Positions 1 through 64,000 are shown, counted from the first letter of the stretch. The stretch: DNA of 64,000 nucleotides from Aquisphaera insulae (GCF_011064615.1 NZ_JAALJH010000014.1:62001-126000), one strand, 5' to 3'. Numbers and translations are program-made. Notes: generated by a model not told the origin, from the sequence alone.

Positions 1-593
1 CCTTCCTCGACGGCCTTCTCCGAGTGGACGGTCCCCCCCTCGCGGCGGACGAGTTGCGCGCGGTCCAGACCCTGGCGGCCGGAGAATGGGGCGGAGACGT
101 CCGCCGACAGCGAAGGGAACTGAGGGCCGCCTCGGAGGGCTCCGCCGCCGCTGAGGTCGGTGAGGATCTTCACGCCCCCCTTCTCGTTGCCCCGGGGCCC
201 GGCCAGCTCGGGCGCGAATCGTTCCAGGGTGGGGATCATGGGCTGGGCGGCGAACTGCGCCAGGGGCTCGATCGGCTCCAGCCCGATGGACGGCGGATCG
301 GGGCTCTGCTCCTTCGTGAACGGATCGCCGGCCTGCTCCGCCTCCACCAGAGAGCTCAGATCGCCGATCGCCGGGATGGCGATGGCCCCCTGGATGTCCT
401 TGCTCGTCGAGGTTCCCTGCCCCGCGCGGATCAGGAGGGCGAGGATCAGCAGCAGGAGGGCATGCAGGAGGAGGCTCAGGCCCCATGACGGGACCGAGTA
501 GACCGAATCGGTGTCCTCGTACCGGCGAGCCACCCGATCCAACCAGCGCTGGAGCCTCTGGGGCCGCCCTTCATTGGGGGGACGTGCGTCCAT
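1..593 (-). CDS. Membrane-anchored proline-rich protein, C-terminus beyond window
   Basis: The frame is open from an ATG at 593 down to base 1, so only about 197 N-terminal residues are visible. A basic start (MDARPPNEGRPQRL...) leads into one hydrophobic helix at about residues 37-57 (WGLSLLLHALLLLILALLI). A Pro/Glu-rich stretch then ends in RREGGTVHSEKAVEEG at the edge. Planctomycete proteins of this layout often continue into a VWA domain or a squalene-cyclase-like alpha/alpha toroid beginning with such a 'HSEKAVEEGL-WL' segment; that continuation is my inference and is not visible here. It lies downstream of the M16 protease on the same strand, separated by about 190 bases. Confidence 0.75.
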   Translation of the reverse strand, partial: MDARPPNEGRPQRLQRWLDRVARRYEDTDSVYSVPSWGLSLLLHALLLLILALLIRAGQGTSTSKDIQGAIAIPAIGDLSSLVEAEQAGDPFTKEQSPDPPSIGLEPIEPLAQFAAQPMIPTLERFAPELAGPRGNEKGGVKILTDLSGGGALRGGPQFPSLSADVSAPFSGRQGLDRAQLVRREGGTVHSEKAVEE

Positions 594-787
594 GGATCGT
601 CTCGGAAGAGATGAAAACACGCCGGTCGCGAGGACCATGGGGGCGCCCCAGGCGACTCATTCTATGGGTCGAGGTGAGCCCTAGGCCATAGGAATTGGCG
701 AGAGTCCGAATTTCTTCCCGAATGACGAGCTCGCGTCGACTCTCCGGGGGAGGCCCCGATCCCGGCGCGGTCGGTTCGGACCGGGAG

Positions 788-3430
788 TCACCCCCCGACC
801 CGTTCCAGGTCCGCCCACCCGAGCCCCCTCAGGCTGTCTTCGACCTGCGAGGCGTCGGCGACGACCACGACGACGAGCGAGTCGGGATGGATCCGCCGGC
901 TTGCCGCGGAGGCGAGGGCCGCGCAATCGACGGCCTCGAGCCGGGCGGCGAAGCCCCGGTAATGGTCCGATGGCAACGAATAGATGAAGAGGTTGGCGTA
1001 GCGGTTGACCAGGGCGGCTGGGGTCTCGAAATGGCGGGTCTGACCTTCGATGAGGGAGCGCCGCGCATCGTCGAGCTCGACCTGAGTCGGGGGACGATCG
1101 CCGACGAACGCGCGGATCTCGTGCATGATGTCGTCGAGGGCGTCGGCGACCTTGTCGGACTGGACCGAGGTCGAGACCGAGAATGGGCCCTCGGCGAGGC
1201 GACAGTCGAAGTGGCTGCGGACGCCGTAGGTGTACCCTTTCTCCTCGCGGAGCTTCTCGTTGAGCCTCGAGGTGAACTGGCCGCCCAGGACCTGGTTGGC
1301 GAGCAGGATGGACTCGAAATCGGCATCGGCCCTGGCGGCGCCCACGTGCCCGGCGCGGATCACCGCCTGGGCGGCCCCCGGGCGGTCCAAGAGCAGCAGG
1401 CGGGGCCGACCGGCAGGACGCGTGGCGGGGAACTCGGGCAGGGGGACGGGCGGTCCCGTCCAGTCGCCGAGCCGGCGTTCGAGGAGGTCGAGGGCCTTCT
1501 CGGGATCGATGTCCCCGGCGACGATCACGCCGGCTCGGCCGGGTCCGAGGGCGCGGCGATGGAACTCGATCGCCTCCGCCCGCTGGAGACCGGCGACGGA
1601 CTCCTCGGACCCGTCGAGCGGGTGGTGATAGGGGTGGGCCGGGTCGTAGAGCGCGCCGATCAATGCCCGGTAGGCCAGGGACTCGGCGCTATCGCGTTCC
1701 GCCCTGAGCGCGGCGAGGGTCTGGCCGTGGAGCCGATCCCATTCCGACTCCGGGAAGGAGGGCTCGCGGAGGATGTCCGCGGCCAGCTCCAGGCTGGGCT
1801 CCGCCAGATGCGCCAGCGAACGAAAGGAAACGAAGGCCCCGTCCCAGCCGCAGCTCGCGGAGAGGCTGGTCCCCATGGCCTCGGCGGCGAGGGCGATCTC
1901 GGCGGCGGATCGTGTCCGCGTCCCCTCGTCGAGCATCGAGACGGCGAACTGGGCGAGCCCGGACCGGCCGGTCGGCTGGAGCCCGGCCCCGCCGCTCATG
2001 GCCACCGCCACGGAGATCGTCGGCAGGTCGCGGCGAGGGATCACCCAGACCGGGATCCCATTCCGGAGTCGCAGGATCTCGGGCGTTGGGGCCAGGAAGG
2101 CCGAGGGAGGAGCACTGACCGGGGGGATCGATCGGTCCAACGACTTCGAGGTCGTCAGGTTCTTGTGGCCCACGACCGAGAGGCTCACGCGGGGCTTTCC
2201 CGCGAGATACTTCCCCGCAACACGGCCGATATCGGCCACCTGGACGTCCTTGAATCGGAGCAGGTCCTTCGTGATCAACGAGGGATCGTTCCGATAGACG
2301 TTGTAGGCGTTGAGACGATCCGCGACCCCGCCGAAGCCCCCCAGATGCTCCAGGGCGAACAGGAAGCTGGCCGTCTTCATGGTCAGGACGCGAGCCAGCT
2401 CCTCCTCGTCGACTCCGGATGCGGCGATGGCGGAGATCTCGTCGTCGAGGAGCCCGCGGAGCTCGTCGATCGTCCGAGAAGGGCGGAGCGTGACGGTGAG
2501 CCCGAACGCCCCGGCCAGCTCGCGTCCGGACTGGTACGCGGTCACATCCTGCGCGATCTGGAGATCCATCACGAGCTTGCGATAGAGGCGACTGGACTTT
2601 CCCCGGGCCAGGATCTCGCCGAGCAGGCTCAGGGCCGCCTCGTCGGGATGGAAATGGGGGACGGTGTGCCAGAGGAGATAGAGCCTGTCCAGCTCCACGC
2701 GGTCTTGCAGGGTGAGCCGGCGATCCTCGGAAAGGCCGGCTCCGGGTGCCCAGGGCGTCAGGGCCTTGCTGCCGGCGGGGATCGACCCGAAATAACGCTC
2801 GACCTGCGCGAGCACGGCGTCCGGCTCGATGTCGCCGACGACGGCCAGGCTCGCGTTCGCGGGGACATAATAGCGCCCGAAGAAGGCGGAGACGTCGCCG
2901 AGGGTCGCGGCCTCCAGGTCCTCCATCACGCCGATCGTCATCCAGCTATACGGATGCTGGGGAGGGTACATGGCCTCGGCGATCAAGGGCCAGACCATGC
3001 CGTACGGACGGTTGGCATAGTTCTGTCGATATTCGTTCTTGACAACTCCCTTTTGAATCCTCAGCTTGTTTTCATCGAGCGCGGAAACGAGATGCGCCAT
3101 GCGATCCGATTCCATCGCCAGGACCGTCTCCAGATGCGCCCTGGGTATATCCACGAAATAATTCGTCCGGTCGCTCGACGTCGATCCGTTGATACTGGCA
3201 CCGAGTCTCTGGAGGTGTTTGAAAAAGTCACCGGGGTAATGCTGAGAGCCCTCGAACATGAGATGCTCGAAGAGGTGGGCGTAGCCCCGCTGGCTACGCT
3301 CTTCGTTCTTCGAACCCACATGATACCAAAGGTTTACGGCGACGATCGGGAGGCCATGCTGGGCCCGAAGGATGACGCTCAGGCCATTCTCGAGGGTGAA
3401 CTTGGCGTAGTCGAGATCCGGTGGTTGCAT
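788..3430 (-). CDS. M16 family zinc metallopeptidase (two-domain)
   Basis: 880 residues, the usual size for a tandem two-domain M16 (pitrilysin/processing-peptidase-like) protein. The inverted zinc motif HxxEH is at residues 52-56 (HLFEH), and the third ligand is the Glu of KNEYRQ at about 133. The second half (from about residue 450) repeats the fold without the zinc motif, as is normal for the inactive M16 lobe. No signal peptide is visible at the chosen ATG, so it is cytoplasmic unless the true start lies elsewhere. It faces the PP2C gene across a 355-base divergent gap. Predicted role is ATP-independent degradation of peptides or unfolded protein; the substrate is unknown. Confidence 0.93.
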   Translation of the reverse strand: MQPPDLDYAKFTLENGLSVILRAQHGLPIVAVNLWYHVGSKNEERSQRGYAHLFEHLMFEGSQHYPGDFFKHLQRLGASINGSTSSDRTNYFVDIPRAHLETVLAMESDRMAHLVSALDENKLRIQKGVVKNEYRQNYANRPYGMVWPLIAEAMYPPQHPYSWMTIGVMEDLEAATLGDVSAFFGRYYVPANASLAVVGDIEPDAVLAQVERYFGSIPAGSKALTPWAPGAGLSEDRRLTLQDRVELDRLYLLWHTVPHFHPDEAALSLLGEILARGKSSRLYRKLVMDLQIAQDVTAYQSGRELAGAFGLTVTLRPSRTIDELRGLLDDEISAIAASGVDEEELARVLTMKTASFLFALEHLGGFGGVADRLNAYNVYRNDPSLITKDLLRFKDVQVADIGRVAGKYLAGKPRVSLSVVGHKNLTTSKSLDRSIPPVSAPPSAFLAPTPEILRLRNGIPVWVIPRRDLPTISVAVAMSGGAGLQPTGRSGLAQFAVSMLDEGTRTRSAAEIALAAEAMGTSLSASCGWDGAFVSFRSLAHLAEPSLELAADILREPSFPESEWDRLHGQTLAALRAERDSAESLAYRALIGALYDPAHPYHHPLDGSEESVAGLQRAEAIEFHRRALGPGRAGVIVAGDIDPEKALDLLERRLGDWTGPPVPLPEFPATRPAGRPRLLLLDRPGAAQAVIRAGHVGAARADADFESILLANQVLGGQFTSRLNEKLREEKGYTYGVRSHFDCRLAEGPFSVSTSVQSDKVADALDDIMHEIRAFVGDRPPTQVELDDARRSLIEGQTRHFETPAALVNRYANLFIYSLPSDHYRGFAARLEAVDCAALASAASRRIHPDSLVVVVVADASQVEDSLRGLGWADLERVGG

Positions 3431-3785
3431 GGTTGAAGTAAACCGATGGAGGTTTTCTGTTTATTCAAGCGGAGCGAGCGAGGTCACATGCCCTGGGCGG
3501 ATGGGGTAATAGTCAGTACGAACGGGACCTCTCGCTCCCTGAGGCCACGGTCCGGGGTTCAACACGCGTGCAACGACTCCCGGGATGTCATCCATGCCGC
3601 AACCGAGGTGCTCGGCCGCTTTTCCGCCGACGAGTGATCGACGAGGCTCGGCTGCAAGTATCGCAACTGACCTTAGTCGTCGGTAGATTCCGAGGTCAAG
3701 ATAGGATCGAGCCGATGCGGACGCGGCCGGTTCGGTCGGATCGGGGACGAGCTGCGGCCGCGTTTTCCAAGTTCAGGGCCACGCC
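3431..3785. other. Divergent intergenic region, no gene seen
   Basis: 355 bases between the oppositely oriented M16 and PP2C genes, so promoters for both should lie here. The part next to M16 (about 3431-3475) is locally AT-richer than its surroundings. A 63-codon frame at 3446-3637 has no ribosome-binding site and no recognisable content, so I did not call it. I could not identify a convincing -35/-10 pair. Confidence 0.5.
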
Positions 3786-4961
3786 GTGAAATGGGATGAC
3801 ATCATCATCGACGCGGCGGCCTCGGACACGGGGATGCGGCGAGCGAACAATCAGGACAGCCAGACGACCGTCCGGGCGACCCATCCCGAGGCCTGGAAGG
3901 CCCGGGGCCATGTCTTCATGGTCGCCGACGGCATGGGGGCCCATGCCGTGGGCGAGCTCGCCAGCAAGATGGCCTGCGACCTGATCCCCCATACCTACAT
4001 GAAGGCGAAGGCCGGGACCCCCGCCGAGGCGATCTCCAAGTCGTTCCGCGAGGTGAGCGCGCTGATCTACAGCCGGGCCGCCGCCAATCGCGACTTCCAG
4101 GGCATGGGGACGACCTGCTCCTCGCTCATCCTCCTGCCCGAAGGGGCCCTGGTCGCGCACGTCGGCGATTCGAGGGTCTATCGGATCCGAGATCGTCGGA
4201 TCGACCAGCTCTCATTCGATCACAGCCTGGTCTGGGAGCTTGTCCGACGCAACCACCTGACCCCCGAGCAGGCCAATCTCTCCGTCCCCAAGAACGTGAT
4301 CACGAGGAGCCTGGGACCGGAGTCGAACATCGAGGTGGATATCGAGGGTCCCCTCGACGTCCACCTCTCCGACGTCTTCCTCCTCTGCTCCGACGGCCTC
4401 TCCGGCCCGGTCGAGGACCGGGAGCTCGGGGCCTTCGCCGGGAGCTTCCATCCCCGGGACGCCTGCCGATATCTGGTGAACCTGGCGAACCTCCGCGGCG
4501 GACTCGACAACATCACGGTGGTCATCGTCCGCATCGGTGACTGGATCGACCCGGAGTCATCCGAGGTGGCCCAGCAGCAGCCCGCCGGAACTCGCGACAG
4601 CAAGTCGGAGGCAGCCGGGAGCTGGAAGCAACGGCTCGGGCGGATTTTCAGGCCCTCGCGTAAGCCGCCCGCCGCCCTCCCCCCGGAGGAGGAGCACCGG
4701 TACAGGTCCTGCGATTGCCCCGTCGAGGCCAGCCTGCTCGATAAGCTCTCCGGGCTCATCGAGCAGGCTCGAGAGGCCGCGATCGAGCATGCCTGGTCGG
4801 TCGACTGGACGGAGTTGGCCGGCCGCCGCCGGAGGCTGGCCGAGGCACGGGCCAGCCGCAGGGACTGGGCTGCGTTGCGAGAGATCGGCGAGATCATCGC
4901 ACTGCTCGGGCAGGCCGCACGCGCCCAGCGAAAGAGCTCCGGGGCCGCGGCCGTCAAGTAA
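3786..4961 (+). CDS. PP2C-type Ser/Thr protein phosphatase
   Basis: 391 residues. PP2C (PPM) motifs appear in order: NNQDS at 22-26, VADGMG at 46-51 with the metal-binding Asp48-Gly49, a GTT block at 108-110, AHVGDSRVY at 124-132, LLCSDG at 199-204 and DNIT at 241-244. The metal-binding aspartates are all present, so it should be active. It should reverse Hanks-type kinase phosphorylation in the cytoplasm. After the catalytic domain (to about 252) comes a polar linker and then an Arg/Ala-rich helical tail (about 310-391) not found in minimal Stp/PrpC phosphatases. The start is GTG (3786); the nearest ATG is out of frame. No kinase gene is adjacent. Confidence 0.92.
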   Translation: MKWDDIIIDAAASDTGMRRANNQDSQTTVRATHPEAWKARGHVFMVADGMGAHAVGELASKMACDLIPHTYMKAKAGTPAEAISKSFREVSALIYSRAAANRDFQGMGTTCSSLILLPEGALVAHVGDSRVYRIRDRRIDQLSFDHSLVWELVRRNHLTPEQANLSVPKNVITRSLGPESNIEVDIEGPLDVHLSDVFLLCSDGLSGPVEDRELGAFAGSFHPRDACRYLVNLANLRGGLDNITVVIVRIGDWIDPESSEVAQQQPAGTRDSKSEAAGSWKQRLGRIFRPSRKPPAALPPEEEHRYRSCDCPVEASLLDKLSGLIEQAREAAIEHAWSVDWTELAGRRRRLAEARASRRDWAALREIGEIIALLGQAARAQRKSSGAAAVK

Positions 4962-5010
4962 GAGGGAGGGCTCCATCCTGGGGCAACCCGGCCTCAGGAC
5001 CGCGATCCTC

Positions 5011-5820
5011 TCATTCGACGAGATGGCCCTTCAGGACCGTGACGGCCTGGCCCAGCAGGTGGGTCCGGGCACCCCGGACGCGGGTCCGGACGACTCCCCC
5101 CCGCCGCGACACCTGGTGTCCGGTCAGGTCATCGAGCCCGATCCGGGCGGCCCAGAACGGGCCGAGACAACAATGGGCCGATCCGCAGACCGGATCCTCG
5201 TCGATCCCCAGCGCCGGGGCGAAGAAGCGGGAGACGAAGTCGAAGGCGGGATCGGCCGACCGGGCGGTCACGATCACCCCTCGGACCGGGATTCTGGCCA
5301 CGCGACGGTGGTCCGGCGACAGCTCCCGGACGGCCCGTTCATCCTCGAGCTCGATCAGCAGATCGAGGCGGTTCCGCCCCGCCCATTGCACGGACGCGCC
5401 GAGGGCCTGGCGGATGGAGTCGAGCTCCGTCGCGTCGACGATCTCATCCCCGCAGGGCTCGGAGGGGAAGTCCAGGGCGATCCAGTCTCCCTCTCGCTTC
5501 GCCTCCAACCGGCCGCTCCGCGTGTCGAAAAGGCACGGGTCGGAGCGATCGAGGATTCCTCCTTCCCAGAGGGCGTGGGCCGTGGCGAGCGTGGCGTGGC
5601 CGCAGAGATCGACCTCCGCCACGGGCGTGAACCAGCGGAGCCGAAAGATCCCGCTCCCCGCCTCGCGGTAGACGAAGGCCGTCTCGGACAGGTTCATCTC
5701 GGCGGCGATATGCTGCATCCGGATCTCGTCGGCCGGCCCATCGAGCAAGCAGACGGCCGCCGGATTACCGGCGAACGGCCTCGCCGAGAAGGCATCGACC
5801 TGGATGATCGGCGTTTTCAT
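5011..5820 (-). CDS. PhzF-family isomerase/epimerase
   Basis: 269 residues from the ATG at 5820, which is preceded by AGGAG at a good spacing; the longer frame to 5853 adds 11 non-conserved residues. Family hallmarks are the start IIQVDAFSARPFAGNPAAVCLL, the catalytic Glu46 in NLSETAFV and DLCGHATLATAHAL. PhzF proteins have two matched diaminopimelate-epimerase-like halves and use general acid-base chemistry without cofactor. Most family members outside phenazine producers have unknown substrates, and no phenazine genes are present, so the substrate here is open. It converges on the PP2C gene with a 49-base gap. Confidence 0.9.
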   Translation of the reverse strand: MKTPIIQVDAFSARPFAGNPAAVCLLDGPADEIRMQHIAAEMNLSETAFVYREAGSGIFRLRWFTPVAEVDLCGHATLATAHALWEGGILDRSDPCLFDTRSGRLEAKREGDWIALDFPSEPCGDEIVDATELDSIRQALGASVQWAGRNRLDLLIELEDERAVRELSPDHRRVARIPVRGVIVTARSADPAFDFVSRFFAPALGIDEDPVCGSAHCCLGPFWAARIGLDDLTGHQVSRRGGVVRTRVRGARTHLLGQAVTVLKGHLVE

Positions 5821-6217
5821 GGGCCCTGCTCCTGGTCTTCCTCGATCGTACACTCCGCCGTCCGCGGACTCGACCCATCTTGACCGAGCCGTTTCAGGCC
5901 TAGATGCCCCGTTATCTGCCTCGTGGGCCGGAGTTCAATGCTTAAGTAACGTTTGATCGACCTAAACCAAGGCTTTTTGGGGAAATAGGTAAGTAAACCG
6001 GAAAGGAGCCTTGACTAGTCAGTTTTATAAAGCAGATAATACTGTACACAGAGGGTATCACCAAGCGAAGCATGCTTCGACGACGCAGGGCCTGCATGCA
6101 AGAGTGAAACCTTCGGGCCACGACTCGACGATCCTTCGCAGGAAAGTCGAGGGACGGCCTCCTGGCGAGTCATACCTGAAACAAGTCGCTCAGGCTGCGA
6201 CTGAGGAGTTGCCTCCG
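5821..6217. other. Intergenic region with an AT-rich island
   Basis: About 400 bases between phzF and a small gene. Bases about 5935-6060 are clearly AT-richer than the rest of the window, with runs such as tttttgggga and tataaagc. This is the likely promoter zone for one or both flanking genes. The downstream reading frame extends back to 6011, but that part lacks the codon bias of the region, so I treat it as non-coding. Two GCATGC palindromes sit near 6070 and 6094. Confidence 0.45.
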
Positions 6218-6439
6218 ATGCTTCGGAATCTGCGCGAGCGAGGTCCTCGATTTGGCCTCTCGTATCCGAGGCTCTTTGATCCGGGGCACGTCGTCGAGGA
6301 GACGGCCCGATGGAGGATCAACGGCTTCAAGGTTCGACTGCTGATCTGGTCCGCGGATGAGTGGGATCTGCTGGCGGAACGGCCGGCGGATGCCCAGTTG
6401 CATCCGACCGGAGTCTGGTGCGCGCTGCGATACGATTGA
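6218..6439 (+). CDS. Small conserved-looking protein of unknown function
   Basis: 73 residues from the ATG at 6218, which has GAGGAG nine bases upstream; the same frame is open back to an ATG at 6011 (142 residues). The compact sequence has a central WRINGFKVRLLIW strand-like segment and ends HPTGVWCALRYD. It has no signal peptide or membrane helix. I do not recognise a named family and assign no function. Third-position GC in 6218-6439 matches real genes nearby, whereas the upstream extension does not, which supports the short start. Confidence 0.6.
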   Translation: MLRNLRERGPRFGLSYPRLFDPGHVVEETARWRINGFKVRLLIWSADEWDLLAERPADAQLHPTGVWCALRYD

Positions 6440-6452
6440 CCGGTCGAGGAGA

Positions 6453-7160
6453 TCATCGAGGTTTCTCGTCCGGGCGCCCCTTGGCGGGGCGGAGGAAGAC
6501 GAAGACCTCGGTGCCCAGCGGAGGGATCCGGGCCGTGTCGGCCAGGAAGAGGCGCTCCTCATTGCTGGCGGAACTGGCGATCGGGAGGTCGAGGATCGCG
6601 CTGCCGAAATTGGCAACGGTGATGAGGTCTCCCTCGTCGGCGGCGTACATTTTCTGCTTGGTGATGGGATCGGTGTAGACTTCACTCCCCGCGAAGACCC
6701 AGTTCTCCGGAAGATACTTCCTGTCCTTTGCATCCCTCAGCCACTTCCGAGCGTCGACGGTCTTCGGCTTGCCTCCTTCGTTGAATTGCAGCTCGATCGC
6801 GATGGGGCTGCCGGCGGGGGGTTCGAACTTGGGGAGGAAACGGACGGGGTGGCCTTCCTCGGCCCCGGTCAGCAGGAGGCCGGCGTGGATCTGTCGGGCG
6901 GGGGCGTCCGTGGCCAGGATGGCCTCGTGCTCCTTCGTCCCCTTGAGGCACATCAGGTGCTCCAGCGGGCCCTCCCTCAGGACGACCCGGGCGCGGATGA
7001 TCACCTGCTTCCTGGCGGGGTCGAACCAGAGGCTGCGGGCCAGGGGCTTCCAGGACGCGTCAGGCTCTCGCGGACTGGCGGGGGCCGCGGAGTCCGGCCT
7101 GGCCGACTGCGCCTGAGCGGTCACGAGGACAGCCATGGCGATGGAAAGCACGGTTGACAT
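6453..7160 (-). CDS. Secreted YdjY-domain protein
   Basis: 235 residues from the ATG at 7160, preceded by AGGGAG; a longer frame to 7229 would bury the signal peptide. Residues 1-20 (MSTVLSIAMAVLVTAQAQSA) form a Sec signal peptide. The next 130 residues match the YdjY-like pattern: a WFDPARKQVIIRARVVLREGPLEHLMC block, then KEHEAIL and a DARKWL region. YdjY-domain proteins are common exported proteins in planctomycetes and their biochemical role is not established. It lies downstream of the secretin gene on the same strand, past a strong hairpin, so co-transcription is uncertain. Confidence 0.85.
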   Translation of the reverse strand: MSTVLSIAMAVLVTAQAQSARPDSAAPASPREPDASWKPLARSLWFDPARKQVIIRARVVLREGPLEHLMCLKGTKEHEAILATDAPARQIHAGLLLTGAEEGHPVRFLPKFEPPAGSPIAIELQFNEGGKPKTVDARKWLRDAKDRKYLPENWVFAGSEVYTDPITKQKMYAADEGDLITVANFGSAILDLPIASSASNEERLFLADTARIPPLGTEVFVFLRPAKGRPDEKPR

Positions 7161-7310
7161 GGTGAAGCTCCCTGGGTGCCGGTCGCGGTGCCGGAGGAGT
7201 TGCTTGACCCTCGTCGGTCGCCGATTCACCGATCATCGGCATGCGGACCCTTGATGGCAAGTTCATTCGCGACGAACGCGACCTCGCGGCGTCTCGCGGG
7301 GGGCGCACGG

Positions 7311-7349
7311 CAGCGGGCCGCCGGAGAAGGGATCTCCGGCGGCCCGCTG
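7311..7349 (-). terminator. 17-bp perfect GC-rich hairpin after the secretin gene
   Basis: Bases 7311-7327 and 7333-7349 are exact inverted complements around a 5-base loop (aggga). It lies 36 bases past the secretin stop codon. On the minus strand it is followed by C-rich sequence rather than a U-run, so it is either a terminator of the GC-hairpin type or an mRNA 3'-end stabiliser separating secretin from the ydjY-domain gene. Confidence 0.6.
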
Positions 7350-7385
7350 GACGTCTCGAATCGTGGCGGACCGCGGTCCGAACGA

Positions 7386-10300
7386 TCAGAAGGTTGCCGT
7401 GGAGGGGATGCCGAGCTTCTCCTCCTCCTCCTCGATGATGATGATCCGCGGCGTGACCATCAGCATGAGGCTGCTGCTCACCCGGCCGATGCCCACGTTG
7501 CGGAAGAGGCGGTCGATCCACGGGGTCTTGGAGAGGACCGGCACGCCGAATTCCCTCCGCTCCTCGTTGAGGCGCTTGACGCCGCCGAGGAGGACCGTGC
7601 CGCCATCGGGGACGGTGACCGTCGTATTCACGAAGGTCGTGTTCGTCTGGGGGAGCTGGAGGGTCGCGTTGATCGACGCGGACCCACCACCGAGGCCGGC
7701 ACCGCCGACCGCGGCCGGGACCTGGATGGTCGTGAACCCGTCAATCGTGTTGAACAGCGGAGACAGCGTCATCCGGACATACCGCCGATCGGCGGAGACG
7801 ACCGGAGTCACGCCCAGGGTCACGCCGTTGGGCAACGGTTGCGGCTGCGGCACGAAGGCGACCGAGCCGGGGCCGACCACCGGGGTCAGGGCCGCGACGT
7901 ACCACTGAAGCTCGGCGTTGACGATCGAGGCGTAGGCACCATTGAAGGTCGTCACCTTCGGGGCCTGGAGGATGTTCGTCCGGGTGTCTCCCTGGGCGGC
8001 CGTGAGGAAGAAGTAGACTTCCAGGTCGCTCAGGAAGGCGAGGCCGAGCGTGGCTCCCGCACCCTGGACGGCATTCGTCGGCGAGATCAGGCTGGCACTC
8101 GTGTTCGTGAACGGGATCTGAAGGTTCTGGGAGAAGTTGTAGAGCCCTCCCCCCTGAGTGCCCACGGTGATCGGCAGCTTGCTGCCCAGGGCATGATCGC
8201 GGATCGGGTTGACGAGGTAGGACTGGATGACGTTCGACGTGCCGCCGGTGCCGCCGCCGATGCCGCCGCCGCCGCCGCCGCCGATGCCGCCGCCGCCGCC
8301 GCCGATGCCGCCGCCGCCGATGCCGCCTCCGCCGGTTCCGCCGCCGCCGATGCCGCCGCCGCCGGTCGTGCCGCCGCCGGTTCCGCCGCCGCCGACGCCA
8401 CCGCCGCCGGTCGTGCCGCCGCCGGTTCCGCCGCCGCCGATGCCGCCGCCGGTCCCGCCGGTGCCGGCCGTCCCTCCGGTGGTTCCCGGAGTGCCGGGGA
8501 CGGGGATGACCTGGGCCGCCGAATTCGGCACGGCCCACGTGCTCTTCTTGCCGACCGAATCCGACTGGATCGAGAAGTCGAAGTCGACGCCGATCTGCTC
8601 GAAGAAGTTATCCGTGACCGTGATGAACCGCACCTCGATGGAGACCTGGAGATCCTGCAGCCGCCGGAGCTGGCGGAGCAGGTCGGCGATCTGCTCGTGG
8701 ACCTCGGACGTGTGGCGGATGATCAGGCTGATGCTCAGGAAGAACGGGATGATCGATCCCGGCGGGCGACCCTCGTCGCCGCCGATGCCGCCACCGCCAC
8801 CGCCGCCGCCGAAGCCGCCGCCGAGGCCGTAGTTGGACGAGAGGTCCTGGCCGTTCACCGAGTCCTGGACCCTCCACGTGCCCGGCGCGATCGAGGTCGT
8901 GATCAACTGGATCAGCGGCGTCATGTCGACCGAGGGACGTTCCCCCTTGGTCACGCCGCTCGCATCGGAGACGGTCCCTGGCGCCATGTTGCCGACCCCC
9001 GGGACCTGGCTGAGCGCGGTCTGTGTCGACGAGGTGTCGCCGAGGACGCCGAGGCCGGAGTTCTGCGGGGCCCGGTTGACGGGCATGATCAGGTCGCCGA
9101 CATAGTACGTCACCGGGTACATGTCGGCCGTGTTGGCCTGCTGGCTCGTGATCAGGAGGACCTCCTCCTCGACCCGGTAGACCAGGCCCAGCGGGCGGAG
9201 CATGAGCTTCAGCGCCGACTTGAGCGAGATGTTGTTCACCGTGAGCGAGACCGGCGCGGCGGAGGTCAGCCCCTCGTCGCTGAGCGCCTTGGGGTCAAGC
9301 ACCACGTTCAGTCCCGTGTAGTTCTGCAGGAACGTGATGGCCTCGCTGAGCGGCTGCTTGTCCAGGTTCAGCGAGATCGGCTCGCGGAGCTTGGACTCGA
9401 TGGCCAGGACCTTGGGGTCCTTCTTGACCTCGAGGTTCTTGTTCATCCGCAGCCGTTCGCGGGTCAGGTCCTTGAAGTTCTTGGGGAACTTGAAGTTGTT
9501 GAGCTGCACCTCCGGGTCGGCGACGCTCGCGAGGTCGACCTCCTGGAAGGCGACCACGGCCCCGTTCTCCTTGGCGTTGCGGGTGTCCACGTCCTGCCTG
9601 AACCGCCGCTCCATTCGGGCCTTGTAGGCGAGCATGGTGGCGGCGACCTCGTTGGGGTCGACCTCGGCCGCCTTCTTGGCGTAGGACTCGGCCTCGGCCA
9701 GGTTCCCCTCCGCGTACGCGGCCTGGGCCTTGTCCATGAGGTCCTTCATGCGGCCCTTCTTGGCCTTGTCGGCCTCGAGGATCCGCAGCCGCTTGAGCTC
9801 GATCTCGGCCCGCTGGGTCTTGTCCTGCATCTTGACCTCGAAGGCGACCTTGTCCTTCTTGGCCAGTTCCAGGGCGACCTCGAGCCGGCGAACCATCGGC
9901 TTGGTCAGGCTGGGCGAGAGCCCGGATGCCTTCACGGCCTTCATGGACTGCTCGTAGATGGAGATCGCCTTGTCCGGGTCGGTCTCCTGGAGGCGGCGGG
10001 CCTCCGCGATCTTGGTGCCGACCTCCGCGTTGAGCCGCTGGGCGGAGAGCGCCTCCGCGTCCGCGATCGGGGCCTTGTCGCCGACGACGGCGCGGCCCGG
10101 GGCGGCGGCGGTCTTCTCATCGGCGGGGAGCTTCTTGAGGAGCTCCTGAACCTTGGTCCGGAGGTTCTCGTCGAGCGACGACCCGGCCGCGACCTCGTTC
10201 AGGTAGGCCCGGGCCCGGGCGTTGTCGCCCTTGCGCATCGCCGCGAGGGCGGACTCGTAGAGGCTGAGCGCGCCTCCCTGTTCGGCCATGCCGATCTGGG

Positions 10301-11903
10301 AGATCAGCTCGTCGGCCTTGGCGTCCACGCCATGCTTGCCGGACTTCGCCTCCTCCGCGAGCTGCCGGGCGGCCGGGAAGTTCCCGCTGGCGCAGAGGGC
10401 CCGGGCCTCGGCGAGCAGTTGCTCGCCCTTGTTCGTTTCGGCCGGGGCGGTCGACGCGGCCGCGGCCGGCGCGACGGCCCGGGGCTCGTCATCGAGATCG
10501 GGGACGGCGTTCGCGGCGGCCGGCTCCGGGGCGGGAGCCGCCGCGGGTGCCGGTGCCGGGGCCTGGGGCAGCTCGGCCGCGACCAGCTCGGGAGCCGCGT
10601 CGGCGGGCTTCGCGGCGACGGCCGGGGCCTGGGCCGGTGCCGGTGCCGGTGCGGCCGCCTCCGGGGCGGCCAGCAGCGGAGCACCGGCCGAATCGCCGGA
10701 GACCTGCTTCACGGCCGCGTCCAGGGTCGAATCCGAGCCCTTCCGGACGACCTCCTTGCGGCGGAGCTTCTCGGCCTCGATGAACTTCTCGGAGGCCCGA
10801 GTCTGATCGCCGGAGGCCAGCAGCTTGTTCGCCTCGCGCTCCGCCGCCGCGCTCGGCGATTCGGCGGCCGGGTTCCCGCCCTTGCCCGCACGCGCCGCGG
10901 CGATGTCGTAGAGGACCGACTCGGCCCGATCCGCGGTGAGCGGCGGCGCCACGTTCATCCGCTGCGCCTGCTTCGCCTTGGTCTCCGCCTGGTCGAGATC
11001 GCCGACCTTGAGGAGCTGGCGAGATTCCTGGACGAGGACGTCGTAGACGCCCGTGCTGGGCTGCTCTCGGGCCGGCGCGTTCCGGATTCGGTCTCGCTTC
11101 CGCAGGGCTCGGGCGGCGGCGATGATCTTGTCAGGATTGTCCTCGAAGAGGCTGTAGCTGAGGTTCCACCCCTTGACCTGGGTGGCGATGGCCTCCGCCT
11201 GGTCCACCTGGTGCTTGGAGAGGGCCGCGCGGGCCTCCTTGAGATGGGCCCTGGCGCTCTTGGGATCGCCGCTGGCGGAGACTCCGGTCGTGCCGGCCGT
11301 CGCGGCGGCCTTGGGGAGCTCACGCTTGAGGTCGTTGCGGACCTTGGCCGGCGTGTCGTCGAACAGACCCCACTTGACGTCGATAGCCTCGGCCCTGGCG
11401 AGCTTCTCCTCGGCCGCGGCCGAGTTGCCGGCGGCGATCTGCTCCCTGGCCTCGTGGAGCAGCCACCGGGCGCGCTGCTTGGGATCCGTGATCACGGGTT
11501 CTCCGGCGCGGCCGTCCGCGGCGGGGGACGCCACCGCGACCGTGGGGGCCGGAGCCGTCGCGGTCGAGGCCGCGGCCGTGGCCGCCGCCGGGGCGGGGGG
11601 CGTCGCCGAGGCGCCCTGCACCTTGGCGAGCTCTTTCAGGTAGGCGTCGAGCGTGGCCTGCTCGTCGGCCTGGAGTTCGTCCCGATACATCCTGGCGGCG
11701 TCGAGATACTTCGACGCACGATCGAAATCGCCGCTGTTGTACAGCCTGGCCCCCGCCTCGAGGTACTTGATCGGCGGCACGGGTGCTGGCTTGCGCGCCG
11801 CGGCTGCCGGCGATGGGGCGGCGTCACCGGGAGCCGCGCCTTCCGTGGCCGCTCCCCACGAGCCGAGTATCAGGATGACAGTGAGAGTTCTGAGCCTTCC
11901 CAA
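7386..11903 (-). CDS. Giant secretin (PilQ/GspD-like outer-membrane channel)
   Basis: 1505 residues. A signal peptide (about 1-23) is followed by some 700 residues of Ala/Lys/Glu-rich helical TPR-like repeats (AR-LL-EG-L-A type) broken by an Ala/Pro linker near 420-480. An STN-like/N0 segment (about 838-925, PLSEAITFLQNYTGLNVVLDPKALS) precedes the secretin core (about 1035-1495). The core shows the canonical VPDGGTVLLGG loop and ends PVLSKTPWIDRLFRNVG...LMLMVTPRIII. An 80-residue poly-Gly stretch (about 1141-1222) interrupts the core. The start is TTG at 11903 with AGGAGGT four bases upstream; no ATG competes. It should be the outer-membrane partner of the PilM/N/O/P-like proteins upstream. 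It is roughly twice the usual secretin length because of the N-terminal repeats. Confidence 0.9.
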   Translation of the reverse strand: MGRLRTLTVILILGSWGAATEGAAPGDAAPSPAAAARKPAPVPPIKYLEAGARLYNSGDFDRASKYLDAARMYRDELQADEQATLDAYLKELAKVQGASATPPAPAAATAAASTATAPAPTVAVASPAADGRAGEPVITDPKQRARWLLHEAREQIAAGNSAAAEEKLARAEAIDVKWGLFDDTPAKVRNDLKRELPKAAATAGTTGVSASGDPKSARAHLKEARAALSKHQVDQAEAIATQVKGWNLSYSLFEDNPDKIIAAARALRKRDRIRNAPAREQPSTGVYDVLVQESRQLLKVGDLDQAETKAKQAQRMNVAPPLTADRAESVLYDIAAARAGKGGNPAAESPSAAAEREANKLLASGDQTRASEKFIEAEKLRRKEVVRKGSDSTLDAAVKQVSGDSAGAPLLAAPEAAAPAPAPAQAPAVAAKPADAAPELVAAELPQAPAPAPAAAPAPEPAAANAVPDLDDEPRAVAPAAAASTAPAETNKGEQLLAEARALCASGNFPAARQLAEEAKSGKHGVDAKADELISQIGMAEQGGALSLYESALAAMRKGDNARARAYLNEVAAGSSLDENLRTKVQELLKKLPADEKTAAAPGRAVVGDKAPIADAEALSAQRLNAEVGTKIAEARRLQETDPDKAISIYEQSMKAVKASGLSPSLTKPMVRRLEVALELAKKDKVAFEVKMQDKTQRAEIELKRLRILEADKAKKGRMKDLMDKAQAAYAEGNLAEAESYAKKAAEVDPNEVAATMLAYKARMERRFRQDVDTRNAKENGAVVAFQEVDLASVADPEVQLNNFKFPKNFKDLTRERLRMNKNLEVKKDPKVLAIESKLREPISLNLDKQPLSEAITFLQNYTGLNVVLDPKALSDEGLTSAAPVSLTVNNISLKSALKLMLRPLGLVYRVEEEVLLITSQQANTADMYPVTYYVGDLIMPVNRAPQNSGLGVLGDTSSTQTALSQVPGVGNMAPGTVSDASGVTKGERPSVDMTPLIQLITTSIAPGTWRVQDSVNGQDLSSNYGLGGGFGGGGGGGGIGGDEGRPPGSIIPFFLSISLIIRHTSEVHEQIADLLRQLRRLQDLQVSIEVRFITVTDNFFEQIGVDFDFSIQSDSVGKKSTWAVPNSAAQVIPVPGTPGTTGGTAGTGGTGGGIGGGGTGGGTTGGGGVGGGGTGGGTTGGGGIGGGGTGGGGIGGGGIGGGGGGIGGGGGGGIGGGTGGTSNVIQSYLVNPIRDHALGSKLPITVGTQGGGLYNFSQNLQIPFTNTSASLISPTNAVQGAGATLGLAFLSDLEVYFFLTAAQGDTRTNILQAPKVTTFNGAYASIVNAELQWYVAALTPVVGPGSVAFVPQPQPLPNGVTLGVTPVVSADRRYVRMTLSPLFNTIDGFTTIQVPAAVGGAGLGGGSASINATLQLPQTNTTFVNTTVTVPDGGTVLLGGVKRLNEERREFGVPVLSKTPWIDRLFRNVGIGRVSSSLMLMVTPRIIIIEEEEEKLGIPSTATF
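8236..8465 (-). repeat. Poly-glycine codon repeat inside the secretin
   Basis: A run of GGC/GGT codons interspersed with ATC, ACC and GTC, encoding GGGG-I/T/V-GGG units. It stays in frame with the secretin core, so it is a coding low-complexity insert and not a CRISPR or satellite. A second short poly-Gly patch is at about 8776-8825. Confidence 0.9.
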
Positions 11904-12003
11904 CGCGACCTCCTTTCGCCGCCTCGATGGCCACCGCCGACGTCCCTGAGGGCGGCCCCTTTAGCCTTCGAGGCGAGAGACCATTATTCGTTGCCTTGCC
12001 GGA

Positions 12004-12027
12004 GCCGCCCCGTCTTGCGGGGGCGGC
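12004..12027 (-). promoter_or_regulatory. Hairpin in secretin mRNA leader
   Basis: GCCGCCCC (12004-12011) pairs with GGGGCGGC (12020-12027) around an 8-base loop, midway between the candidate promoter and the TTG start. It is not followed by a U-run. It could affect mRNA stability or translation of secretin, or be incidental in such GC-rich DNA. Confidence 0.35.
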
Positions 12028-12114
12028 AACTCGCCCGATCCACGCGTCCCTGCGGGCAGTCTGGATGTGGAGTCGAAGTCGCGCAATCGGGACGAGGGCA
12101 AGTTCGTTGTGGGC

Positions 12115-12143
12115 TGTGTACTCGGTGTCCCGCTTTGGGTCAA
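12115..12143 (-). promoter_or_regulatory. Candidate sigma70-type promoter for secretin
   Basis: Read on the minus strand: TTGACC (12138-12143), a 17-base spacer, then TACACA (12115-12120). It lies just past the intrinsic terminator of the preceding operon and about 210 bases before the TTG start, consistent with separate transcription of secretin. Confidence 0.5.
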
Positions 12144-12215
12144 GGCGAATGGCGGAAAATGTCGCCCGAAATTCGCTCTCGGGAAAATCCGACCCGCTCC
12201 GGTTACACGGGCGCA

Positions 12216-12245
12216 AGAAAAACCCCCATCGACAGGACGGGGGTT
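12216..12245 (-). terminator. Intrinsic terminator ending the pilM-pilP-like operon
   Basis: On the minus strand AACCCCCGTC, a 5-base loop, then GATGGGGGTT runs into TTTTTC. The stem is 10 bp including one G-U pair and has a proper U-tract. It starts 36 bases after the TAG of the PilP-like gene. This is the clearest rho-independent terminator in the window. Confidence 0.85.
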
Positions 12246-12281
12246 CGGTGGGTTCTCTCGAGATCGCGTCGGCGAGAAGGG

Positions 12282-14393
12282 CTATTTCATCCCTCCCATG
12301 CCTCCCATGCCGGGATAGCCGCCCATCATCCCGCCGTAACTGGAGCCCATGGAGCTCTCTCGCTTCTTGTTCGAGTCCTTGACCTCCTTGGCGTAGTTCT
12401 TCTCGATGTCCTTGCGCATCTCGTCGTTCTCGTCGTCGAGTTGCAGGCGTGCGGTCACGCTTCCGTCGCTCCGGAGCACCAGGGCCAGGGCCGGACGCTC
12501 GACGGCGCCTCCCGTGAACCCGTTGGGAAGCGCCTGGAGGCCTCCCGAGGTGTCCAGCACGATCGAGCGTGTGTTGAAGTCGATGCGCTTGGCCTTGGCA
12601 CCGGTCCCTTCCGAGGTCGGGATGTCGACCGAGCTGGTCTCGCCGATCAGCTCGCCGGGGCTCGAGGCGAAACGGTGGGGGACGGTCACGCCGTCGGCCT
12701 CGTCGAACCGGACGACCTGGAAGTTGACCTTCAGGTCGGACCGAGGGCCGGTCGGCATGGTCCCCATGGCGTAGGGGGAGACGTCCGGAGGCATCGTCAC
12801 CACATCCGTGGGCTGGCTCCAGGGGCCGGTGAGGTACATCTGCGTCTTGATCTTGCCGGCCTCAGGTGTCACGTCGTCGCGCTTGTAGTTCGGGTTGTAG
12901 ACCACAATCCGGACGCGATAGCGATACTCGGAGTCCGGCTGGGCGGTGAAGTCGAGGCCGCGGATCATCACGGTCTTCTCGTCGCTCTTCCAGTCGCCCG
13001 TGATGTCCACGCCGCCACCGCCGCCGCCCATGCCCATCATGCCGCCCATGCCGGGGCCTCCTCCCATCATGCCGCCCATCTTCCCGGACATGCTCATTCC
13101 ACGCATGGCGCTACCGCCGCCATAGCCGCCACCTTCCATGCCGTCGCCGCCGCCGGCGCCCATCGGGCCGCCCCGCATGCCGCCCATGCCGGGGTAGCCG
13201 CCCATGCTTCCCATCATGCCCCGACCCATCATGCCGCGGCCCATCGAGCCACGACCTTCGCCATCGTCCCCACCCATGCCGAGGCTCGGCGGAGGAGCGA
13301 CTTCTTTCTTCTCCTTGGGCACCAGGCTGGCGAGGTGCACCTTCTCCCAGAGGCCGGTCTTGAGGAACGGGAGGGGATCATTGAGCCCCGGCGGGCGGAC
13401 GCTCTCCGGGGTAAGCTCCTCATCCTCTTCCGGGAGATTGTCGAGGACCTTCAGGTTCTCGTCCGCGTTGACGTCTTCCCAATCACCCCACGAGCCGTCG
13501 TCCTGGTGCACCTGCCGTTGCATGTCGAGCCGAGCGTAGTAGGGCTGGGCACTGGCACTCTTCAGGGCTTCCTTGTAATTGGCCACCAGCTTGCCGTGGT
13601 CGAGCTTGCCCGTGATCGCGACCCAGCGGAGCCCCTTGGTGATTTCCTTGTACTGCTCCGGCGGTCCCTGCGGCTTCTCATCCTTCGACTTCGCCTTCTC
13701 CTCGGCGGACTCCGGCTCGTCGCGGCCAACGAGCTTGGACTGCACGGCCTCCTTGCGCTCCGCGAACTCCTTCTGCTGCTCGCGCTCGAGCTCGGCCTGG
13801 CTCTTGCGGCTGGCACGTGAACGCCTGCCGCCGCCCATCGCGGTGCCGCCCATCCCGCCCATGCCACCCATCCCGCCGGCCCCACCCCGGCGGCGCCGGC
13901 CGAGGCGTTCCTTTTCCTTGGGGAGTGCCTTTCCGTCCTTGTCGACGATCCGGTTGCCCTCCTTGTCGAGCTCGTAGACCAGTGCCCCTCCGCGGCTCGC
14001 ATAGGCGTAGAGCTCGTGAACCGCGATGAGGACCGGGGTATCGCGGATCAGGCCGGCGCCCGGCTCCGGGATGATCCACTCGCGCACGGGCTTGTACTCG
14101 CTCGAAACGAGGACGGTCTTGACCGAATCCGCCACCTCCTTGGAGAAGTTGGTCGGCTTGATGTCGGCCTGCACGAGCGCCTGGTTGATGGTCTCGCGAT
14201 CCTGCTTGCGATTGATGTTGGAATCCGCCTGCTCCGCCGACTTCTTGATCTGATCCGGCGTCAGTTCGATGGACTTCTTGGACAGCGCCAGCCCGAGGCA
14301 GACCACGAACAGGAGCGAGCTGAGGGCCACCGCCGCCTTGTCGCCATAACGCAGGCCGGCGTCTTTCATTTTCTCGACGATGGGATGGGCCAT
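12282..14393 (-). CDS. PilP-like inner-membrane protein with Met/Gly-rich segments
   Basis: 703 residues. A short cytoplasmic N-terminus leads to one membrane helix at about 21-38 (AAVALSSLLFVVCLGLAL). Three low-complexity Met/Gly segments follow (near 170-195, 375-460 and the C-terminus), alternating with beta-rich or mixed regions, including RGLDFTAQPDSEYRYRVRIVVYNPNY, which looks like a fibronectin-type strand pair. No Pfam family is recognisable with confidence. Its position in the PilM-N-O-(this)-secretin series, with a single N-terminal anchor, suggests the role of PilP or GspC linking the inner-membrane complex to secretin; this is inferred from order. It is the last gene before the terminator at 12216-12245. 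Confidence 0.8.
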   Translation of the reverse strand: MAHPIVEKMKDAGLRYGDKAAVALSSLLFVVCLGLALSKKSIELTPDQIKKSAEQADSNINRKQDRETINQALVQADIKPTNFSKEVADSVKTVLVSSEYKPVREWIIPEPGAGLIRDTPVLIAVHELYAYASRGGALVYELDKEGNRIVDKDGKALPKEKERLGRRRRGGAGGMGGMGGMGGTAMGGGRRSRASRKSQAELEREQQKEFAERKEAVQSKLVGRDEPESAEEKAKSKDEKPQGPPEQYKEITKGLRWVAITGKLDHGKLVANYKEALKSASAQPYYARLDMQRQVHQDDGSWGDWEDVNADENLKVLDNLPEEDEELTPESVRPPGLNDPLPFLKTGLWEKVHLASLVPKEKKEVAPPPSLGMGGDDGEGRGSMGRGMMGRGMMGSMGGYPGMGGMRGGPMGAGGGDGMEGGGYGGGSAMRGMSMSGKMGGMMGGGPGMGGMMGMGGGGGGVDITGDWKSDEKTVMIRGLDFTAQPDSEYRYRVRIVVYNPNYKRDDVTPEAGKIKTQMYLTGPWSQPTDVVTMPPDVSPYAMGTMPTGPRSDLKVNFQVVRFDEADGVTVPHRFASSPGELIGETSSVDIPTSEGTGAKAKRIDFNTRSIVLDTSGGLQALPNGFTGGAVERPALALVLRSDGSVTARLQLDDENDEMRKDIEKNYAKEVKDSNKKRESSMGSSYGGMMGGYPGMGGMGGMK

Positions 14394-14486
14394 TCGGGGA
14401 TCTCCTGCGAAGACTATTGGCTCACAGACGCTGGACGAGATCGAATTCGGGTGATGGCGATTGAGGCCGGGCTGAGACAGGGGCCG

Positions 14487-16250
14487 TCAGGCTCCCGGCG
14501 CCTTCTCCTTGGCAGGCTCCGGTGCCTTGGCAGGCTCCTGGGCCTTGGGGGCGTCGGCGGGCTTCGCGGCGTCGGCCTTGGGAGCCTCGACCTTGGGAGC
14601 TTCGGCGGGCTTCGCGGGTTCGGCGGGCTTCGCGGCGTCGGCCTTGGGGGCGTCGGCGGGCTTCGCGGCGTCGGCCTTGGGGGCGTCGGCGGGCTTCGCG
14701 GCGTCGGCCTTGGGAGCTTCGGCGGGCTTCGCGGCCTCGGCCGGCGTCTCGGATACCGCCTGATCGCCCAGGCTGGGATCCGGCGGTACCTCGGCAGGCG
14801 GGGCGTCGTAGAAGCGGGCCTGACCGTAGACCTTCAGCTCGACAATGTTGTAGTACGGGTCGAAGAGCGAAAGCCCCTTGGACGTTTCGACGGCCTTCTT
14901 GGCCTCCTCGCGCTTCTTGGCCTTGTCCTCGGTCCGCTTATCGGTCCCCGTCCGGGCCGGGGCGCCGCCGCCCATACCGCCCATGCCGCCGTAGGACATG
15001 CCCATGGGGCCGCCCATGCCGCCCATGCTACGCATCATGTTCGACATCTGGGACGCCATGCCGCCGTATCCCATCATGCCGCGGCCGCCTCCCATGCCCA
15101 TCATTCCCCGCATCATGCCTTCTTCGCCGGCCCTGCCGTAATAGCCGCCCATCATGCCGCCCATCATCCCGGTCTCCCCCTTCTCGGGCTTGGTGACCCG
15201 GGCCGAGGGGCGCTCGAGGGTGAAGTCCTTGACCTGGATCGCCATGGGGGAGTTTTCGAGCTCGCAGAGCAGGTCCTGGATGTGGTCCTGGTCGATGAGC
15301 ACGGAGAGGAGGACGGGGAGGATCTTGTAGGAGCCGCTCTCCGGCTTGATGAAGGAGATGGTCTCAGGGGCGGCGGTGGAACCGCCCGCGCCCATCATCC
15401 CGCGGCCCCCCATCATCTCTCGCATCCCCATGCCTCCATAGGCGCCGCCCATGGGGCCCGAAGACGCGGAGGTTGATTCCTCGGACGCGGCTTCCTCGCC
15501 GGGGGCCGTGATCGCCTCGGCCTCGGTCAAGGTCTGCCCCTTGGCCTGCGACTGCTGGTCCTGGGCCCCGGCGCTGCCGACGTCCAGGAAGTTGATCTGC
15601 TTGATGATCGCCGTATCCCAGTCCTTGGCATCCTTGTTCACCTGGGCAACGACCTCGAGGGCCGACCGCTGCACCCAGAGGCGCTCCTGGGCCGCCCAGA
15701 CCTTGCCAAGGTCGGGCGGGGAGTTGATGTCGAACGGGCTGGGCTGGAGGAGCTGTTCCTTGGGAGGCGCGGCGATGACCCCCTTGCCGGTCTCGTAGTC
15801 GAACGGATTGATGATCTTGTAGACCGATTCAACGTAGGCCGGGTAGGCCGAGATGTAGTCGACGATCGCGAAAGTGACCGCGCCGTCGGCGACCTTCTCG
15901 GGCCACTTCCGGCCCCACTCGCGGAACCGATTCTCGACCACGTCGGGCCACTTGAGGAGAGGCTTCTGGCGGTTGTAGAGCTCTCTCCAGGCCGTGTCGA
16001 CGTCCTTGTTCAGGACCGCCGTCTTCTCGTCGACGGCCTTGCGATAGTCGTCATTGGGGACGCCCGGGGCCTTGAACGGCTCGACGTCCTTGCTGGCCTG
16101 GGTGATGTTCTTGGTCTCCGTCTCGGCCTTGAGCTGGACGGGGCCCGCGCCCACGAAGTAGGCGATGAGGGCGAAGAGGGCCGCCGTGGCGACGGAGATC
16201 CAGAAGCGATAGATCACGCACTGGCGGAGGAATTCCTTGACTTGATCCAT
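14487..16250 (-). CDS. PilO-like inner-membrane alignment protein
   Basis: 587 residues. One membrane helix at about 16-34 (FWISVATAALFALIAYFVGA) is followed by a periplasmic region with charged helices. Next comes a conserved-looking block (about 310-355, YKILPVLLSVLIDQDHIQDLLCELENSPMAIQVKDF) resembling the ferredoxin-like fold of PilO/GspM. Two Met/Gly-rich linkers (about 268-290 and 368-435) surround it. The tail is an Ala/Lys/Pro/Asp repeat (KADAAKPADAP). Gene order right after PilM-PilN supports the PilO assignment; sequence similarity by eye is weak. ATG at 16250; the gap to the preceding gene is 134 bases. Confidence 0.8.
   Translation of the reverse strand: MDQVKEFLRQCVIYRFWISVATAALFALIAYFVGAGPVQLKAETETKNITQASKDVEPFKAPGVPNDDYRKAVDEKTAVLNKDVDTAWRELYNRQKPLLKWPDVVENRFREWGRKWPEKVADGAVTFAIVDYISAYPAYVESVYKIINPFDYETGKGVIAAPPKEQLLQPSPFDINSPPDLGKVWAAQERLWVQRSALEVVAQVNKDAKDWDTAIIKQINFLDVGSAGAQDQQSQAKGQTLTEAEAITAPGEEAASEESTSASSGPMGGAYGGMGMREMMGGRGMMGAGGSTAAPETISFIKPESGSYKILPVLLSVLIDQDHIQDLLCELENSPMAIQVKDFTLERPSARVTKPEKGETGMMGGMMGGYYGRAGEEGMMRGMMGMGGGRGMMGYGGMASQMSNMMRSMGGMGGPMGMSYGGMGGMGGGAPARTGTDKRTEDKAKKREEAKKAVETSKGLSLFDPYYNIVELKVYGQARFYDAPPAEVPPDPSLGDQAVSETPAEAAKPAEAPKADAAKPADAPKADAAKPADAPKADAAKPAEPAKPAEAPKVEAPKADAAKPADAPKAQEPAKAPEPAKEKAPGA
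14549..14745 (-). repeat. 33-base tandem repeat encoding KADAAKPADAP units
   Basis: Exact or near-exact 33-base units in frame at the 3' end of the PilO-like gene, with two perfect copies around 14634-14699 and degenerate copies on both sides. The unit codes an 11-residue Ala/Pro/Lys repeat, probably an extended periplasmic spacer. Copy number should be variable between strains. Confidence 0.85.
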
Positions 16251-16384
16251 GGTCGTTCACGCCTCGTCTTGATCGATCAGTCGGTGAATCGCGTCCCGGA
16301 GCGGGGGTTGACGTCGGGGGCCGTGCGGGGCGCCGGGGCGGGATGTCGTCCCCGGCGGCCTCGCTCGATGCCCGGCGAGGAAGC

Positions 16385-18976
16385 TCACGGCTTGGTCGCG
16401 CCGCCGGGGGGCGCCGCGGCGGGCGGGGTGCCTGCAGGTGCCGGCGTGACCGGTGCCGGAGCGCCCGGCGCCGGAGTGCCCGCGGCCGGGGAGCCCGCGG
16501 CGGGGCTGCCCGGACTGGCGGGGGCGGCCAGCTTGGAGACGGCGTTGTTGATGGCCGTGTCGACCTCGGAGGATTTCTTCTTGGAGGCGGCCTCGATCTC
16601 TTCCATGCTGGGGATCTTGACGGCCGCGTTCTCCTTCTCCTTCTCGGCGGTCGTCATCTTCTCGATCATGTCCTTGACCTGGTCCTTGATCTTGGCGGCC
16701 TGTTCCTCGAGCTTGGCCTTACGCTCCTCGGGGTCGTCCGGGAGGGTCTCCGGGATGACGGGCGTCCAGAGGAACTGGATCAGGAAGTCGGTGCGCGTGA
16801 GCGTCTTGATGTTCTTCTTCATGTCGGCCGTGGAGCCTCCCATGGGCCCGCCCATGCCCATCGGGCCCATCATGCCCATGCCCCCGCGCCCGCCATAGGC
16901 CATGCCCATGGGGCCGCCCATGCCTTTTCCGCCGGGCATCATGCCGCCGCCGCCGCCGCCCATGCCCATGGGGCCGCCCATGCCGGCGCCCCCGCCCATC
17001 CTGCCGTAGGCGGCCCGCATGCTCTCCATGCCGGCCATCGGGCCGCCGGCGGCACCGCCACCGCCGCCTTCGGCGCTCTCGGGGGCCGTGGCGGGGGAGA
17101 GCAGGGGGACGGTCGAGCTCGCCAGGTTGTTGGTGGCGCTCCCCTTCTCCGAGGTCCACTCGCGGTCCGACATCATCCAGGCGAGGGCCACGTGGCTGAC
17201 GCCGAAGAGGCGGAAGTCGAGCGAATTCAGGTTGTGGAGCAGCTTCTCGGTGATGAACTGGTAGGGTCCGAACTCCACCCTCTTCGGATCCCTCAGGTCG
17301 GCGATTTCAAGCTGCGTTTTGGAGGGATAGGGGTTGTAGTGATGGCCCACGACCTGGATGATCCAGCCCTCTCCCTTGGGAGGATTGGCCACGTCGTAGG
17401 GGTGCATCAGCCGCTTCATCTTGGCGTCAATCAGGTCGAACCACTCGGCCGCGACGTCGTTCCGCCAGACCGGCCGGATGACGTCGATGTGGACCCGCAG
17501 CTTGTCCAGGGTCTCCTGGTCGGCCGGGTTGTCGGGATTGAGCTTGTAGACGTCGCGAAGGGGGTCGTAGATGAAGGCGCTGAAGGTCTTCAGGAAGGCC
17601 GGCCAGAGGCCGCGCGAGTTGGGGTCGATGACCAGGGCCTTCCCCTCGTCGAATTTGGCCTTCCATTCTCCCTTGGCCTTGTCGTAGGCCGACTTGAGGT
17701 CGTTGCCCCGCTTCGTGACGTCCTTGGCCCGCTTCACGGCCGTTTCGAACTGGGGCGTGGAGACGCTCGCCAGCAGCCGATAGGGCCCGAGGATGAACAG
17801 CGAGCTGAGGGCGAGCATGACCAGGGCGGAGGCGGCCAGCGCCCAGGGCTTCTTGGCGCGGATCATCCGGACTCGCTCGATCTCCGGGGGCAGCAGGTTG
17901 GTGCCCAGGTTGGCCTTGCCCAGCCCCTGGACGCCCAGGCCGTAGGCGACCGCGAACGAGGCCAGATTGTCCTGGAACTGAGGCGCGGCCTTCACCTCGT
18001 CGCCGACCAGGCGGGCGAAGCCCTCGACCTTCTCGACCTCGCTGCTCAGGTTCTGCTGGAGGAACTTCTGGAGGCCCGGCAGCTTGAAGCCGTTGCCCAG
18101 CCCGACCACCTTGCGGATCTTGGCGGTCCGGTTGATGCTCGAGTAGAAGCCGATCGACCGGTTCACCTCGCTGGTGAAGTCATTGAACACCCCCCGCATG
18201 GCCGTGAAGATCGCCCGGGGATCGGGCGCCTTGGTGGCGTTCCGCTTCAGGTGCTCGGCCTTGGCGAACGTAAGCTTCAGCTCCTTCGTGAGCGCCCGGG
18301 TGAAATGGTTGCCGCCGATGGGCACGTTCCGCTGCCAGATCCGGGTGCCGTCGGTGATGATCAGGTCGGTGTTGTCCGCGCCGATGTCCAGGACGACCAC
18401 CGAGTCCTTGTTGCCGCTCCCCTTGAGCTGGTCGAAGCAGATGTAGTTGTAGAGGGCGATCGGGCTCATCTGGACGATGTCGACCTCGATCCCGGCCACC
18501 GTCAGCGGGAGGATGGCCCGGTTGATCTGATCGCGCTTCATCGCGAACAGGCCCACCTCGGCCATCGTGAATTCCTCGTCCCCCGCCTCCTCCTCGTCGC
18601 CGCCGATCTGCTGATAGGCCCACACGACCTCGTCGAGGGCGAACGGGATCTGCTGCCGGGCCTCGAACTTGACGATGTCCGGGATCCGCTTCTTCTCGAC
18701 CGGCGGCAGCTTGATGAACTTCACCAGCCCCGCCTGGCCGGGCACGGCGATCGCCACCTTCGATCCCTTGACGTCGTTGCGGTCCGTGAACGTGGCCAGG
18801 GCCTCGCGCACGAGCTCCTCCGGATCGGCGTCCGGCTGGCTGAGGATCTTGGGGTACTCGATGAAATCGAAGGCCTCGGCCACGACTTCGTCGGGATTCG
18901 GGCCCGGCACCAGTTTCAGCGCCTTGAGCGCGGCCTGGCCGATGTCGATCGCCCAGACGGCCTGGATCTTGGCCAT
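16385..18976 (-). CDS. pilM: PilM-PilN fusion protein, type IV pilus-like assembly
   Basis: 863 residues from the ATG at 18976 (AGGAG upstream). Residues 1-355 are a PilM actin-like ATPase: first phosphate loop DIGQAALK (11-18) and second DIGADNTD (198-205). Residues 358-363 (GTNLLP) are the cytoplasmic motif by which PilN normally docks on PilM, here in the same chain. It is followed by a membrane helix (about 378-400) and coiled-coil and periplasmic PilN-like regions. A Met/Gly-rich segment (about 640-715) and a Pro/Ala-rich C-terminus end the chain. First gene of the operon; no pilin or motor ATPase gene lies in the window. A fusion fixes the PilM:PilN ratio at 1:1. Confidence 0.9.
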   Translation of the reverse strand: MAKIQAVWAIDIGQAALKALKLVPGPNPDEVVAEAFDFIEYPKILSQPDADPEELVREALATFTDRNDVKGSKVAIAVPGQAGLVKFIKLPPVEKKRIPDIVKFEARQQIPFALDEVVWAYQQIGGDEEEAGDEEFTMAEVGLFAMKRDQINRAILPLTVAGIEVDIVQMSPIALYNYICFDQLKGSGNKDSVVVLDIGADNTDLIITDGTRIWQRNVPIGGNHFTRALTKELKLTFAKAEHLKRNATKAPDPRAIFTAMRGVFNDFTSEVNRSIGFYSSINRTAKIRKVVGLGNGFKLPGLQKFLQQNLSSEVEKVEGFARLVGDEVKAAPQFQDNLASFAVAYGLGVQGLGKANLGTNLLPPEIERVRMIRAKKPWALAASALVMLALSSLFILGPYRLLASVSTPQFETAVKRAKDVTKRGNDLKSAYDKAKGEWKAKFDEGKALVIDPNSRGLWPAFLKTFSAFIYDPLRDVYKLNPDNPADQETLDKLRVHIDVIRPVWRNDVAAEWFDLIDAKMKRLMHPYDVANPPKGEGWIIQVVGHHYNPYPSKTQLEIADLRDPKRVEFGPYQFITEKLLHNLNSLDFRLFGVSHVALAWMMSDREWTSEKGSATNNLASSTVPLLSPATAPESAEGGGGGAAGGPMAGMESMRAAYGRMGGGAGMGGPMGMGGGGGGMMPGGKGMGGPMGMAYGGRGGMGMMGPMGMGGPMGGSTADMKKNIKTLTRTDFLIQFLWTPVIPETLPDDPEERKAKLEEQAAKIKDQVKDMIEKMTTAEKEKENAAVKIPSMEEIEAASKKKSSEVDTAINNAVSKLAAPASPGSPAAGSPAAGTPAPGAPAPVTPAPAGTPPAAAPPGGATKP

Positions 18977-19561
18977 GCGGGGAAGCTCCTGTGAGTCGAT
19001 GGCACCGCGGACGCGGCCCGTCGCCGGGCCCCGATCGCGATTTCCAGAGTGGTCGTTCGGTTGTGGACGTTGGATCGATCGACGAGCTGGACGATCGGAG
19101 TCGTGAGCAGGAGCGAGGGTGTCTCCGCGTCGGGAGATCCTCCACGCCTTGCCAGAGTACCGGAGCACGCCCGCCGCGTGACGGTCCTCTCGACCCGGTC
19201 GCGTCACTCAGTTTGATGTCAGGCGACTCGGGAGAGTTCCCCGGCCAGGGCCGAAATCGCGACCATCCCGCGCGAGCGCCAGACGTTGCCGCCGGCGGGC
19301 ATGGATTCGACGAATGGCCGGGCCCGGTTCGACTCGGGGACTCTCCCGCATCGACAATCTTACCACGCAAGTCCGCCGTCGTGGGCGACGGACGCCGCAT
19401 CTTCCTTGCAGTGCATCATCTTCGGTGGGGGCTGTCAAGAAACGGGATGCCGGCTCGGCGGGAGCGCTCGACGGTTCCCGAAGGCCGCGAGGCCCACGGA
19501 TGCATGGTGGTCGCAGGTGCGGGGTGTGAGTGAGGTCAGGATTGCCTGCTCGACGGCGTGA
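18977..19561. other. Upstream region of the pil-like operon, no gene seen
   Basis: 585 bases between the pilM fusion and the next minus-strand gene. Small frames here have no ribosome-binding site or recognisable content. On the minus strand an extended -10 (TGGTAAGAT, TAAGAT at 19357-19362) and an isolated TTGACA (19433-19438) are the only promoter-like strings; neither has a good partner element. Confidence 0.4.
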
Positions 19562-22500
19562 TTACTCGCGTCGAAGTCGAGGGACGGTAGGCCCCGTGGC
19601 GGTTGCGGGGAGCGAGGTCTCGGGCGTCCGGGGCTGGGCCTGGCGACGGGCGGGGCCGGATTCGGCGATCTCGCCGCCGCGCGAGCCCCTGGCGTCTTCC
19701 TCGACCAGTTCGACTCGGAGGTCGTCGAAGAACGCCTCGCCGTAGCCGGCCAGGCCCAGGGTGACGGTCAGGTCGACGTCGGCGGGGGCCTTGCGATAGA
19801 TCAGGACGCGCGACCAGGAGGGGATCGGTTCGGAGGTCCGGTACTGGAGCTGCTCGCCGCCGATCGAGTCCCGGACGATGATCCCGCCCATGCCCGGGGC
19901 GCTCGCGATCGGCCGCTTGACCAGGACCGAGATCCGGATCAGGTTCTGGGCCTCGACTCGCACCGCGGGGGATCGGACCGCGGCGATCGGGAAATCGAGG
20001 AACGGGACGTTCCTGTCCAGGTCCTCCTTCTGGGCCGGCTCGACGGACATCCGGATCATCCGGTCGGGCTTGCCTTCCTCCTTGGGGACGGTCGCCATCC
20101 TCGCGACGAGCCCCTCGAGCTGGTAATCCATGTTGACCCAGCCGTCCTCCGCCATCCCCTTCGGATCGTCGAAAGACCCGCTGGGGACGCGATTGGCGCC
20201 GAAATGGTAACCCGGCTTGCCGGCGATCCAGTCGATCCACAGGTAGAGTTCCGGCAACGTATTGAAGCCGATGGCCGGGGCGCAGCAGACCGGCCTGACC
20301 AGGTGAGGAATCGGGACCTTGGAGTCGTCCGTTCGCTTCGGCGGATTGTTGAGCGTGGCCTGGAGGAAGGCGGCCTGGGCATTGGACCAGTGGCCGTGCA
20401 TCAGGGTCCGGAGCGGCCGAGAGGCGCGTCGGGCCTCGTCCCAGGCGAGGGCGAAGTCCAGACGTTCCTGGGCCTCGCGGGCCGACCGGATCGAGGCCTC
20501 GGCCTTGGCGAGGAGGTCGCGCTCATCGGTCGGTCGGGTCGTGACCCCCAGCTCCTTCCACCGCTTGATCAGGTCGGGACCGATCAGGGGGTGGCCGTCG
20601 GCGTTGAGTCGGCCGTTGATGTCGGTCGCCTCCTGGAGCAGGCGCTCGGCCTGCTCGATGGCCAGGGATACGGCCACCGGGCGGACCCGGGCGACGGCCG
20701 CCTCGACCCGCTCTCGGAGTCCCAGGTCGGTCGTGCAGAGGATGAGGGCCGTCGTGTCGAACTCGTCCAGGGTGAGCTGAGTCCCGCCGGGGGACCGGTC
20801 CCGCGGCAGATGCTTCACGCCGCCGGGGGAGATCTGGTAGGCCTGTGCCCCCTCCCGGAGCATGGGACGGAAGATCAGGTTCCGAGCGGCCATCTGGGGC
20901 GGCTGGAACTCCGCATTGGCCGCATAATCCGCCAGCAGGACGAGCGTTCCGCGCCGGCTGTCCTTGATGGCGGACGCGACGAGCCCGGCCCTGGGGGCGA
21001 ATTCCTTCCTGGGGCGGACGCGAGTCCCCAGGGGTGTTCCCGGCGGGGGCAAGTCCGGCGGATCGGGGTCGAAGACATCATAATTCGAGATCGGATCCGC
21101 CCCCTGGGCGAGGGTCGACTCGCAGATGTCGATCTCCATGTTGAGGAAGGCGAGCTCGATGAGCAGGACGCGACCGGGCCCATCCAGGCGAGTCAACTCG
21201 GCGTCACCAAGGAACCCAAGCCCGTGATATCCCGCCGAGAGGGCCATGTAGGTCATCAGGCGGAGCTGCTCCGGCGTGACTCGAGGGCGTCCCCAGGCGG
21301 GTGGGACGTCGTTCCCCCAGATGTTCTCGCCGACGATCGAGGGCGCAGCCACCGGCAACCAGGCCCAGAAGAAGCCCCTCGGATTCGCCTTCGCCGCGAG
21401 GCGTCTCCGCTGACGGAGGAATTCGAGGCCCTCTCCCAGGTTCTGCGACGAGGCCCAGAGCAGGGGCCTGATCCCGATCGTGTCCAGATTTCCCGGGGCT
21501 CTCGAGTAGTATGGAAGGTCGCCGACGACCTCTCCGGTGGTGATCCCGGGGATGCCCGGAGGGAGCTGCCGCATCGAGGAGACGACCTGGCGGATCCGGC
21601 CCAGCTCCGCCTCGCGTGCCTTGGGATCGCGCCGCGCACCGAGCCTGCCGCCGATCTGCCAGAGGGCGACGGCGTCCTTGAAAGCGTACTCCTCGACCTC
21701 CTTGACCGCGGCGTCGGGGTCGTCGGACTCGAGTCTGGGCATCAGCAGGAAGCCCTTGTCGATGGCGGTCTTGATGCGTTCTCGATCGGTCCGTCGATCG
21801 TCAACCAGGATGTCGGCCCCATAGAGGCGCAACTGGGAGACGTCGGCTCCCGGTGCATCCACGGCGGTCGGGAACCAGTCTCGGAGTTTCCCGTCCTCTC
21901 CCAGACGACGGAGGAGGTTGCGGTCCAGCCGAACGAGCTTCTTTCGGTCCTCATCCCCGCCCCCGGCACGAGGGGGGGCGGTCGAGGGCCTGGGTGAGTT
22001 CGGGCGGGCCTCCGGCTTCGTCCAGTTCGCCAGGACTTCCGGCGAAACGGGCGAGACCGAGAGGTCGTCGAGGAAGACCTCCGAAGCCCCCGACCCGCCC
22101 AGGAGATTGACCACGACCTTGTCGATGTAGGCGTTCTCGAGGCTCACCGGTCGCCGCGACGAGGCCCGGAGGACCCTGGCCTGCCGTTCGACCGAGGCCG
22201 TCAGGCCGAGGATCTCAAGCCGCTGCCAGCGATCCACTCGGTCGTAAATCGTCCCGGGGATGAGCAGGAAGGACGGTGCCTTGGTGTCGGGATCGATGTC
22301 CGTCGGCAGGACGACACGCACGTAAGCCTGGACGCCGATCCGATTCGCCCGCGTGTAGACCACGACGGACAGGGAATCGCTCACCGGGACCTTCGGGACG
22401 GCATAGCTGACGAAGAACTGTCCCCCCGCCCCCGCCTCGAACTGGAATCGCTCCGACCGGTTTCCATCGTGCGCGGCGCGATCCGATCGCTCCTGCGAGA

Positions 22501-22705
22501 TGAGGTTGATCGTCGTATCCGTGTGCTCTCGTTCCCAGGCGACCTGCGGCGATTCGAAATCGTCGTGGAACGTGCTCGCCTTCGGCTTCTCCGCGGCGGG
22601 GACCTTCGCGTCGGCCTCACCGTCGTCGCGAGCCGGGGTCCCCGCCGCCGCCGTGAGCGTGCCCGCGGCCATCAGCAAGACGCAGAGACCCTCACGCATG
22701 CGCAT
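19562..22705 (-). CDS. Large secreted TIM-barrel-like protein, glycosidase-like
   Basis: 1047 residues from the ATG at 22705 (GGAGGT nine bases upstream; a frame to 22726 is less likely). A signal peptide spans about 1-22. A jelly-roll-like N-terminal module (about 45-220: DDFESPQVAWE...SEVFLDDLSVSP) is mirrored by a similar one near the C-terminus (FFDDLRVELV). Between them lies a barrel-like region with LYGADILVDDRR, LWQIGGRLG, GFFWAWLPV and MALSAGYHGLGFLGD strands typical of clan GH-A-like folds. I cannot assign catalytic glutamates, so glycosidase activity is an inference. Exported; probably acts on polysaccharide or is an enzymatically dead relative. Confidence 0.75.
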   Translation of the reverse strand: MRMREGLCVLLMAAGTLTAAAGTPARDDGEADAKVPAAEKPKASTFHDDFESPQVAWEREHTDTTINLISQERSDRAAHDGNRSERFQFEAGAGGQFFVSYAVPKVPVSDSLSVVVYTRANRIGVQAYVRVVLPTDIDPDTKAPSFLLIPGTIYDRVDRWQRLEILGLTASVERQARVLRASSRRPVSLENAYIDKVVVNLLGGSGASEVFLDDLSVSPVSPEVLANWTKPEARPNSPRPSTAPPRAGGGDEDRKKLVRLDRNLLRRLGEDGKLRDWFPTAVDAPGADVSQLRLYGADILVDDRRTDRERIKTAIDKGFLLMPRLESDDPDAAVKEVEEYAFKDAVALWQIGGRLGARRDPKAREAELGRIRQVVSSMRQLPPGIPGITTGEVVGDLPYYSRAPGNLDTIGIRPLLWASSQNLGEGLEFLRQRRRLAAKANPRGFFWAWLPVAAPSIVGENIWGNDVPPAWGRPRVTPEQLRLMTYMALSAGYHGLGFLGDAELTRLDGPGRVLLIELAFLNMEIDICESTLAQGADPISNYDVFDPDPPDLPPPGTPLGTRVRPRKEFAPRAGLVASAIKDSRRGTLVLLADYAANAEFQPPQMAARNLIFRPMLREGAQAYQISPGGVKHLPRDRSPGGTQLTLDEFDTTALILCTTDLGLRERVEAAVARVRPVAVSLAIEQAERLLQEATDINGRLNADGHPLIGPDLIKRWKELGVTTRPTDERDLLAKAEASIRSAREAQERLDFALAWDEARRASRPLRTLMHGHWSNAQAAFLQATLNNPPKRTDDSKVPIPHLVRPVCCAPAIGFNTLPELYLWIDWIAGKPGYHFGANRVPSGSFDDPKGMAEDGWVNMDYQLEGLVARMATVPKEEGKPDRMIRMSVEPAQKEDLDRNVPFLDFPIAAVRSPAVRVEAQNLIRISVLVKRPIASAPGMGGIIVRDSIGGEQLQYRTSEPIPSWSRVLIYRKAPADVDLTVTLGLAGYGEAFFDDLRVELVEEDARGSRGGEIAESGPARRQAQPRTPETSLPATATGPTVPRLRRE

Positions 22706-22909
22706 CGGCTCGAGACCTCCATGCACTCAGGGTCAGGCGACCCGATCGGCCGACCATACCCGCCTTCCATGGCTTCGCTGGGCGGGGAAACCCCATCGCG
22801 CGGATCGTAGCGGTTAACTCGCAGGCCGTGAAGATCAAACCCGACCAACCACCAACCGGGCCCCTCGACTCCCCCGATTCTCCCTTACGCAGAGGAGTGA
22901 CCTCGTCAG

Positions 22910-23827
22910 TCACTCGAGGAGAGGGCACCCCGGCGGGAGCTTCATGTCTAGCCGTCCGGGCAGGACCTCGAAGCTGAAGCGGGTGCCCTCGATCGGCTCG
23001 CCGTCGAGATTGAGCTGCATCGGCTCGTCGGATTCGATGGTCAGGGCGGGCAATCGGGCGCTGACGAGCGGGCGGCGGACGGCCTGGAGGCCCTCGCGGA
23101 GCAGGATCTGGAGGTCGCGGTGGATCTCGACGGCAGGGAGGTGGGGAAGGATGCGGAGGTCGAGCAGGCCGTCGTTGAGCAGGGCGTCGGGGCAGAGTCG
23201 GTGCCCGCCGCCTGCCTGGCGGCCGTTGCCGACGGCCAGGGCGAGGAACTCGCCTTCCCAGTCGAGGCCGGGGCCGGAAACCCTCCCGCGGGCGGGGCGG
23301 ATGCTCCCGAATCGCGTCAGAGCCGTCAGCAGGTAGGCAGCCCGCCCCAGGGTCGCCTTCAATTCCGGGGGCGTTTGTACCGTGACCTGGGTGCCGAAGC
23401 CTCCGGTGGCGACGTTGAGGAAGCAGCGGCCGTTGACCCGGGCGACGTCCACCGCGACGGCCTTACCGGTCGCGGCCAGCCGGAGCCCCTGCGTGGGATC
23501 CAGGGGGATGCCGCAGGAGTTGGCGAGGTCATTCGCCGTGCCCAGCGGCACCACGGCAAGCGCGGTGGGCTGTTCCGAGTTGCACCGTGCCGCAAGGAGT
23601 CCGGAGACCACCTGGTTGATCGTTCCATCCCCGCCGCCGGCGGCCACGATCGGGACGCCGGACTCGGCCGCCTGGCGGGCGATCTCGGGCGCGTCCCCTG
23701 GGCCGTTCGTCACGCGGATGTCGATCCGATGGCCCTCGTTCCGGATCGTGTGGATCGCGTCCCGCAAGTCCTCCCGCCCCGCCGCCTTGCCGTTGAGGAT
23801 CAGGCACGTCATCGACTTCACCACCAT
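22910..23827 (-). CDS. YegS/DgkB-type lipid kinase
   Basis: 305 residues from the ATG at 23827 with GGAG five bases upstream; a frame to 23854 also exists. Diacylglycerol-kinase catalytic-domain motifs are GGGDGT (64-69), PLGTANDLAN and, near the C-terminus, the NLDGEP block seen in YegS/BmrU proteins. Length matches the family. It should transfer ATP phosphate to a lipid (diacylglycerol, phosphatidylglycerol or a sphingoid base) at the inner membrane; the exact lipid cannot be told from sequence. It lies upstream of the large secreted protein on the same strand and is divergent from the next gene. Confidence 0.92.
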   Translation of the reverse strand: MVVKSMTCLILNGKAAGREDLRDAIHTIRNEGHRIDIRVTNGPGDAPEIARQAAESGVPIVAAGGGDGTINQVVSGLLAARCNSEQPTALAVVPLGTANDLANSCGIPLDPTQGLRLAATGKAVAVDVARVNGRCFLNVATGGFGTQVTVQTPPELKATLGRAAYLLTALTRFGSIRPARGRVSGPGLDWEGEFLALAVGNGRQAGGGHRLCPDALLNDGLLDLRILPHLPAVEIHRDLQILLREGLQAVRRPLVSARLPALTIESDEPMQLNLDGEPIEGTRFSFEVLPGRLDMKLPPGCPLLE

Positions 23828-23981
23828 GGCCGCTCCATTCGGGTACGAATCCATTCCAGACGGATCCTCGCGTGGCCGCCAAGGCGTGCACGTGGCGTAC
23901 CAACGCGGGGTCGTTGCGGCGCCCCTCGGGGCCTGCTACCCTCGCGCCGAGAGGGCGGAGGTCCCGCCCCGGGAGACAATC

Positions 23982-25301
23982 ATGATCGGTCATCGTGGGG
24001 TCGGGTCGCTCATCGGGATCCTGGTGCTGGCATCGCCGCTCTCGGCCGCGCGGGCCGCGGAGCCCTGGAAGATCGGAGAGCCGATCGTCGCATACTGGGC
24101 CGGTCCCGGCTATCCCGGCGGCGGACCGCTCGACGACGCCGCGGCCGACCAGATCGTGGCGGGGGGGTGGAACCTTGCCTGGTGCAGCCGCCCCGAAGAC
24201 CTGGACGTGGCCCGTCGCCACCGGCTTCGCGGGCTGTTCACCGATCCCCTGATCGCGCCCGAGTCGCTCGACGACCCGAAGCGCCGCGAGGCCCTGACGG
24301 CGCTCGTGGATCGACTCCGGAGCCATCCGGCCTTGTACGCCTACCACGTCGTGGACGAGCCGAGCGCCTCGGCCTTCCCGGCGCTCGGGAGGCTCGTGGC
24401 CTTCCTCCGCGAGCGCGACCCGGCGCATCTCGCGTATATCAACCTGCTGCCCACCTACGCGAACAACCAGCAGCTCGGCGTCGAGGGGCCGATCCTCCGT
24501 GCCTACGAGGAGCACCTGCGGCGGTTCGTCGAGACGGTCCGGCCCGGGCTCTTGAGCTGGGACCACTACCAGTTCCGCCGGGGCGACGACGCGCCGGATT
24601 ACTTCCTCAACCTGTCCCTGGTCCGGGATCGGGCGCTCGCCTCGGGCCTGCCCTTCCTGAATATCGTCCAGGCGAGCTCGTGGGTTCCGGGCGCCGCGGC
24701 GTCACCGACAAGCCCGCGCGTCCCCGGCTCCGAGGAGATGCGGTTCCTCGTCTACACCACGCTCGCCTACGGGGCGCAGGGGATCTCCTACTACGTCTAT
24801 CACTACCCGGCTCACGAGGGGGGGATGATCGGCGACGATGGCAAGCCGACCGCGCGCTACCGGGCCCTGGAGACCTTGAATCGCGAATTCACCGCGATCG
24901 CCCGCGAGCTTCAACCGCTCCGGTCGCTGGCCGTCCATCACGCCGGGATGCAGCCCCCCGGTGCCGTGCCTCTACCGGACGACTCGCCGTTTCAGCTCGT
25001 CCCGCCGGTCTCGCCCGAGCCGTTCCGGTCCGGTGATCGGGCTCGAGGCATCCTCCTCGGCTCGTTCGGCCCGGCCGGGGCGAGGAGCGGTGCACGTCCG
25101 ACCGCCACGCACGTCGTGGTCGTGAACCTCGATTACCGGGCGGATCGGACGACGACCCTGGTCGGGCCGGCTCCGCTCGAGGTCTTCAACGCCGCGACCG
25201 GCGGTTGGTCCGCGGCGACCGGCCCCCGCGCCGAGCTTCGCCTGAAGGGGGGCGGCGGGATGCTCATCCGCCTGGCGTCGGCGGGGTCGACATCTCGCTG
25301 A
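23982..25301 (+). CDS. Secreted glycoside-hydrolase-like TIM-barrel protein
   Basis: 439 residues from the ATG at 23982. A signal peptide (about 1-26) ends ARAAEPWK. The body follows a GH-A-like barrel pattern: GGWNLAWC, LFTDPL, YAYHVVDEPS (Asp125-Glu126, a candidate acid/base Glu on strand 4), YINLLPTYANNQ, LLSWDHYQF, FLNIVQASS and GAQGISYYVYHYP. The C-terminal 80 residues look like the small beta-domain that caps such enzymes. Substrate unknown. The same strand-end motifs recur in the 1047-residue protein across the lipid kinase, so the two may act on the same glycan. Confidence 0.75.
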   Translation: MIGHRGVGSLIGILVLASPLSAARAAEPWKIGEPIVAYWAGPGYPGGGPLDDAAADQIVAGGWNLAWCSRPEDLDVARRHRLRGLFTDPLIAPESLDDPKRREALTALVDRLRSHPALYAYHVVDEPSASAFPALGRLVAFLRERDPAHLAYINLLPTYANNQQLGVEGPILRAYEEHLRRFVETVRPGLLSWDHYQFRRGDDAPDYFLNLSLVRDRALASGLPFLNIVQASSWVPGAAASPTSPRVPGSEEMRFLVYTTLAYGAQGISYYVYHYPAHEGGMIGDDGKPTARYRALETLNREFTAIARELQPLRSLAVHHAGMQPPGAVPLPDDSPFQLVPPVSPEPFRSGDRARGILLGSFGPAGARSGARPTATHVVVVNLDYRADRTTTLVGPAPLEVFNAATGGWSAATGPRAELRLKGGGGMLIRLASAGSTSR

Positions 25302-25464
25302 GAAGGAGGCGGATTTCGGCGGAACCTCCTGGCTCCGGCTCGGCGGCGCCGTTAGCTTCTGGGGGTCGAACCTTATCCAACGATCGATCTGCGAGATGAC
25401 ACGATGCCGCCAACGGCCCGAGGGGGCATCGGCGGGCGTGCGGTCGGAGCGGCGAGGCATCACC

Positions 25465-26370
25465 ATGTCGTACAAGGTCCTGGCCCTGGGCGAAGTGCTC
25501 TGGGACATGCTCCCCTCCGGCAAGCAACTCGGCGGCGCCCCGGCGAATTTCACCTTCCAGTGCCGATCGCTCGGGGCCGACGCCGGTCTCGTCACGCGGA
25601 TCGGGGATGACGAGCTCGGGCGGGAAGTCCTGGCACGCTTCCGTACCCTCACCCTGCCGACCGACACCGTGCAGGTCGATCCCAAGGCCCCGACCGGGAC
25701 CGTCGAGGTCAAGCTCGACGAGGCGAGGCAACCCCACTACACCATCCGGTCGGACGTGGCCTGGGACCGCATCGAGGCCACCGACCTGGCGAGGGCCCGG
25801 GCGGCGGCGGCCGACGCCGTCTGCTTCGGGAGCCTGGCCCAGCGCGACGAGCCATCGCGGTCGTCGATTCGCGCCCTGATTCGGGCCAGCCGGCCCGAGA
25901 CGCTGCGGATCTTCGACGTGAACCTCCGCGCCCCGTTCATCGATCGGGACGTCATCGAGGAGTCGCTGCGACTGGCCAATGCGCTCAAGCTCAATGACCA
26001 GGAACTGCCGGCCCTGGCGACGATGTTCGGCCTGCCGGGAGGAACGCGCGAGGTCATCACCGCGCTGGCCGACCGCTTCGGCCTCTCGCTGGTGGCCCTG
26101 ACGCGCGGGCCGGCCGGCAGCCTGCTGATGTCCGGCGGATTCTGGTCGGACCACCCGGGCGTCTCCGTCACGGTGAGCGACACGGTCGGCGCGGGGGACG
26201 CGTTCACGGCCGCCCTGGTGGTCGGCCTGCTCGCCGGCCGATCACTCGACGCCATCAACGAACACGCCAGCAAGGTGGCCGCTTACGTCTGTTCCCAACC
26301 CGGCGGGACGCCCGCCCTGCCGGACGATTTGAAGGTCCTCATCCCTCACTCCCCGGAGGTCGGCTCTTGA
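25465..26370 (+). CDS. PfkB-family fructokinase-type sugar kinase
   Basis: 301 residues from the ATG at 25465; the frame upstream to 25396 is not conserved-looking. The N-terminal signature GGAPANF (23-29) and C-terminal DTVGAGDAF with the catalytic Asp are both intact. FGSLAQRDEPSR and FDVNLR blocks are typical of the fructokinase branch. Transfers phosphate from ATP to a hexose, probably fructose, in the cytoplasm. It overlaps the sugar porter by three bases and is followed by a GH32 enzyme, which fits fructose released from fructan or sucrose. Confidence 0.93.
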   Translation: MSYKVLALGEVLWDMLPSGKQLGGAPANFTFQCRSLGADAGLVTRIGDDELGREVLARFRTLTLPTDTVQVDPKAPTGTVEVKLDEARQPHYTIRSDVAWDRIEATDLARARAAAADAVCFGSLAQRDEPSRSSIRALIRASRPETLRIFDVNLRAPFIDRDVIEESLRLANALKLNDQELPALATMFGLPGGTREVITALADRFGLSLVALTRGPAGSLLMSGGFWSDHPGVSVTVSDTVGAGDAFTAALVVGLLAGRSLDAINEHASKVAAYVCSQPGGTPALPDDLKVLIPHSPEVGS

Positions 26371-27770
26371 ACGTCCACGAACCTAGCCCCGCGACGACAG
26401 GCCCCTCTGCCGGGAGCTCGATGTCGAGCACCTTGATCGCCAGCGCGCTCATTGCCGCCCTCGGCGGGCTCCTCTTCGGTTATGACACGGTCGTGATCTC
26501 GGGGACGAACGACGCCCTCGTTCGGGTATTCGACCTGAGCTCGAAGACGCTGGGGATCACGGTGGCCATCGCGCTCATCGGCACGGTCTTCGGCTCGATT
26601 TTCGCCGGCCGTCCTGCGGACGTCTGGGGGCGGAAGAAGGCCCTGGTTCTTGTGGCAATCCTGTACCTGGTCACGTCGCTGGGGACAGCCCTGGCCTGGG
26701 ATTGGTATTCATTCCTCTTCTTCCGATTCTGGGGCGGCGTGGCGGTGGGGGCGGCCTCCGTGGTCTCGCCGCTCTACATCGCGGAGATCTCCCCCGCGCG
26801 GTTCCGCGGGCGGCTGGTCGCGGTCCAGCAGTTCAACATCTGCCTCGGTATCCTGCTGGCGCAGCTCATCAACTACGGGATCGCACGGCTGAGCCTGGGC
26901 GAGAACGAATGGCGGTGGATGCTCGGCGTGCTCGCGATTCCGTCGTTCGCGTTCCTCGTCCTGGTGCTCCCCACCCTGGAGAGCCCCCGCTGGCTAATCG
27001 GCCGGGGCCGCGACGACGAGGCCCGCGCCGCGCTCCTGAGACTGGGCGTGGACGGGGGCGGCGTGGACCAGGAGGTCGCCGAGATCCGCTCCTCGATCGA
27101 CCCGGAACACCTGAAGAAGGGGAACTCCCTGTTCAGGCCGGCCTACCGGATCCCGGTCATGCTGGCGATCGCCATCGCCATGTTCAATCAGCTCTCGGGC
27201 ATCAATGCGGTCCTCTATTACGCGCCCAAGATCTTCGGGATGGCCAACGTGGCCAAGGACGCGGCGCTCCTGAACGCCGTCGCGGTCGGGACCACGAACC
27301 TGGTCTTCACGATGCTGGCGATGCTCGTGATCGACCACTTCGGGCGGCGAGCCCTCATGCTGGCCGGTTCGATCGGCTACATCCTCGGCCTTGGCATCAC
27401 GGCGTTGGCCTTCTACACCTACGGCGGCAATTTCACCGGGCCGGGGATCGCGCTGGTGCTGGGCGGACTCCTGCTGTTCATCGCGGCGCACGCGTTCGGG
27501 CAGGGTGCCGTGATCTGGGTCTTCATCAGCGAGATCTTTCCCAACCGGGTTCGGGCCGACGGCCAGGCGCTCGGCAGCACAACGCACTGGGTGATGGCCG
27601 CGATCATCGCCGGCATCTTCCCGTATGAGCTCGAGATCCTCGGCCCCGGCACCACCTTCGCCATCTACATGGTGATGATGTTCATTCAGCTCCTCTGGGT
27701 CCTCTTCATCATGCCCGAGACCAAGGGTGTGCCGCTCGAGGAGATGGAGAAGAAGCTGGGGATCGGGTGA
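26367..27770 (+). CDS. Sugar:proton symporter, MFS sugar-porter family
   Basis: 467 residues from a TTG at 26367 whose last two bases overlap the kinase TGA; GGAGGT lies six bases before it. An ATG at 26421 (GGGAG upstream) is the fallback start. Sugar-porter signatures: GYDTVVISG in helix 1, GRPADVWGRKKAL in the 2-3 loop, PLYIAEISPARFRGRLV, the helix-7 block NQLSGINAVLYYAPKIF, IDHFGRRALMLAG, and the C-terminal PETKGVPLEEME. Twelve hydrophobic segments are visible. Imports fructose or a related hexose for the adjacent kinase. Confidence 0.93.
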   Translation: MNVHEPSPATTGPSAGSSMSSTLIASALIAALGGLLFGYDTVVISGTNDALVRVFDLSSKTLGITVAIALIGTVFGSIFAGRPADVWGRKKALVLVAILYLVTSLGTALAWDWYSFLFFRFWGGVAVGAASVVSPLYIAEISPARFRGRLVAVQQFNICLGILLAQLINYGIARLSLGENEWRWMLGVLAIPSFAFLVLVLPTLESPRWLIGRGRDDEARAALLRLGVDGGGVDQEVAEIRSSIDPEHLKKGNSLFRPAYRIPVMLAIAIAMFNQLSGINAVLYYAPKIFGMANVAKDAALLNAVAVGTTNLVFTMLAMLVIDHFGRRALMLAGSIGYILGLGITALAFYTYGGNFTGPGIALVLGGLLLFIAAHAFGQGAVIWVFISEIFPNRVRADGQALGSTTHWVMAAIIAGIFPYELEILGPGTTFAIYMVMMFIQLLWVLFIMPETKGVPLEEMEKKLGIG

Positions 27771-27818
27771 TGCGGGCATCGGATCTCGATCGGCCCTCGA
27801 ACCGGAGGTTGAGCCTTG

Positions 27819-29330
27819 ATGGGTCAGACGATCGTGCTGCCGGTCCTCGCCTCCGCCGCGGCTCTCCTCCTGGCCGCGGCGGCCATCGGCGATGAGCCTG
27901 AGACCGGGCGCCCTCTCTATCACTTCACGCCGCCTCGGAACTTCATCAACGACCCCAACGGCCTGGTCCTGGTCGACGGCGAATATCACCTGTTCTACCA
28001 GCACAACCCCGAAGGGGACCGCTGGGGGCACATGAGCTGGGGACACGCCGTCAGCCGGGACCTGTATCGATGGCAGCACCTGCCGATCGCGCTCCGCGAG
28101 GCCGACGGCATCATGATCTTCTCCGGGAGCGCCGTCCTCGATCGGACCAACACCTCGGGCCTCGGCCGGGACGGAGTCGCCCCCATGGTCGCGGCCTACA
28201 CGGGCGACGGCCTGGGCAAGCAGACGCAGAACCTGGCGTACAGCCTGGATCTGGGCCGGAGCTGGACGAAGTACGCGAAGAACCCGGTGCTCGACATCGG
28301 CTCGAAGGAGTTCCGCGACCCGAAGGTCTTCTACCACCACGACACCGGGCGCTGGATCATGGCCACCGTGCTGGCCGACCAGCACAAGGTGAGGTTCTGG
28401 GGCTCAAGCGACCTCAAGACCTGGGAGATGCTCAGCGACTTCGGCCCGGCCGGGGCGGTCGGCGGCGTCTGGGAGTGCCCGGAGCTGATCGAAGTGCACG
28501 TCGAGCGGATGACCCGCCAGACCCGCTGGGTCCTGAAGGTGGACGTCAACCCCGGGGCGCCCCATGGCGGATCCGGCGGCCAGTATTTCGTGGGCGATTT
28601 CGACGGCAGGACTTTCCGCGCCGATCGGAAGCCCGACGAGCCGCCGCTCTGGGTCGACGGCGGCAAGGACTTCTACGCCGCCCAGGCCTGGAACGGGGCC
28701 GACGGCGTCTGGATCGCCTGGATGAACAACTGGCAATACGCCAACGACATCCCGACCTCGCCATGGCGAGGCGCGATGACGATCCCTCGCCAGGTCCGGC
28801 TGAGCAGGAGAGACGACGGTTACAGGCTGATGCAGATCCCGCATCCGTCGCTCGAGGCCCTGCGGGGGCCGAAGATCGAGCTGGGCCCTCGCGCGGTCCC
28901 CCCGGGCTCCATGACGCTCGCCGCCGAGGGCGTCGAGGGGACGTCGCTGGAACTCATGGCCGTCATCGAGGCGGGAGACGCCGACACGTTCGGCCTCAAG
29001 GTCCGCACGGGCAAGGGGGAGGAGACGATCGTCGGCGTGGATCGGAAGGCCGGCGAGGTCTTCGTCGATCGGGCGCGGTCCGGCAACGTGGCGTTCAGCC
29101 GGGATTTCCCCGGCAGGCATGGGGCGAAGCTCCCGACCGGGAGAGCGGAGCAGGTCGTCTACCTCCACGTCTTCGTGGACGCGACGTCGGTCGAGGTCTT
29201 CGCCGACGGCGGGGACGTCGTGATCACCGACCAGGTTTTTCCCCGGCCGGACAGCCGTGGGGTCGGCCTCTTCGCCGAAGGCGGCACCGCCAGGCTGAAG
29301 TCGCTGGAGGCGTGGCCCCTCAGACCGTGA
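27819..29330 (+). CDS. Exported GH32 beta-fructosidase (levanase/invertase type)
   Basis: 503 residues. The start is ATG at 27819, with TTG immediately before it as an alternative; GGAGGT is at 27803-27808. A signal peptide spans about 1-24. The three catalytic acids of GH32 are visible: nucleophile Asp45 in NDPNG (44-48), transition-state stabiliser Asp167 in FRDP and acid/base Glu219 in WECPEL. The C-terminal beta-sandwich runs from about residue 340. Cleaves beta-fructosyl bonds of sucrose, levan or inulin outside the cytoplasm. The last gene of the fructan operon; its 3' end overlaps the convergent araM-like gene by 11 bases. Confidence 0.94.
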   Translation: MGQTIVLPVLASAAALLLAAAAIGDEPETGRPLYHFTPPRNFINDPNGLVLVDGEYHLFYQHNPEGDRWGHMSWGHAVSRDLYRWQHLPIALREADGIMIFSGSAVLDRTNTSGLGRDGVAPMVAAYTGDGLGKQTQNLAYSLDLGRSWTKYAKNPVLDIGSKEFRDPKVFYHHDTGRWIMATVLADQHKVRFWGSSDLKTWEMLSDFGPAGAVGGVWECPELIEVHVERMTRQTRWVLKVDVNPGAPHGGSGGQYFVGDFDGRTFRADRKPDEPPLWVDGGKDFYAAQAWNGADGVWIAWMNNWQYANDIPTSPWRGAMTIPRQVRLSRRDDGYRLMQIPHPSLEALRGPKIELGPRAVPPGSMTLAAEGVEGTSLELMAVIEAGDADTFGLKVRTGKGEETIVGVDRKAGEVFVDRARSGNVAFSRDFPGRHGAKLPTGRAEQVVYLHVFVDATSVEVFADGGDVVITDQVFPRPDSRGVGLFAEGGTARLKSLEAWPLRP

Positions 29331-30690
29331 AAAGGTCGGAGTCGGGCTTCAGTGGCCAGACTCCTTCGGGACCGAACAGCCGCCCCATGGCTGCGTCCAG
29401 GAGCCCGAGTCGCTGGATCAGGTCGAGGATCGTGAAACGTCGGCGAATGAATGACGCCTGCTCAAAGCTGGCGTGCAGGCGTTCGCGAGGGATGCCGATC
29501 TGATCGGGCTCGAAAGGGCAACCTGCCTCGAGCAGCATCCGGCGCGCCTGCCGAAGTGGGATGAGATGATGCCTCAGCCGCCGCTGAAGCTCGGGCCATC
29601 CCTCACGGAGGCTCGTGAGTTGGGTGCGGAGCTGGTCGCGATGCGGGTACTTCGCCCGTGTCTCCTCGTGGGCCTTCACCGCCAGTGGGCCGGAGCCGAA
29701 TGAGGCCTTGATCCGAACGTTGTGTTGCTCCAGGGTCGGCCAGCAATCGACGGTCTGGTCGATCTCCAGATTGCGGAGATCGCGAGTCAGCAAGTCCTCA
29801 TAGAGAGCCAGCGAGGCCAGCGTGCCAAGTCCCACCTTGAAGCCGTGGGATGGGATGGAACCGAGATGCGTATGATGTTGCATGTCCCAGAGGTGGCTGA
29901 GTTGGTGCTCTGCGCCGGAGGCCGGCCGGCTGGATCGGGCCTGCTGCATGGCCAGGCCGGTAGTCATCAGGCCGATCACCAGTTGCCGCAGCGTCTCGGG
30001 CTCGCCTCGTGCGACCCCAGCCGGGGAATCGACCCAGCGGCGGAACGGGCCGTGGATCATCTCCCAGACGGTCGGATCGATCGGCTCGACGCCGACTGCG
30101 TCCGCGAGGATCCAGTCCGCCCCGGCGACATTCTTGGCCAGCAGATCGGCGTAGCCCGCGGCGTTCATTCCTCGCGGGGCTCGCGCGATGACGTCCAGAT
30201 CCGCCAGGACCCCCGCCGGTGCGGGGCATGCGAAGGTTTGCTTCGATCCCTCGTGCAGGATCGAGGCCCCGAACGCCGTGTAGCCGTCCATCGAGGCCGC
30301 CGTGGCGACGACCATGTACGGCCGACCGAGGCGATGCGCCGCCAGCTTCGTCAGGTCGTTCAGCGTCCCCGAGCCGACGACGACAGGGATCGCTTCGGTC
30401 CTCGAGAGTGCACCCTTCAACGCATCGAGCCGAGCATCCTCCGCGACGATTTCAGGCGGAAAGAGGACCGGCTCTTCAGGCGGCTGCCCCGCACTCCGAA
30501 AGCTCTCGACAACATCGTTTCCTGCGACCTGGTACGTCCGCTCATCGGCCACGACGATCGCCGGCACGTCGCCGAAGAGCAGAGTGTGGATCTCGGCCGC
30601 GCGATGGCGAATGCCGGGCTCGATCTCCAATCGCCGAGTCTCCCGGGCGAAAGCGAGAGTACGATCCAGGGGACGGTTGATTTCGCTCAT
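29320..30690 (-). CDS. sn-glycerol-1-phosphate dehydrogenase family (AraM/EgsA-like)
   Basis: 456 residues. An NAD-binding GSGTLND (106-112) and the metal-site pattern EHQLSHLW...SHGFKVGLG mark the iron/zinc-dependent G1P dehydrogenase branch, as in archaeal EgsA and Bacillus AraM. Reduces dihydroxyacetone phosphate to sn-glycerol 1-phosphate. The C-terminal 100 residues (charged helices with RLRHHLIPLRQARRMLLEAG) match AraM-type proteins that are longer than archaeal EgsA. No lipid-synthesis partner gene is adjacent. No clear Shine-Dalgarno precedes the ATG at 30690. Convergent 11-base overlap with the GH32 gene. Confidence 0.88.
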   Translation of the reverse strand: MSEINRPLDRTLAFARETRRLEIEPGIRHRAAEIHTLLFGDVPAIVVADERTYQVAGNDVVESFRSAGQPPEEPVLFPPEIVAEDARLDALKGALSRTEAIPVVVGSGTLNDLTKLAAHRLGRPYMVVATAASMDGYTAFGASILHEGSKQTFACPAPAGVLADLDVIARAPRGMNAAGYADLLAKNVAGADWILADAVGVEPIDPTVWEMIHGPFRRWVDSPAGVARGEPETLRQLVIGLMTTGLAMQQARSSRPASGAEHQLSHLWDMQHHTHLGSIPSHGFKVGLGTLASLALYEDLLTRDLRNLEIDQTVDCWPTLEQHNVRIKASFGSGPLAVKAHEETRAKYPHRDQLRTQLTSLREGWPELQRRLRHHLIPLRQARRMLLEAGCPFEPDQIGIPRERLHASFEQASFIRRRFTILDLIQRLGLLDAAMGRLFGPEGVWPLKPDSDLFTV

Positions 30691-30861
30691 CAGGAGTCAT
30701 CCGCACGTCGGGCCCGGTCGTCCTTGATACCTCCTCAAAGACTATCCGCCAGCCGAGGCCAGGCCAACCCGCGGGATTCGATCTGGGCGACGGCCGCGTC
30801 GCGTGGGAAAATGAAGCAATGAGAATCGTCTCGGTCTCACGTCCCAGTAGTCGAGGGTAAC

Positions 30862-31587
30862 ATGAGTCTCGGACCCATGGATGCGCTCACGCCCACGCTG
30901 GCGGCCAGGCCCGCGGTCGCGCTCGATGTCGAGTATCCCGATAGCGACGGACAGCCCATGTCGGACAACACCACGCAGTTCCGGTGGATCGTCACGATCA
31001 AGGAGGGGCTCGAGTCCCTCTTTCGCGACCGTGCCGATGTCTTCGTGGCCGGCGACCTCCTCTGGTATGCCGTCGAAGGTCAACCGAAAATCCGGACCGC
31101 CCCCGACGCCATGGTTGTTATCGGCCGGCCGAAAGGGGAACGGGGCTCTTACATGCAGTGGCTGGAGGATGGCGTCGCCCCTCAGGTCGTCTTCGAGGTC
31201 CATTCCCCCGGCAATCGGATGTCGGATGCAGTCCGTCGATTTCGGTTCTATGAGCACTACGGCGTCGAGGAGTACTACCACTACGATCCGGATCGCGGAG
31301 AGCTCACGGGCTGGTTGCGAGGAGATTCAGGACTCGAGGAGATCGAATCGATCGCAGGCTTCACGAGCCCTCGCCTCGGCGTCCGATTCGAACCCGGAGA
31401 CGGACCGGATTCCCTCAAAATCTATCGCCCCGACGGCCGGCCATTCCTGACATACCTGGAGCTTGAATCCCTGTGGCTGGCGGAGCGGCAGCGGGCCGAC
31501 CAGGAGCGGCAGCGGGCCGACCAGGAGCAGCTGCGGGCCGATCGACTGGCCGCCAAACTCCGCGAGATGGGGATTGAACTGGATTGA
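30862..31587 (+). CDS. Uma2-family restriction-endonuclease-fold protein
   Basis: 241 residues from the ATG at 30862 (GAGGGT upstream). It has Uma2 (DUF820) core elements: RTAPDAMVVIGRPKGER, PQVVFEVHSPGNRMSD and YGVEEYYHYDP, carrying the PD-(D/E)XK-like Asp, Glu and downstream polar residue. A short coiled-coil tail (ERQRADQE repeats, about residues 208-236) follows. Uma2 paralogues are numerous in planctomycetes and cyanobacteria; their biological role is undetermined. Confidence 0.92.
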   Translation: MSLGPMDALTPTLAARPAVALDVEYPDSDGQPMSDNTTQFRWIVTIKEGLESLFRDRADVFVAGDLLWYAVEGQPKIRTAPDAMVVIGRPKGERGSYMQWLEDGVAPQVVFEVHSPGNRMSDAVRRFRFYEHYGVEEYYHYDPDRGELTGWLRGDSGLEEIESIAGFTSPRLGVRFEPGDGPDSLKIYRPDGRPFLTYLELESLWLAERQRADQERQRADQEQLRADRLAAKLREMGIELD

Positions 31588-31674
31588 TAGCGGCCTACCT
31601 CCCTATGCACTGAAATCTCGACGAGCATGTAAGTCACCTCATCGATCGTTTGAGATGACGGGATCGACTGCCTC

Positions 31675-31702
31675 TTGAGCCGCAACTGAAATTCTGTACA
31701 TT
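31675..31702 (+). promoter_or_regulatory. Candidate promoter for the topoisomerase operon
   Basis: TTGAGC (31675-31680), a 16-base spacer, TACATT (31697-31702), within the locally AT-richer 228-base gap before the A-subunit gene. A second weaker pair is TTGTGC (31708-31713) and TATTGT (31732-31737). Confidence 0.35.
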
Positions 31703-31815
31703 ATTCCTTGTGCGGTCCGCCGATAAACTGGTATTGTGATTCCTCGCCGACTTGGTGAGATCGTGCGGATTTTGCCGAGGGTGCGGGACTTCGGGAAGGG
31801 GACGAGAGCCGATCG

Positions 31816-34341
<2,526 letters not shown>

Positions 34342-34356
34342 GGACAGGACGACTGA

Positions 34357-36303
<1,947 letters not shown>

Positions 36304-36321
36304 TCCAGCGAAGCGGACGGG

Positions 36322-37326
36322 ATGGCACGACGCATGGCGATCATCGAGGTGGACGGTTTGACCAAGACCTATCGCGTCTTCCAGAAGCGCGAGGGGGTCC
36401 TCGGCGCGTTCCGGGGGCTCTACCGGCGCGAGTACCGCGAGGTCCGCGCGGTGGACGACGTCCGGTTCCGGATCGAGCCCGGCGAGATGGTCGCCTTCCT
36501 GGGCCCCAACGGCGCGGGCAAGACGACGACCCTGAAGATGCTCTCCGGCCTGGTCTATCCCTCCGGCGGCGCCGCCCGGGTGCTCGGCTTCGTGCCGTGG
36601 GAGCGGACCGACGCCTTCCGCCGCCAGTTCGCGCTGGTGATGGGCCAGAAGAACCAGCTCTGGTGGGACCTGCCGGCGGCCGACAGCTTCCAGCTCCATC
36701 GCGAGATCTACTCCATCCCGGCCGACCAGTTCAACCGCACCCTGGGGGAGCTGACCGAACTCCTCGGCGTCGAGAAGCTGACCCGCCAGGCGGTCCGTGA
36801 GCTCTCGCTGGGCGAGCGGATGAAGATGGAGCTGATCGCCGCCCTGCTCCACGGCCCGCGGCTGCTGCTCCTCGACGAGCCGACCATCGGCCTGGACGTC
36901 GTGGCCCAGGCGGCCATCCAGAAGTGCCTGCGCGACTATCACGAGCGGCGCGGGATGACCATGCTCCTGACCAGCCACTACATGCGGGACGTGGAGGCCC
37001 TCTGCGACCGCGTCCTGGTGATCAACCAGGGGCGTGTGGTGTACGACGGCGACCTCTCCGGGATCATCGAGCGGTTCGGCGAGCGGAAGCTGGTGAAGCT
37101 CCAGTTCGCGGGCCCCGCGCCCGAGGGCCTCGACCAGTTCGGCGAGGTGATCCGCCGCGAGGGCCCCTTCGTCGAGATCAAGGTGGACCGCCCCCGGGTC
37201 GCCGAGATGCTCGGCGCGGTGCTCGACCGCCACGAGCTGGCCGACGTGAGCGTCGAAGACCCGCCGCTCGAGGAGGTCATCGCCCGGGTCTTCGAGGAGG
37301 CGAAGCTCTCGCATGACGCCGCCTGA
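36322..37326 (+). CDS. ABC-2 exporter ATP-binding subunit
   Basis: 334 residues. Walker A GPNGAGKTT (61-69), the signature LSLGERMKME, Walker B LLLLDEPTIGLD and the H-loop TSHYMRD are intact. The C-terminal 80 residues form the small domain typical of NatA-like subunits. It begins 18 bases after the topoisomerase gene and overlaps the first permease by 14 bases. Powers the two DUF990-type permeases that follow; the substrate is unknown. An internal ATG at 36334 is an alternative start. Confidence 0.93.
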   Translation: MARRMAIIEVDGLTKTYRVFQKREGVLGAFRGLYRREYREVRAVDDVRFRIEPGEMVAFLGPNGAGKTTTLKMLSGLVYPSGGAARVLGFVPWERTDAFRRQFALVMGQKNQLWWDLPAADSFQLHREIYSIPADQFNRTLGELTELLGVEKLTRQAVRELSLGERMKMELIAALLHGPRLLLLDEPTIGLDVVAQAAIQKCLRDYHERRGMTMLLTSHYMRDVEALCDRVLVINQGRVVYDGDLSGIIERFGERKLVKLQFAGPAPEGLDQFGEVIRREGPFVEIKVDRPRVAEMLGAVLDRHELADVSVEDPPLEEVIARVFEEAKLSHDAA

Positions 37327-38188
37327 CACCCTTTCCGTCACGCCCCCGGTCCCCGCCCCCGCGATGGGCGGACTGGTATCGACGGTCCGGAAGTACGTCC
37401 GGATCCTCCGGGTCTCGCTGGTGGAACGGATGACGTACCGGGCGGATTTCCTCCTGGGTACGGTCCTCCGCTTCCTGCCGCTGATCACCACGATCCTGCT
37501 CTGGAAGGCCATCTACGAGGGGGCGGGGCAGGACAACCTGGCCGGATTCAAGTATCGGGAAATGATCGCGTATCTGCTGCTGACCCACATCAGCCGGATG
37601 TTCTCCAGCATGCCGGGCCTGGCCGGCGGCATCGCGCGCGAGGTCCGCGAGGGGACGCTCAAACGCTACCTGATCCAGCCGGTGGACATGATCGGCTACC
37701 TACTCTCGTACCGGATCGCCCACAAGGTCGCGTACATCACGATGTCGTTCCTCCCTTATGGATTGCTCTTTTTCGTCTGCCGCGGCTATTTCGACGGCTT
37801 GCCGGACCCGGTCACGCTGGCGGCGTACGGGGCGTCGCTGATCCTCTCGTTCCTGGTCGGCTTCTACTTCGAGGCGGCGGTGGGCATGGTGGGGTTCTGG
37901 TTCCTGGAGGTCACCTCGCTGCTCTACATCGTGATGACGCTCAACTTCTTCATCTCCGGCCACATGCTGCCGCTGGACCTGCTGCCCGAGCCCTGGTCGA
38001 GCCTCCTCAAGGCGCTGCCGTTCCAGTACATGGCCTATTTCCCGGCGGTCGTCTTCCTGGGGAAGGTCACCGGCTGGGCGCTCGTGGGGCACCTCCTGCT
38101 GGAGCTGGCCTGGGCCGTCGGCTTCATGCTCCTCTGCCGGACGCTCTATCGCCTGGGCCTGAAGCGCTACAGCGCCTACGGAGGTTGA
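37313..38188 (+). CDS. ABC-2 exporter permease (ABC2_membrane_6/DUF990 type)
   Basis: 291 residues with about six membrane helices (for example ILSFLVGFYFEAAVGMVGFWFL and LLYIVMTLNFFISGHMLPLDLLP). The REVREGTLKRYLIQPVDMIGY block is the amphipathic coupling segment characteristic of this permease family. The first 40 residues are Pro-rich and cytoplasmic. Acts as a heterodimer with the next gene. Confidence 0.9.
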   Translation: MTPPDTLSVTPPVPAPAMGGLVSTVRKYVRILRVSLVERMTYRADFLLGTVLRFLPLITTILLWKAIYEGAGQDNLAGFKYREMIAYLLLTHISRMFSSMPGLAGGIAREVREGTLKRYLIQPVDMIGYLLSYRIAHKVAYITMSFLPYGLLFFVCRGYFDGLPDPVTLAAYGASLILSFLVGFYFEAAVGMVGFWFLEVTSLLYIVMTLNFFISGHMLPLDLLPEPWSSLLKALPFQYMAYFPAVVFLGKVTGWALVGHLLLELAWAVGFMLLCRTLYRLGLKRYSAYGG

Positions 38189-38191
38189 CAC

Positions 38192-39004
38192 GTGCTCGAC
38201 GGCCTGTCCCGATACCTGAGGCTGTTCGGGCATCTCGCCCGCTACACGCTGACTCGCGAGCTCTCGATGCGGGGGAATTTCCTGGTCAAGATCTCGGTGG
38301 AGATCCTCTGGCTGGGGATCATGGTGGCCTTCTACCGGACGGTGTTCGCCCGCACGAGCTACGTGGCGAGCTGGTCCGAGCCGGAGTATTTCTTCTTCGT
38401 CGGCTGCTACTTCGCCCTCAACGGCCTGATCGAGACGCTCTTCCTGGAGAACTGCAACGAGTTCGCCGAGCTCGTGCGGACGGGCGACCTGGATTTCCTG
38501 CTCCTCCGCCCGATCGACGAGCAGTTCCTGATCAGCTTCCGCCGCGTGGACTGGGGGACATTCCCGAATATCATCATGGGCGCGGTGCTGATGGGGATCG
38601 CCCTGGTGCAGAAGGGATGGGCCTTCGACGCCGGCCGCGTCGCCGCGTTCATCGTGACGTTCGCCGCCGGGACGGTGATCGCCTATAGCTGCATGCTCGT
38701 GCTGACGTCGCTCTCCGTCTGGCTGGTGCGGAACCAGAGCCTGATGGAGATGTGGTGGCTATTCTCCAGCCTGGCCCGCTATCCTCGCGAGATCTACAAG
38801 GGGCCCTGGGCCGCGGCCCTCGGAGACGTCTTCACCTTCCTGATCCCGATCCTGCTGGTGTCGAACGTCCCGGCCAACGTGATGGTGCGGGTCCTTGATC
38901 CGGCGATGGTCGCGCTCTCGGTGGCCTCCGCGGTCCTCCTGCTCTGGTTCAGCCGGGCCTTCTTCCAGCATGCCCTCAGGTCGTATCGAAGCGCGAGCAG
39001 CTAG
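38192..39004 (+). CDS. ABC-2 exporter permease, second subunit
   Basis: 270 residues from a GTG at 38192 with GGAGG seven bases upstream. Six hydrophobic segments and the family coupling motif LVRTGDLDFLLLRPIDEQFL (about 91-110) are visible. It is three bases from the stop of the first permease, so the pair is translationally linked. Last gene of the plus-strand group; it converges on the chemosensory/GTPase operon with a 70-base gap. Confidence 0.9.
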   Translation: MLDGLSRYLRLFGHLARYTLTRELSMRGNFLVKISVEILWLGIMVAFYRTVFARTSYVASWSEPEYFFFVGCYFALNGLIETLFLENCNEFAELVRTGDLDFLLLRPIDEQFLISFRRVDWGTFPNIIMGAVLMGIALVQKGWAFDAGRVAAFIVTFAAGTVIAYSCMLVLTSLSVWLVRNQSLMEMWWLFSSLARYPREIYKGPWAAALGDVFTFLIPILLVSNVPANVMVRVLDPAMVALSVASAVLLLWFSRAFFQHALRSYRSASS

Positions 39005-39074
39005 GCGGCGAGCATTCCGGCCGCGGATCTCGGCCGAGTCCTCGCGACGCCGAACGGTGCCCGTCGACCGACGA

Positions 39075-39746
39075 TCACGGGCGTTGCCGCTCGGGGCGGA
39101 CGATCGAGAGCAGGAACGGCCGGACGGTCGATGGCTGGAGGCTCGCGGCGAAGCTGACCTTGCGACGCAGCTCCGGGGTGAGCATGCCGAGGAGGCACGT
39201 CGCCAGGTCTACGCGGTCGCCAGCGTGTGCAACCTGGATCGGACGACCGGCGAGTATCCGGTCGCGGATCGGCCTCAGCGGCGGCAGCTTGAGCGTGATC
39301 CCGCGCGCCTCCCAGTCCTTCGGCCCGAGCGGGACGAACAGCTCCGGGATCCGCACCGTACGCAGCGAAATCGGCGGGCACGCGTCGTAGATGAGGGCGC
39401 CGACGGCCATGGCGTTCTGATAGGCCGCGAGCGGTTGCCAGCCGACCGAGTTCATCGCCTTCTCGTCGAGGACCAGGGTGTGAGTGTAGAGCTGCAAGCC
39501 GCCGCGTCCGCTGTATTCCGGCGGGCCCTCGCAGCTCCGGGCCAGGGCGAAGCGGCCGCTCGGCAGGGCGTAGAAGCTCACGCCGGCCGAATTCTCGGCA
39601 TCAAGGTCCAGCGACCCGTGGGACGGTGACCAGCGCGAGATCGCATGGGCATCCTCGTCGCCGACGCCCGGGGACCGGGCGATGAGATGATATCCGCCCC
39701 GGCCTTGCCGGAGGATCGACGTGAAGATCGCTTGTTCGGCCCACAT
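39075..39746 (-). CDS. GAP1-N-like (GTPase-associated protein 1) protein
   Basis: 223 residues from the ATG at 39746; the frame continues upstream into the GTPase gene, but that part is its shadow. The N-terminus (AIFTSILRQGRGGYHLIARSPGV, then FYALPSGRFALARSC, GGLQLYTHTLVLD) matches the beta-rich pattern I remember for GAP1-N type 2. It then has DACPPISLRTVRIPELFVPLG and a helical C-terminus. GAP1 proteins pair with DO-GTPases in computationally defined conflict systems and have no proven activity. Last gene of the ten-gene operon, 20 bases after the GTPase. Assignment is by eye and family memory. Confidence 0.7.
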   Translation of the reverse strand: MWAEQAIFTSILRQGRGGYHLIARSPGVGDEDAHAISRWSPSHGSLDLDAENSAGVSFYALPSGRFALARSCEGPPEYSGRGGLQLYTHTLVLDEKAMNSVGWQPLAAYQNAMAVGALIYDACPPISLRTVRIPELFVPLGPKDWEARGITLKLPPLRPIRDRILAGRPIQVAHAGDRVDLATCLLGMLTPELRRKVSFAASLQPSTVRPFLLSIVRPERQRP

Positions 39747-39766
39747 CGACGAACATCCCCCCGCGG

Positions 39767-40666
39767 TCAGGCGTCGAGCTGGCCGACCATCCAGGCGAAC
39801 GGCTCGATGATCCCCCGCGGCTCCACCCGGAGCGGGACCAGGCTCTCGCGGCCCGAGTCGTCCACGACCTTCGCGGAAGAACCGGCCACGCCAGACGCGT
39901 AGTAGGTGACCCGCTCCAGCCGCGCCTGGCACTGGCCGTAGAGGCCCGGCACATTGCCCTTGGCGAACGCGACGGGGTCGGCGATCCCGTCGTCCAGGAG
40001 GTCCGCCTTGGTGAAGACGACGGCCACCGGGACGTCGACCTTCCGCCCTTTCTTCCGTCCCGGCCGGAGCGCCTCCAGGTAGCTCACGAGCTGCATGGCG
40101 AAGATCTCCTGGGCCTGGCCGTCGGCGACGACCTGCACCAGATCCATGAGGATGACCACCCCGGCGCAGCAGGACATCAGGGCGCGGATGGTCTTGTGGC
40201 TTCCGGGGTCTTCCATCTCCTCGGTCACGGCCTCGCCGGCGACGTCGGGCGTGACGATGTCCACCGCCGAACGGCCCTTCGCGGGGAGGATCTCGCAGTG
40301 GATCCACTGCCAGCGATCGGTCTCCACCGGAGTCTTCTCGGGGAAGCGCTGCCGCTCCAGGGCGAGGATCAGATTGCGATGTAGGGCCAGGGAGAACGGG
40401 CTCCGGGACAGTCCGCGGAGGCCCGTCGCGCCGCGTGAGAGCAAGTCCAGCAGCATGCCGAGGTACACCGTCTTGCCCACGCCGGTGGGCCCAAGGACCA
40501 CGACGAATCGGGGCGGAGTGGTCCGCGAGCGGATCGACTCGGTCACCTTGTACGGCAGGAAGCAGGCCGCGCAGGGCTCCCCTTCGTAGATGTGGCCGCC
40601 GCAGAGGGGGCAGCCCTGGCTGCTCTGCTGGCGGTTGTACTCGGTCAGGTAGGGGCGGGCGGGCAT
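39767..40666 (-). CDS. Zinc-ribbon P-loop GTPase (DO-GTPase2-like)
   Basis: 299 residues. A four-cysteine zinc ribbon (C19, C22, C32, C35; CPLC...CAAC) precedes a P-loop domain with Walker A GPTGVGKT (59-66). The Walker B/switch II region is DVAGE (141-145), and the guanine-specificity motif is FTKAD (218-222), a TKxD variant of NKxD. These make it a TRAFAC-class GTPase, closest to the double-GTPase 2 group by my reading. Expected to bind GTP and signal or assemble at a membrane or complex. It is followed immediately by its likely partner GAP1 and sits downstream of the chemosensory genes. Confidence 0.85.
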   Translation of the reverse strand: MPARPYLTEYNRQQSSQGCPLCGGHIYEGEPCAACFLPYKVTESIRSRTTPPRFVVVLGPTGVGKTVYLGMLLDLLSRGATGLRGLSRSPFSLALHRNLILALERQRFPEKTPVETDRWQWIHCEILPAKGRSAVDIVTPDVAGEAVTEEMEDPGSHKTIRALMSCCAGVVILMDLVQVVADGQAQEIFAMQLVSYLEALRPGRKKGRKVDVPVAVVFTKADLLDDGIADPVAFAKGNVPGLYGQCQARLERVTYYASGVAGSSAKVVDDSGRESLVPLRVEPRGIIEPFAWMVGQLDA

Positions 40667-40729
40667 GGCGGGATTCCCCCTGGCATCCGGGCGATCGTGG
40701 GACGTATTCGTGCGAGTGCGGAAGGTCGT

Positions 40730-41806
40730 TCAGGGCAAGGGCCGGAGCTGGTCCAGCGGAAGCACGCAGCGGAAACCGATGTTGTCGCGGCGGTCGAGCT
40801 CGCCCTGTCCGGTGATGAACTGGCAGGCGGATTCGCCCGGGAGGTAGGTGTCGAACGCTCCGCCCAGGATCCGCCGCATCGGCTTCCAGGGCTGGAAGGA
40901 CTCGCCCGGGAGGCACGGGATCGTCTCGAGCGGGTCGTCGAGCCATTCCCAGACGTTGCCGGTCATCTGGTAGATGCCGTTGGGCGTGGCGCCGGAGGCG
41001 AAGTCGCCGACCGGGGCTGTATGGCCGGAGCCCGAGGCGGACACGTTGGCGCGGGCCGGCTCGAAGACGTTCCCCCACGGATACCGGTTGCAGGTCCCGC
41101 CGCCGAGATGCTCCGGCCAGCCGCAGGCCTTCTGCCACTCCGCGGCGGTGGGGAGCCGCTTGCCGACCCACCGCGCGTAGGCGACGGCCTCATGCCAGCA
41201 GACGCCGACGACCGGATGCTCGCCCCGGCCCGCCGGGAACTTGCCGTGCTCCCAGTCCCTGGGCCCGGCGCGGCCGGTGCGGTCCGTGAGCCGCGCGACG
41301 CTCGGCCAGACTTCCCTCGGCCAGATCTCCAGGTCGTCATAGCCCTTCGCCTGGACGAAACGCAGGTACTGGCGATTGGTCACGGCGAAACGATCCATGA
41401 AGAAGCCGCCCAGATCGACCACATCGAGGCTCCCGTCGCAGCGGATCACCGGGACGTTCCCCGCCGGGACCATCGCCATCTGCGAGCCGAGCACCTTCCA
41501 GGCGGCGAGGGCATCCGGCTCGGTCACGCGGCCGGACGCGTCCGCGAGGAGGACGAAGCTGTAGCGGTCGTCCGCGATGAGCCGGGCGGCCATGCTGCGC
41601 GTGGACTCGCGGCCGTCCGGCCCTGCGGCTTCCGTCCCGCTGGCCGGCACGGTCGCGCGTCGCGGCCGCGGCGACAGCCAGCCGAGCAGGCGCGCGCCCA
41701 GGCCCGGCCGCGGAGGGAGGGCCGCCTTCATCGTCCCCGACGGCCGCTTCCGTCCCTCCTCCCGGCCGTCCGGGAGGCGATCGATCACCGAAGGCTCTGC
41801 ACGCAT
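40730..41806 (-). CDS. FGE/sulfatase-modifying-factor-fold (FGS) protein, likely non-enzymatic
   Basis: 358 residues from the ATG at 41806 (AGGGAGG upstream; an internal ATG at 41731 is possible). The FGS fold occupies about 107-350: MVPAGNVPVI, FFMDRFAVTNRQYLRF, HPVVGVCWHEAVAYARWVGKRLPTAAEWQKA, NRYPWGN, MTGNVWEW and NIGFRCV. The two redox cysteines of true formylglycine-generating enzymes should fall in the RRILGGAFDTYLPGESACQF stretch, where only one Cys (328) is seen and not at their spacing. It therefore probably serves as a binding or scaffold domain. The N-terminal 70 residues are basic, Pro-rich and disordered. Confidence 0.85.
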   Translation of the reverse strand: MRAEPSVIDRLPDGREEGRKRPSGTMKAALPPRPGLGARLLGWLSPRPRRATVPASGTEAAGPDGRESTRSMAARLIADDRYSFVLLADASGRVTEPDALAAWKVLGSQMAMVPAGNVPVIRCDGSLDVVDLGGFFMDRFAVTNRQYLRFVQAKGYDDLEIWPREVWPSVARLTDRTGRAGPRDWEHGKFPAGRGEHPVVGVCWHEAVAYARWVGKRLPTAAEWQKACGWPEHLGGGTCNRYPWGNVFEPARANVSASGSGHTAPVGDFASGATPNGIYQMTGNVWEWLDDPLETIPCLPGESFQPWKPMRRILGGAFDTYLPGESACQFITGQGELDRRDNIGFRCVLPLDQLRPLP

Positions 41807-41825
41807 GGCCCGAACGTCCTCCCTC

Positions 41826-42371
41826 CTACCTTGGGGAACCTCGCATGTCCGACGCGCGCCGGACATCCTGGCATAGGGTCTGGAACTGGCGGAGGATCGA
41901 CTCCGCGACGGGGTTGGCCGCGGCCGAGCCGTCCCGCGTCCGGTCCTGGTGCCCCGCGGCCACCGGGGGCGTGACCTGGCTCGAACTCGAGGCCCGCTGG
42001 CGGCCACGCCCCGCGCCGGCCGCCTCGATCCGCTCACGCTCGAGCTTCTGCCAGGCGTCGGACAGGAGCTTGCGATCGTCCTCGAGCCGCTCGAGCCGCT
42101 CCTTCCAGTTCGTAGCCTGATTCTCCGAGTCCTCGAGGAGGCGGTCCCGCTCGCGTTCCAGCTCCTCGACCTTGCGGCGGAACTCCGCCTCCGCCCGGGT
42201 CGACTCCGCGCCGCCCGAGGGCCGTTTGCGGGCCTGGTCCTCGATGAGCTGGATCCGGAGGAGCAAGGTCCGGCGCAGTTCTTCCAGGTCGCGAATCCAA
42301 CCCGTCGTGGAGGATGCGGATGCCGTCGAGGGCAGGTCCTCACGCTTCGACTTCGATGCGGCGGGATCCAT
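41826..42371 (-). CDS. Coiled-coil protein of the chemosensory/GTPase operon
   Basis: 181 residues. A long heptad-rich helix (about 25-130: RDLEELRRTLLLRIQLIEDQ..., RRKVEELERERDRLLEDSE, KERLERLEDDRKLLSDAWQKLERER) is flanked by disordered ends. No enzymatic motif. It is 19 bases before the FGS gene and 34 bases after the larger coiled-coil gene. Probably a scaffold or adaptor; the family is not recognised. Confidence 0.8.
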   Translation of the reverse strand: MDPAASKSKREDLPSTASASSTTGWIRDLEELRRTLLLRIQLIEDQARKRPSGGAESTRAEAEFRRKVEELERERDRLLEDSENQATNWKERLERLEDDRKLLSDAWQKLERERIEAAGAGRGRQRASSSSQVTPPVAAGHQDRTRDGSAAANPVAESILRQFQTLCQDVRRASDMRGSPR

Positions 42372-42405
42372 GGACGATGTCCACCTCTGGGTTCCTGGTG
42401 ACGGG

Positions 42406-43401
42406 TCAACGCTCGGGGGCGGTCCGGCCCCAGAGCCTGGCCAGCCTGGCCGACAGGCCGCTGTTGCGCCTGGCCTCCGCCTCGCGCTCGTGGATCTCCT
42501 TGAGGTGCTGGCGGAACGCGTGGATCCGCATGTCCGGCTCCAGCTCGCCGTGGCCGGCCGAGGCGACGGGCCCAGGCCGGGCGGCGTCCGCCGCCGCGGC
42601 CCTGGTGGCCTGGGCTCGGAGCGAGGCGACGGCGATTTCGTACTCGCGCTGCTCGCGGTCGCGGAGGTCCTGGACGACGATGAGCTGGCCGCTCGCCTCC
42701 TCGGCCTGCCGCTTGGCCGAATCGAGCTCCTCGCGGAGAACGGCCAGCCGCGCCTCCGCCTCCGCCTCGAGCGCCTTGTGGAGCTTTCGGAGCCGGCGGT
42801 TGTCCGCCTCGATGGCCTCCATCGCCTCGGCCGTGGGGCCGGCGGTGTCCCCGCCCCCCTTGCCGGGTGCCGCGGCGAGCAGTTCCTGGACACGCTCGAT
42901 CTCGCGCTCCAGCTCGGCCTGCCGTTCTGACCAGGCCCGCCGCTCGCGGCCTAGTTCGGCCCGAAGGTCCTCGGCCTCGCGTCGGCGCCGTTCCACCTCC
43001 TCGGTCGCGGCCGAGGCCGGGGCGACCTCGGCACGCTCCACGCGTTCCTCCATGTCGGCGACCCAGGCGGCGAGCTGCTCCCATTCCGCCCGCCCGGCGG
43101 CCTCTGCCTCTTCCACCAGCCGGAGCTGGTCGAGCACCAGGTTGAGCGTCTCGTCGCGGCCCGCCAGCTCCGTGCGCAGGCGATCGAGCTCGTCATGGGC
43201 GGCCCGCTCCGCCTCGGCCCTCGCCGACTCGACGAGCGCGTCCGCGGAGGATCGGCCCCGGTCGTCGTCGTCCCGTGCCAGCAGCTCCGCCTCCAGTCGC
43301 GCGACCTCTTCCTGGAGCAGGGAGATCGTCTCCAGGAGGCCGCCATCGGGGTCGTCCCGCTCGCCCTGGTCGCGTTCGTCGAACACCTGGATCGGGCTCA
43401 T
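42406..43401 (-). CDS. Long coiled-coil protein
   Basis: 331 residues, nearly all predicted coiled coil (LLETISLLQEEVARLEAELLARD...; EEVERRRREAEDLRAELGRERRAWSERQ; RRLRKLHKALEAEAEARLAVLREE). A short basic C-terminus ends ARLARLWGRTAPER. It starts one base after the response-regulator stop. The composition and position resemble accessory coiled-coil proteins that position chemosensory arrays or polarity GTPases, but no domain is recognisable, so that role is inference. Confidence 0.85.
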   Translation of the reverse strand: MSPIQVFDERDQGERDDPDGGLLETISLLQEEVARLEAELLARDDDDRGRSSADALVESARAEAERAAHDELDRLRTELAGRDETLNLVLDQLRLVEEAEAAGRAEWEQLAAWVADMEERVERAEVAPASAATEEVERRRREAEDLRAELGRERRAWSERQAELEREIERVQELLAAAPGKGGGDTAGPTAEAMEAIEADNRRLRKLHKALEAEAEARLAVLREELDSAKRQAEEASGQLIVVQDLRDREQREYEIAVASLRAQATRAAAADAARPGPVASAGHGELEPDMRIHAFRQHLKEIHEREAEARRNSGLSARLARLWGRTAPER

Positions 43402-43402
43402 G

Positions 43403-44941
43403 TCAGGCGACTCCCATCCGGGACCCCGGGGACCGCGTCAGATGTTCCACCGTCGCCCGAAGGTCCGCCTCGCTCAGCGGCCGGTGGAGCACGCCGTCGA
43501 GGCCCATGGCGTCGAGCCGCGCGAGCTCGGCCTCGTCCTCGATGCTGGCGACGCCGATGAATCGCGAGCCCGCCGGGCACTGGCTCTTGCATTGCCGGAA
43601 GAAGGCTTCATGCTCCGGCCGGTCGAGCGGCAGGATCACCAGGTTGAAAGCCTGGCGGCGGAGCAGGAGCTGGGCCGCGACCCGGTCGCGGACGAGCTTC
43701 ACCTGGTGGTTCGTCCCCTCCGGGCCGAGCACATGCTGGATCAGGCGGGCGTTCTCGGGGTCGTCGTCGAGCGCCAGGATGGCCTCCGAGGAGCTGGGCG
43801 TCCGCCGTTCCACCATTCCGGCGAGCTCGAAGCCCCGGACGACCGCCGCGACGTCGGCCAGGTCGAGTCCGGCCTGCCGGGCGACCTCCTTCAGCGGCTG
43901 ATTGCCGTCGAGCAGGGTGAGGATCTTGACGTCCACATTGGAGAGCCCCGTGCGGTCGCTGCTGCCGCCGCGGACGGTCTGCCTTGCGAAGGCCAGGCCG
44001 CCCCATTCGCCCGGGTCGACTCCCGAGCCGCAGGCCCGCACCCCTTCGACGATCAGGGCCGCCACGCTCGTCTGCAGGGGCATCGCCTGGAACATCGGCG
44101 GCAGGGCCGACGCGGGCTCGAAGGCGAACTTGCCCGGCTCACCCTCGATCGCCCTGTGGGTCAGGACGGCCGCCTGGATGCGGAGGAGCGAGCGGAGCCG
44201 GCGGGGGTCGGACAGGCTCCGCTCCAATAGCTTCACCAGGCCGGACATCGACGGGTCCTGCTGCTCGCCGAGCGTGAGCGCCAGCAGCGGGGCGAGGTCC
44301 TCCAGCTCCTCCGGGAGCGCGGCAACGATGTCGTCCGGGCCCACGGTCGTCGAATAGACGGCCTGCACGCGGCCGGCGGCCAGGGCGAAGCGGATCCGAT
44401 CCCGGCCGGTCTCGAGCGTCAGCCGTCCGGACTGACGGCTGTGGTTCAGGAAGTCGAGGACGGCGCGGAGGGGGAAGGCGGCGGTGGTCCCCTCCAGCGA
44501 CGCATCGCGGACCTCGCTCACCGCCTCCGGCATGGCGCAGCCGGTCCGCTGGGCCTGGACGACCATGGCCCCGGTCTGAAGGGCGTTGGCGACGCCGCTC
44601 TTGAGCAGCTCCGGGGTGAACGGCTTGGGGATCTGGTCCACCACGTTGGTGAACTCGGTGTACTGGGCGAAGGCCCGGTTCCGCATGGCGGAGCTGATCA
44701 CCACGGGGATCGCCGCGGTCTCCTCGCGGCCGAGGAGCTCGCGGCAGACTTCGTCGCCGGTCGTCCCCGGGAGCTGATGGTCCAGCAGGATGAGGTCGGG
44801 GCGCTCGGCCCGGGCCATCTCGACGCCGATCTCCGCGGCCGGGGCCATGATGACCCGGTAGCCGGCCTGGGAGAGGTGGCATTCGACCATCTTGCGGATC
44901 GTCTGGCTGTCGTCGATCACGAGAATCAGCGGGCTTTCCAT
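43403..44941 (-). CDS. Response regulator: REC, DUF4388-like, winged helix, degenerate REC
   Basis: 512 residues. An N-terminal receiver (1-120) has Asp10/Asp11 and phospho-acceptor Asp54 (LILLDHQLPG). A DUF4388/PatA-like region (about 150-235: SLEGTTAAFPLRAVLDFLNHSRQSGRLTLETG...AAGRVQAVYSTTVG) is followed by helical and winged-helix segments (about 330-380). The C-terminal segment (about 385-500) has a receiver fold, but the acceptor Asp is replaced (FNLVILPLDRPEH). It overlaps the CheA gene by 16 bases. Likely takes phosphate from CheA and passes the signal to the downstream coiled-coil/GTPase proteins. Confidence 0.9.
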   Translation of the reverse strand: MESPLILVIDDSQTIRKMVECHLSQAGYRVIMAPAAEIGVEMARAERPDLILLDHQLPGTTGDEVCRELLGREETAAIPVVISSAMRNRAFAQYTEFTNVVDQIPKPFTPELLKSGVANALQTGAMVVQAQRTGCAMPEAVSEVRDASLEGTTAAFPLRAVLDFLNHSRQSGRLTLETGRDRIRFALAAGRVQAVYSTTVGPDDIVAALPEELEDLAPLLALTLGEQQDPSMSGLVKLLERSLSDPRRLRSLLRIQAAVLTHRAIEGEPGKFAFEPASALPPMFQAMPLQTSVAALIVEGVRACGSGVDPGEWGGLAFARQTVRGGSSDRTGLSNVDVKILTLLDGNQPLKEVARQAGLDLADVAAVVRGFELAGMVERRTPSSSEAILALDDDPENARLIQHVLGPEGTNHQVKLVRDRVAAQLLLRRQAFNLVILPLDRPEHEAFFRQCKSQCPAGSRFIGVASIEDEAELARLDAMGLDGVLHRPLSEADLRATVEHLTRSPGSRMGVA

Positions 44942-47832
44942 GGCTCCTCCGCGGTGCGGTTGTCTCCGGGGCCTGCGGGCCTGTCGGGCCGGGGGACCGA
45001 CCCCCTAACGACTTCGGCGAGCGCCGCGGGATCGACGGGCTTGGGGAGGAATGCCCTCGCCCCCAACGATCGGACCTTCTGCTGCGTCTCCTCGTCGGAC
45101 CTGGTGCTGGCGACGATCACCGGGATCGTCGCCAGCGAGGCGATCCGGCGGATCTCCGAAAGCAGCCCCAACCCGTCCAGCCGGGGCATCTCCAGGTCGG
45201 TCACGACCAGACAGTACGACCCGTCGCGGAGGCGGACGAGCGCCTCCTGCCCGTCGGAGACCTCGTCCACGGCGAATCCGAGGGATCGGAGCTGCCGGGC
45301 CATCACGCGGCGGACGCTGATCGAATCATCGACGACCAGCACCGGCCGGCCGGCACGGTCGATGGCGCCGATCGGGTTGCCCGCCACGGACGGCGAGATC
45401 CGAGGCCCCTCCGCCTCACCGTGGAGCCCGGCCAGGTTCAACACGCAGATGACCTCCCCGCTCGCGAGGACGCTCGTCCCCGAGACAAGGGGATGGCCAC
45501 TCAGGAGTGCGTTCAGCGGCTTGATCACCAGCTCCTCGGTCCCCTCGATCGCGTCCACGACGAGACCGACCGGCCCGCCGGCCGATCGGACCACAAGAAG
45601 CTTAGGCCACGCCGGCCACGGCGTGGTGGCGACGCCGAGGATTTCCCTCGCGTCGGCCAGGGGGATCTCGCCGCCCCGGAACGGGAACCGGTCCTCCCCC
45701 AGGTCCTTCGGCTCGATCGGCTGGGCGTGCTCGATGAGCGCGACCGGTATCGCAAAGGCCTGGCCGTCCACCCGGGCGATCATCACGGTCTCGAGCGCCA
45801 GGCGGCCGGGCAGGCGGACGGTCATCCGCGTGCCTCGGCCGCGCTCGGTCCTGAGCTCGATCGTGCCGCGGAGGAGCCCGACCTCGCGGGCGACGACGTC
45901 CATCCCCACGCCGCGGCCGGAGATGGCATTCGCCGCGTCCCTGGTGGAGAAGCCGGAATGGAAGATCAGCTCGTTGAGCCGTTCGACCGAGGGGGTCTCC
46001 GTCGGGGCGACCAGCCCGAGGCGGCGCGCCTTGGCCTCGATCGCCGAGTGGTCCAGGCCGCGGCCGTCATCGTGCACCGAGATCGCCAGGCCGTTCCCCT
46101 CGCGGCGGGCCTCCAGCGTGATCTTGCCCGCGGCCGGCTTGCCCGCCCGCGCTCGCTCCTCGGGCGCCTCGATGCCGTGTCCGACCGCATTGCGGACGAC
46201 GTGGAGGAGCGGCTCGTAGGCCTTGTCCTGGACCGCGCGATCCAGGCCCGCCTGGTCCCCCACCATGGCGACCTCGATCTGCCGTCCCTCCACCCTGGCC
46301 GCGTCGAGGGCCACCCGCGCCAGCCGCTGGAAGAGGCCCCTGACCGGGACGATGCGGATCGACTGGAGCTCGTCCCAGAGCTGCATCGTCAGCCGACCGA
46401 GGGCGTCGCCGTGGTCGGCCAGGGGGGTGGCCGCGGCCATGGCCGTCTCGGCGATCACCGCGAGGTCATCGTCGAGCTCGCCGAGCTTTCGGAGCTGGGC
46501 AGGGACGTCGACGCGGCGAGATCGTGGGCCGTTGATCGCGCCGGTCGCCCGGTCCTCGCGGCCGAGGCCGGCCTCATGGAGCCGGTCCAGGCAGGCGTGC
46601 ATCCGGCCGCGGAGGCCCCGGGCCATCGCCGCGACGGCCTTCAGCGACTCCGCCTGGCCCATCCAGGACCGTCGCCGGGCGATCAGCTCCGAAGCCACAT
46701 CGAGCAGCTCGTCGAACCGTGCCGACGCCACCCGAATCGGCCCCTCCTGGGCCGTCGCCGGGGCCTCGGAGCCGCACGAGGTCGGGGCTTCGGGACGGGT
46801 GACGGCCTCCGCGGGAACGGTCACCGGGGGCGTTTCGGCCGGCGGGGCGGCGGCTCGATGGCCGCCGCGGAGCAGGCCGAGGAGGCCCTCGAGGTAGGCG
46901 AGCGTCCCGTGGAGCAACTCGACGAGTCCGGGTGGGAGGACGTCGCGCCCCCCGTCCAGACGTTCCTCCAGCCCGTGGACCAGGGCCGAGAGCTCGCCCA
47001 GGCCCACGCTCCCCGCTGCCCCCTTCAAAGTGTGGAGGCAGCGGCCCAGCTCGCGGAACGACTCGGGAGAGCCGCCCCCCGCGCCGACGTCCAGGACCAG
47101 CGACTGGATCCGCTCGAAGAGGTCCGTGGCGTCCGCGAGGAATGCTTCGCGGATCTCGTCGTCCAGGTCCAGGCCGCGGGGCAGGGGGGGGATGACGAGA
47201 GCCGGAGCGACCTCGGCACGGGGAGGCGTCGCCCGCGGCTGGGTGGGCTCGACGCGAGCCACCGGGGGCGGCGCATTCGGCGGTGCCGAGGGGGTCGCCC
47301 CGAAGAGCCGGAGCAGGGCCTGAGCGTCGATCGCGGGGGGCTCGTCAAGGTCCGGCTCGGGGTCCGTGTCCTGTCGTCCCTCTCGCTCGGGCTCGCCGTC
47401 GATGCCCTGGAGCGAGACCGAATCTCCGGCGGCGTCGGCGGACGCGTCCTCCAGGAGGCAGAGGTAATCGCCCCACGACGCCGACGATTGCTCGAGGAGC
47501 CGGGCGGCAACCTCGTCGTCGTCGCCGCCACGGGCCTCGCTGCGGGCGAGCTGGGCCATGGCCTTCACGCAGAAGAGGCCGATCTCATCGGCCGCACCGT
47601 CAGGCTCCGCGGCCCGGCATTCCCACAGCTCCGTCAGCGTGGAGAGTCGAGAGAGTGCCCTCGCGAGGGCCGGCCGGGGCCCTCGACAATCCGAGGCAAG
47701 GTCGGCGAGCGCCCGCCGGACCGGGCCGAGATCGGCCGGCGCCGGCTCGCCAAGGATCGCGAGCTGGAGCCGATCGGCGATCTCGTCGATCCGGGCCGCG
47801 ACCGGGGTCGCTTCCGTCGCGGCCTGGCTCAT
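44926..47832 (-). CDS. cheA: Hybrid chemotaxis histidine kinase CheA-REC
   Basis: 968 residues from the ATG at 47832, overlapping the MCP stop by four bases. An N-terminal 215-residue region precedes an HPt domain with His267 ([13 protein letters not shown]). Dimerisation segment, then HATPase with N-box [12 protein letters not shown] (544-555), G1 HDDGRGL (587-593), G2 GRGVGMDVV (639-647) and [13 protein letters not shown]. CheW-like domain about 670-805. C-terminal REC has DD at 835-836, acceptor Asp879 (VTDLEMP) and Lys931 (FLPKPVDP). Autophosphorylates on receptor input and can phosphorylate its own REC or the adjacent regulator. The N-box Asp of most CheA proteins is Gly here. Confidence 0.93.
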
Positions 47833-49193
47833 GGGCGCGCCTCGCTCGAGGCCAGCTCGCGGGCCCGGCGTGGTCCGAGCGGGGCCGGCAGGTGACCGGG
47901 CGGCGACGGGTCTCGTCCGGGGGCGGGCTCGGAGGGCGCGGTCGCGAGCCGTTGCCAGGGCTCGCACGACTTGACGAGGGCCCTGAGCGAGGCCCTGGAC
48001 CTCGTCGTCCGCTCGAGCGTCTGGTGGGTCACGTCGGAGATCCGCTGCATCGCGCGGACGAGCTCCTGGGTGGCGATGACCTGGTCGTTGGTGGATCGCG
48101 AGATCCCTTCGACGAGCCGGGCCGAGTCCTCCGCGACCTGGCTGATCCGGTCGAGCGCGACGCCGGTCTCGCGGACGCGGTCGCCTTCGCGCTGCATCTC
48201 GGCCTGTTCCTCGCCGAGTGCCCGCAAGCTCTCGTGAGTGTCGGCCTGGATCGCCTCGACGATGGTGCCGATCTCGCGGGTGGCGGTGGCGGCACGTTCC
48301 GCGAGCTTGCGGATCTCCTCCGCGACGACGGCGAAGCCCCGGCCGTGCTCGCCGGCGCGGACGGACTCGATCGTGGCATTGAGGGCGAGCATGTCGGTCC
48401 GGCTCGAGATGCCCCGGATCAGGTCGACGATGGCGCCGATCTCCTCGGATCGCTCCTCGAGTCGCTTCGCCGTCCGGCCGTTGACCTCGATCTGGGCAAG
48501 TAGCCGGTCCATGCCCTCGCTGACGCTGTGGACCTGCTCGAGCCCGCGACGGGCCTCGGTACGGGATCGCTCACAGGCGCGGAGGGCCTCGTCGGCGTTG
48601 TGGGAGATCCGATCGATCTTCTCGGAAAGGGCCTCGACGGCCGAGGCCGTGCGGGTGACCGCGTCGGACTGGTCGGCGGCGCCGGAGGCCACACGCTCGT
48701 TCAGCTCCTCCAGCGAGGAGGCGTCCTGATGGATGGCCATCGCCGTCTGCCGCAACGTCTCGAGCACCGCGGGGAGACGGGCACCGACCTCCGAGAGGGC
48801 GTTCTCCGGCCTGATCGCGGTGCCCGATCCGTGGAGCGAGGCCCAGTACTGGCGGGCTGTCCGCTCCGACTTGGCGAAGTCCTCTCGCATTGCGGTTGCT
48901 TCGTCCAGGGTCCTCGACAGCGTGGAGATCCCCGCGTCGAGTTGGGCGTGCCCGAGGTCCCGGGCCGGCTCTTCGCATCCCGGATCCGACAGTGCCGCGA
49001 TCCGGCGGGCCGCTGCGCCGAGGACGGAGCTCGCGGCGAGTGCCGCGATCAGCCCCCCCATCACGGCCCCGGCCGCGAGGTCCGCAACGATCCCCGGGGT
49101 CGCGCCGATCGCGGCGCGAGCCCCCTGGCCGGCCCCGGCGCCGGCCAGGCCCAGGAGGACACCGAACGGGATCCATCGCCTCGAGAGAGTCAT
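47829..49193 (-). CDS. Methyl-accepting-type chemoreceptor without sensor domain
   Basis: 454 residues. One or two N-terminal membrane helices (about 7-25 and 33-62) lead directly into a long coiled-coil signalling domain. The hairpin tip [39 protein letters not shown] (about 284-322) is well conserved. There is no periplasmic ligand-binding domain and no HAMP domain I can recognise. Glu/Gln methylation sites and the EIRKLAER block exist, yet no cheR or cheB lies in the window. Probably senses a membrane or cytoplasmic cue, and signals through CheW to CheA encoded on either side. Confidence 0.9.
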
Positions 49194-49202
49194 GATGAGT
49201 CC

Positions 49203-49703
49203 TCAGCTCCTCGCTGAATTCGGAAGGGTCGACGCCGGGGCGAGGAATGTTCCCTCGATCATCGCCCGGAAGCTCCGCCAGGTGGCCTCGGCGTCGATCA
49301 GTCCGTGATCGACCCCCTCGCGTCGGACCAGCCCGACCGTGACGACGCCCGACTCATCCCGCGCGGGGTCGTGCCGGGCCGGCCTCGCGGTGACGATCTG
49401 AGTTCCGCCCCGATCCACCCCGAGTGCCCAGAGGCCTGCCTCGGTCTGGGCGACCAGGGCCACCTCGTCCGGGATCCTGAGCCCGCCGCCGAGGGAGAGG
49501 ACCGGGAGCACGTGCTGGTGATACACGCAGAGCCCCGCGACCTGTTGCGGACATCGGCTGATTCGCACCAGTGGGCCCACCTCGGTGATCTCCGCGACGT
49601 GCTCGACGGGCATCGCCAGGGGGCGGGACCCGGAATGGAACAGGCAGAACGTCGGATCGATGGACACGTCGGCGAGTCTCCAGCTCGAGGGAACCCTGGT
49701 CAT
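49203..49703 (-). CDS. cheW: CheW-like coupling protein
   Basis: 166 residues. The CheW fold is visible in FCLFHSGSRPLAMPVEHVAEITEVGPLVRISRCPQQVAGLCVYHQHVLPVLSLGG, which contains the conserved GLxxxRGxxxPV-like turn in variant form. Links MCP to CheA. It overlaps the upstream small gene by four bases and lies nine bases before the MCP. Confidence 0.85.
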   Translation of the reverse strand: MTRVPSSWRLADVSIDPTFCLFHSGSRPLAMPVEHVAEITEVGPLVRISRCPQQVAGLCVYHQHVLPVLSLGGGLRIPDEVALVAQTEAGLWALGVDRGGTQIVTARPARHDPARDESGVVTVGLVRREGVDHGLIDAEATWRSFRAMIEGTFLAPASTLPNSARS

Positions 49704-50044
49704 CCGGCTGACTTCTCTCGATCCCCGTCGCGGCCGCCCTCGGGGATCGGCTCTGCGAACCGCAAACGCTCGCCGAGATGTCTCGCCAGTGCGTCCAGGC
49801 GGAGCCTGGGGTCGTCGCCGGTCTGGGGAGCGGCCGGGGCGACCTGCGTTCGTGCCTGGACGCCGCCGTCGACCGTTGGCGTGCGCACCGCGATCCGCTC
49901 GGATTGCGCGTCCGCTCGATGACCCGCCGCTTGTTCCTTCCTGAGGAGGTCAAGCCGCGAGTCGATCCAACCGACGAGTTCGCGGCGCAGCGTACCAATT
50001 GCCGCCAGCAGGGGATCCGCCGGGTCCTCTTCCTGGGTCATCAT
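49700..50044 (-). CDS. Small helical protein heading the chemosensory operon
   Basis: 114 residues from the ATG at 50044 (AAGGG upstream; a second ATG follows at 50041, and a longer frame reaches 50080). Two amphipathic helical stretches (LLAAIGTLRRELVGWIDSRLDLLRKEQ near the start; LRLDALARHLGERLRF near the end) are joined by a polar linker. No known domain. The four-base stop/start overlap with cheW makes it part of the operon and favours a real gene. Confidence 0.65.
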   Translation of the reverse strand: MMTQEEDPADPLLAAIGTLRRELVGWIDSRLDLLRKEQAAGHRADAQSERIAVRTPTVDGGVQARTQVAPAAPQTGDDPRLRLDALARHLGERLRFAEPIPEGGRDGDREKSAG

Positions 50045-50106
50045 CCGTCCCTTGCAGCCTCCCGCCCCGAGATGCACCATGCATGGCCGGGCCGGGAGGT
50101 CTGAGA

Positions 50107-50125
50107 GAACCCTAGGTCAGGGTTC
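50107..50125 (-). terminator. Small inverted repeat upstream of the chemosensory operon
   Basis: GAACCCT, loop aggtc, AGGGTTC: a perfect 7-bp stem 62 bases past the D-threonine-aldolase-like stop. No U-run follows, so it may equally be an operator near the start of the chemosensory operon. Confidence 0.3.
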
Positions 50126-50187
50126 GGCGAACGAACCTGAATTCCCCCGGACGCGATCGAAGTGAAGGCCTTGCGAGTTTCTCCGCG

Positions 50188-51339
50188 TCAAATCCCGATC
50201 ACCCGGTCGCGGGCAGCCACGTCCCACTGGTCGACGATCCGGCCCTCGTCGACCACGTAGGCCCGGCGGTGAAGGGCGACTGTGGGGCAGATGTGAGTGG
50301 GGATGGCCAGGATGCAGGCCCCGACGGGGTAGCGGTCGGCGGCGGGGGTGTCGATGACGAGGTGCTCCTCGCTCTGGCCGACAAAGGTGGGCTCGGGGAT
50401 GCCGATCAGGTGGCAGCGTTCGCCGGCCGGCGGGTCGGCGGCGACGGCCTTGTGGCCCAGATCCAGGCAAAGGCGGCCGGCCCGGGGGCGGCTGACGACC
50501 CGCGTCAGCAGGAACGCGGCCGGTATGAAGGGGAGGTCGGGGAACCGGCTGGCGTAGCCGTGATCGTGGAGGACCATCGTCCCGGGCGAGCATTCGACGT
50601 CCGGCTCCTCGAGCGCCGCGTGGATCGGAAAGCTCGGGGTGCCGCCGAAGACGATCCGCGGGACGGGGAGGCCGGACGCGAGGAGGCGATCCCGGAAGGC
50701 GAAGGTCCTCTCCTGGATATCCCGCACGACGGCCCGGCGGGCGTCCGGGTCGGCCTCCCGGACGTGGCCGTCGTAGGCGTGCAGGCCGTCGGGAATCAGC
50801 CCCGGGAGGCTGGCGATCAGGTGATAGAGGGACGCCGCGTCGTCGGACGGGGCGATCCCCGTGCGTCCCATGCCGACGTCCAGGTCCACGAGCGTCGGCA
50901 CCCGGCCGTCGACTGGGCTTAACACGGCTGACAGGGCATGCGCGGAATCGGGATTGTCCACGGTCGCGCGGAAGCTCGTTCCGGGATAGTCGCGCCGGAG
51001 CAACAGGAAGCGCTGGAGGTTGGGACCGGCGAGCGGGTAGGCGATCAGGATGTCCGCCGCGCCGGCCCGCGCGAGCATCTCCGCCTCGGCGATGGTCGCG
51101 CACTTGTGCTTGCGGATGCCGAGCTCCGCCTCCATCCGCGCGATCTCGATCATCTTGTGCGTCTTCGCGTGCGGCCGCAGCCGGGCGGGATCGCGCGCCA
51201 GCTCGATCGTCTTCTCAATGTTCCTCTGCACGATCCCGCGGTCGATCAGGAGCGAGGGGCTTAGGGCTCGGGATACGTCGATCTCGGCCCAGCGTTGCGC
51301 GAGCGAATCCGGACCCTGGAGGTCGCCCTCGGCGATCAT
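50188..51339 (-). CDS. D-threonine aldolase/D-serine dehydratase-like PLP enzyme
   Basis: 383 residues. Fold-type III (alanine-racemase-like) barrel with the PLP lysine Lys59 in RPHAKTHK. The C-terminal metal site is visible as the IPTHICPTVALH stretch (His and Cys ligands). Family members split D-threonine to glycine and acetaldehyde or deaminate D-serine; I cannot separate these by eye. The gene ends upstream of the chemosensory operon on the same strand but is separated by 143 bases with an inverted repeat, so it is probably an independent unit. It is divergent from the M6 protease. Confidence 0.92.
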   Translation of the reverse strand: MIAEGDLQGPDSLAQRWAEIDVSRALSPSLLIDRGIVQRNIEKTIELARDPARLRPHAKTHKMIEIARMEAELGIRKHKCATIAEAEMLARAGAADILIAYPLAGPNLQRFLLLRRDYPGTSFRATVDNPDSAHALSAVLSPVDGRVPTLVDLDVGMGRTGIAPSDDAASLYHLIASLPGLIPDGLHAYDGHVREADPDARRAVVRDIQERTFAFRDRLLASGLPVPRIVFGGTPSFPIHAALEEPDVECSPGTMVLHDHGYASRFPDLPFIPAAFLLTRVVSRPRAGRLCLDLGHKAVAADPPAGERCHLIGIPEPTFVGQSEEHLVIDTPAADRYPVGACILAIPTHICPTVALHRRAYVVDEGRIVDQWDVAARDRVIGI

Positions 51340-51552
51340 GGTTTTCCTTCCTCTCCCGATTGAACCCGCGGGCGAACCTCGGAGGCGATCGGATCCCAGG
51401 ATAGCATGTCGAGTCGGCTTCGGTGTGGGGCGACGAAATCGGATTCATCAGGGGTGGAGACATTGGGGACCGACCCCGCCTGTTTCGCCGCCGCTGCGGC
51501 GCCGTCCCAAGGAGCCGCATCGCTCCGGTTCCTCACGAAAGGAGTGCGACCC

Positions 51553-53934
51553 GTGATCTTCCCAGGACGCGCCGCTGTGGGCGCCGTGGGCATGGCCCTC
51601 ACGATCCTTGCGGTCGTCTTGCCGACGGCCAGTGGCTTCGACCATCCCACGCGCGCGGACATCGAGAAGGCCAAGGCCGATGGCACCTTCAACGACAGGC
51701 TGCTGCATTTCCGCCAGTTGGAACTGCATCGGACCGGCGCGGCGCTCCGCGACCGCGCCCTCTTCCGGATCCGTCGCGCCGCCCTGCAGGCCCAGGGACT
51801 CTCCGCCGCCGAGATCAGCGCCCGGCTCTTCGGCGGACAGCAAATGGCTTTCCCGTTCAATCCGGACACGGACCTGAGGCCCAGCGGGACGCAGAAGACG
51901 CTGACGATCCTCATCGACTTCAACGACATCAAGGCGGACGTGGTCCTGCCCGGGATGACGGCGGGGACCATTGGCCAGAATATCTACGGCGCCGGAACTC
52001 CGGCCGCCGCCGCGTTCCTCCCCTTCGACAGCGTCCACAACTACTACGCCCGCGCTTCCGAGGGGAAGTTGAACATCCAGGGGAATGTCCTGGGATGGTA
52101 TCACCTGCCGAAGAACCGGGGGGACTACTTCGCCCCCCCGGCGGGCGGGGACAATTCGGCGCTCAGGAACCAGGCGATCTTCGACATGGTCAAGGAGGCG
52201 ATGGGGGCGTTCGACGCGGCCCACGACTTCTCCCAGTACGACAACGACCACGACGGAGACATCGACCTGGTGACGATCCTGTACACGGGCCCGGACACGG
52301 GCTGGGGGTCGTTCTGGTGGGCCTACCGCTGGTCGTTCTTCGTGCCGGAAGCCTCCACCCGGAAATTCGACGGCAAGACGCTCAAGCAGTTCGTGTTCCA
52401 GTTCGTGAACCCGCGCGGGCCCGCCGGCGACGATTTCAACCCCCAGACCCTGACCCATGAGATGGGCCACTCCTTCGGGCTGCCGGATTACTACGACTAC
52501 GATACCGGCAGCGGGCCCCCGGGCGGCCTGGGCGGGCTCGACATGATGGACGCGAACGTCGGCAACCACAATGCGTTCAGCCGCTGGCTGCTGGATTGGA
52601 TCACGCCGCAGGTGGTCGGCTCCGGGCCGCCGGTGCTCCGCACCCTGCTGGCCTCCGGATCCGGCCAGACGGGCGTCAAGGCGATCGCCATCTTCCCGGG
52701 CGCGTCGAATCCCCTGACGCCTGACCCGGAGATGTACATCATCGAAAACCGTTTCAGGATCGGAAACGACGGCGGGATCTCCGGGGCGCCCGGCGACGGC
52801 CTCCTCATCTGGCACGTGGACGCACGGCCAAATACAACGAACAACAACTTCCTGGAGGACAATTCGTATACGGGCAACAAGCTCATCCGGGTCGTCCGTG
52901 CGGACAACTCGTCGGATTTCCTGGATGGTGAGAACGCCGGGCCGGGAACCTACTTCCTGCCGCCCGGCGTCCTGACGCCCACTTCGTTGCCCAACTCGAA
53001 CGGGTACAACGGCCCGACCGGTATCTCCGTGACGGCGATCTCCGCCCCCGCCGAGACCATGACGGCTCTGATCGGATTCGTGCCGACCCCCGGCGGACCG
53101 GCCCCTGGGGCCGGCGGCGCGGCCGTGGCGGTCGTCGCCCCCGCCGTCCCGGGTGCCGAGGCCGCGGCCCGCGCGCAGCCCCCCGCGGCCGGTGCCGACG
53201 GTCGGCCGACGACGATCGCCGCCGACCTGCGCCGGGTCCTGGAGCGGGCGAAGTCCAAGGACGGAGACGTCGTCGACATCGACCGGCTTGAGGCGTTTTC
53301 GGCGAGCCTTCGCACGGCCACCCCGGAGGCCATCGCCGCGGCATGGAACGAGACGCTGCCGCAAATCCAGGAAGCAACGGGCTCACGAGAGGGCGTCGTC
53401 ACCCTCAAGCTGCTCCTCTCCGCCTGGGCCGCCAAGGACGGTCCGAAGGCCGTCGAGGCCGTCCTCGCCTTGCCGGACGGACCGCTGAAGCGGTCGGTGT
53501 TCCCCAAGGTCATGGAGTGCTGGGCCGCCAATGACCCGTATTCCGCGGCCCTATGGTATTTCGACCGCAACCGCGACACGCTCCGGAAATCGAAGACGCT
53601 GAAGGCCGGCGAGGCGTTCGCGAGCCGGGTCTTCGGCTGGGCCTCCCGGAACGATCCGGACAAGGCGGTCGAGGCCATCAAGAAGCTCGATCATCCGTCC
53701 GAGGTTATGGGGGCGATCCAGGCCCTCGAGGACGTCGCCAAGGCGGCCGGGATGTCTCCCCAGTCGATTAGCGACAAGCTCAAGGCCGCGAGCGAGACTT
53801 CGGAAACCATTCGGGCCGTGAGGAAGGCCATCAAGGCGAGGGATGCGCTGCGAGACGCCATCAAGGACCCGAAGCTGAGATCGGAGCTGAAGGAGTTCTT
53901 CCGGGAACGAATGCGCGAGGAGGACGAGAACTGA
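51553..53934 (+). CDS. Secreted M6-family (immune-inhibitor-A-like) metalloprotease
   Basis: 793 residues from a GTG at 51553 with AAAGGAG eight bases upstream; the frame is open to 51406, but only the GTG start gives a proper signal peptide (about 1-28). Zinc motif HEMGH at 302-306 is followed by SFGLPDYYDYD, the M6 signature. A Pro/Ala linker (about 515-555) leads to a C-terminal 230-residue helical-repeat region (SAWAAKDGPKAVEAVLALP, CWAANDPYSAALWYFD, GWASRNDPDKAVEAIKKL) with tandem 'W-A-x-x-D/P-x-x-A' units. The protease is extracellular; the tail may mediate binding. Function of the tail unknown. Confidence 0.9.
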   Translation: MIFPGRAAVGAVGMALTILAVVLPTASGFDHPTRADIEKAKADGTFNDRLLHFRQLELHRTGAALRDRALFRIRRAALQAQGLSAAEISARLFGGQQMAFPFNPDTDLRPSGTQKTLTILIDFNDIKADVVLPGMTAGTIGQNIYGAGTPAAAAFLPFDSVHNYYARASEGKLNIQGNVLGWYHLPKNRGDYFAPPAGGDNSALRNQAIFDMVKEAMGAFDAAHDFSQYDNDHDGDIDLVTILYTGPDTGWGSFWWAYRWSFFVPEASTRKFDGKTLKQFVFQFVNPRGPAGDDFNPQTLTHEMGHSFGLPDYYDYDTGSGPPGGLGGLDMMDANVGNHNAFSRWLLDWITPQVVGSGPPVLRTLLASGSGQTGVKAIAIFPGASNPLTPDPEMYIIENRFRIGNDGGISGAPGDGLLIWHVDARPNTTNNNFLEDNSYTGNKLIRVVRADNSSDFLDGENAGPGTYFLPPGVLTPTSLPNSNGYNGPTGISVTAISAPAETMTALIGFVPTPGGPAPGAGGAAVAVVAPAVPGAEAAARAQPPAAGADGRPTTIAADLRRVLERAKSKDGDVVDIDRLEAFSASLRTATPEAIAAAWNETLPQIQEATGSREGVVTLKLLLSAWAAKDGPKAVEAVLALPDGPLKRSVFPKVMECWAANDPYSAALWYFDRNRDTLRKSKTLKAGEAFASRVFGWASRNDPDKAVEAIKKLDHPSEVMGAIQALEDVAKAAGMSPQSISDKLKAASETSETIRAVRKAIKARDALRDAIKDPKLRSELKEFFRERMREEDEN

Positions 53935-53952
53935 GCGTGGCCCGGGGGGCGA

Positions 53953-55263
53953 TCAGGATGGGGGAAGCAGGCCCACCACCGCCCCCGTCATCGCCTTGAT
54001 CCCGGTCGCGATGGTCGGCCCCGCATCCGGGCTAAAGAGAGCCGAATGGAGCGCCGGCAGGTCTTCGCCCCTCGCCTTCGCCTCGGCAATCCGGCCGGGG
54101 GGCTGAGTGCCCAGCCAGAACATCATGATCGGGACTCCCCCCTCCGCGTACCGCGAGAAATCCTCCGAGCCCATGACCGGGTCGGTCTCGTGGACGTGTT
54201 CGGCCCCGATCGACGACCGAAGGAGAGGAGCGACGCGGGCCACGAGTTGGGGATCGCAGATCGTGGCTGGCGCGATCTCGTCGATCACGACGGAGGGTGC
54301 GGGGGCCCTGTGGGCCTGGGCGAGCGCCTTCACCCGGCGCTCGATGCCCTCGATGAGCTGGAGCCGGACCGGCTCGGAGAAGGCGCGGAGGGTGAGCTGG
54401 AGCTTTACCTCGTCGGAGATGATGTTGTGCTTGTTGCCGCCGTGGATCGAGCCGACCGTGACGACCGCCGGCTGGAGCGGCTCAACCTCGCGACCGACGA
54501 TCGTCTGGAAGTCGAGGACGGCGAGCGAGGCCAGGACGATCGGGTCGACCGTCTTGTGGGGCCAGGCCCCGTGTCCTCCCTTGCCGCGGATCGTCACCGT
54601 GAGCGACGTGGAGCTGGCCAGAAGCGGTCCGGGCCTGAAGTAGACCTCGCCGGCCGGCTCGACGGCCTGGCAGTGGAGCGCCAGCGCGAAGCTCGGCTTC
54701 GGGAAGCGGGTGTAGAGTCCGTCGGCGAGCACGTCGCGGGCGCCTCCGATGGCCTCCTCGGCGGGCTGGGCGAGGAGGATGATGGTCCCTCTCCAGCGGT
54801 CCTTGTGCGAGGCCAGCCAGCGGGCGGTGCCGACGAAGCAGGTCATGTGGACGTCGTGGCCGCAGGCGTGCATCACGCCGACGTCCTGCCCCTGCGGATT
54901 CGTCGCCCTGACCTTGCTGGCGAACGGGAGGCCCGTCCGCTCGACCACGGGAAGGGCGTCGAGATCGGTGCGGACCATCACGACCGGCCCGGGACCGTTC
55001 TCGATCACGCCCACCGCTCCGGTCTTCGCCACATGGCGCGTGACCTTCGCGCCGGCCTTCTCCAGCTCCTCGGCGATCCGTTCACCCGTCCTCACCTCCT
55101 GATTGGAAAGCTCAGGGTTGGTGTGCAGGTGCGTGTACAGCGCGACCAGATCTCCCTGGGCGGACTGCACCCAGGCGTCATCGGCTCCGGGCGGAGTTTG
55201 TGCGGGCGCAAGCGGGGACAAGCCGGCGAGAATCCCCGCCAGCGCGATCCGGAGGTAAGTCAT
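53953..55263 (-). CDS. Exported M20-family amidohydrolase/carboxypeptidase
   Basis: 436 residues with a signal peptide (about 1-21). Metal ligands: Cys134/His136 in HACGHDVH, the QPAEE pair (about 166-170) and a C-terminal His (ALHSALFSP). The pattern ACGHDVH with Cys is that of the M20D amidohydrolases (hippurate/IAA-amino-acid hydrolase type). Hydrolyses N-acyl amino acids or small peptides in the periplasm. Convergent with the M6 protease with only 18 bases between, and followed on its own strand by nothing; the TPR gene precedes it by 26 bases. Confidence 0.92.
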   Translation of the reverse strand: MTYLRIALAGILAGLSPLAPAQTPPGADDAWVQSAQGDLVALYTHLHTNPELSNQEVRTGERIAEELEKAGAKVTRHVAKTGAVGVIENGPGPVVMVRTDLDALPVVERTGLPFASKVRATNPQGQDVGVMHACGHDVHMTCFVGTARWLASHKDRWRGTIILLAQPAEEAIGGARDVLADGLYTRFPKPSFALALHCQAVEPAGEVYFRPGPLLASSTSLTVTIRGKGGHGAWPHKTVDPIVLASLAVLDFQTIVGREVEPLQPAVVTVGSIHGGNKHNIISDEVKLQLTLRAFSEPVRLQLIEGIERRVKALAQAHRAPAPSVVIDEIAPATICDPQLVARVAPLLRSSIGAEHVHETDPVMGSEDFSRYAEGGVPIMMFWLGTQPPGRIAEAKARGEDLPALHSALFSPDAGPTIATGIKAMTGAVVGLLPPS

Positions 55264-55289
55264 GGTGGCTCTCCGTCGGGGCGACTGGG

Positions 55290-55613
55290 TCAGTCCTCGA
55301 AACCGTTCTGCTTCTGCCAGGCCATGGCCTTGGCGTGCTCGGCCTCGGCGATCCGGCCGCAGCGGACACAGATGACGGAGAGCGCCGTGTAGCTGAAGGC
55401 GTCGTCCGGCTCGAGCTGGACGACCTTCTGGGCGTGGGCGATCGCCTTGTCGGCCTCGGCGATGTCCGCATAGAGCTTGGCGAGCATCCCGTGGCCGATC
55501 GTGAAGTTCGGGTCGATCGCCACCGCCTCCTCCAGCTTCGCGATCGCGCCGGGCTTGTCCCCCTGATCGCGAAGGTCACTGGCGAGGTCATACAACTCGT
55601 TCGGAGTCGGCAT
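55290..55613 (-). CDS. Small TPR protein
   Basis: 107 residues from the ATG at 55613 (CAGGAC upstream). It consists of three TPR helix pairs (LYDLASDLRDQGDKPGAIAKLEEAVAIDP; GHGMLAKLYADIAEADKAIAHAQKVVQLEP; YTALSVICVRCGRIAEAEHAKAMAWQ). A soluble protein-protein adaptor with no other domain. Cotranscribed with the M20 hydrolase 26 bases downstream; partner unknown. Confidence 0.85.
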   Translation of the reverse strand: MPTPNELYDLASDLRDQGDKPGAIAKLEEAVAIDPNFTIGHGMLAKLYADIAEADKAIAHAQKVVQLEPDDAFSYTALSVICVRCGRIAEAEHAKAMAWQKQNGFED

Positions 55614-55693
55614 CGGACGCGTCCTGTCGGGTGCGGGCGTTGGGGTCATCGCGGGGCGAGATCGAGACGAACATTGTATCGGAAGAGGAGACG

Positions 55694-55727
55694 TTGAACC
55701 ACGGATGACACCGATCACACGGATGGG
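55694..55727. repeat. Degenerate ACGGATG direct repeat
   Basis: The string ACCACGGATGACACCGATC then ACACGGATGGG contains ACGGATG twice with a related ACCGATC between. I recognise similar 'CACGGATGACACGGAT' strings as a dispersed intergenic element of many GC-rich genomes, but I cannot search for copies here. Only one occurrence was seen in this window. Confidence 0.4.
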
Positions 55728-55822
55728 GGGCCCAGAGATCGAGAAGAAACCGGGAACAGGGCGGGATCCGTATGGCCACCATGCTCCGGGAAGGGTGAAC
55801 TCGAAAAGGGAGGGCCTGTGGA

Positions 55823-58800
55823 ATGGGCGCGGTCATGGAATCCACGGAGGCGTCGCTCCGCGTGCTCTTCGAGGCCGGCACCCTGACGGGGTTCGGGGAC
55901 GATCGCTTGCTGGAGATCTACCGGACCGGCGGGCGCGAGGCGGCGGAGCGGGCGTTTGCGGTGCTCGTGGACCGGCACGGGCCGATGGTCCTGGGCGTAT
56001 GCGAGGCGGTGCTGGCCAACCGACAGGACGCGGAGGATGCGTTCCAGGCGGTCTTCCTCGTGCTGGCGCAGCGGGCCGGGACGGTCCGGCGGGGGGCGGC
56101 CATGTCGAGCTGGCTGTATGGCGTGGCCCGCCGGGTCTCCCTGCGGTTGCGGCGGACACTGGCCCGTCGTCAACGGCTGGAGAAACGTCGTGTTTCGGCC
56201 GAGCGGATTCCCGTGACGACGGCCATGAAGGAACCCTGTCCCGAGATTTACGAGGAAGTCGACCGGCTGCCGGACTCCTTCCGCGCGGCGGTCGTGCTGT
56301 GCGACCTGGAAGGGGCCTCGTATGAAGAGGCAGCAAGTCAACTCGGCTGTCCGATCGGCACCTTGCAGAGCCGGCTGGCTCGTGGGCGGGAACGGCTCCG
56401 CGAGCGGCTGGCGAAGCGGGGATTCGGTCCAGAGTCGTTGGCGATGGGCATGTCGACGGCCGGGAGCGTCCCGCCGGCACTGGTGAAGCAGGCCACGCAC
56501 GCGGCGGGGGCCGTCGCCGCCGGGGAATCCGCGGGAGGACCGGCGACGGCGGTTGCGGTGGGCCTGGCGTCGGCGGAGCTTCGGCGAGCTGTCCTCGGCA
56601 GGCTCGTCGCCGCGGCCGGCGCGCTCGGCCTGGCGGCGACGGTCGTGGTGGGCGCGATGGCGCTTAGGGGTCGTGACGGCGGATCGGATGAAGCGCCCGC
56701 GTCGCAGGCCGTTGCGGCGAGCGCTCCGGAGCAGAAGGTTGTCAGCGAGCCAATTCATGTCCGGATTGTGGACGAGAAGGGCCGCGGCGTGGCCGGGGTT
56801 GCCGTCGATCTGTTTCATGGGACTGATAACCCGCCGCTTCGAAGGCTCATGACGGATTCGATGGGAATCGTCATGGTGCCTCGCGACGGCATGGACGGGC
56901 ATCTGACCCTGTTCGCCAGCCTGGTTGACGATGCCCTCGCCATCAGGGAAATCGTACTGGACGAGAGCGCGGCGGCCGACCCTGACGGGACACCGGCCCG
57001 TCCGATCGTGATGGCCCTGCGGCCCCTCACTCATGTCGTCGAGGGGACCGTGGTGGACACGAAAGGGGTGCCCATCGCGGGCGCAAGAATTGTCGCTGAG
57101 ATGTTCTCATCGACGGGACCCGGGCCGATGGGATCGTTCTCCGCCTCGACCGCCGTTCTCCGCGGAGATGTCCGGCTTCCGACGGGGATGACCGATCAAC
57201 GAGGACGATTCCAGATCCGCCTGCCGACCGGGACGAGAGTCTGGATCCGTGCCCGCCATGATCGCTATTTCTGGTCCTGGGACCTGATCTCGCCGGATGC
57301 TCGGACCGTCGGTCCGATCGCGATGGTTCCAGCCGGGGCCATCGCCGGGCGCGTTACGAATGCGGAGACGGGCCGCCCGTTGCCGCGAGCCCGCGTGAGT
57401 GCTCAGCCGATCGAGAATCATCCGAATGACTCCCAGCGCACGGAGTATGCCCAGACGGACGAAGAGGGCCGGTTTTCCGTGGGAGGCCTCTCTCCGGGTG
57501 TCTACAACGTCGTGCTGCTGGGTGTTCAAGATCGCCCGGCTGCGACGGCCGTCGCCATGGAGGGACTGCGCGTTCGGGCGGATCAGAGCACGGCGGTGCT
57601 CTTGAAGGTCACGGAAGGACGCTCCTTGCGTGGCATCGTCATCGACCGAAAGACTGGCAAGCCGATGGCCGAGATCCTCGTGGGTTGCAATGGCCCGGCC
57701 CACCCGATGTCGGGGTCGGCACTTCAGTCCGCGAAGACCGACGCGACGGGCGCCTTCACATTCCTGGTGCCCCCTGGAAGGCAGAGCGTGTTCCTCATGG
57801 ATCGGAAGTCCCCGTGGTCTCGCCTCGGCCAGAGCGCCGTCAACGTGCCCGAGAAGGGTGAGGCGGATCTCGTTAGACTCGTGTGGATCTCCCGACCAGC
57901 AGTGGCTCCCTCGGCCAACGATATGGTCAAGGCCGTGGCGGAGCCGGCGAAGGCGGTCGTCGCTCCGGCCGTCGTACCGGAAGTTCCCCCCGCGGCCGAA
58001 AGCCTTCGCTCGGTCACCGGCCACGTGCAGGACAGGGAAGGGAGCCCCCTCTTCCACGTGGGCGTCACCTGGTCCGATCCGCGAGCCGGGACACCCACCG
58101 ACAAGGTTGGGGACGCCGTTACGGACAGAGATGGCACATTCGTGCTCAATAACCTCCCCACGGACGAGGTCCGTCTCTGTCTGAGGCAGACGGGATTTCG
58201 CATCCAGGAGTTTCAGATCCCCCAGGGCCGCGACGAGGTAGACGTAACCTTTGATCGTATCCCCACGACGCCCCCGCCGCCTGCCCGGATCCCCGACGAT
58301 CCCATCCCGCCCGACCTGGCGAAGCGGCTTCACTTCGTCGATCTGTCCGATTATGCGGAGTCCGGTCTCTTCGAGTCGCCGGGCGGCCCGGGCAACGACC
58401 TGGGTCACCTTCCGGTCGGCGCCCGCAAGCTGGGCGGCTCGTATTTCCGGATCGGCGAATTCATGATTCACCTGGCGGGTAGCCAGTTCTTTGAAGCACC
58501 CGGGGAGATGACCGACATCCCGGTCAAGGCTCGCGGCCGGACGCTCCATTTCCTCCATGGCGTGCAATGGACCGCGAAGGACGGAGCCGAGGTCGGCGCC
58601 TACGTGATCCACTACGCCGACGGCTCGTTCGAGCGGATCCCGATCGTCTACGGTCGCGACGTCGTGAACTGGTGGACCCTCCGTCGGCAACGCGCGTGGT
58701 GGGACTGGTTCGGACCGGACGTCGTGATGCCGACCTCCGCCCGCGTCGCCTGGATCGACGAGGCGGCGAATTCCCGGCGACCCGCCGGTGTGAAGGCCCG

Positions 58801-58918
58801 CCTGTTCGCCGTGAGCTGGACGAACCCTCACCCGGAGAAGGAGATCGCCACGCTCGACATGACCTCAGCCGGCGGGGTCTGCGACCCGTTCCTCGTGGCG
58901 GTGACGGTGGAGGAATAG
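55823..58918 (+). CDS. Membrane-tethered ECF sigma factor with carboxypeptidase-regulatory-like tail
   Basis: 1031 residues from the ATG at 55823 (GGGAGGG upstream; alternative ATG 55835). Sigma2 at about 42-110 ([18 protein letters not shown]...SWLYGVARR) and sigma4 at about 140-200 ([49 protein letters not shown]). One membrane helix at about 260-281 ([22 protein letters not shown]) follows. Several CarboxypepD-regulatory-like beta-domains (about 305-390, 405-480, 495-590, 600-690, 745-810) fill the tail, and a 190-residue C-terminal domain ends it. Sigma is cytoplasmic and the tail extracytoplasmic; no anti-sigma gene is present. Transcription may need cleavage or act from the membrane. 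Confidence 0.9.
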   Translation: [1031 protein letters not shown]

Positions 58919-59260
58919 TGGTCAGGATCTCATCGGCCGCGAGGCCGTCGATGGTTCGAGCGAACCTCGTCGATCGTTGCTCCAGGATGGCCAGGGCGTT
59001 CCGCCACGGGACCGCCGTGGAACTGAGCACCTCGGAGTCCTTCCACGAGCTCGGGCCCTGTGTTCTGCATGGGCAATCCCGGGTCGTTACGCCCCGGCCG
59101 CCCAACCGAAGCAGACGCGAATCCTGCTCGTGATCACGAGGCTCCTGCGGAGTTGGGCGGGGCGAATGTACCCGGTTCTCCCCGTTGCGCTAGGCCAGAA
59201 TCTCCGGGAGGAATGCCCCCCCTGTCCGCAAGAGAGTGACTTCATCGCACCTCCCACGGC
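58919..59260. other. Intergenic region, nothing recognised
   Basis: 342 bases between the ECF-sigma gene and the convergent one-TM protein gene. A short frame on the minus strand (toward 59105) has an in-frame helical-looking stretch, but it runs antisense through the sigma gene's 3' end and has no family match I know. No terminator hairpin is clear. Confidence 0.4.
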
Positions 59261-60391
59261 CTACCTCTTGATTTCGCTCGCCCGGAACCGGATGCCCAGG
59301 ACCTCCTTGCGGTAGGGCTCGGTGCGGAGCTTGACATGCCAGGTGAACGGTCCGGCCAGGTCGGCGAGGCGGACGGGCTGGCTGACGAGGACGGTATCGG
59401 CCTGCTCGCCGGGCTTCAGCTCGTCGAAGTGCTGGTCGGGGAACGACCACTCGCTCTCAACGGCCAGGTGATACATCGGGACCCGCCGGCCGTTGGCCGT
59501 CTCGATGTAGGTGCCGTCGTCGGCGTGGCCCGAATCGCGGACGAAACTCGTCTCGAGCGGGACGAAAGACTGGTCGGATGATCGGTTCTTGAGTCGGAGG
59601 CTCAGGATCAGGACGTTCGAGACGTCGCGGGCCTCGCCGGCCACGCCGTGGAGACGTTCGAGTCGGGAGTTGCCAAACGAGATCCCGGTCGGGTGGACGT
59701 CCAGGCCGCCGAGCCGAGCTTTCGAACTGACGCCGACGAGGTTCCCGCGGGGCAGAGGAGGAGAGGGCCTGGCGATCAGGCCATGGCCGGGCTCGCTCGG
59801 ATCGGTTGCCACGGCCTCGGTGTCCGACGGCTCCGGTGAGGGACGATGGAGGCCCCGTCCCGTCCAGAGGATCCAGGCCAGTGCGAGCGTCACGGCGCTC
59901 GCATAGCTGGCGAGCAGGAGCCACCGCCAATGGACCCGGGGGGAGGCGTCTTCCTCGCCGTTCGTCGTGGCGGCCTCGGTCGGACGGACGGCCTCCGACG
60001 CGGCGGGAGCGGGGAGCGTGTCCGGCGGCGGCGTGAAGACGACCGGGAGCTCGATCGCGTTGTCGGACGAGGAGAGAGGGCCCAGGAACGGGGCGGGCTC
60101 GGGTCCATCGGGCTGTTCGTCGATGAACTCAACGGCCGGCCCGGGATCGCGTCCTTCGCGGGGTGTCTCTCCCTCTCCGGAGCCGCTCCGAAGAAACGGG
60201 TCGGGCGATGACTCCTCGAGCAGGGCGTAGAACTCATCCCCGCTCGCGGAGGACGAGCCGTCTTCCGGGGCGGGCCGCCTGGCGGGCGTGTGAGGCGTTG
60301 GGACGGGGACTCTCGAGAGCGAGGCCTCGTCGGGCGAGGTCAGGCCGTCCGGTGAGGGGGTCGGCGAGGGACTCGGCGGGTTCCCGATCAT
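59261..60391 (-). CDS. One-TM protein with large disordered cytoplasmic half
   Basis: 376 residues. The first 150 residues are Pro/Ser/Glu-rich and disordered. A membrane helix at about 155-176 (WRWLLLASYASAVTLALAWILW) is followed by an external beta-rich domain (about 225-376: NVLILSLRLKNRSSDQSFVPLETSFVRDSG, then DQHFDELKPGEQADTVLVSQPV) resembling DUF4352-type beta-sandwiches. Function unknown. Same strand as, and 84 bases downstream of, the SAM-hydrolase gene. Confidence 0.7.
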   Translation of the reverse strand: MIGNPPSPSPTPSPDGLTSPDEASLSRVPVPTPHTPARRPAPEDGSSSASGDEFYALLEESSPDPFLRSGSGEGETPREGRDPGPAVEFIDEQPDGPEPAPFLGPLSSSDNAIELPVVFTPPPDTLPAPAASEAVRPTEAATTNGEEDASPRVHWRWLLLASYASAVTLALAWILWTGRGLHRPSPEPSDTEAVATDPSEPGHGLIARPSPPLPRGNLVGVSSKARLGGLDVHPTGISFGNSRLERLHGVAGEARDVSNVLILSLRLKNRSSDQSFVPLETSFVRDSGHADDGTYIETANGRRVPMYHLAVESEWSFPDQHFDELKPGEQADTVLVSQPVRLADLAGPFTWHVKLRTEPYRKEVLGIRFRASEIKR

Positions 60392-60475
60392 GGTCGGTCA
60401 TAGCCTCGATCGATGGGGAGGGATACGTTCCTCGCGTGGACCGCGCCCGGCAATTGGTTTGCAACACATACCAGT

Positions 60476-61300
60476 CTAGCCCCGGGCCGCAACCGCGCGG
60501 GGGGGCGTCGCCGATTTCGATTGTCGCACCCAGACGGTGGTCCCCGCCCCGGCGGTCAGGTGCCGGCCGGCGTCGCCATTGACGATGGCAATTTCCACCC
60601 ATCCCGAGCTGCCGACCAGGGCGATGAGCGAGCCGCTGGGCTGGTCGCCGTAGGTCCGGGAGAGGCCCTCGATCCGGTGGCCGGCGATCTCCACGACCCA
60701 ACCATCCGGTGGGGATTCGGCCAGCAGCGAGGCGCTCAGGTTGGTGATCAGGTTGCCGAAGGTGTCGCGGAAGATCACCTCGGCCTGGAATCCCGAGCTG
60801 TCTCGGGTCGGTTCGAGGTTCCGGAGGCGGACGAGCTTCGTGACCGGCGGGCCGAGCTCCGAGGGGTCGCGGCCGAGCAACAAGTGGGCGGCGGCCGGGG
60901 CGAGGACGTCGCGTCCGTGGAAGGTGTTGGAGACCACGCCGCGGCGGATCGCCGGGTTGCTGATCTCCCAGATCCGCTCGGGCGCATGGGCCCGGGTCAC
61001 GCCGGAGATCAGGCCGTTGTCCGGGAGCACGAACCACTGGTCGGCGATCCGGGCGGCGATCAGCTTGCGGTCGGTCCCCACGCCCGGGTCGATGACGACG
61101 AGGTGGACGGTCTCCGGCGGGAAGGCGTCGACGATCCCGGCGAGGACGAAGGCCCCCTCGACGATGTTCTGGGGCGAGATGGTGTGGCAGACGTCGACGA
61201 CCTGGGTGCCGGGCGCCATGCCGAGCAGGACGCCCTTCATGGCGGCCACGTAGGGGCCGTCGTTCCCGAAGTCGGTGGTGAGCGTGACGATGCCTGGCAT
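60476..61300 (-). CDS. SAM hydrolase (DUF62/SAM hydroxide adenosyltransferase family)
   Basis: 274 residues. The N-terminus MPGIVTLTTDFGNDGPYVAAMKGVLLG is diagnostic of the family. Further signatures are VIDPGVGT, FVLPDNGLI, TFHGRDVLAPAAAHL and FGNLITN. These enzymes hydrolyse S-adenosylmethionine to adenosine and methionine; the halogenases of the fold need an extra loop that I do not see. It precedes the one-TM protein and follows queF by 58 bases, on the same strand. Confidence 0.93.
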   Translation of the reverse strand: MPGIVTLTTDFGNDGPYVAAMKGVLLGMAPGTQVVDVCHTISPQNIVEGAFVLAGIVDAFPPETVHLVVIDPGVGTDRKLIAARIADQWFVLPDNGLISGVTRAHAPERIWEISNPAIRRGVVSNTFHGRDVLAPAAAHLLLGRDPSELGPPVTKLVRLRNLEPTRDSSGFQAEVIFRDTFGNLITNLSASLLAESPPDGWVVEIAGHRIEGLSRTYGDQPSGSLIALVGSSGWVEIAIVNGDAGRHLTAGAGTTVWVRQSKSATPPRAVAARG

Positions 61301-61358
61301 GATGGGAAGCTCCTCTCCCGGGGCCGCGTCGCGGGGTGGCCGGCGGCGCTCCGGCGAC

Positions 61359-61709
61359 TCAGCGGGCGGCCGCTTCCATCGTGGCGGTGATCTTCGAGGT
61401 CATCCCGCCGCGGGGGTTGAACTGGCCGACGACCTTCATGCGCCTGGGGCGACACGAGGCCACCAGGTCGTCGAGGATCGTGTTGACCGAATGCTCATAG
61501 AAGATGCCACGGTCGCGGAAGGCGAACAGGTAGAGCTTCAGGCTCTTCAGCTCCAGGCAGGTTTCCGCCGGGACGTAGGTGATGAGGATGGTGCCGAAGT
61601 CGGGCTGGCCCGTCTTGGGGCAGACGGCGGTGAACTCCGGACAGGCGATCTCGATCTCGTACTCCCGATCGGGGAACTGGTTGGGGAACGTCTCCACGGC
61701 GGAAGGCAT
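61359..61709 (-). CDS. queF: NADPH-dependent preQ0 reductase QueF
   Basis: 116 residues, the short (type I) QueF length. The thioimide-forming Cys30 in CPKTGQPDF, the LKLYLFAFRDRGIFYEHSVN block and the C-terminal NPRGGMTSKITA are conserved. Makes 7-aminomethyl-7-deazaguanine for queuosine in tRNA. The ATG at 61709 has GAGGAG upstream. No other queuosine gene is in the window. Confidence 0.96.
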   Translation of the reverse strand: MPSAVETFPNQFPDREYEIEIACPEFTAVCPKTGQPDFGTILITYVPAETCLELKSLKLYLFAFRDRGIFYEHSVNTILDDLVASCRPRRMKVVGQFNPRGGMTSKITATMEAAAR

Positions 61710-62021
61710 GCTGTCTCCTCGACTTCGATTCGGTCCGCGATGACCCCGACGGCCCCGGGGGCCGGCCCAGGAGCGGCGGCCGCCTCTATTCTATCTCCGA
61801 AGGCGAGCCGGCCAAAGATCGGCGCCTCCAGGCGGGGCGAGTTGCCTCGCGGGTGCGACTCGGCGGGTTCGACTGTCATCCGGCCGGCCCGATGTCGTAT
61901 CATGGTGCCGATTATCGGCCTTGCCTCATCCGGGGTCGCCTCGCCGACGGCGATCGGCCCGGGCGGCCCCTCAGCCTCCGTCACCCCAGAACGAACGATC
62001 GCCTTCGTCGGAGCCCTCGCG
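61710..62021. other. Divergent gap between queF and the first STAS gene
   Basis: 312 bases, with promoters for queF (minus) and STAS-1 (plus) expected. The frame of STAS-1 extends upstream through this gap, but the composition is unlike the gene and no ribosome-binding site marks an earlier start. A TATCAT string at about 61897 is the only promoter-like string, without a clear -35. Confidence 0.4.
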
Positions 62022-62381
62022 ATGTCTTCAGGTCCCCGCCCCCGCCTCCGCCTCGAGGATGTCGACGGCGTGACCGTCGTCAGCTTTACCGACAACAAGC
62101 TCGTCACCGACGACCAGATCCTGGAGGTGGGGGAGCAGCTCAATGCCCTTGCCGAGGACGGGGCGAAGCAGAAGATCCTCCTCAACTTCGGCAACGTCCA
62201 GTATTGCTCCTCCACGGTCCTCGGCAAGCTCGTCGGCTTCAAGCGGCGGATCGACAAGAGCAAGGGGAAGCTCAAGTTCTGCTGCATCCACCCCGATCTG
62301 ATGATCCCGTTCAAGCTCACGGGCCTGGACAAGGTCTTCGAGATCTACGCCGAGGAGCAGGCCGCGCTCGACAAGTTCTGA
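62022..62381 (+). CDS. STAS-domain anti-sigma-factor antagonist, copy 1
   Basis: 119 residues from the ATG at 62022. A complete STAS fold; the phospho-acceptor site is FGNVQYCSSTVLGKL with Ser63/Ser64, matching the position of the SpoIIAA serine. It would bind an anti-sigma kinase when unphosphorylated. It is a paralogue of the gene 239 bases downstream. No RsbW-type kinase or PP2C partner is adjacent; the PP2C at 3786 is far away. Confidence 0.93.
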   Translation: MSSGPRPRLRLEDVDGVTVVSFTDNKLVTDDQILEVGEQLNALAEDGAKQKILLNFGNVQYCSSTVLGKLVGFKRRIDKSKGKLKFCCIHPDLMIPFKLTGLDKVFEIYAEEQAALDKF

Positions 62382-62620
62382 TGGCCGCGCCGGTCGTTCG
62401 GGCCGGGGGGCCTCGAGCGGGCGCGTTTTCCCGGCAAGCCCTTGATTCCCCGCCACGTTCTGGTAAGTCTGATGGGGATATGGGTTCTCGCGCCGAGGGG
62501 CTTCGCGGTACAATCCGATGTTGCGCCCGGTTCCTTCCATCTCGGGCCGAGATGCGATGATTCCGCGGATCGTCGCCGGCCCCGCTTGATGCGACACCCA
62601 GCCCCGACAGGAGTGTTCCG

Positions 62621-62980
62621 ATGTCGCAAGGTCCTCGCCGTCTCCTCCGCCTGGAAAACGTCGAAGGGGTGACGGTCGTCAGTTTCGTTGACACCAAGAT
62701 CGTGACGGAAGAGCAGATCGTGGAAGTCGGCGATCAGCTCTACAGCTTGGTCGAGGACGAAGGCCACAAGAATATCTTGCTGAACTTCGGCAACGTTCAG
62801 TATCTCTCCAGCGCCGCGCTCGGCAAGCTGATCAACCTCAAGAAGAAGGTCGCCGCCGTCAAGGGGAAGCTGAAGCTCTGCTGCATCCACCCCGACCTGC
62901 TCGAAGTCTTCCGGATCACTCGCCTCGACCAGGTCTTCGAGATCTACGCCGAGGAGCAGGCCGCGCTCGACAAGTTCTGA
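62621..62980 (+). CDS. STAS-domain anti-sigma-factor antagonist, copy 2
   Basis: 119 residues with AGGAG eight bases before the ATG. It aligns with copy 1 without gaps; the site is QYLSSAALGKL, so Ser63/Ser64 are kept. A plausible promoter TTGATT (62442-62447), 16-base spacer, TAAGTC (62464-62469) is in the gap, so it can be expressed alone. The last 49 bases are identical to copy 1. MutS begins 170 bases downstream. Confidence 0.93.
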   Translation: MSQGPRRLLRLENVEGVTVVSFVDTKIVTEEQIVEVGDQLYSLVEDEGHKNILLNFGNVQYLSSAALGKLINLKKKVAAVKGKLKLCCIHPDLLEVFRITRLDQVFEIYAEEQAALDKF

Positions 62981-63150
62981 GCGATCGGGACGGAGCGATC
63001 GATTCCCCGGTCTCCGTTCGGCCGTCGAGCCTCGACGCGAATGCCGTTTCAACTTGGCGGTCTGCTCCCCCCGGGGCGGACCGTCCTTCATTTGGGGGCC
63101 GCATCGTCGGCCTGTCGATCGGGACCGATCGTGTCCCCGGGCCCCTTCCC

Positions 63151-64000
63151 ATGAGCGACCCCTCCCTGACGCCGATGATGCAGCAGTATCGCGAGCTGAA
63201 GGCACGCGATCCGGACGCTCTGCTGCTCTTCCGCATGGGCGATTTCTACGAGATGTTCGGCGAGGATGCCGAACGCGCCAGCGCCCTGCTCGGCATCGCC
63301 CTGACGACTCGAGATCGGGACAAGGGCGAGGCCGCCGTGCCGATGGCCGGGTTCCCCCACCCGGCGCTCGAGTCGTACCTGGCCCGGATCGTCCAGGCGG
63401 GCCTGCGGGCCGCCGTCTGCGAGCAGGTCGAGGACGCGAAACTCGCCAAGGGGCTGGTCAAGCGCGACGTCGTCCGCGTCGTCACGCCCGGGACGCTCAC
63501 CGACGACGCCCTCCTGGATCCGAAGGCCCCCAACTACCTGGCGGCGATCGTCGAGGGGGGCAACAAGCTGGGCCTGGCCTGGGTGGAACTCTCCACCGGC
63601 AAGTTCTCGCTCAGCGGCCTGCTCCGACACGAGCTGGCGGACGAGCTCGCCCGTCTCAACCCCGCGGAGACGCTCGTCTCCGAGCTGAACCTCGATGCCC
63701 CCTGGCTCAAGGCCCTTCGGGCCGCCGGCGGCGGGCTCGCCGTCACGATCCGGCCCTCCTGGGACTTCCAGCCCGAAGAGGCTCGGAAGGCCCTCCACGA
63801 CCAGTTCCACACGGCCACGCTGGAAGGCTTCGGCATCGACGACCGGGCGCTCGAGGCCCAGGCCGCCGGTGCGCTCGTCGCCTACCTCCGCGAGACCCAG
63901 CGGTCCTCTCTCGGCCACATCGTCCGCCTGACGCCCTATCGACGGGCCGAGACCCTCGGCCTCGACGAGATGACCCGCCGCAGCCTCGAGCTGACGCGGA
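63151..64000 (+). CDS. mutS: DNA mismatch repair protein MutS, N-terminal part
   Basis: 283 residues visible, running off the right edge. The mismatch-reading motif GDFYEMF (about 31-37), with the stacking Phe and hydrogen-bonding Glu, is intact. So are the following FPHPALESYLARIVQAGLRAAVCEQ and VTPGTLTDD of domain I. The connector domain and the beginning of the core (YRRAETLGLDEMTRRSLEL) follow. Start ATG at 63151. ATPase region lies outside. Confidence 0.97.
   Translation, partial: MSDPSLTPMMQQYRELKARDPDALLLFRMGDFYEMFGEDAERASALLGIALTTRDRDKGEAAVPMAGFPHPALESYLARIVQAGLRAAVCEQVEDAKLAKGLVKRDVVRVVTPGTLTDDALLDPKAPNYLAAIVEGGNKLGLAWVELSTGKFSLSGLLRHELADELARLNPAETLVSELNLDAPWLKALRAAGGGLAVTIRPSWDFQPEEARKALHDQFHTATLEGFGIDDRALEAQAAGALVAYLRETQRSSLGHIVRLTPYRRAETLGLDEMTRRSLELTR

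Follow-up and report, generated by a model that had tools for sequence, protein, structure and literature searches.

A chemotaxis-type pathway and a small-GTPase module linked in one planctomycete operon

To our knowledge, Myxococcus is the only bacterial lineage in which the control of a small-GTPase switch by a chemosensory pathway is well documented. In the Frz-RomR-MglA/MglB polarity system of Myxococcus xanthus, a chemosensory kinase acts through a response regulator on a Ras-like GTPase that has a dedicated regulator of its own (PMC3441718, PMC6785124). The parts of such a route are also found in other settings. The GAP1-N2 DO-GTPase systems carry a zinc-ribbon DO-GTPase gene followed by one for GAP1-N2, joined by FGS in planctomycetes, and a membrane-proximal role has been proposed for them (PMC7159879). 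In Synechocystis, the CheA-type Tax/Pix pathways have a REC-PATAN output, in which PATAN is believed to couple signalling to the type IV pilus machinery (PMC7690835). Here we describe an operon that combines a complete pathway of the chemosensory type with a DO-GTPase module. Each half is known, and we did not find the combination in the literature searched, which lay mostly outside subscription journals.

The ten genes and their products

The window analysed is a stretch of 64,000 nucleotides from Aquisphaera insulae (NZ_JAALJH010000014.1:62001-126000), whose genome measures 10.0 Mb and belongs to the family Isosphaeraceae. Ten co-directional genes occupy positions 39075-50044 of its minus strand. 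They code, in order, for a small helical protein (smH), CheW, a methyl-accepting protein (MCP), CheA-REC, a REC-PATAN(DUF4388)-pseudoREC output regulator, two coiled-coil proteins (CC1 and CC2), FGS, a zinc-ribbon DO-GTPase and a short GAP1-N2 protein. A preliminary description had proposed these ten genes with the same coordinates and identities, and gene calls, Pfam matches and codon-position GC, which agrees with the ten frames over the whole stretch, bear this out. The junctions along the operon measure -4, +9, -4, -16, +1, +34, +19, +63 and +20 bases, in accord with the overlaps of 4-16 and gaps of 1-63 bases given there. Long plus-strand ORFs were rejected as genes because they are high-GC shadows. 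A consensus scan for internal promoters or terminators on the minus strand of the operon, which is weak evidence, gave no match. Pfam matches above the curated cut-offs comprise CheW; MCPsignal; Hpt, HATPase, CheW and Response_reg; Response_reg and DUF4388; FGE-sulfatase; DO-GTPase1/2; and GAP1-N2. No Pfam family matched smH, CC1 or CC2.

The smH protein (49700-50044, 114 aa) evolves fast and is found in close relatives only. It is followed by the CheW adaptor (49203-49703, 166 aa; PF01584, 2.5e-7) and by the MCP (47829-49193, 454 aa; PF00015, 4.6e-38), which has one or two N-terminal membrane segments and a full signalling hairpin but carries neither a sensor domain nor the methylation consensus. 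The hybrid kinase CheA-REC (44926-47832, 968 aa) is composed of Hpt (H-box HTLKGAAG), HATPase, CheW and REC domains. Its H-box, its N, G1, F and G2 boxes and the REC aspartate are conserved in orthologues where the region is present. The core components of a Che system are found here, namely a CheA with a phosphorylatable Hpt histidine, ATPase boxes and a CheW domain, together with CheW and an MCP hairpin. The output regulator (43403-44941, 512 aa) combines a phospho-acceptor REC with DUF4388, as expected for a PATAN response regulator, and D10, D11, D54 and K106 of this REC are invariant among 11 sequences. It had been described simply as a DUF4388 regulator, to which we add that its second REC is degenerate.

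Neither CheR nor CheB is encoded in the operon, and the other chemosensory-linked loci examined lack both as well. The absence of these enzymes had been noted before and holds for the operon, whereas elsewhere in the genome lie four further che clusters, of which several include CheR/CheB genes. The methylation-site consensus is missing in 18 of 19 chemosensory-linked MCPs and present in one, whereas three of four further MCPs from this genome carry it. Methylation adaptation by CheR/CheB is common in Che systems, but not universal. Because the enzymes are lacking from these loci, the consensus is absent from nearly all the MCPs and other che clusters have enzymes of their own, the MCP-CheW-CheA array probably responds in a threshold or tonic manner or else borrows adaptation enzymes. 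The CheR/CheB of the other clusters may cross-talk with it.

CC1 (42406-43401, 331 aa) has the conserved C-terminus RIRALRQHLxEIHxxE...LSxRLSRLW, and its relatives outside the window's family carry an N-terminal FHA domain. CC2 (41826-42371, 181 aa) precedes FGS (40730-41806, 358 aa), which has the FGE-sulfatase fold (PF03781, 4.3e-42). In an alignment of 20 FGS sequences, the conserved GGA/GGS is followed by an FDTY-like segment with an invariant T320 and no cysteine pair. The two catalytic cysteines of the formylglycine-generating enzyme are thus absent, and for this reason FGS probably serves as a binding fold rather than as an enzyme of that kind. Its N-terminus bears a basic-amphipathic motif in the window's family (GLGARLLGWL, 41675-41704 on the minus strand) and a transmembrane helix in several free-standing Pirellulaceae relatives. 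These predicted features are in keeping with the proposal that GAP1-N2 systems work close to the membrane (PMC7159879).

The GTPase (39767-40666, 299 aa; PF19975/PF19993) has the P-loop GPTGVGKT, the G3 motif DVAGE and the G4 motif TKAD. Across sets of 20 and 38 sequences, little or no variation is seen in the P-loop, G3 (DxAGE), TKxD and the four zinc cysteines. The zinc ribbon reported earlier is present and consists of one CxxC...CxxC pair. An AlphaFold model (pLDDT 88.8) matches Arl1, Arf1, Rho, Ras and Rab at probability 1.00.

The last gene (39075-39746, 223 aa; PF20013, 3.5e-17), previously called GAP1-like, does encode GAP1-N2, but only this domain and about 100 further residues, with no match to GAP1-M or GAP1-C. 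Its che-type orthologues measure 210-254 aa, and most free-standing ones are longer. The AlphaFold model (pLDDT 94.7, pTM 0.91) moderately resembles TagF (E 6e-4, TM 0.45), a chain of the FLCN-FNIP2 complex (probability 1.00, TM 0.33) and an archaeal longin domain (0.85). In the model, strands and helices follow one another as in a longin domain, and Pfam gives no Roadblock match. Sequence searches of the PDB with the GTPase and GAP1 profiles returned nothing useful. Longin and DENN modules are described as regulators of small GTPases (PMC3521125), and the words longin, roadblock, DENN and TagF are absent from the main text of the 2020 paper that named GAP1 (PMC7159879). Since the scores are moderate, we treat the likeness to longin/TagF/DENN-like GTPase regulators as a lead, one that offers a fold-level case for GAP1 as a possible direct regulator of the GTPase.

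Linkage of the two halves across planctomycetes

A search for co-occurrence in other planctomycete genomes, as the preliminary description had proposed, recovered the linked order CheW-MCP-CheA-PATAN-CC1-CC2-FGS-GTPase-GAP1 in 25 genomes of three families, with varying flanking genes. These comprise 14 genomes of the window's family, one of another family (G346) and ten more contig records, including Roseimaritima and Laterigemmans; a few of the loci end at contig ends or have smaller genes that fall below detection. Orthologues of the PATAN regulator and of the GTPase occur in the identical 16 of 45 genomes in the window's family. The chance of a random match between such distributions is 1/C(45,16), or about 1.5e-12, a figure that ignores ancestry. 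Within genera g9 and g17, the two genes are present together or absent together in each genome.

The preliminary description had also held that the halves should count as separate units if relatives kept them in unrelated places. This arrangement was found in genus g3 only, where the operon is split exactly at CC2/FGS, directly after CC2, and both halves persist unlinked. The recurring gene order, the identical presence and absence and the retention of both halves after the split uphold its view of one system. Judged from these sequences, the linkage is not due to chance, and in this group of planctomycetes a complete chemotaxis-type pathway and a small-GTPase module are kept as one inherited unit.

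The operon might still hold two functionally separate units that are merely co-transcribed, with coiled coils that serve the chemosensory array only. In favour of this model, the break in genus g3 separates the halves at exactly CC2/FGS, and each half occurs alone elsewhere. Three f2 genomes (G037, G055 and G362) carry the chemosensory half and coiled coils without the FGS-GTPase-GAP1 trio, whereas many Pirellulales and other planctomycetes (58 tree rows) carry the trio with another coiled coil and no chemosensory half. Because of these cases, neither half strictly needs the other. However, the matched distribution extends to comparisons within genera, both halves survive when unlinked, and their order is conserved across three families while the flanks change. 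In addition, the che-linked GTPase and FGS proteins form a distinct lineage. On an FGS+GTPase tree of 85 rows, one branch (SH-aLRT 100) parts che-linked and split rows from free-standing rows, so that a single change is needed. We therefore consider two independent units quite unlikely.

The sole frequent common partner of the free-standing trio is an upstream coiled-coil gene. FliM beside such trios was rejected as a link to motility because few loci show it (3 of 80, plus L053-L055 and L072 by eye). Correlated divergence among the operon genes was set aside because the figure ignores the species tree.

The preliminary description had also raised a role in defence. Under this reading, the FGS-GTPase-GAP1 trio would provide immunity in the manner of GAP1-N2 modules (Kaur et al. 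2020), with the chemosensory half as its detector of invaders or stress. A conflict role has indeed been predicted for GAP1-N2 DO-GTPase modules, among them planctomycete modules that contain FGS (PMC7159879). The locus itself argues against the proposal. No FNIII component is seen (no fn3 match in the ten proteins), there is no variable effector, and GAP1 lacks the M and C domains and effector fusions. FGS is conserved at its neighbours' rate (median identity 56%, compared with 57% for the GTPase and 61% for the PATAN regulator), and the single change on the tree indicates long, stable inheritance. PADLOC matches are weak, of the coiled-coil or REC type and none to FGS, the GTPase or GAP1, and the genome has one GAP1-N2 copy. 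A defence function thus appears very unlikely.

A candidate signalling route and its possible output

The operon fairly probably encodes one signalling device that runs from MCP/CheW/CheA through REC-PATAN and CC1/CC2 to FGS-GTPase-GAP1. The gene identities, intact residues, conserved linkage, matched presence and absence and predicted folds come from this analysis, and from them we infer a direction of signalling, physical contacts, a role for GAP1 as a GAP or GEF and a final output. A membrane-bound MCP-CheW-CheA array without methylation adaptation would phosphorylate the first REC of the PATAN regulator, and CheA's own REC might serve as a sink or brake. The phosphorylated regulator would then act via CC1 and CC2 on the membrane-proximal module, in which FGS, with its FGE fold, might be a docking platform. 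The Ras/Arf-like zinc-ribbon GTPase would be the switch, its state or place set by the regulator via the coiled coils and its nucleotide state regulated by GAP1. With catalytic and phospho-acceptor residues intact, it is plausible, as the preliminary description had suggested, that CheA phosphorylation sets the state of the GTPase through the PATAN/coiled-coil/FGS chain.

The signal could also travel in the reverse direction. The FGS-GTPase-GAP1 module would then sense the state of the membrane or envelope and feed a sensor-less MCP array, and the PATAN regulator would act elsewhere, for example on pilus ATPases. The MCP without a sensor domain fits this scheme, as does an FGS that lacks catalytic cysteines and so is probably a binder, and PilB can be a target of PATAN regulators (PMC7690835). 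However, the module is absent from the f2 genomes that carry the MCP-CheA-PATAN-coiled-coil half, and so is not an obligate input. We regard the reversed order as unlikely and retain the route from CheA to the GTPase.

At the end of that route, the GTPase would act on some process of the membrane or cell envelope, for which polarity or surface behaviour driven by type IV pili is the most likely candidate. The preliminary description had raised polarity or surface contact too, and by analogy this is a reasonable suggestion. As a claim in its own right, this last step is possible but doubtful. PilT, the type IV pilus retraction ATPase, is found in 45 of 45 genomes of the family and FliG_C in 38 of 45, and neither separates operon-bearing from operon-lacking genomes. 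At least three PilT-type ATPases occur in 11 of 16 operon-bearing genomes versus 4 of 29 lacking the operon (Fisher p 5e-4), a difference not used here because genome size and ancestry confound it. Isosphaera pallida glides, is phototactic and piliated, and has no flagella; the genome taken to represent it (G021) carries the operon. The idea that the operon is its only chemosensory system is wrong, as a second che cluster is present. In a 2017 comparison, cheW alone was reported for this species, which these two loci contradict. Apart from Isosphaera, the relatives that have been described are reported to lack motile swarmers. This, together with the universal presence of pilus ATPases in the family, weakens the motility reading.

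Comparison with known systems

The Frz-RomR-MglA system shares with the operon a response regulator placed between chemosensory and GTPase modules, and the logic appears to be common to both although the parts are unrelated (PMC3441718). The operon GTPase is assigned by Pfam to DO-GTPase1/2, so that it probably belongs to another family than MglA, and its model best matches Arf, Ras and Rab. GAP1 stands in place of MglB and a PATAN regulator in place of RomR, whereas FGS and the coiled coils are additions, methylation genes are lacking, and all parts lie in one operon. The Tax/Pix pathways of Synechocystis also pair CheA-type signalling with a REC-PATAN output, but they have no GTPase module, and the operon differs further in its REC-PATAN-pseudoREC architecture and coiled coils (PMC7690835). 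Control of the type VI secretion system by TagF-Fha (PMC5995506) has parallels in the TagF-like GAP1 model and in the FHA domain of CC1 relatives, but no genes of that system are seen in the operon and the likeness is structural only and moderate.

The GAP1-N2 DO-GTPase systems have the same order of zinc-ribbon DO-GTPase and GAP1-N2, with FGS in planctomycetes. Their conflict-type members have a three-domain GAP1 (N, M and C), whereas the operon protein has N2 only. The operon is also tied to a complete chemosensory pathway and has no FNIII or variable effectors; neither CheA nor methyl-accepting occurs in the text that describes those systems (PMC7159879). If the proposed route is correct, the DO-GTPase and GAP1 families, known until now only as predicted conflict systems, would gain a signalling role open to testing.

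Our analysis suggests that this group of planctomycetes may steer a Ras/Arf-like switch by chemosensory signalling, on a route unrelated to Myxococcus polarity. A stronger version, which we advance tentatively and rate somewhat below an even chance, is that of an independently evolved switch in which a non-adapting CheA directly steers an Arf/Ras-like GTPase with a longin/TagF-like regulator and thereby sets polarity or surface behaviour, in convergence with Frz-RomR-MglA. If true, this would be a second, unrelated design, encoded by a single operon that the gliding and phototactic I. pallida also has, and the logic known from Myxococcus would have arisen more than once.

Chemosensory clusters beyond the operon

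The window's own genome carries four more chemosensory clusters, located on contigs C79, C35, C113 and C223 (loci L076-L079). The set is rich for Isosphaeraceae, which has been described as being without motile swarmers. In another genome (G030), a second cluster of CheW, MCP, CheA and PATAN genes (locus L066, 3733-10000) is without coiled-coil genes or a GTPase module. In G006, the MCP and CheA genes are separated by 3.6 kb containing other ORFs (locus L042, 3475-7097).

The operon of Isosphaera pallida (L052) includes CheA, MCP and CheW genes that are all full, and a second che cluster is located near 5.41 Mb. In contrast, a 2017 paper reported cheW alone for this species.

A FliM-like gene adjoins some of the Pirellulaceae FGS-GTPase-GAP1 trios not linked to chemosensory genes (loci L053, L054, L055, L072, L102, L106 and L132).

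Motifs and domains of the coiled-coil protein CC1

Similar-looking short conserved Arg/Leu/Trp motifs are present at the C-terminus of CC1 (LSxRLSRLW, window 42427-42528) and the N-terminus of FGS (GLGARLLGWL, window 41675-41704).

Outside Isosphaeraceae, CC1 relatives carry an N-terminal FHA (phosphothreonine-binding) domain, which the window's CC1 lacks. These, with coordinates in operon orientation, are found at loci L069 (11433-12986), L067 (10628-12064) and L070 (11302-12750). In the control of T6SS, an FHA protein is bound by TagF (PMC5995506), which is the best fold match of GAP1.
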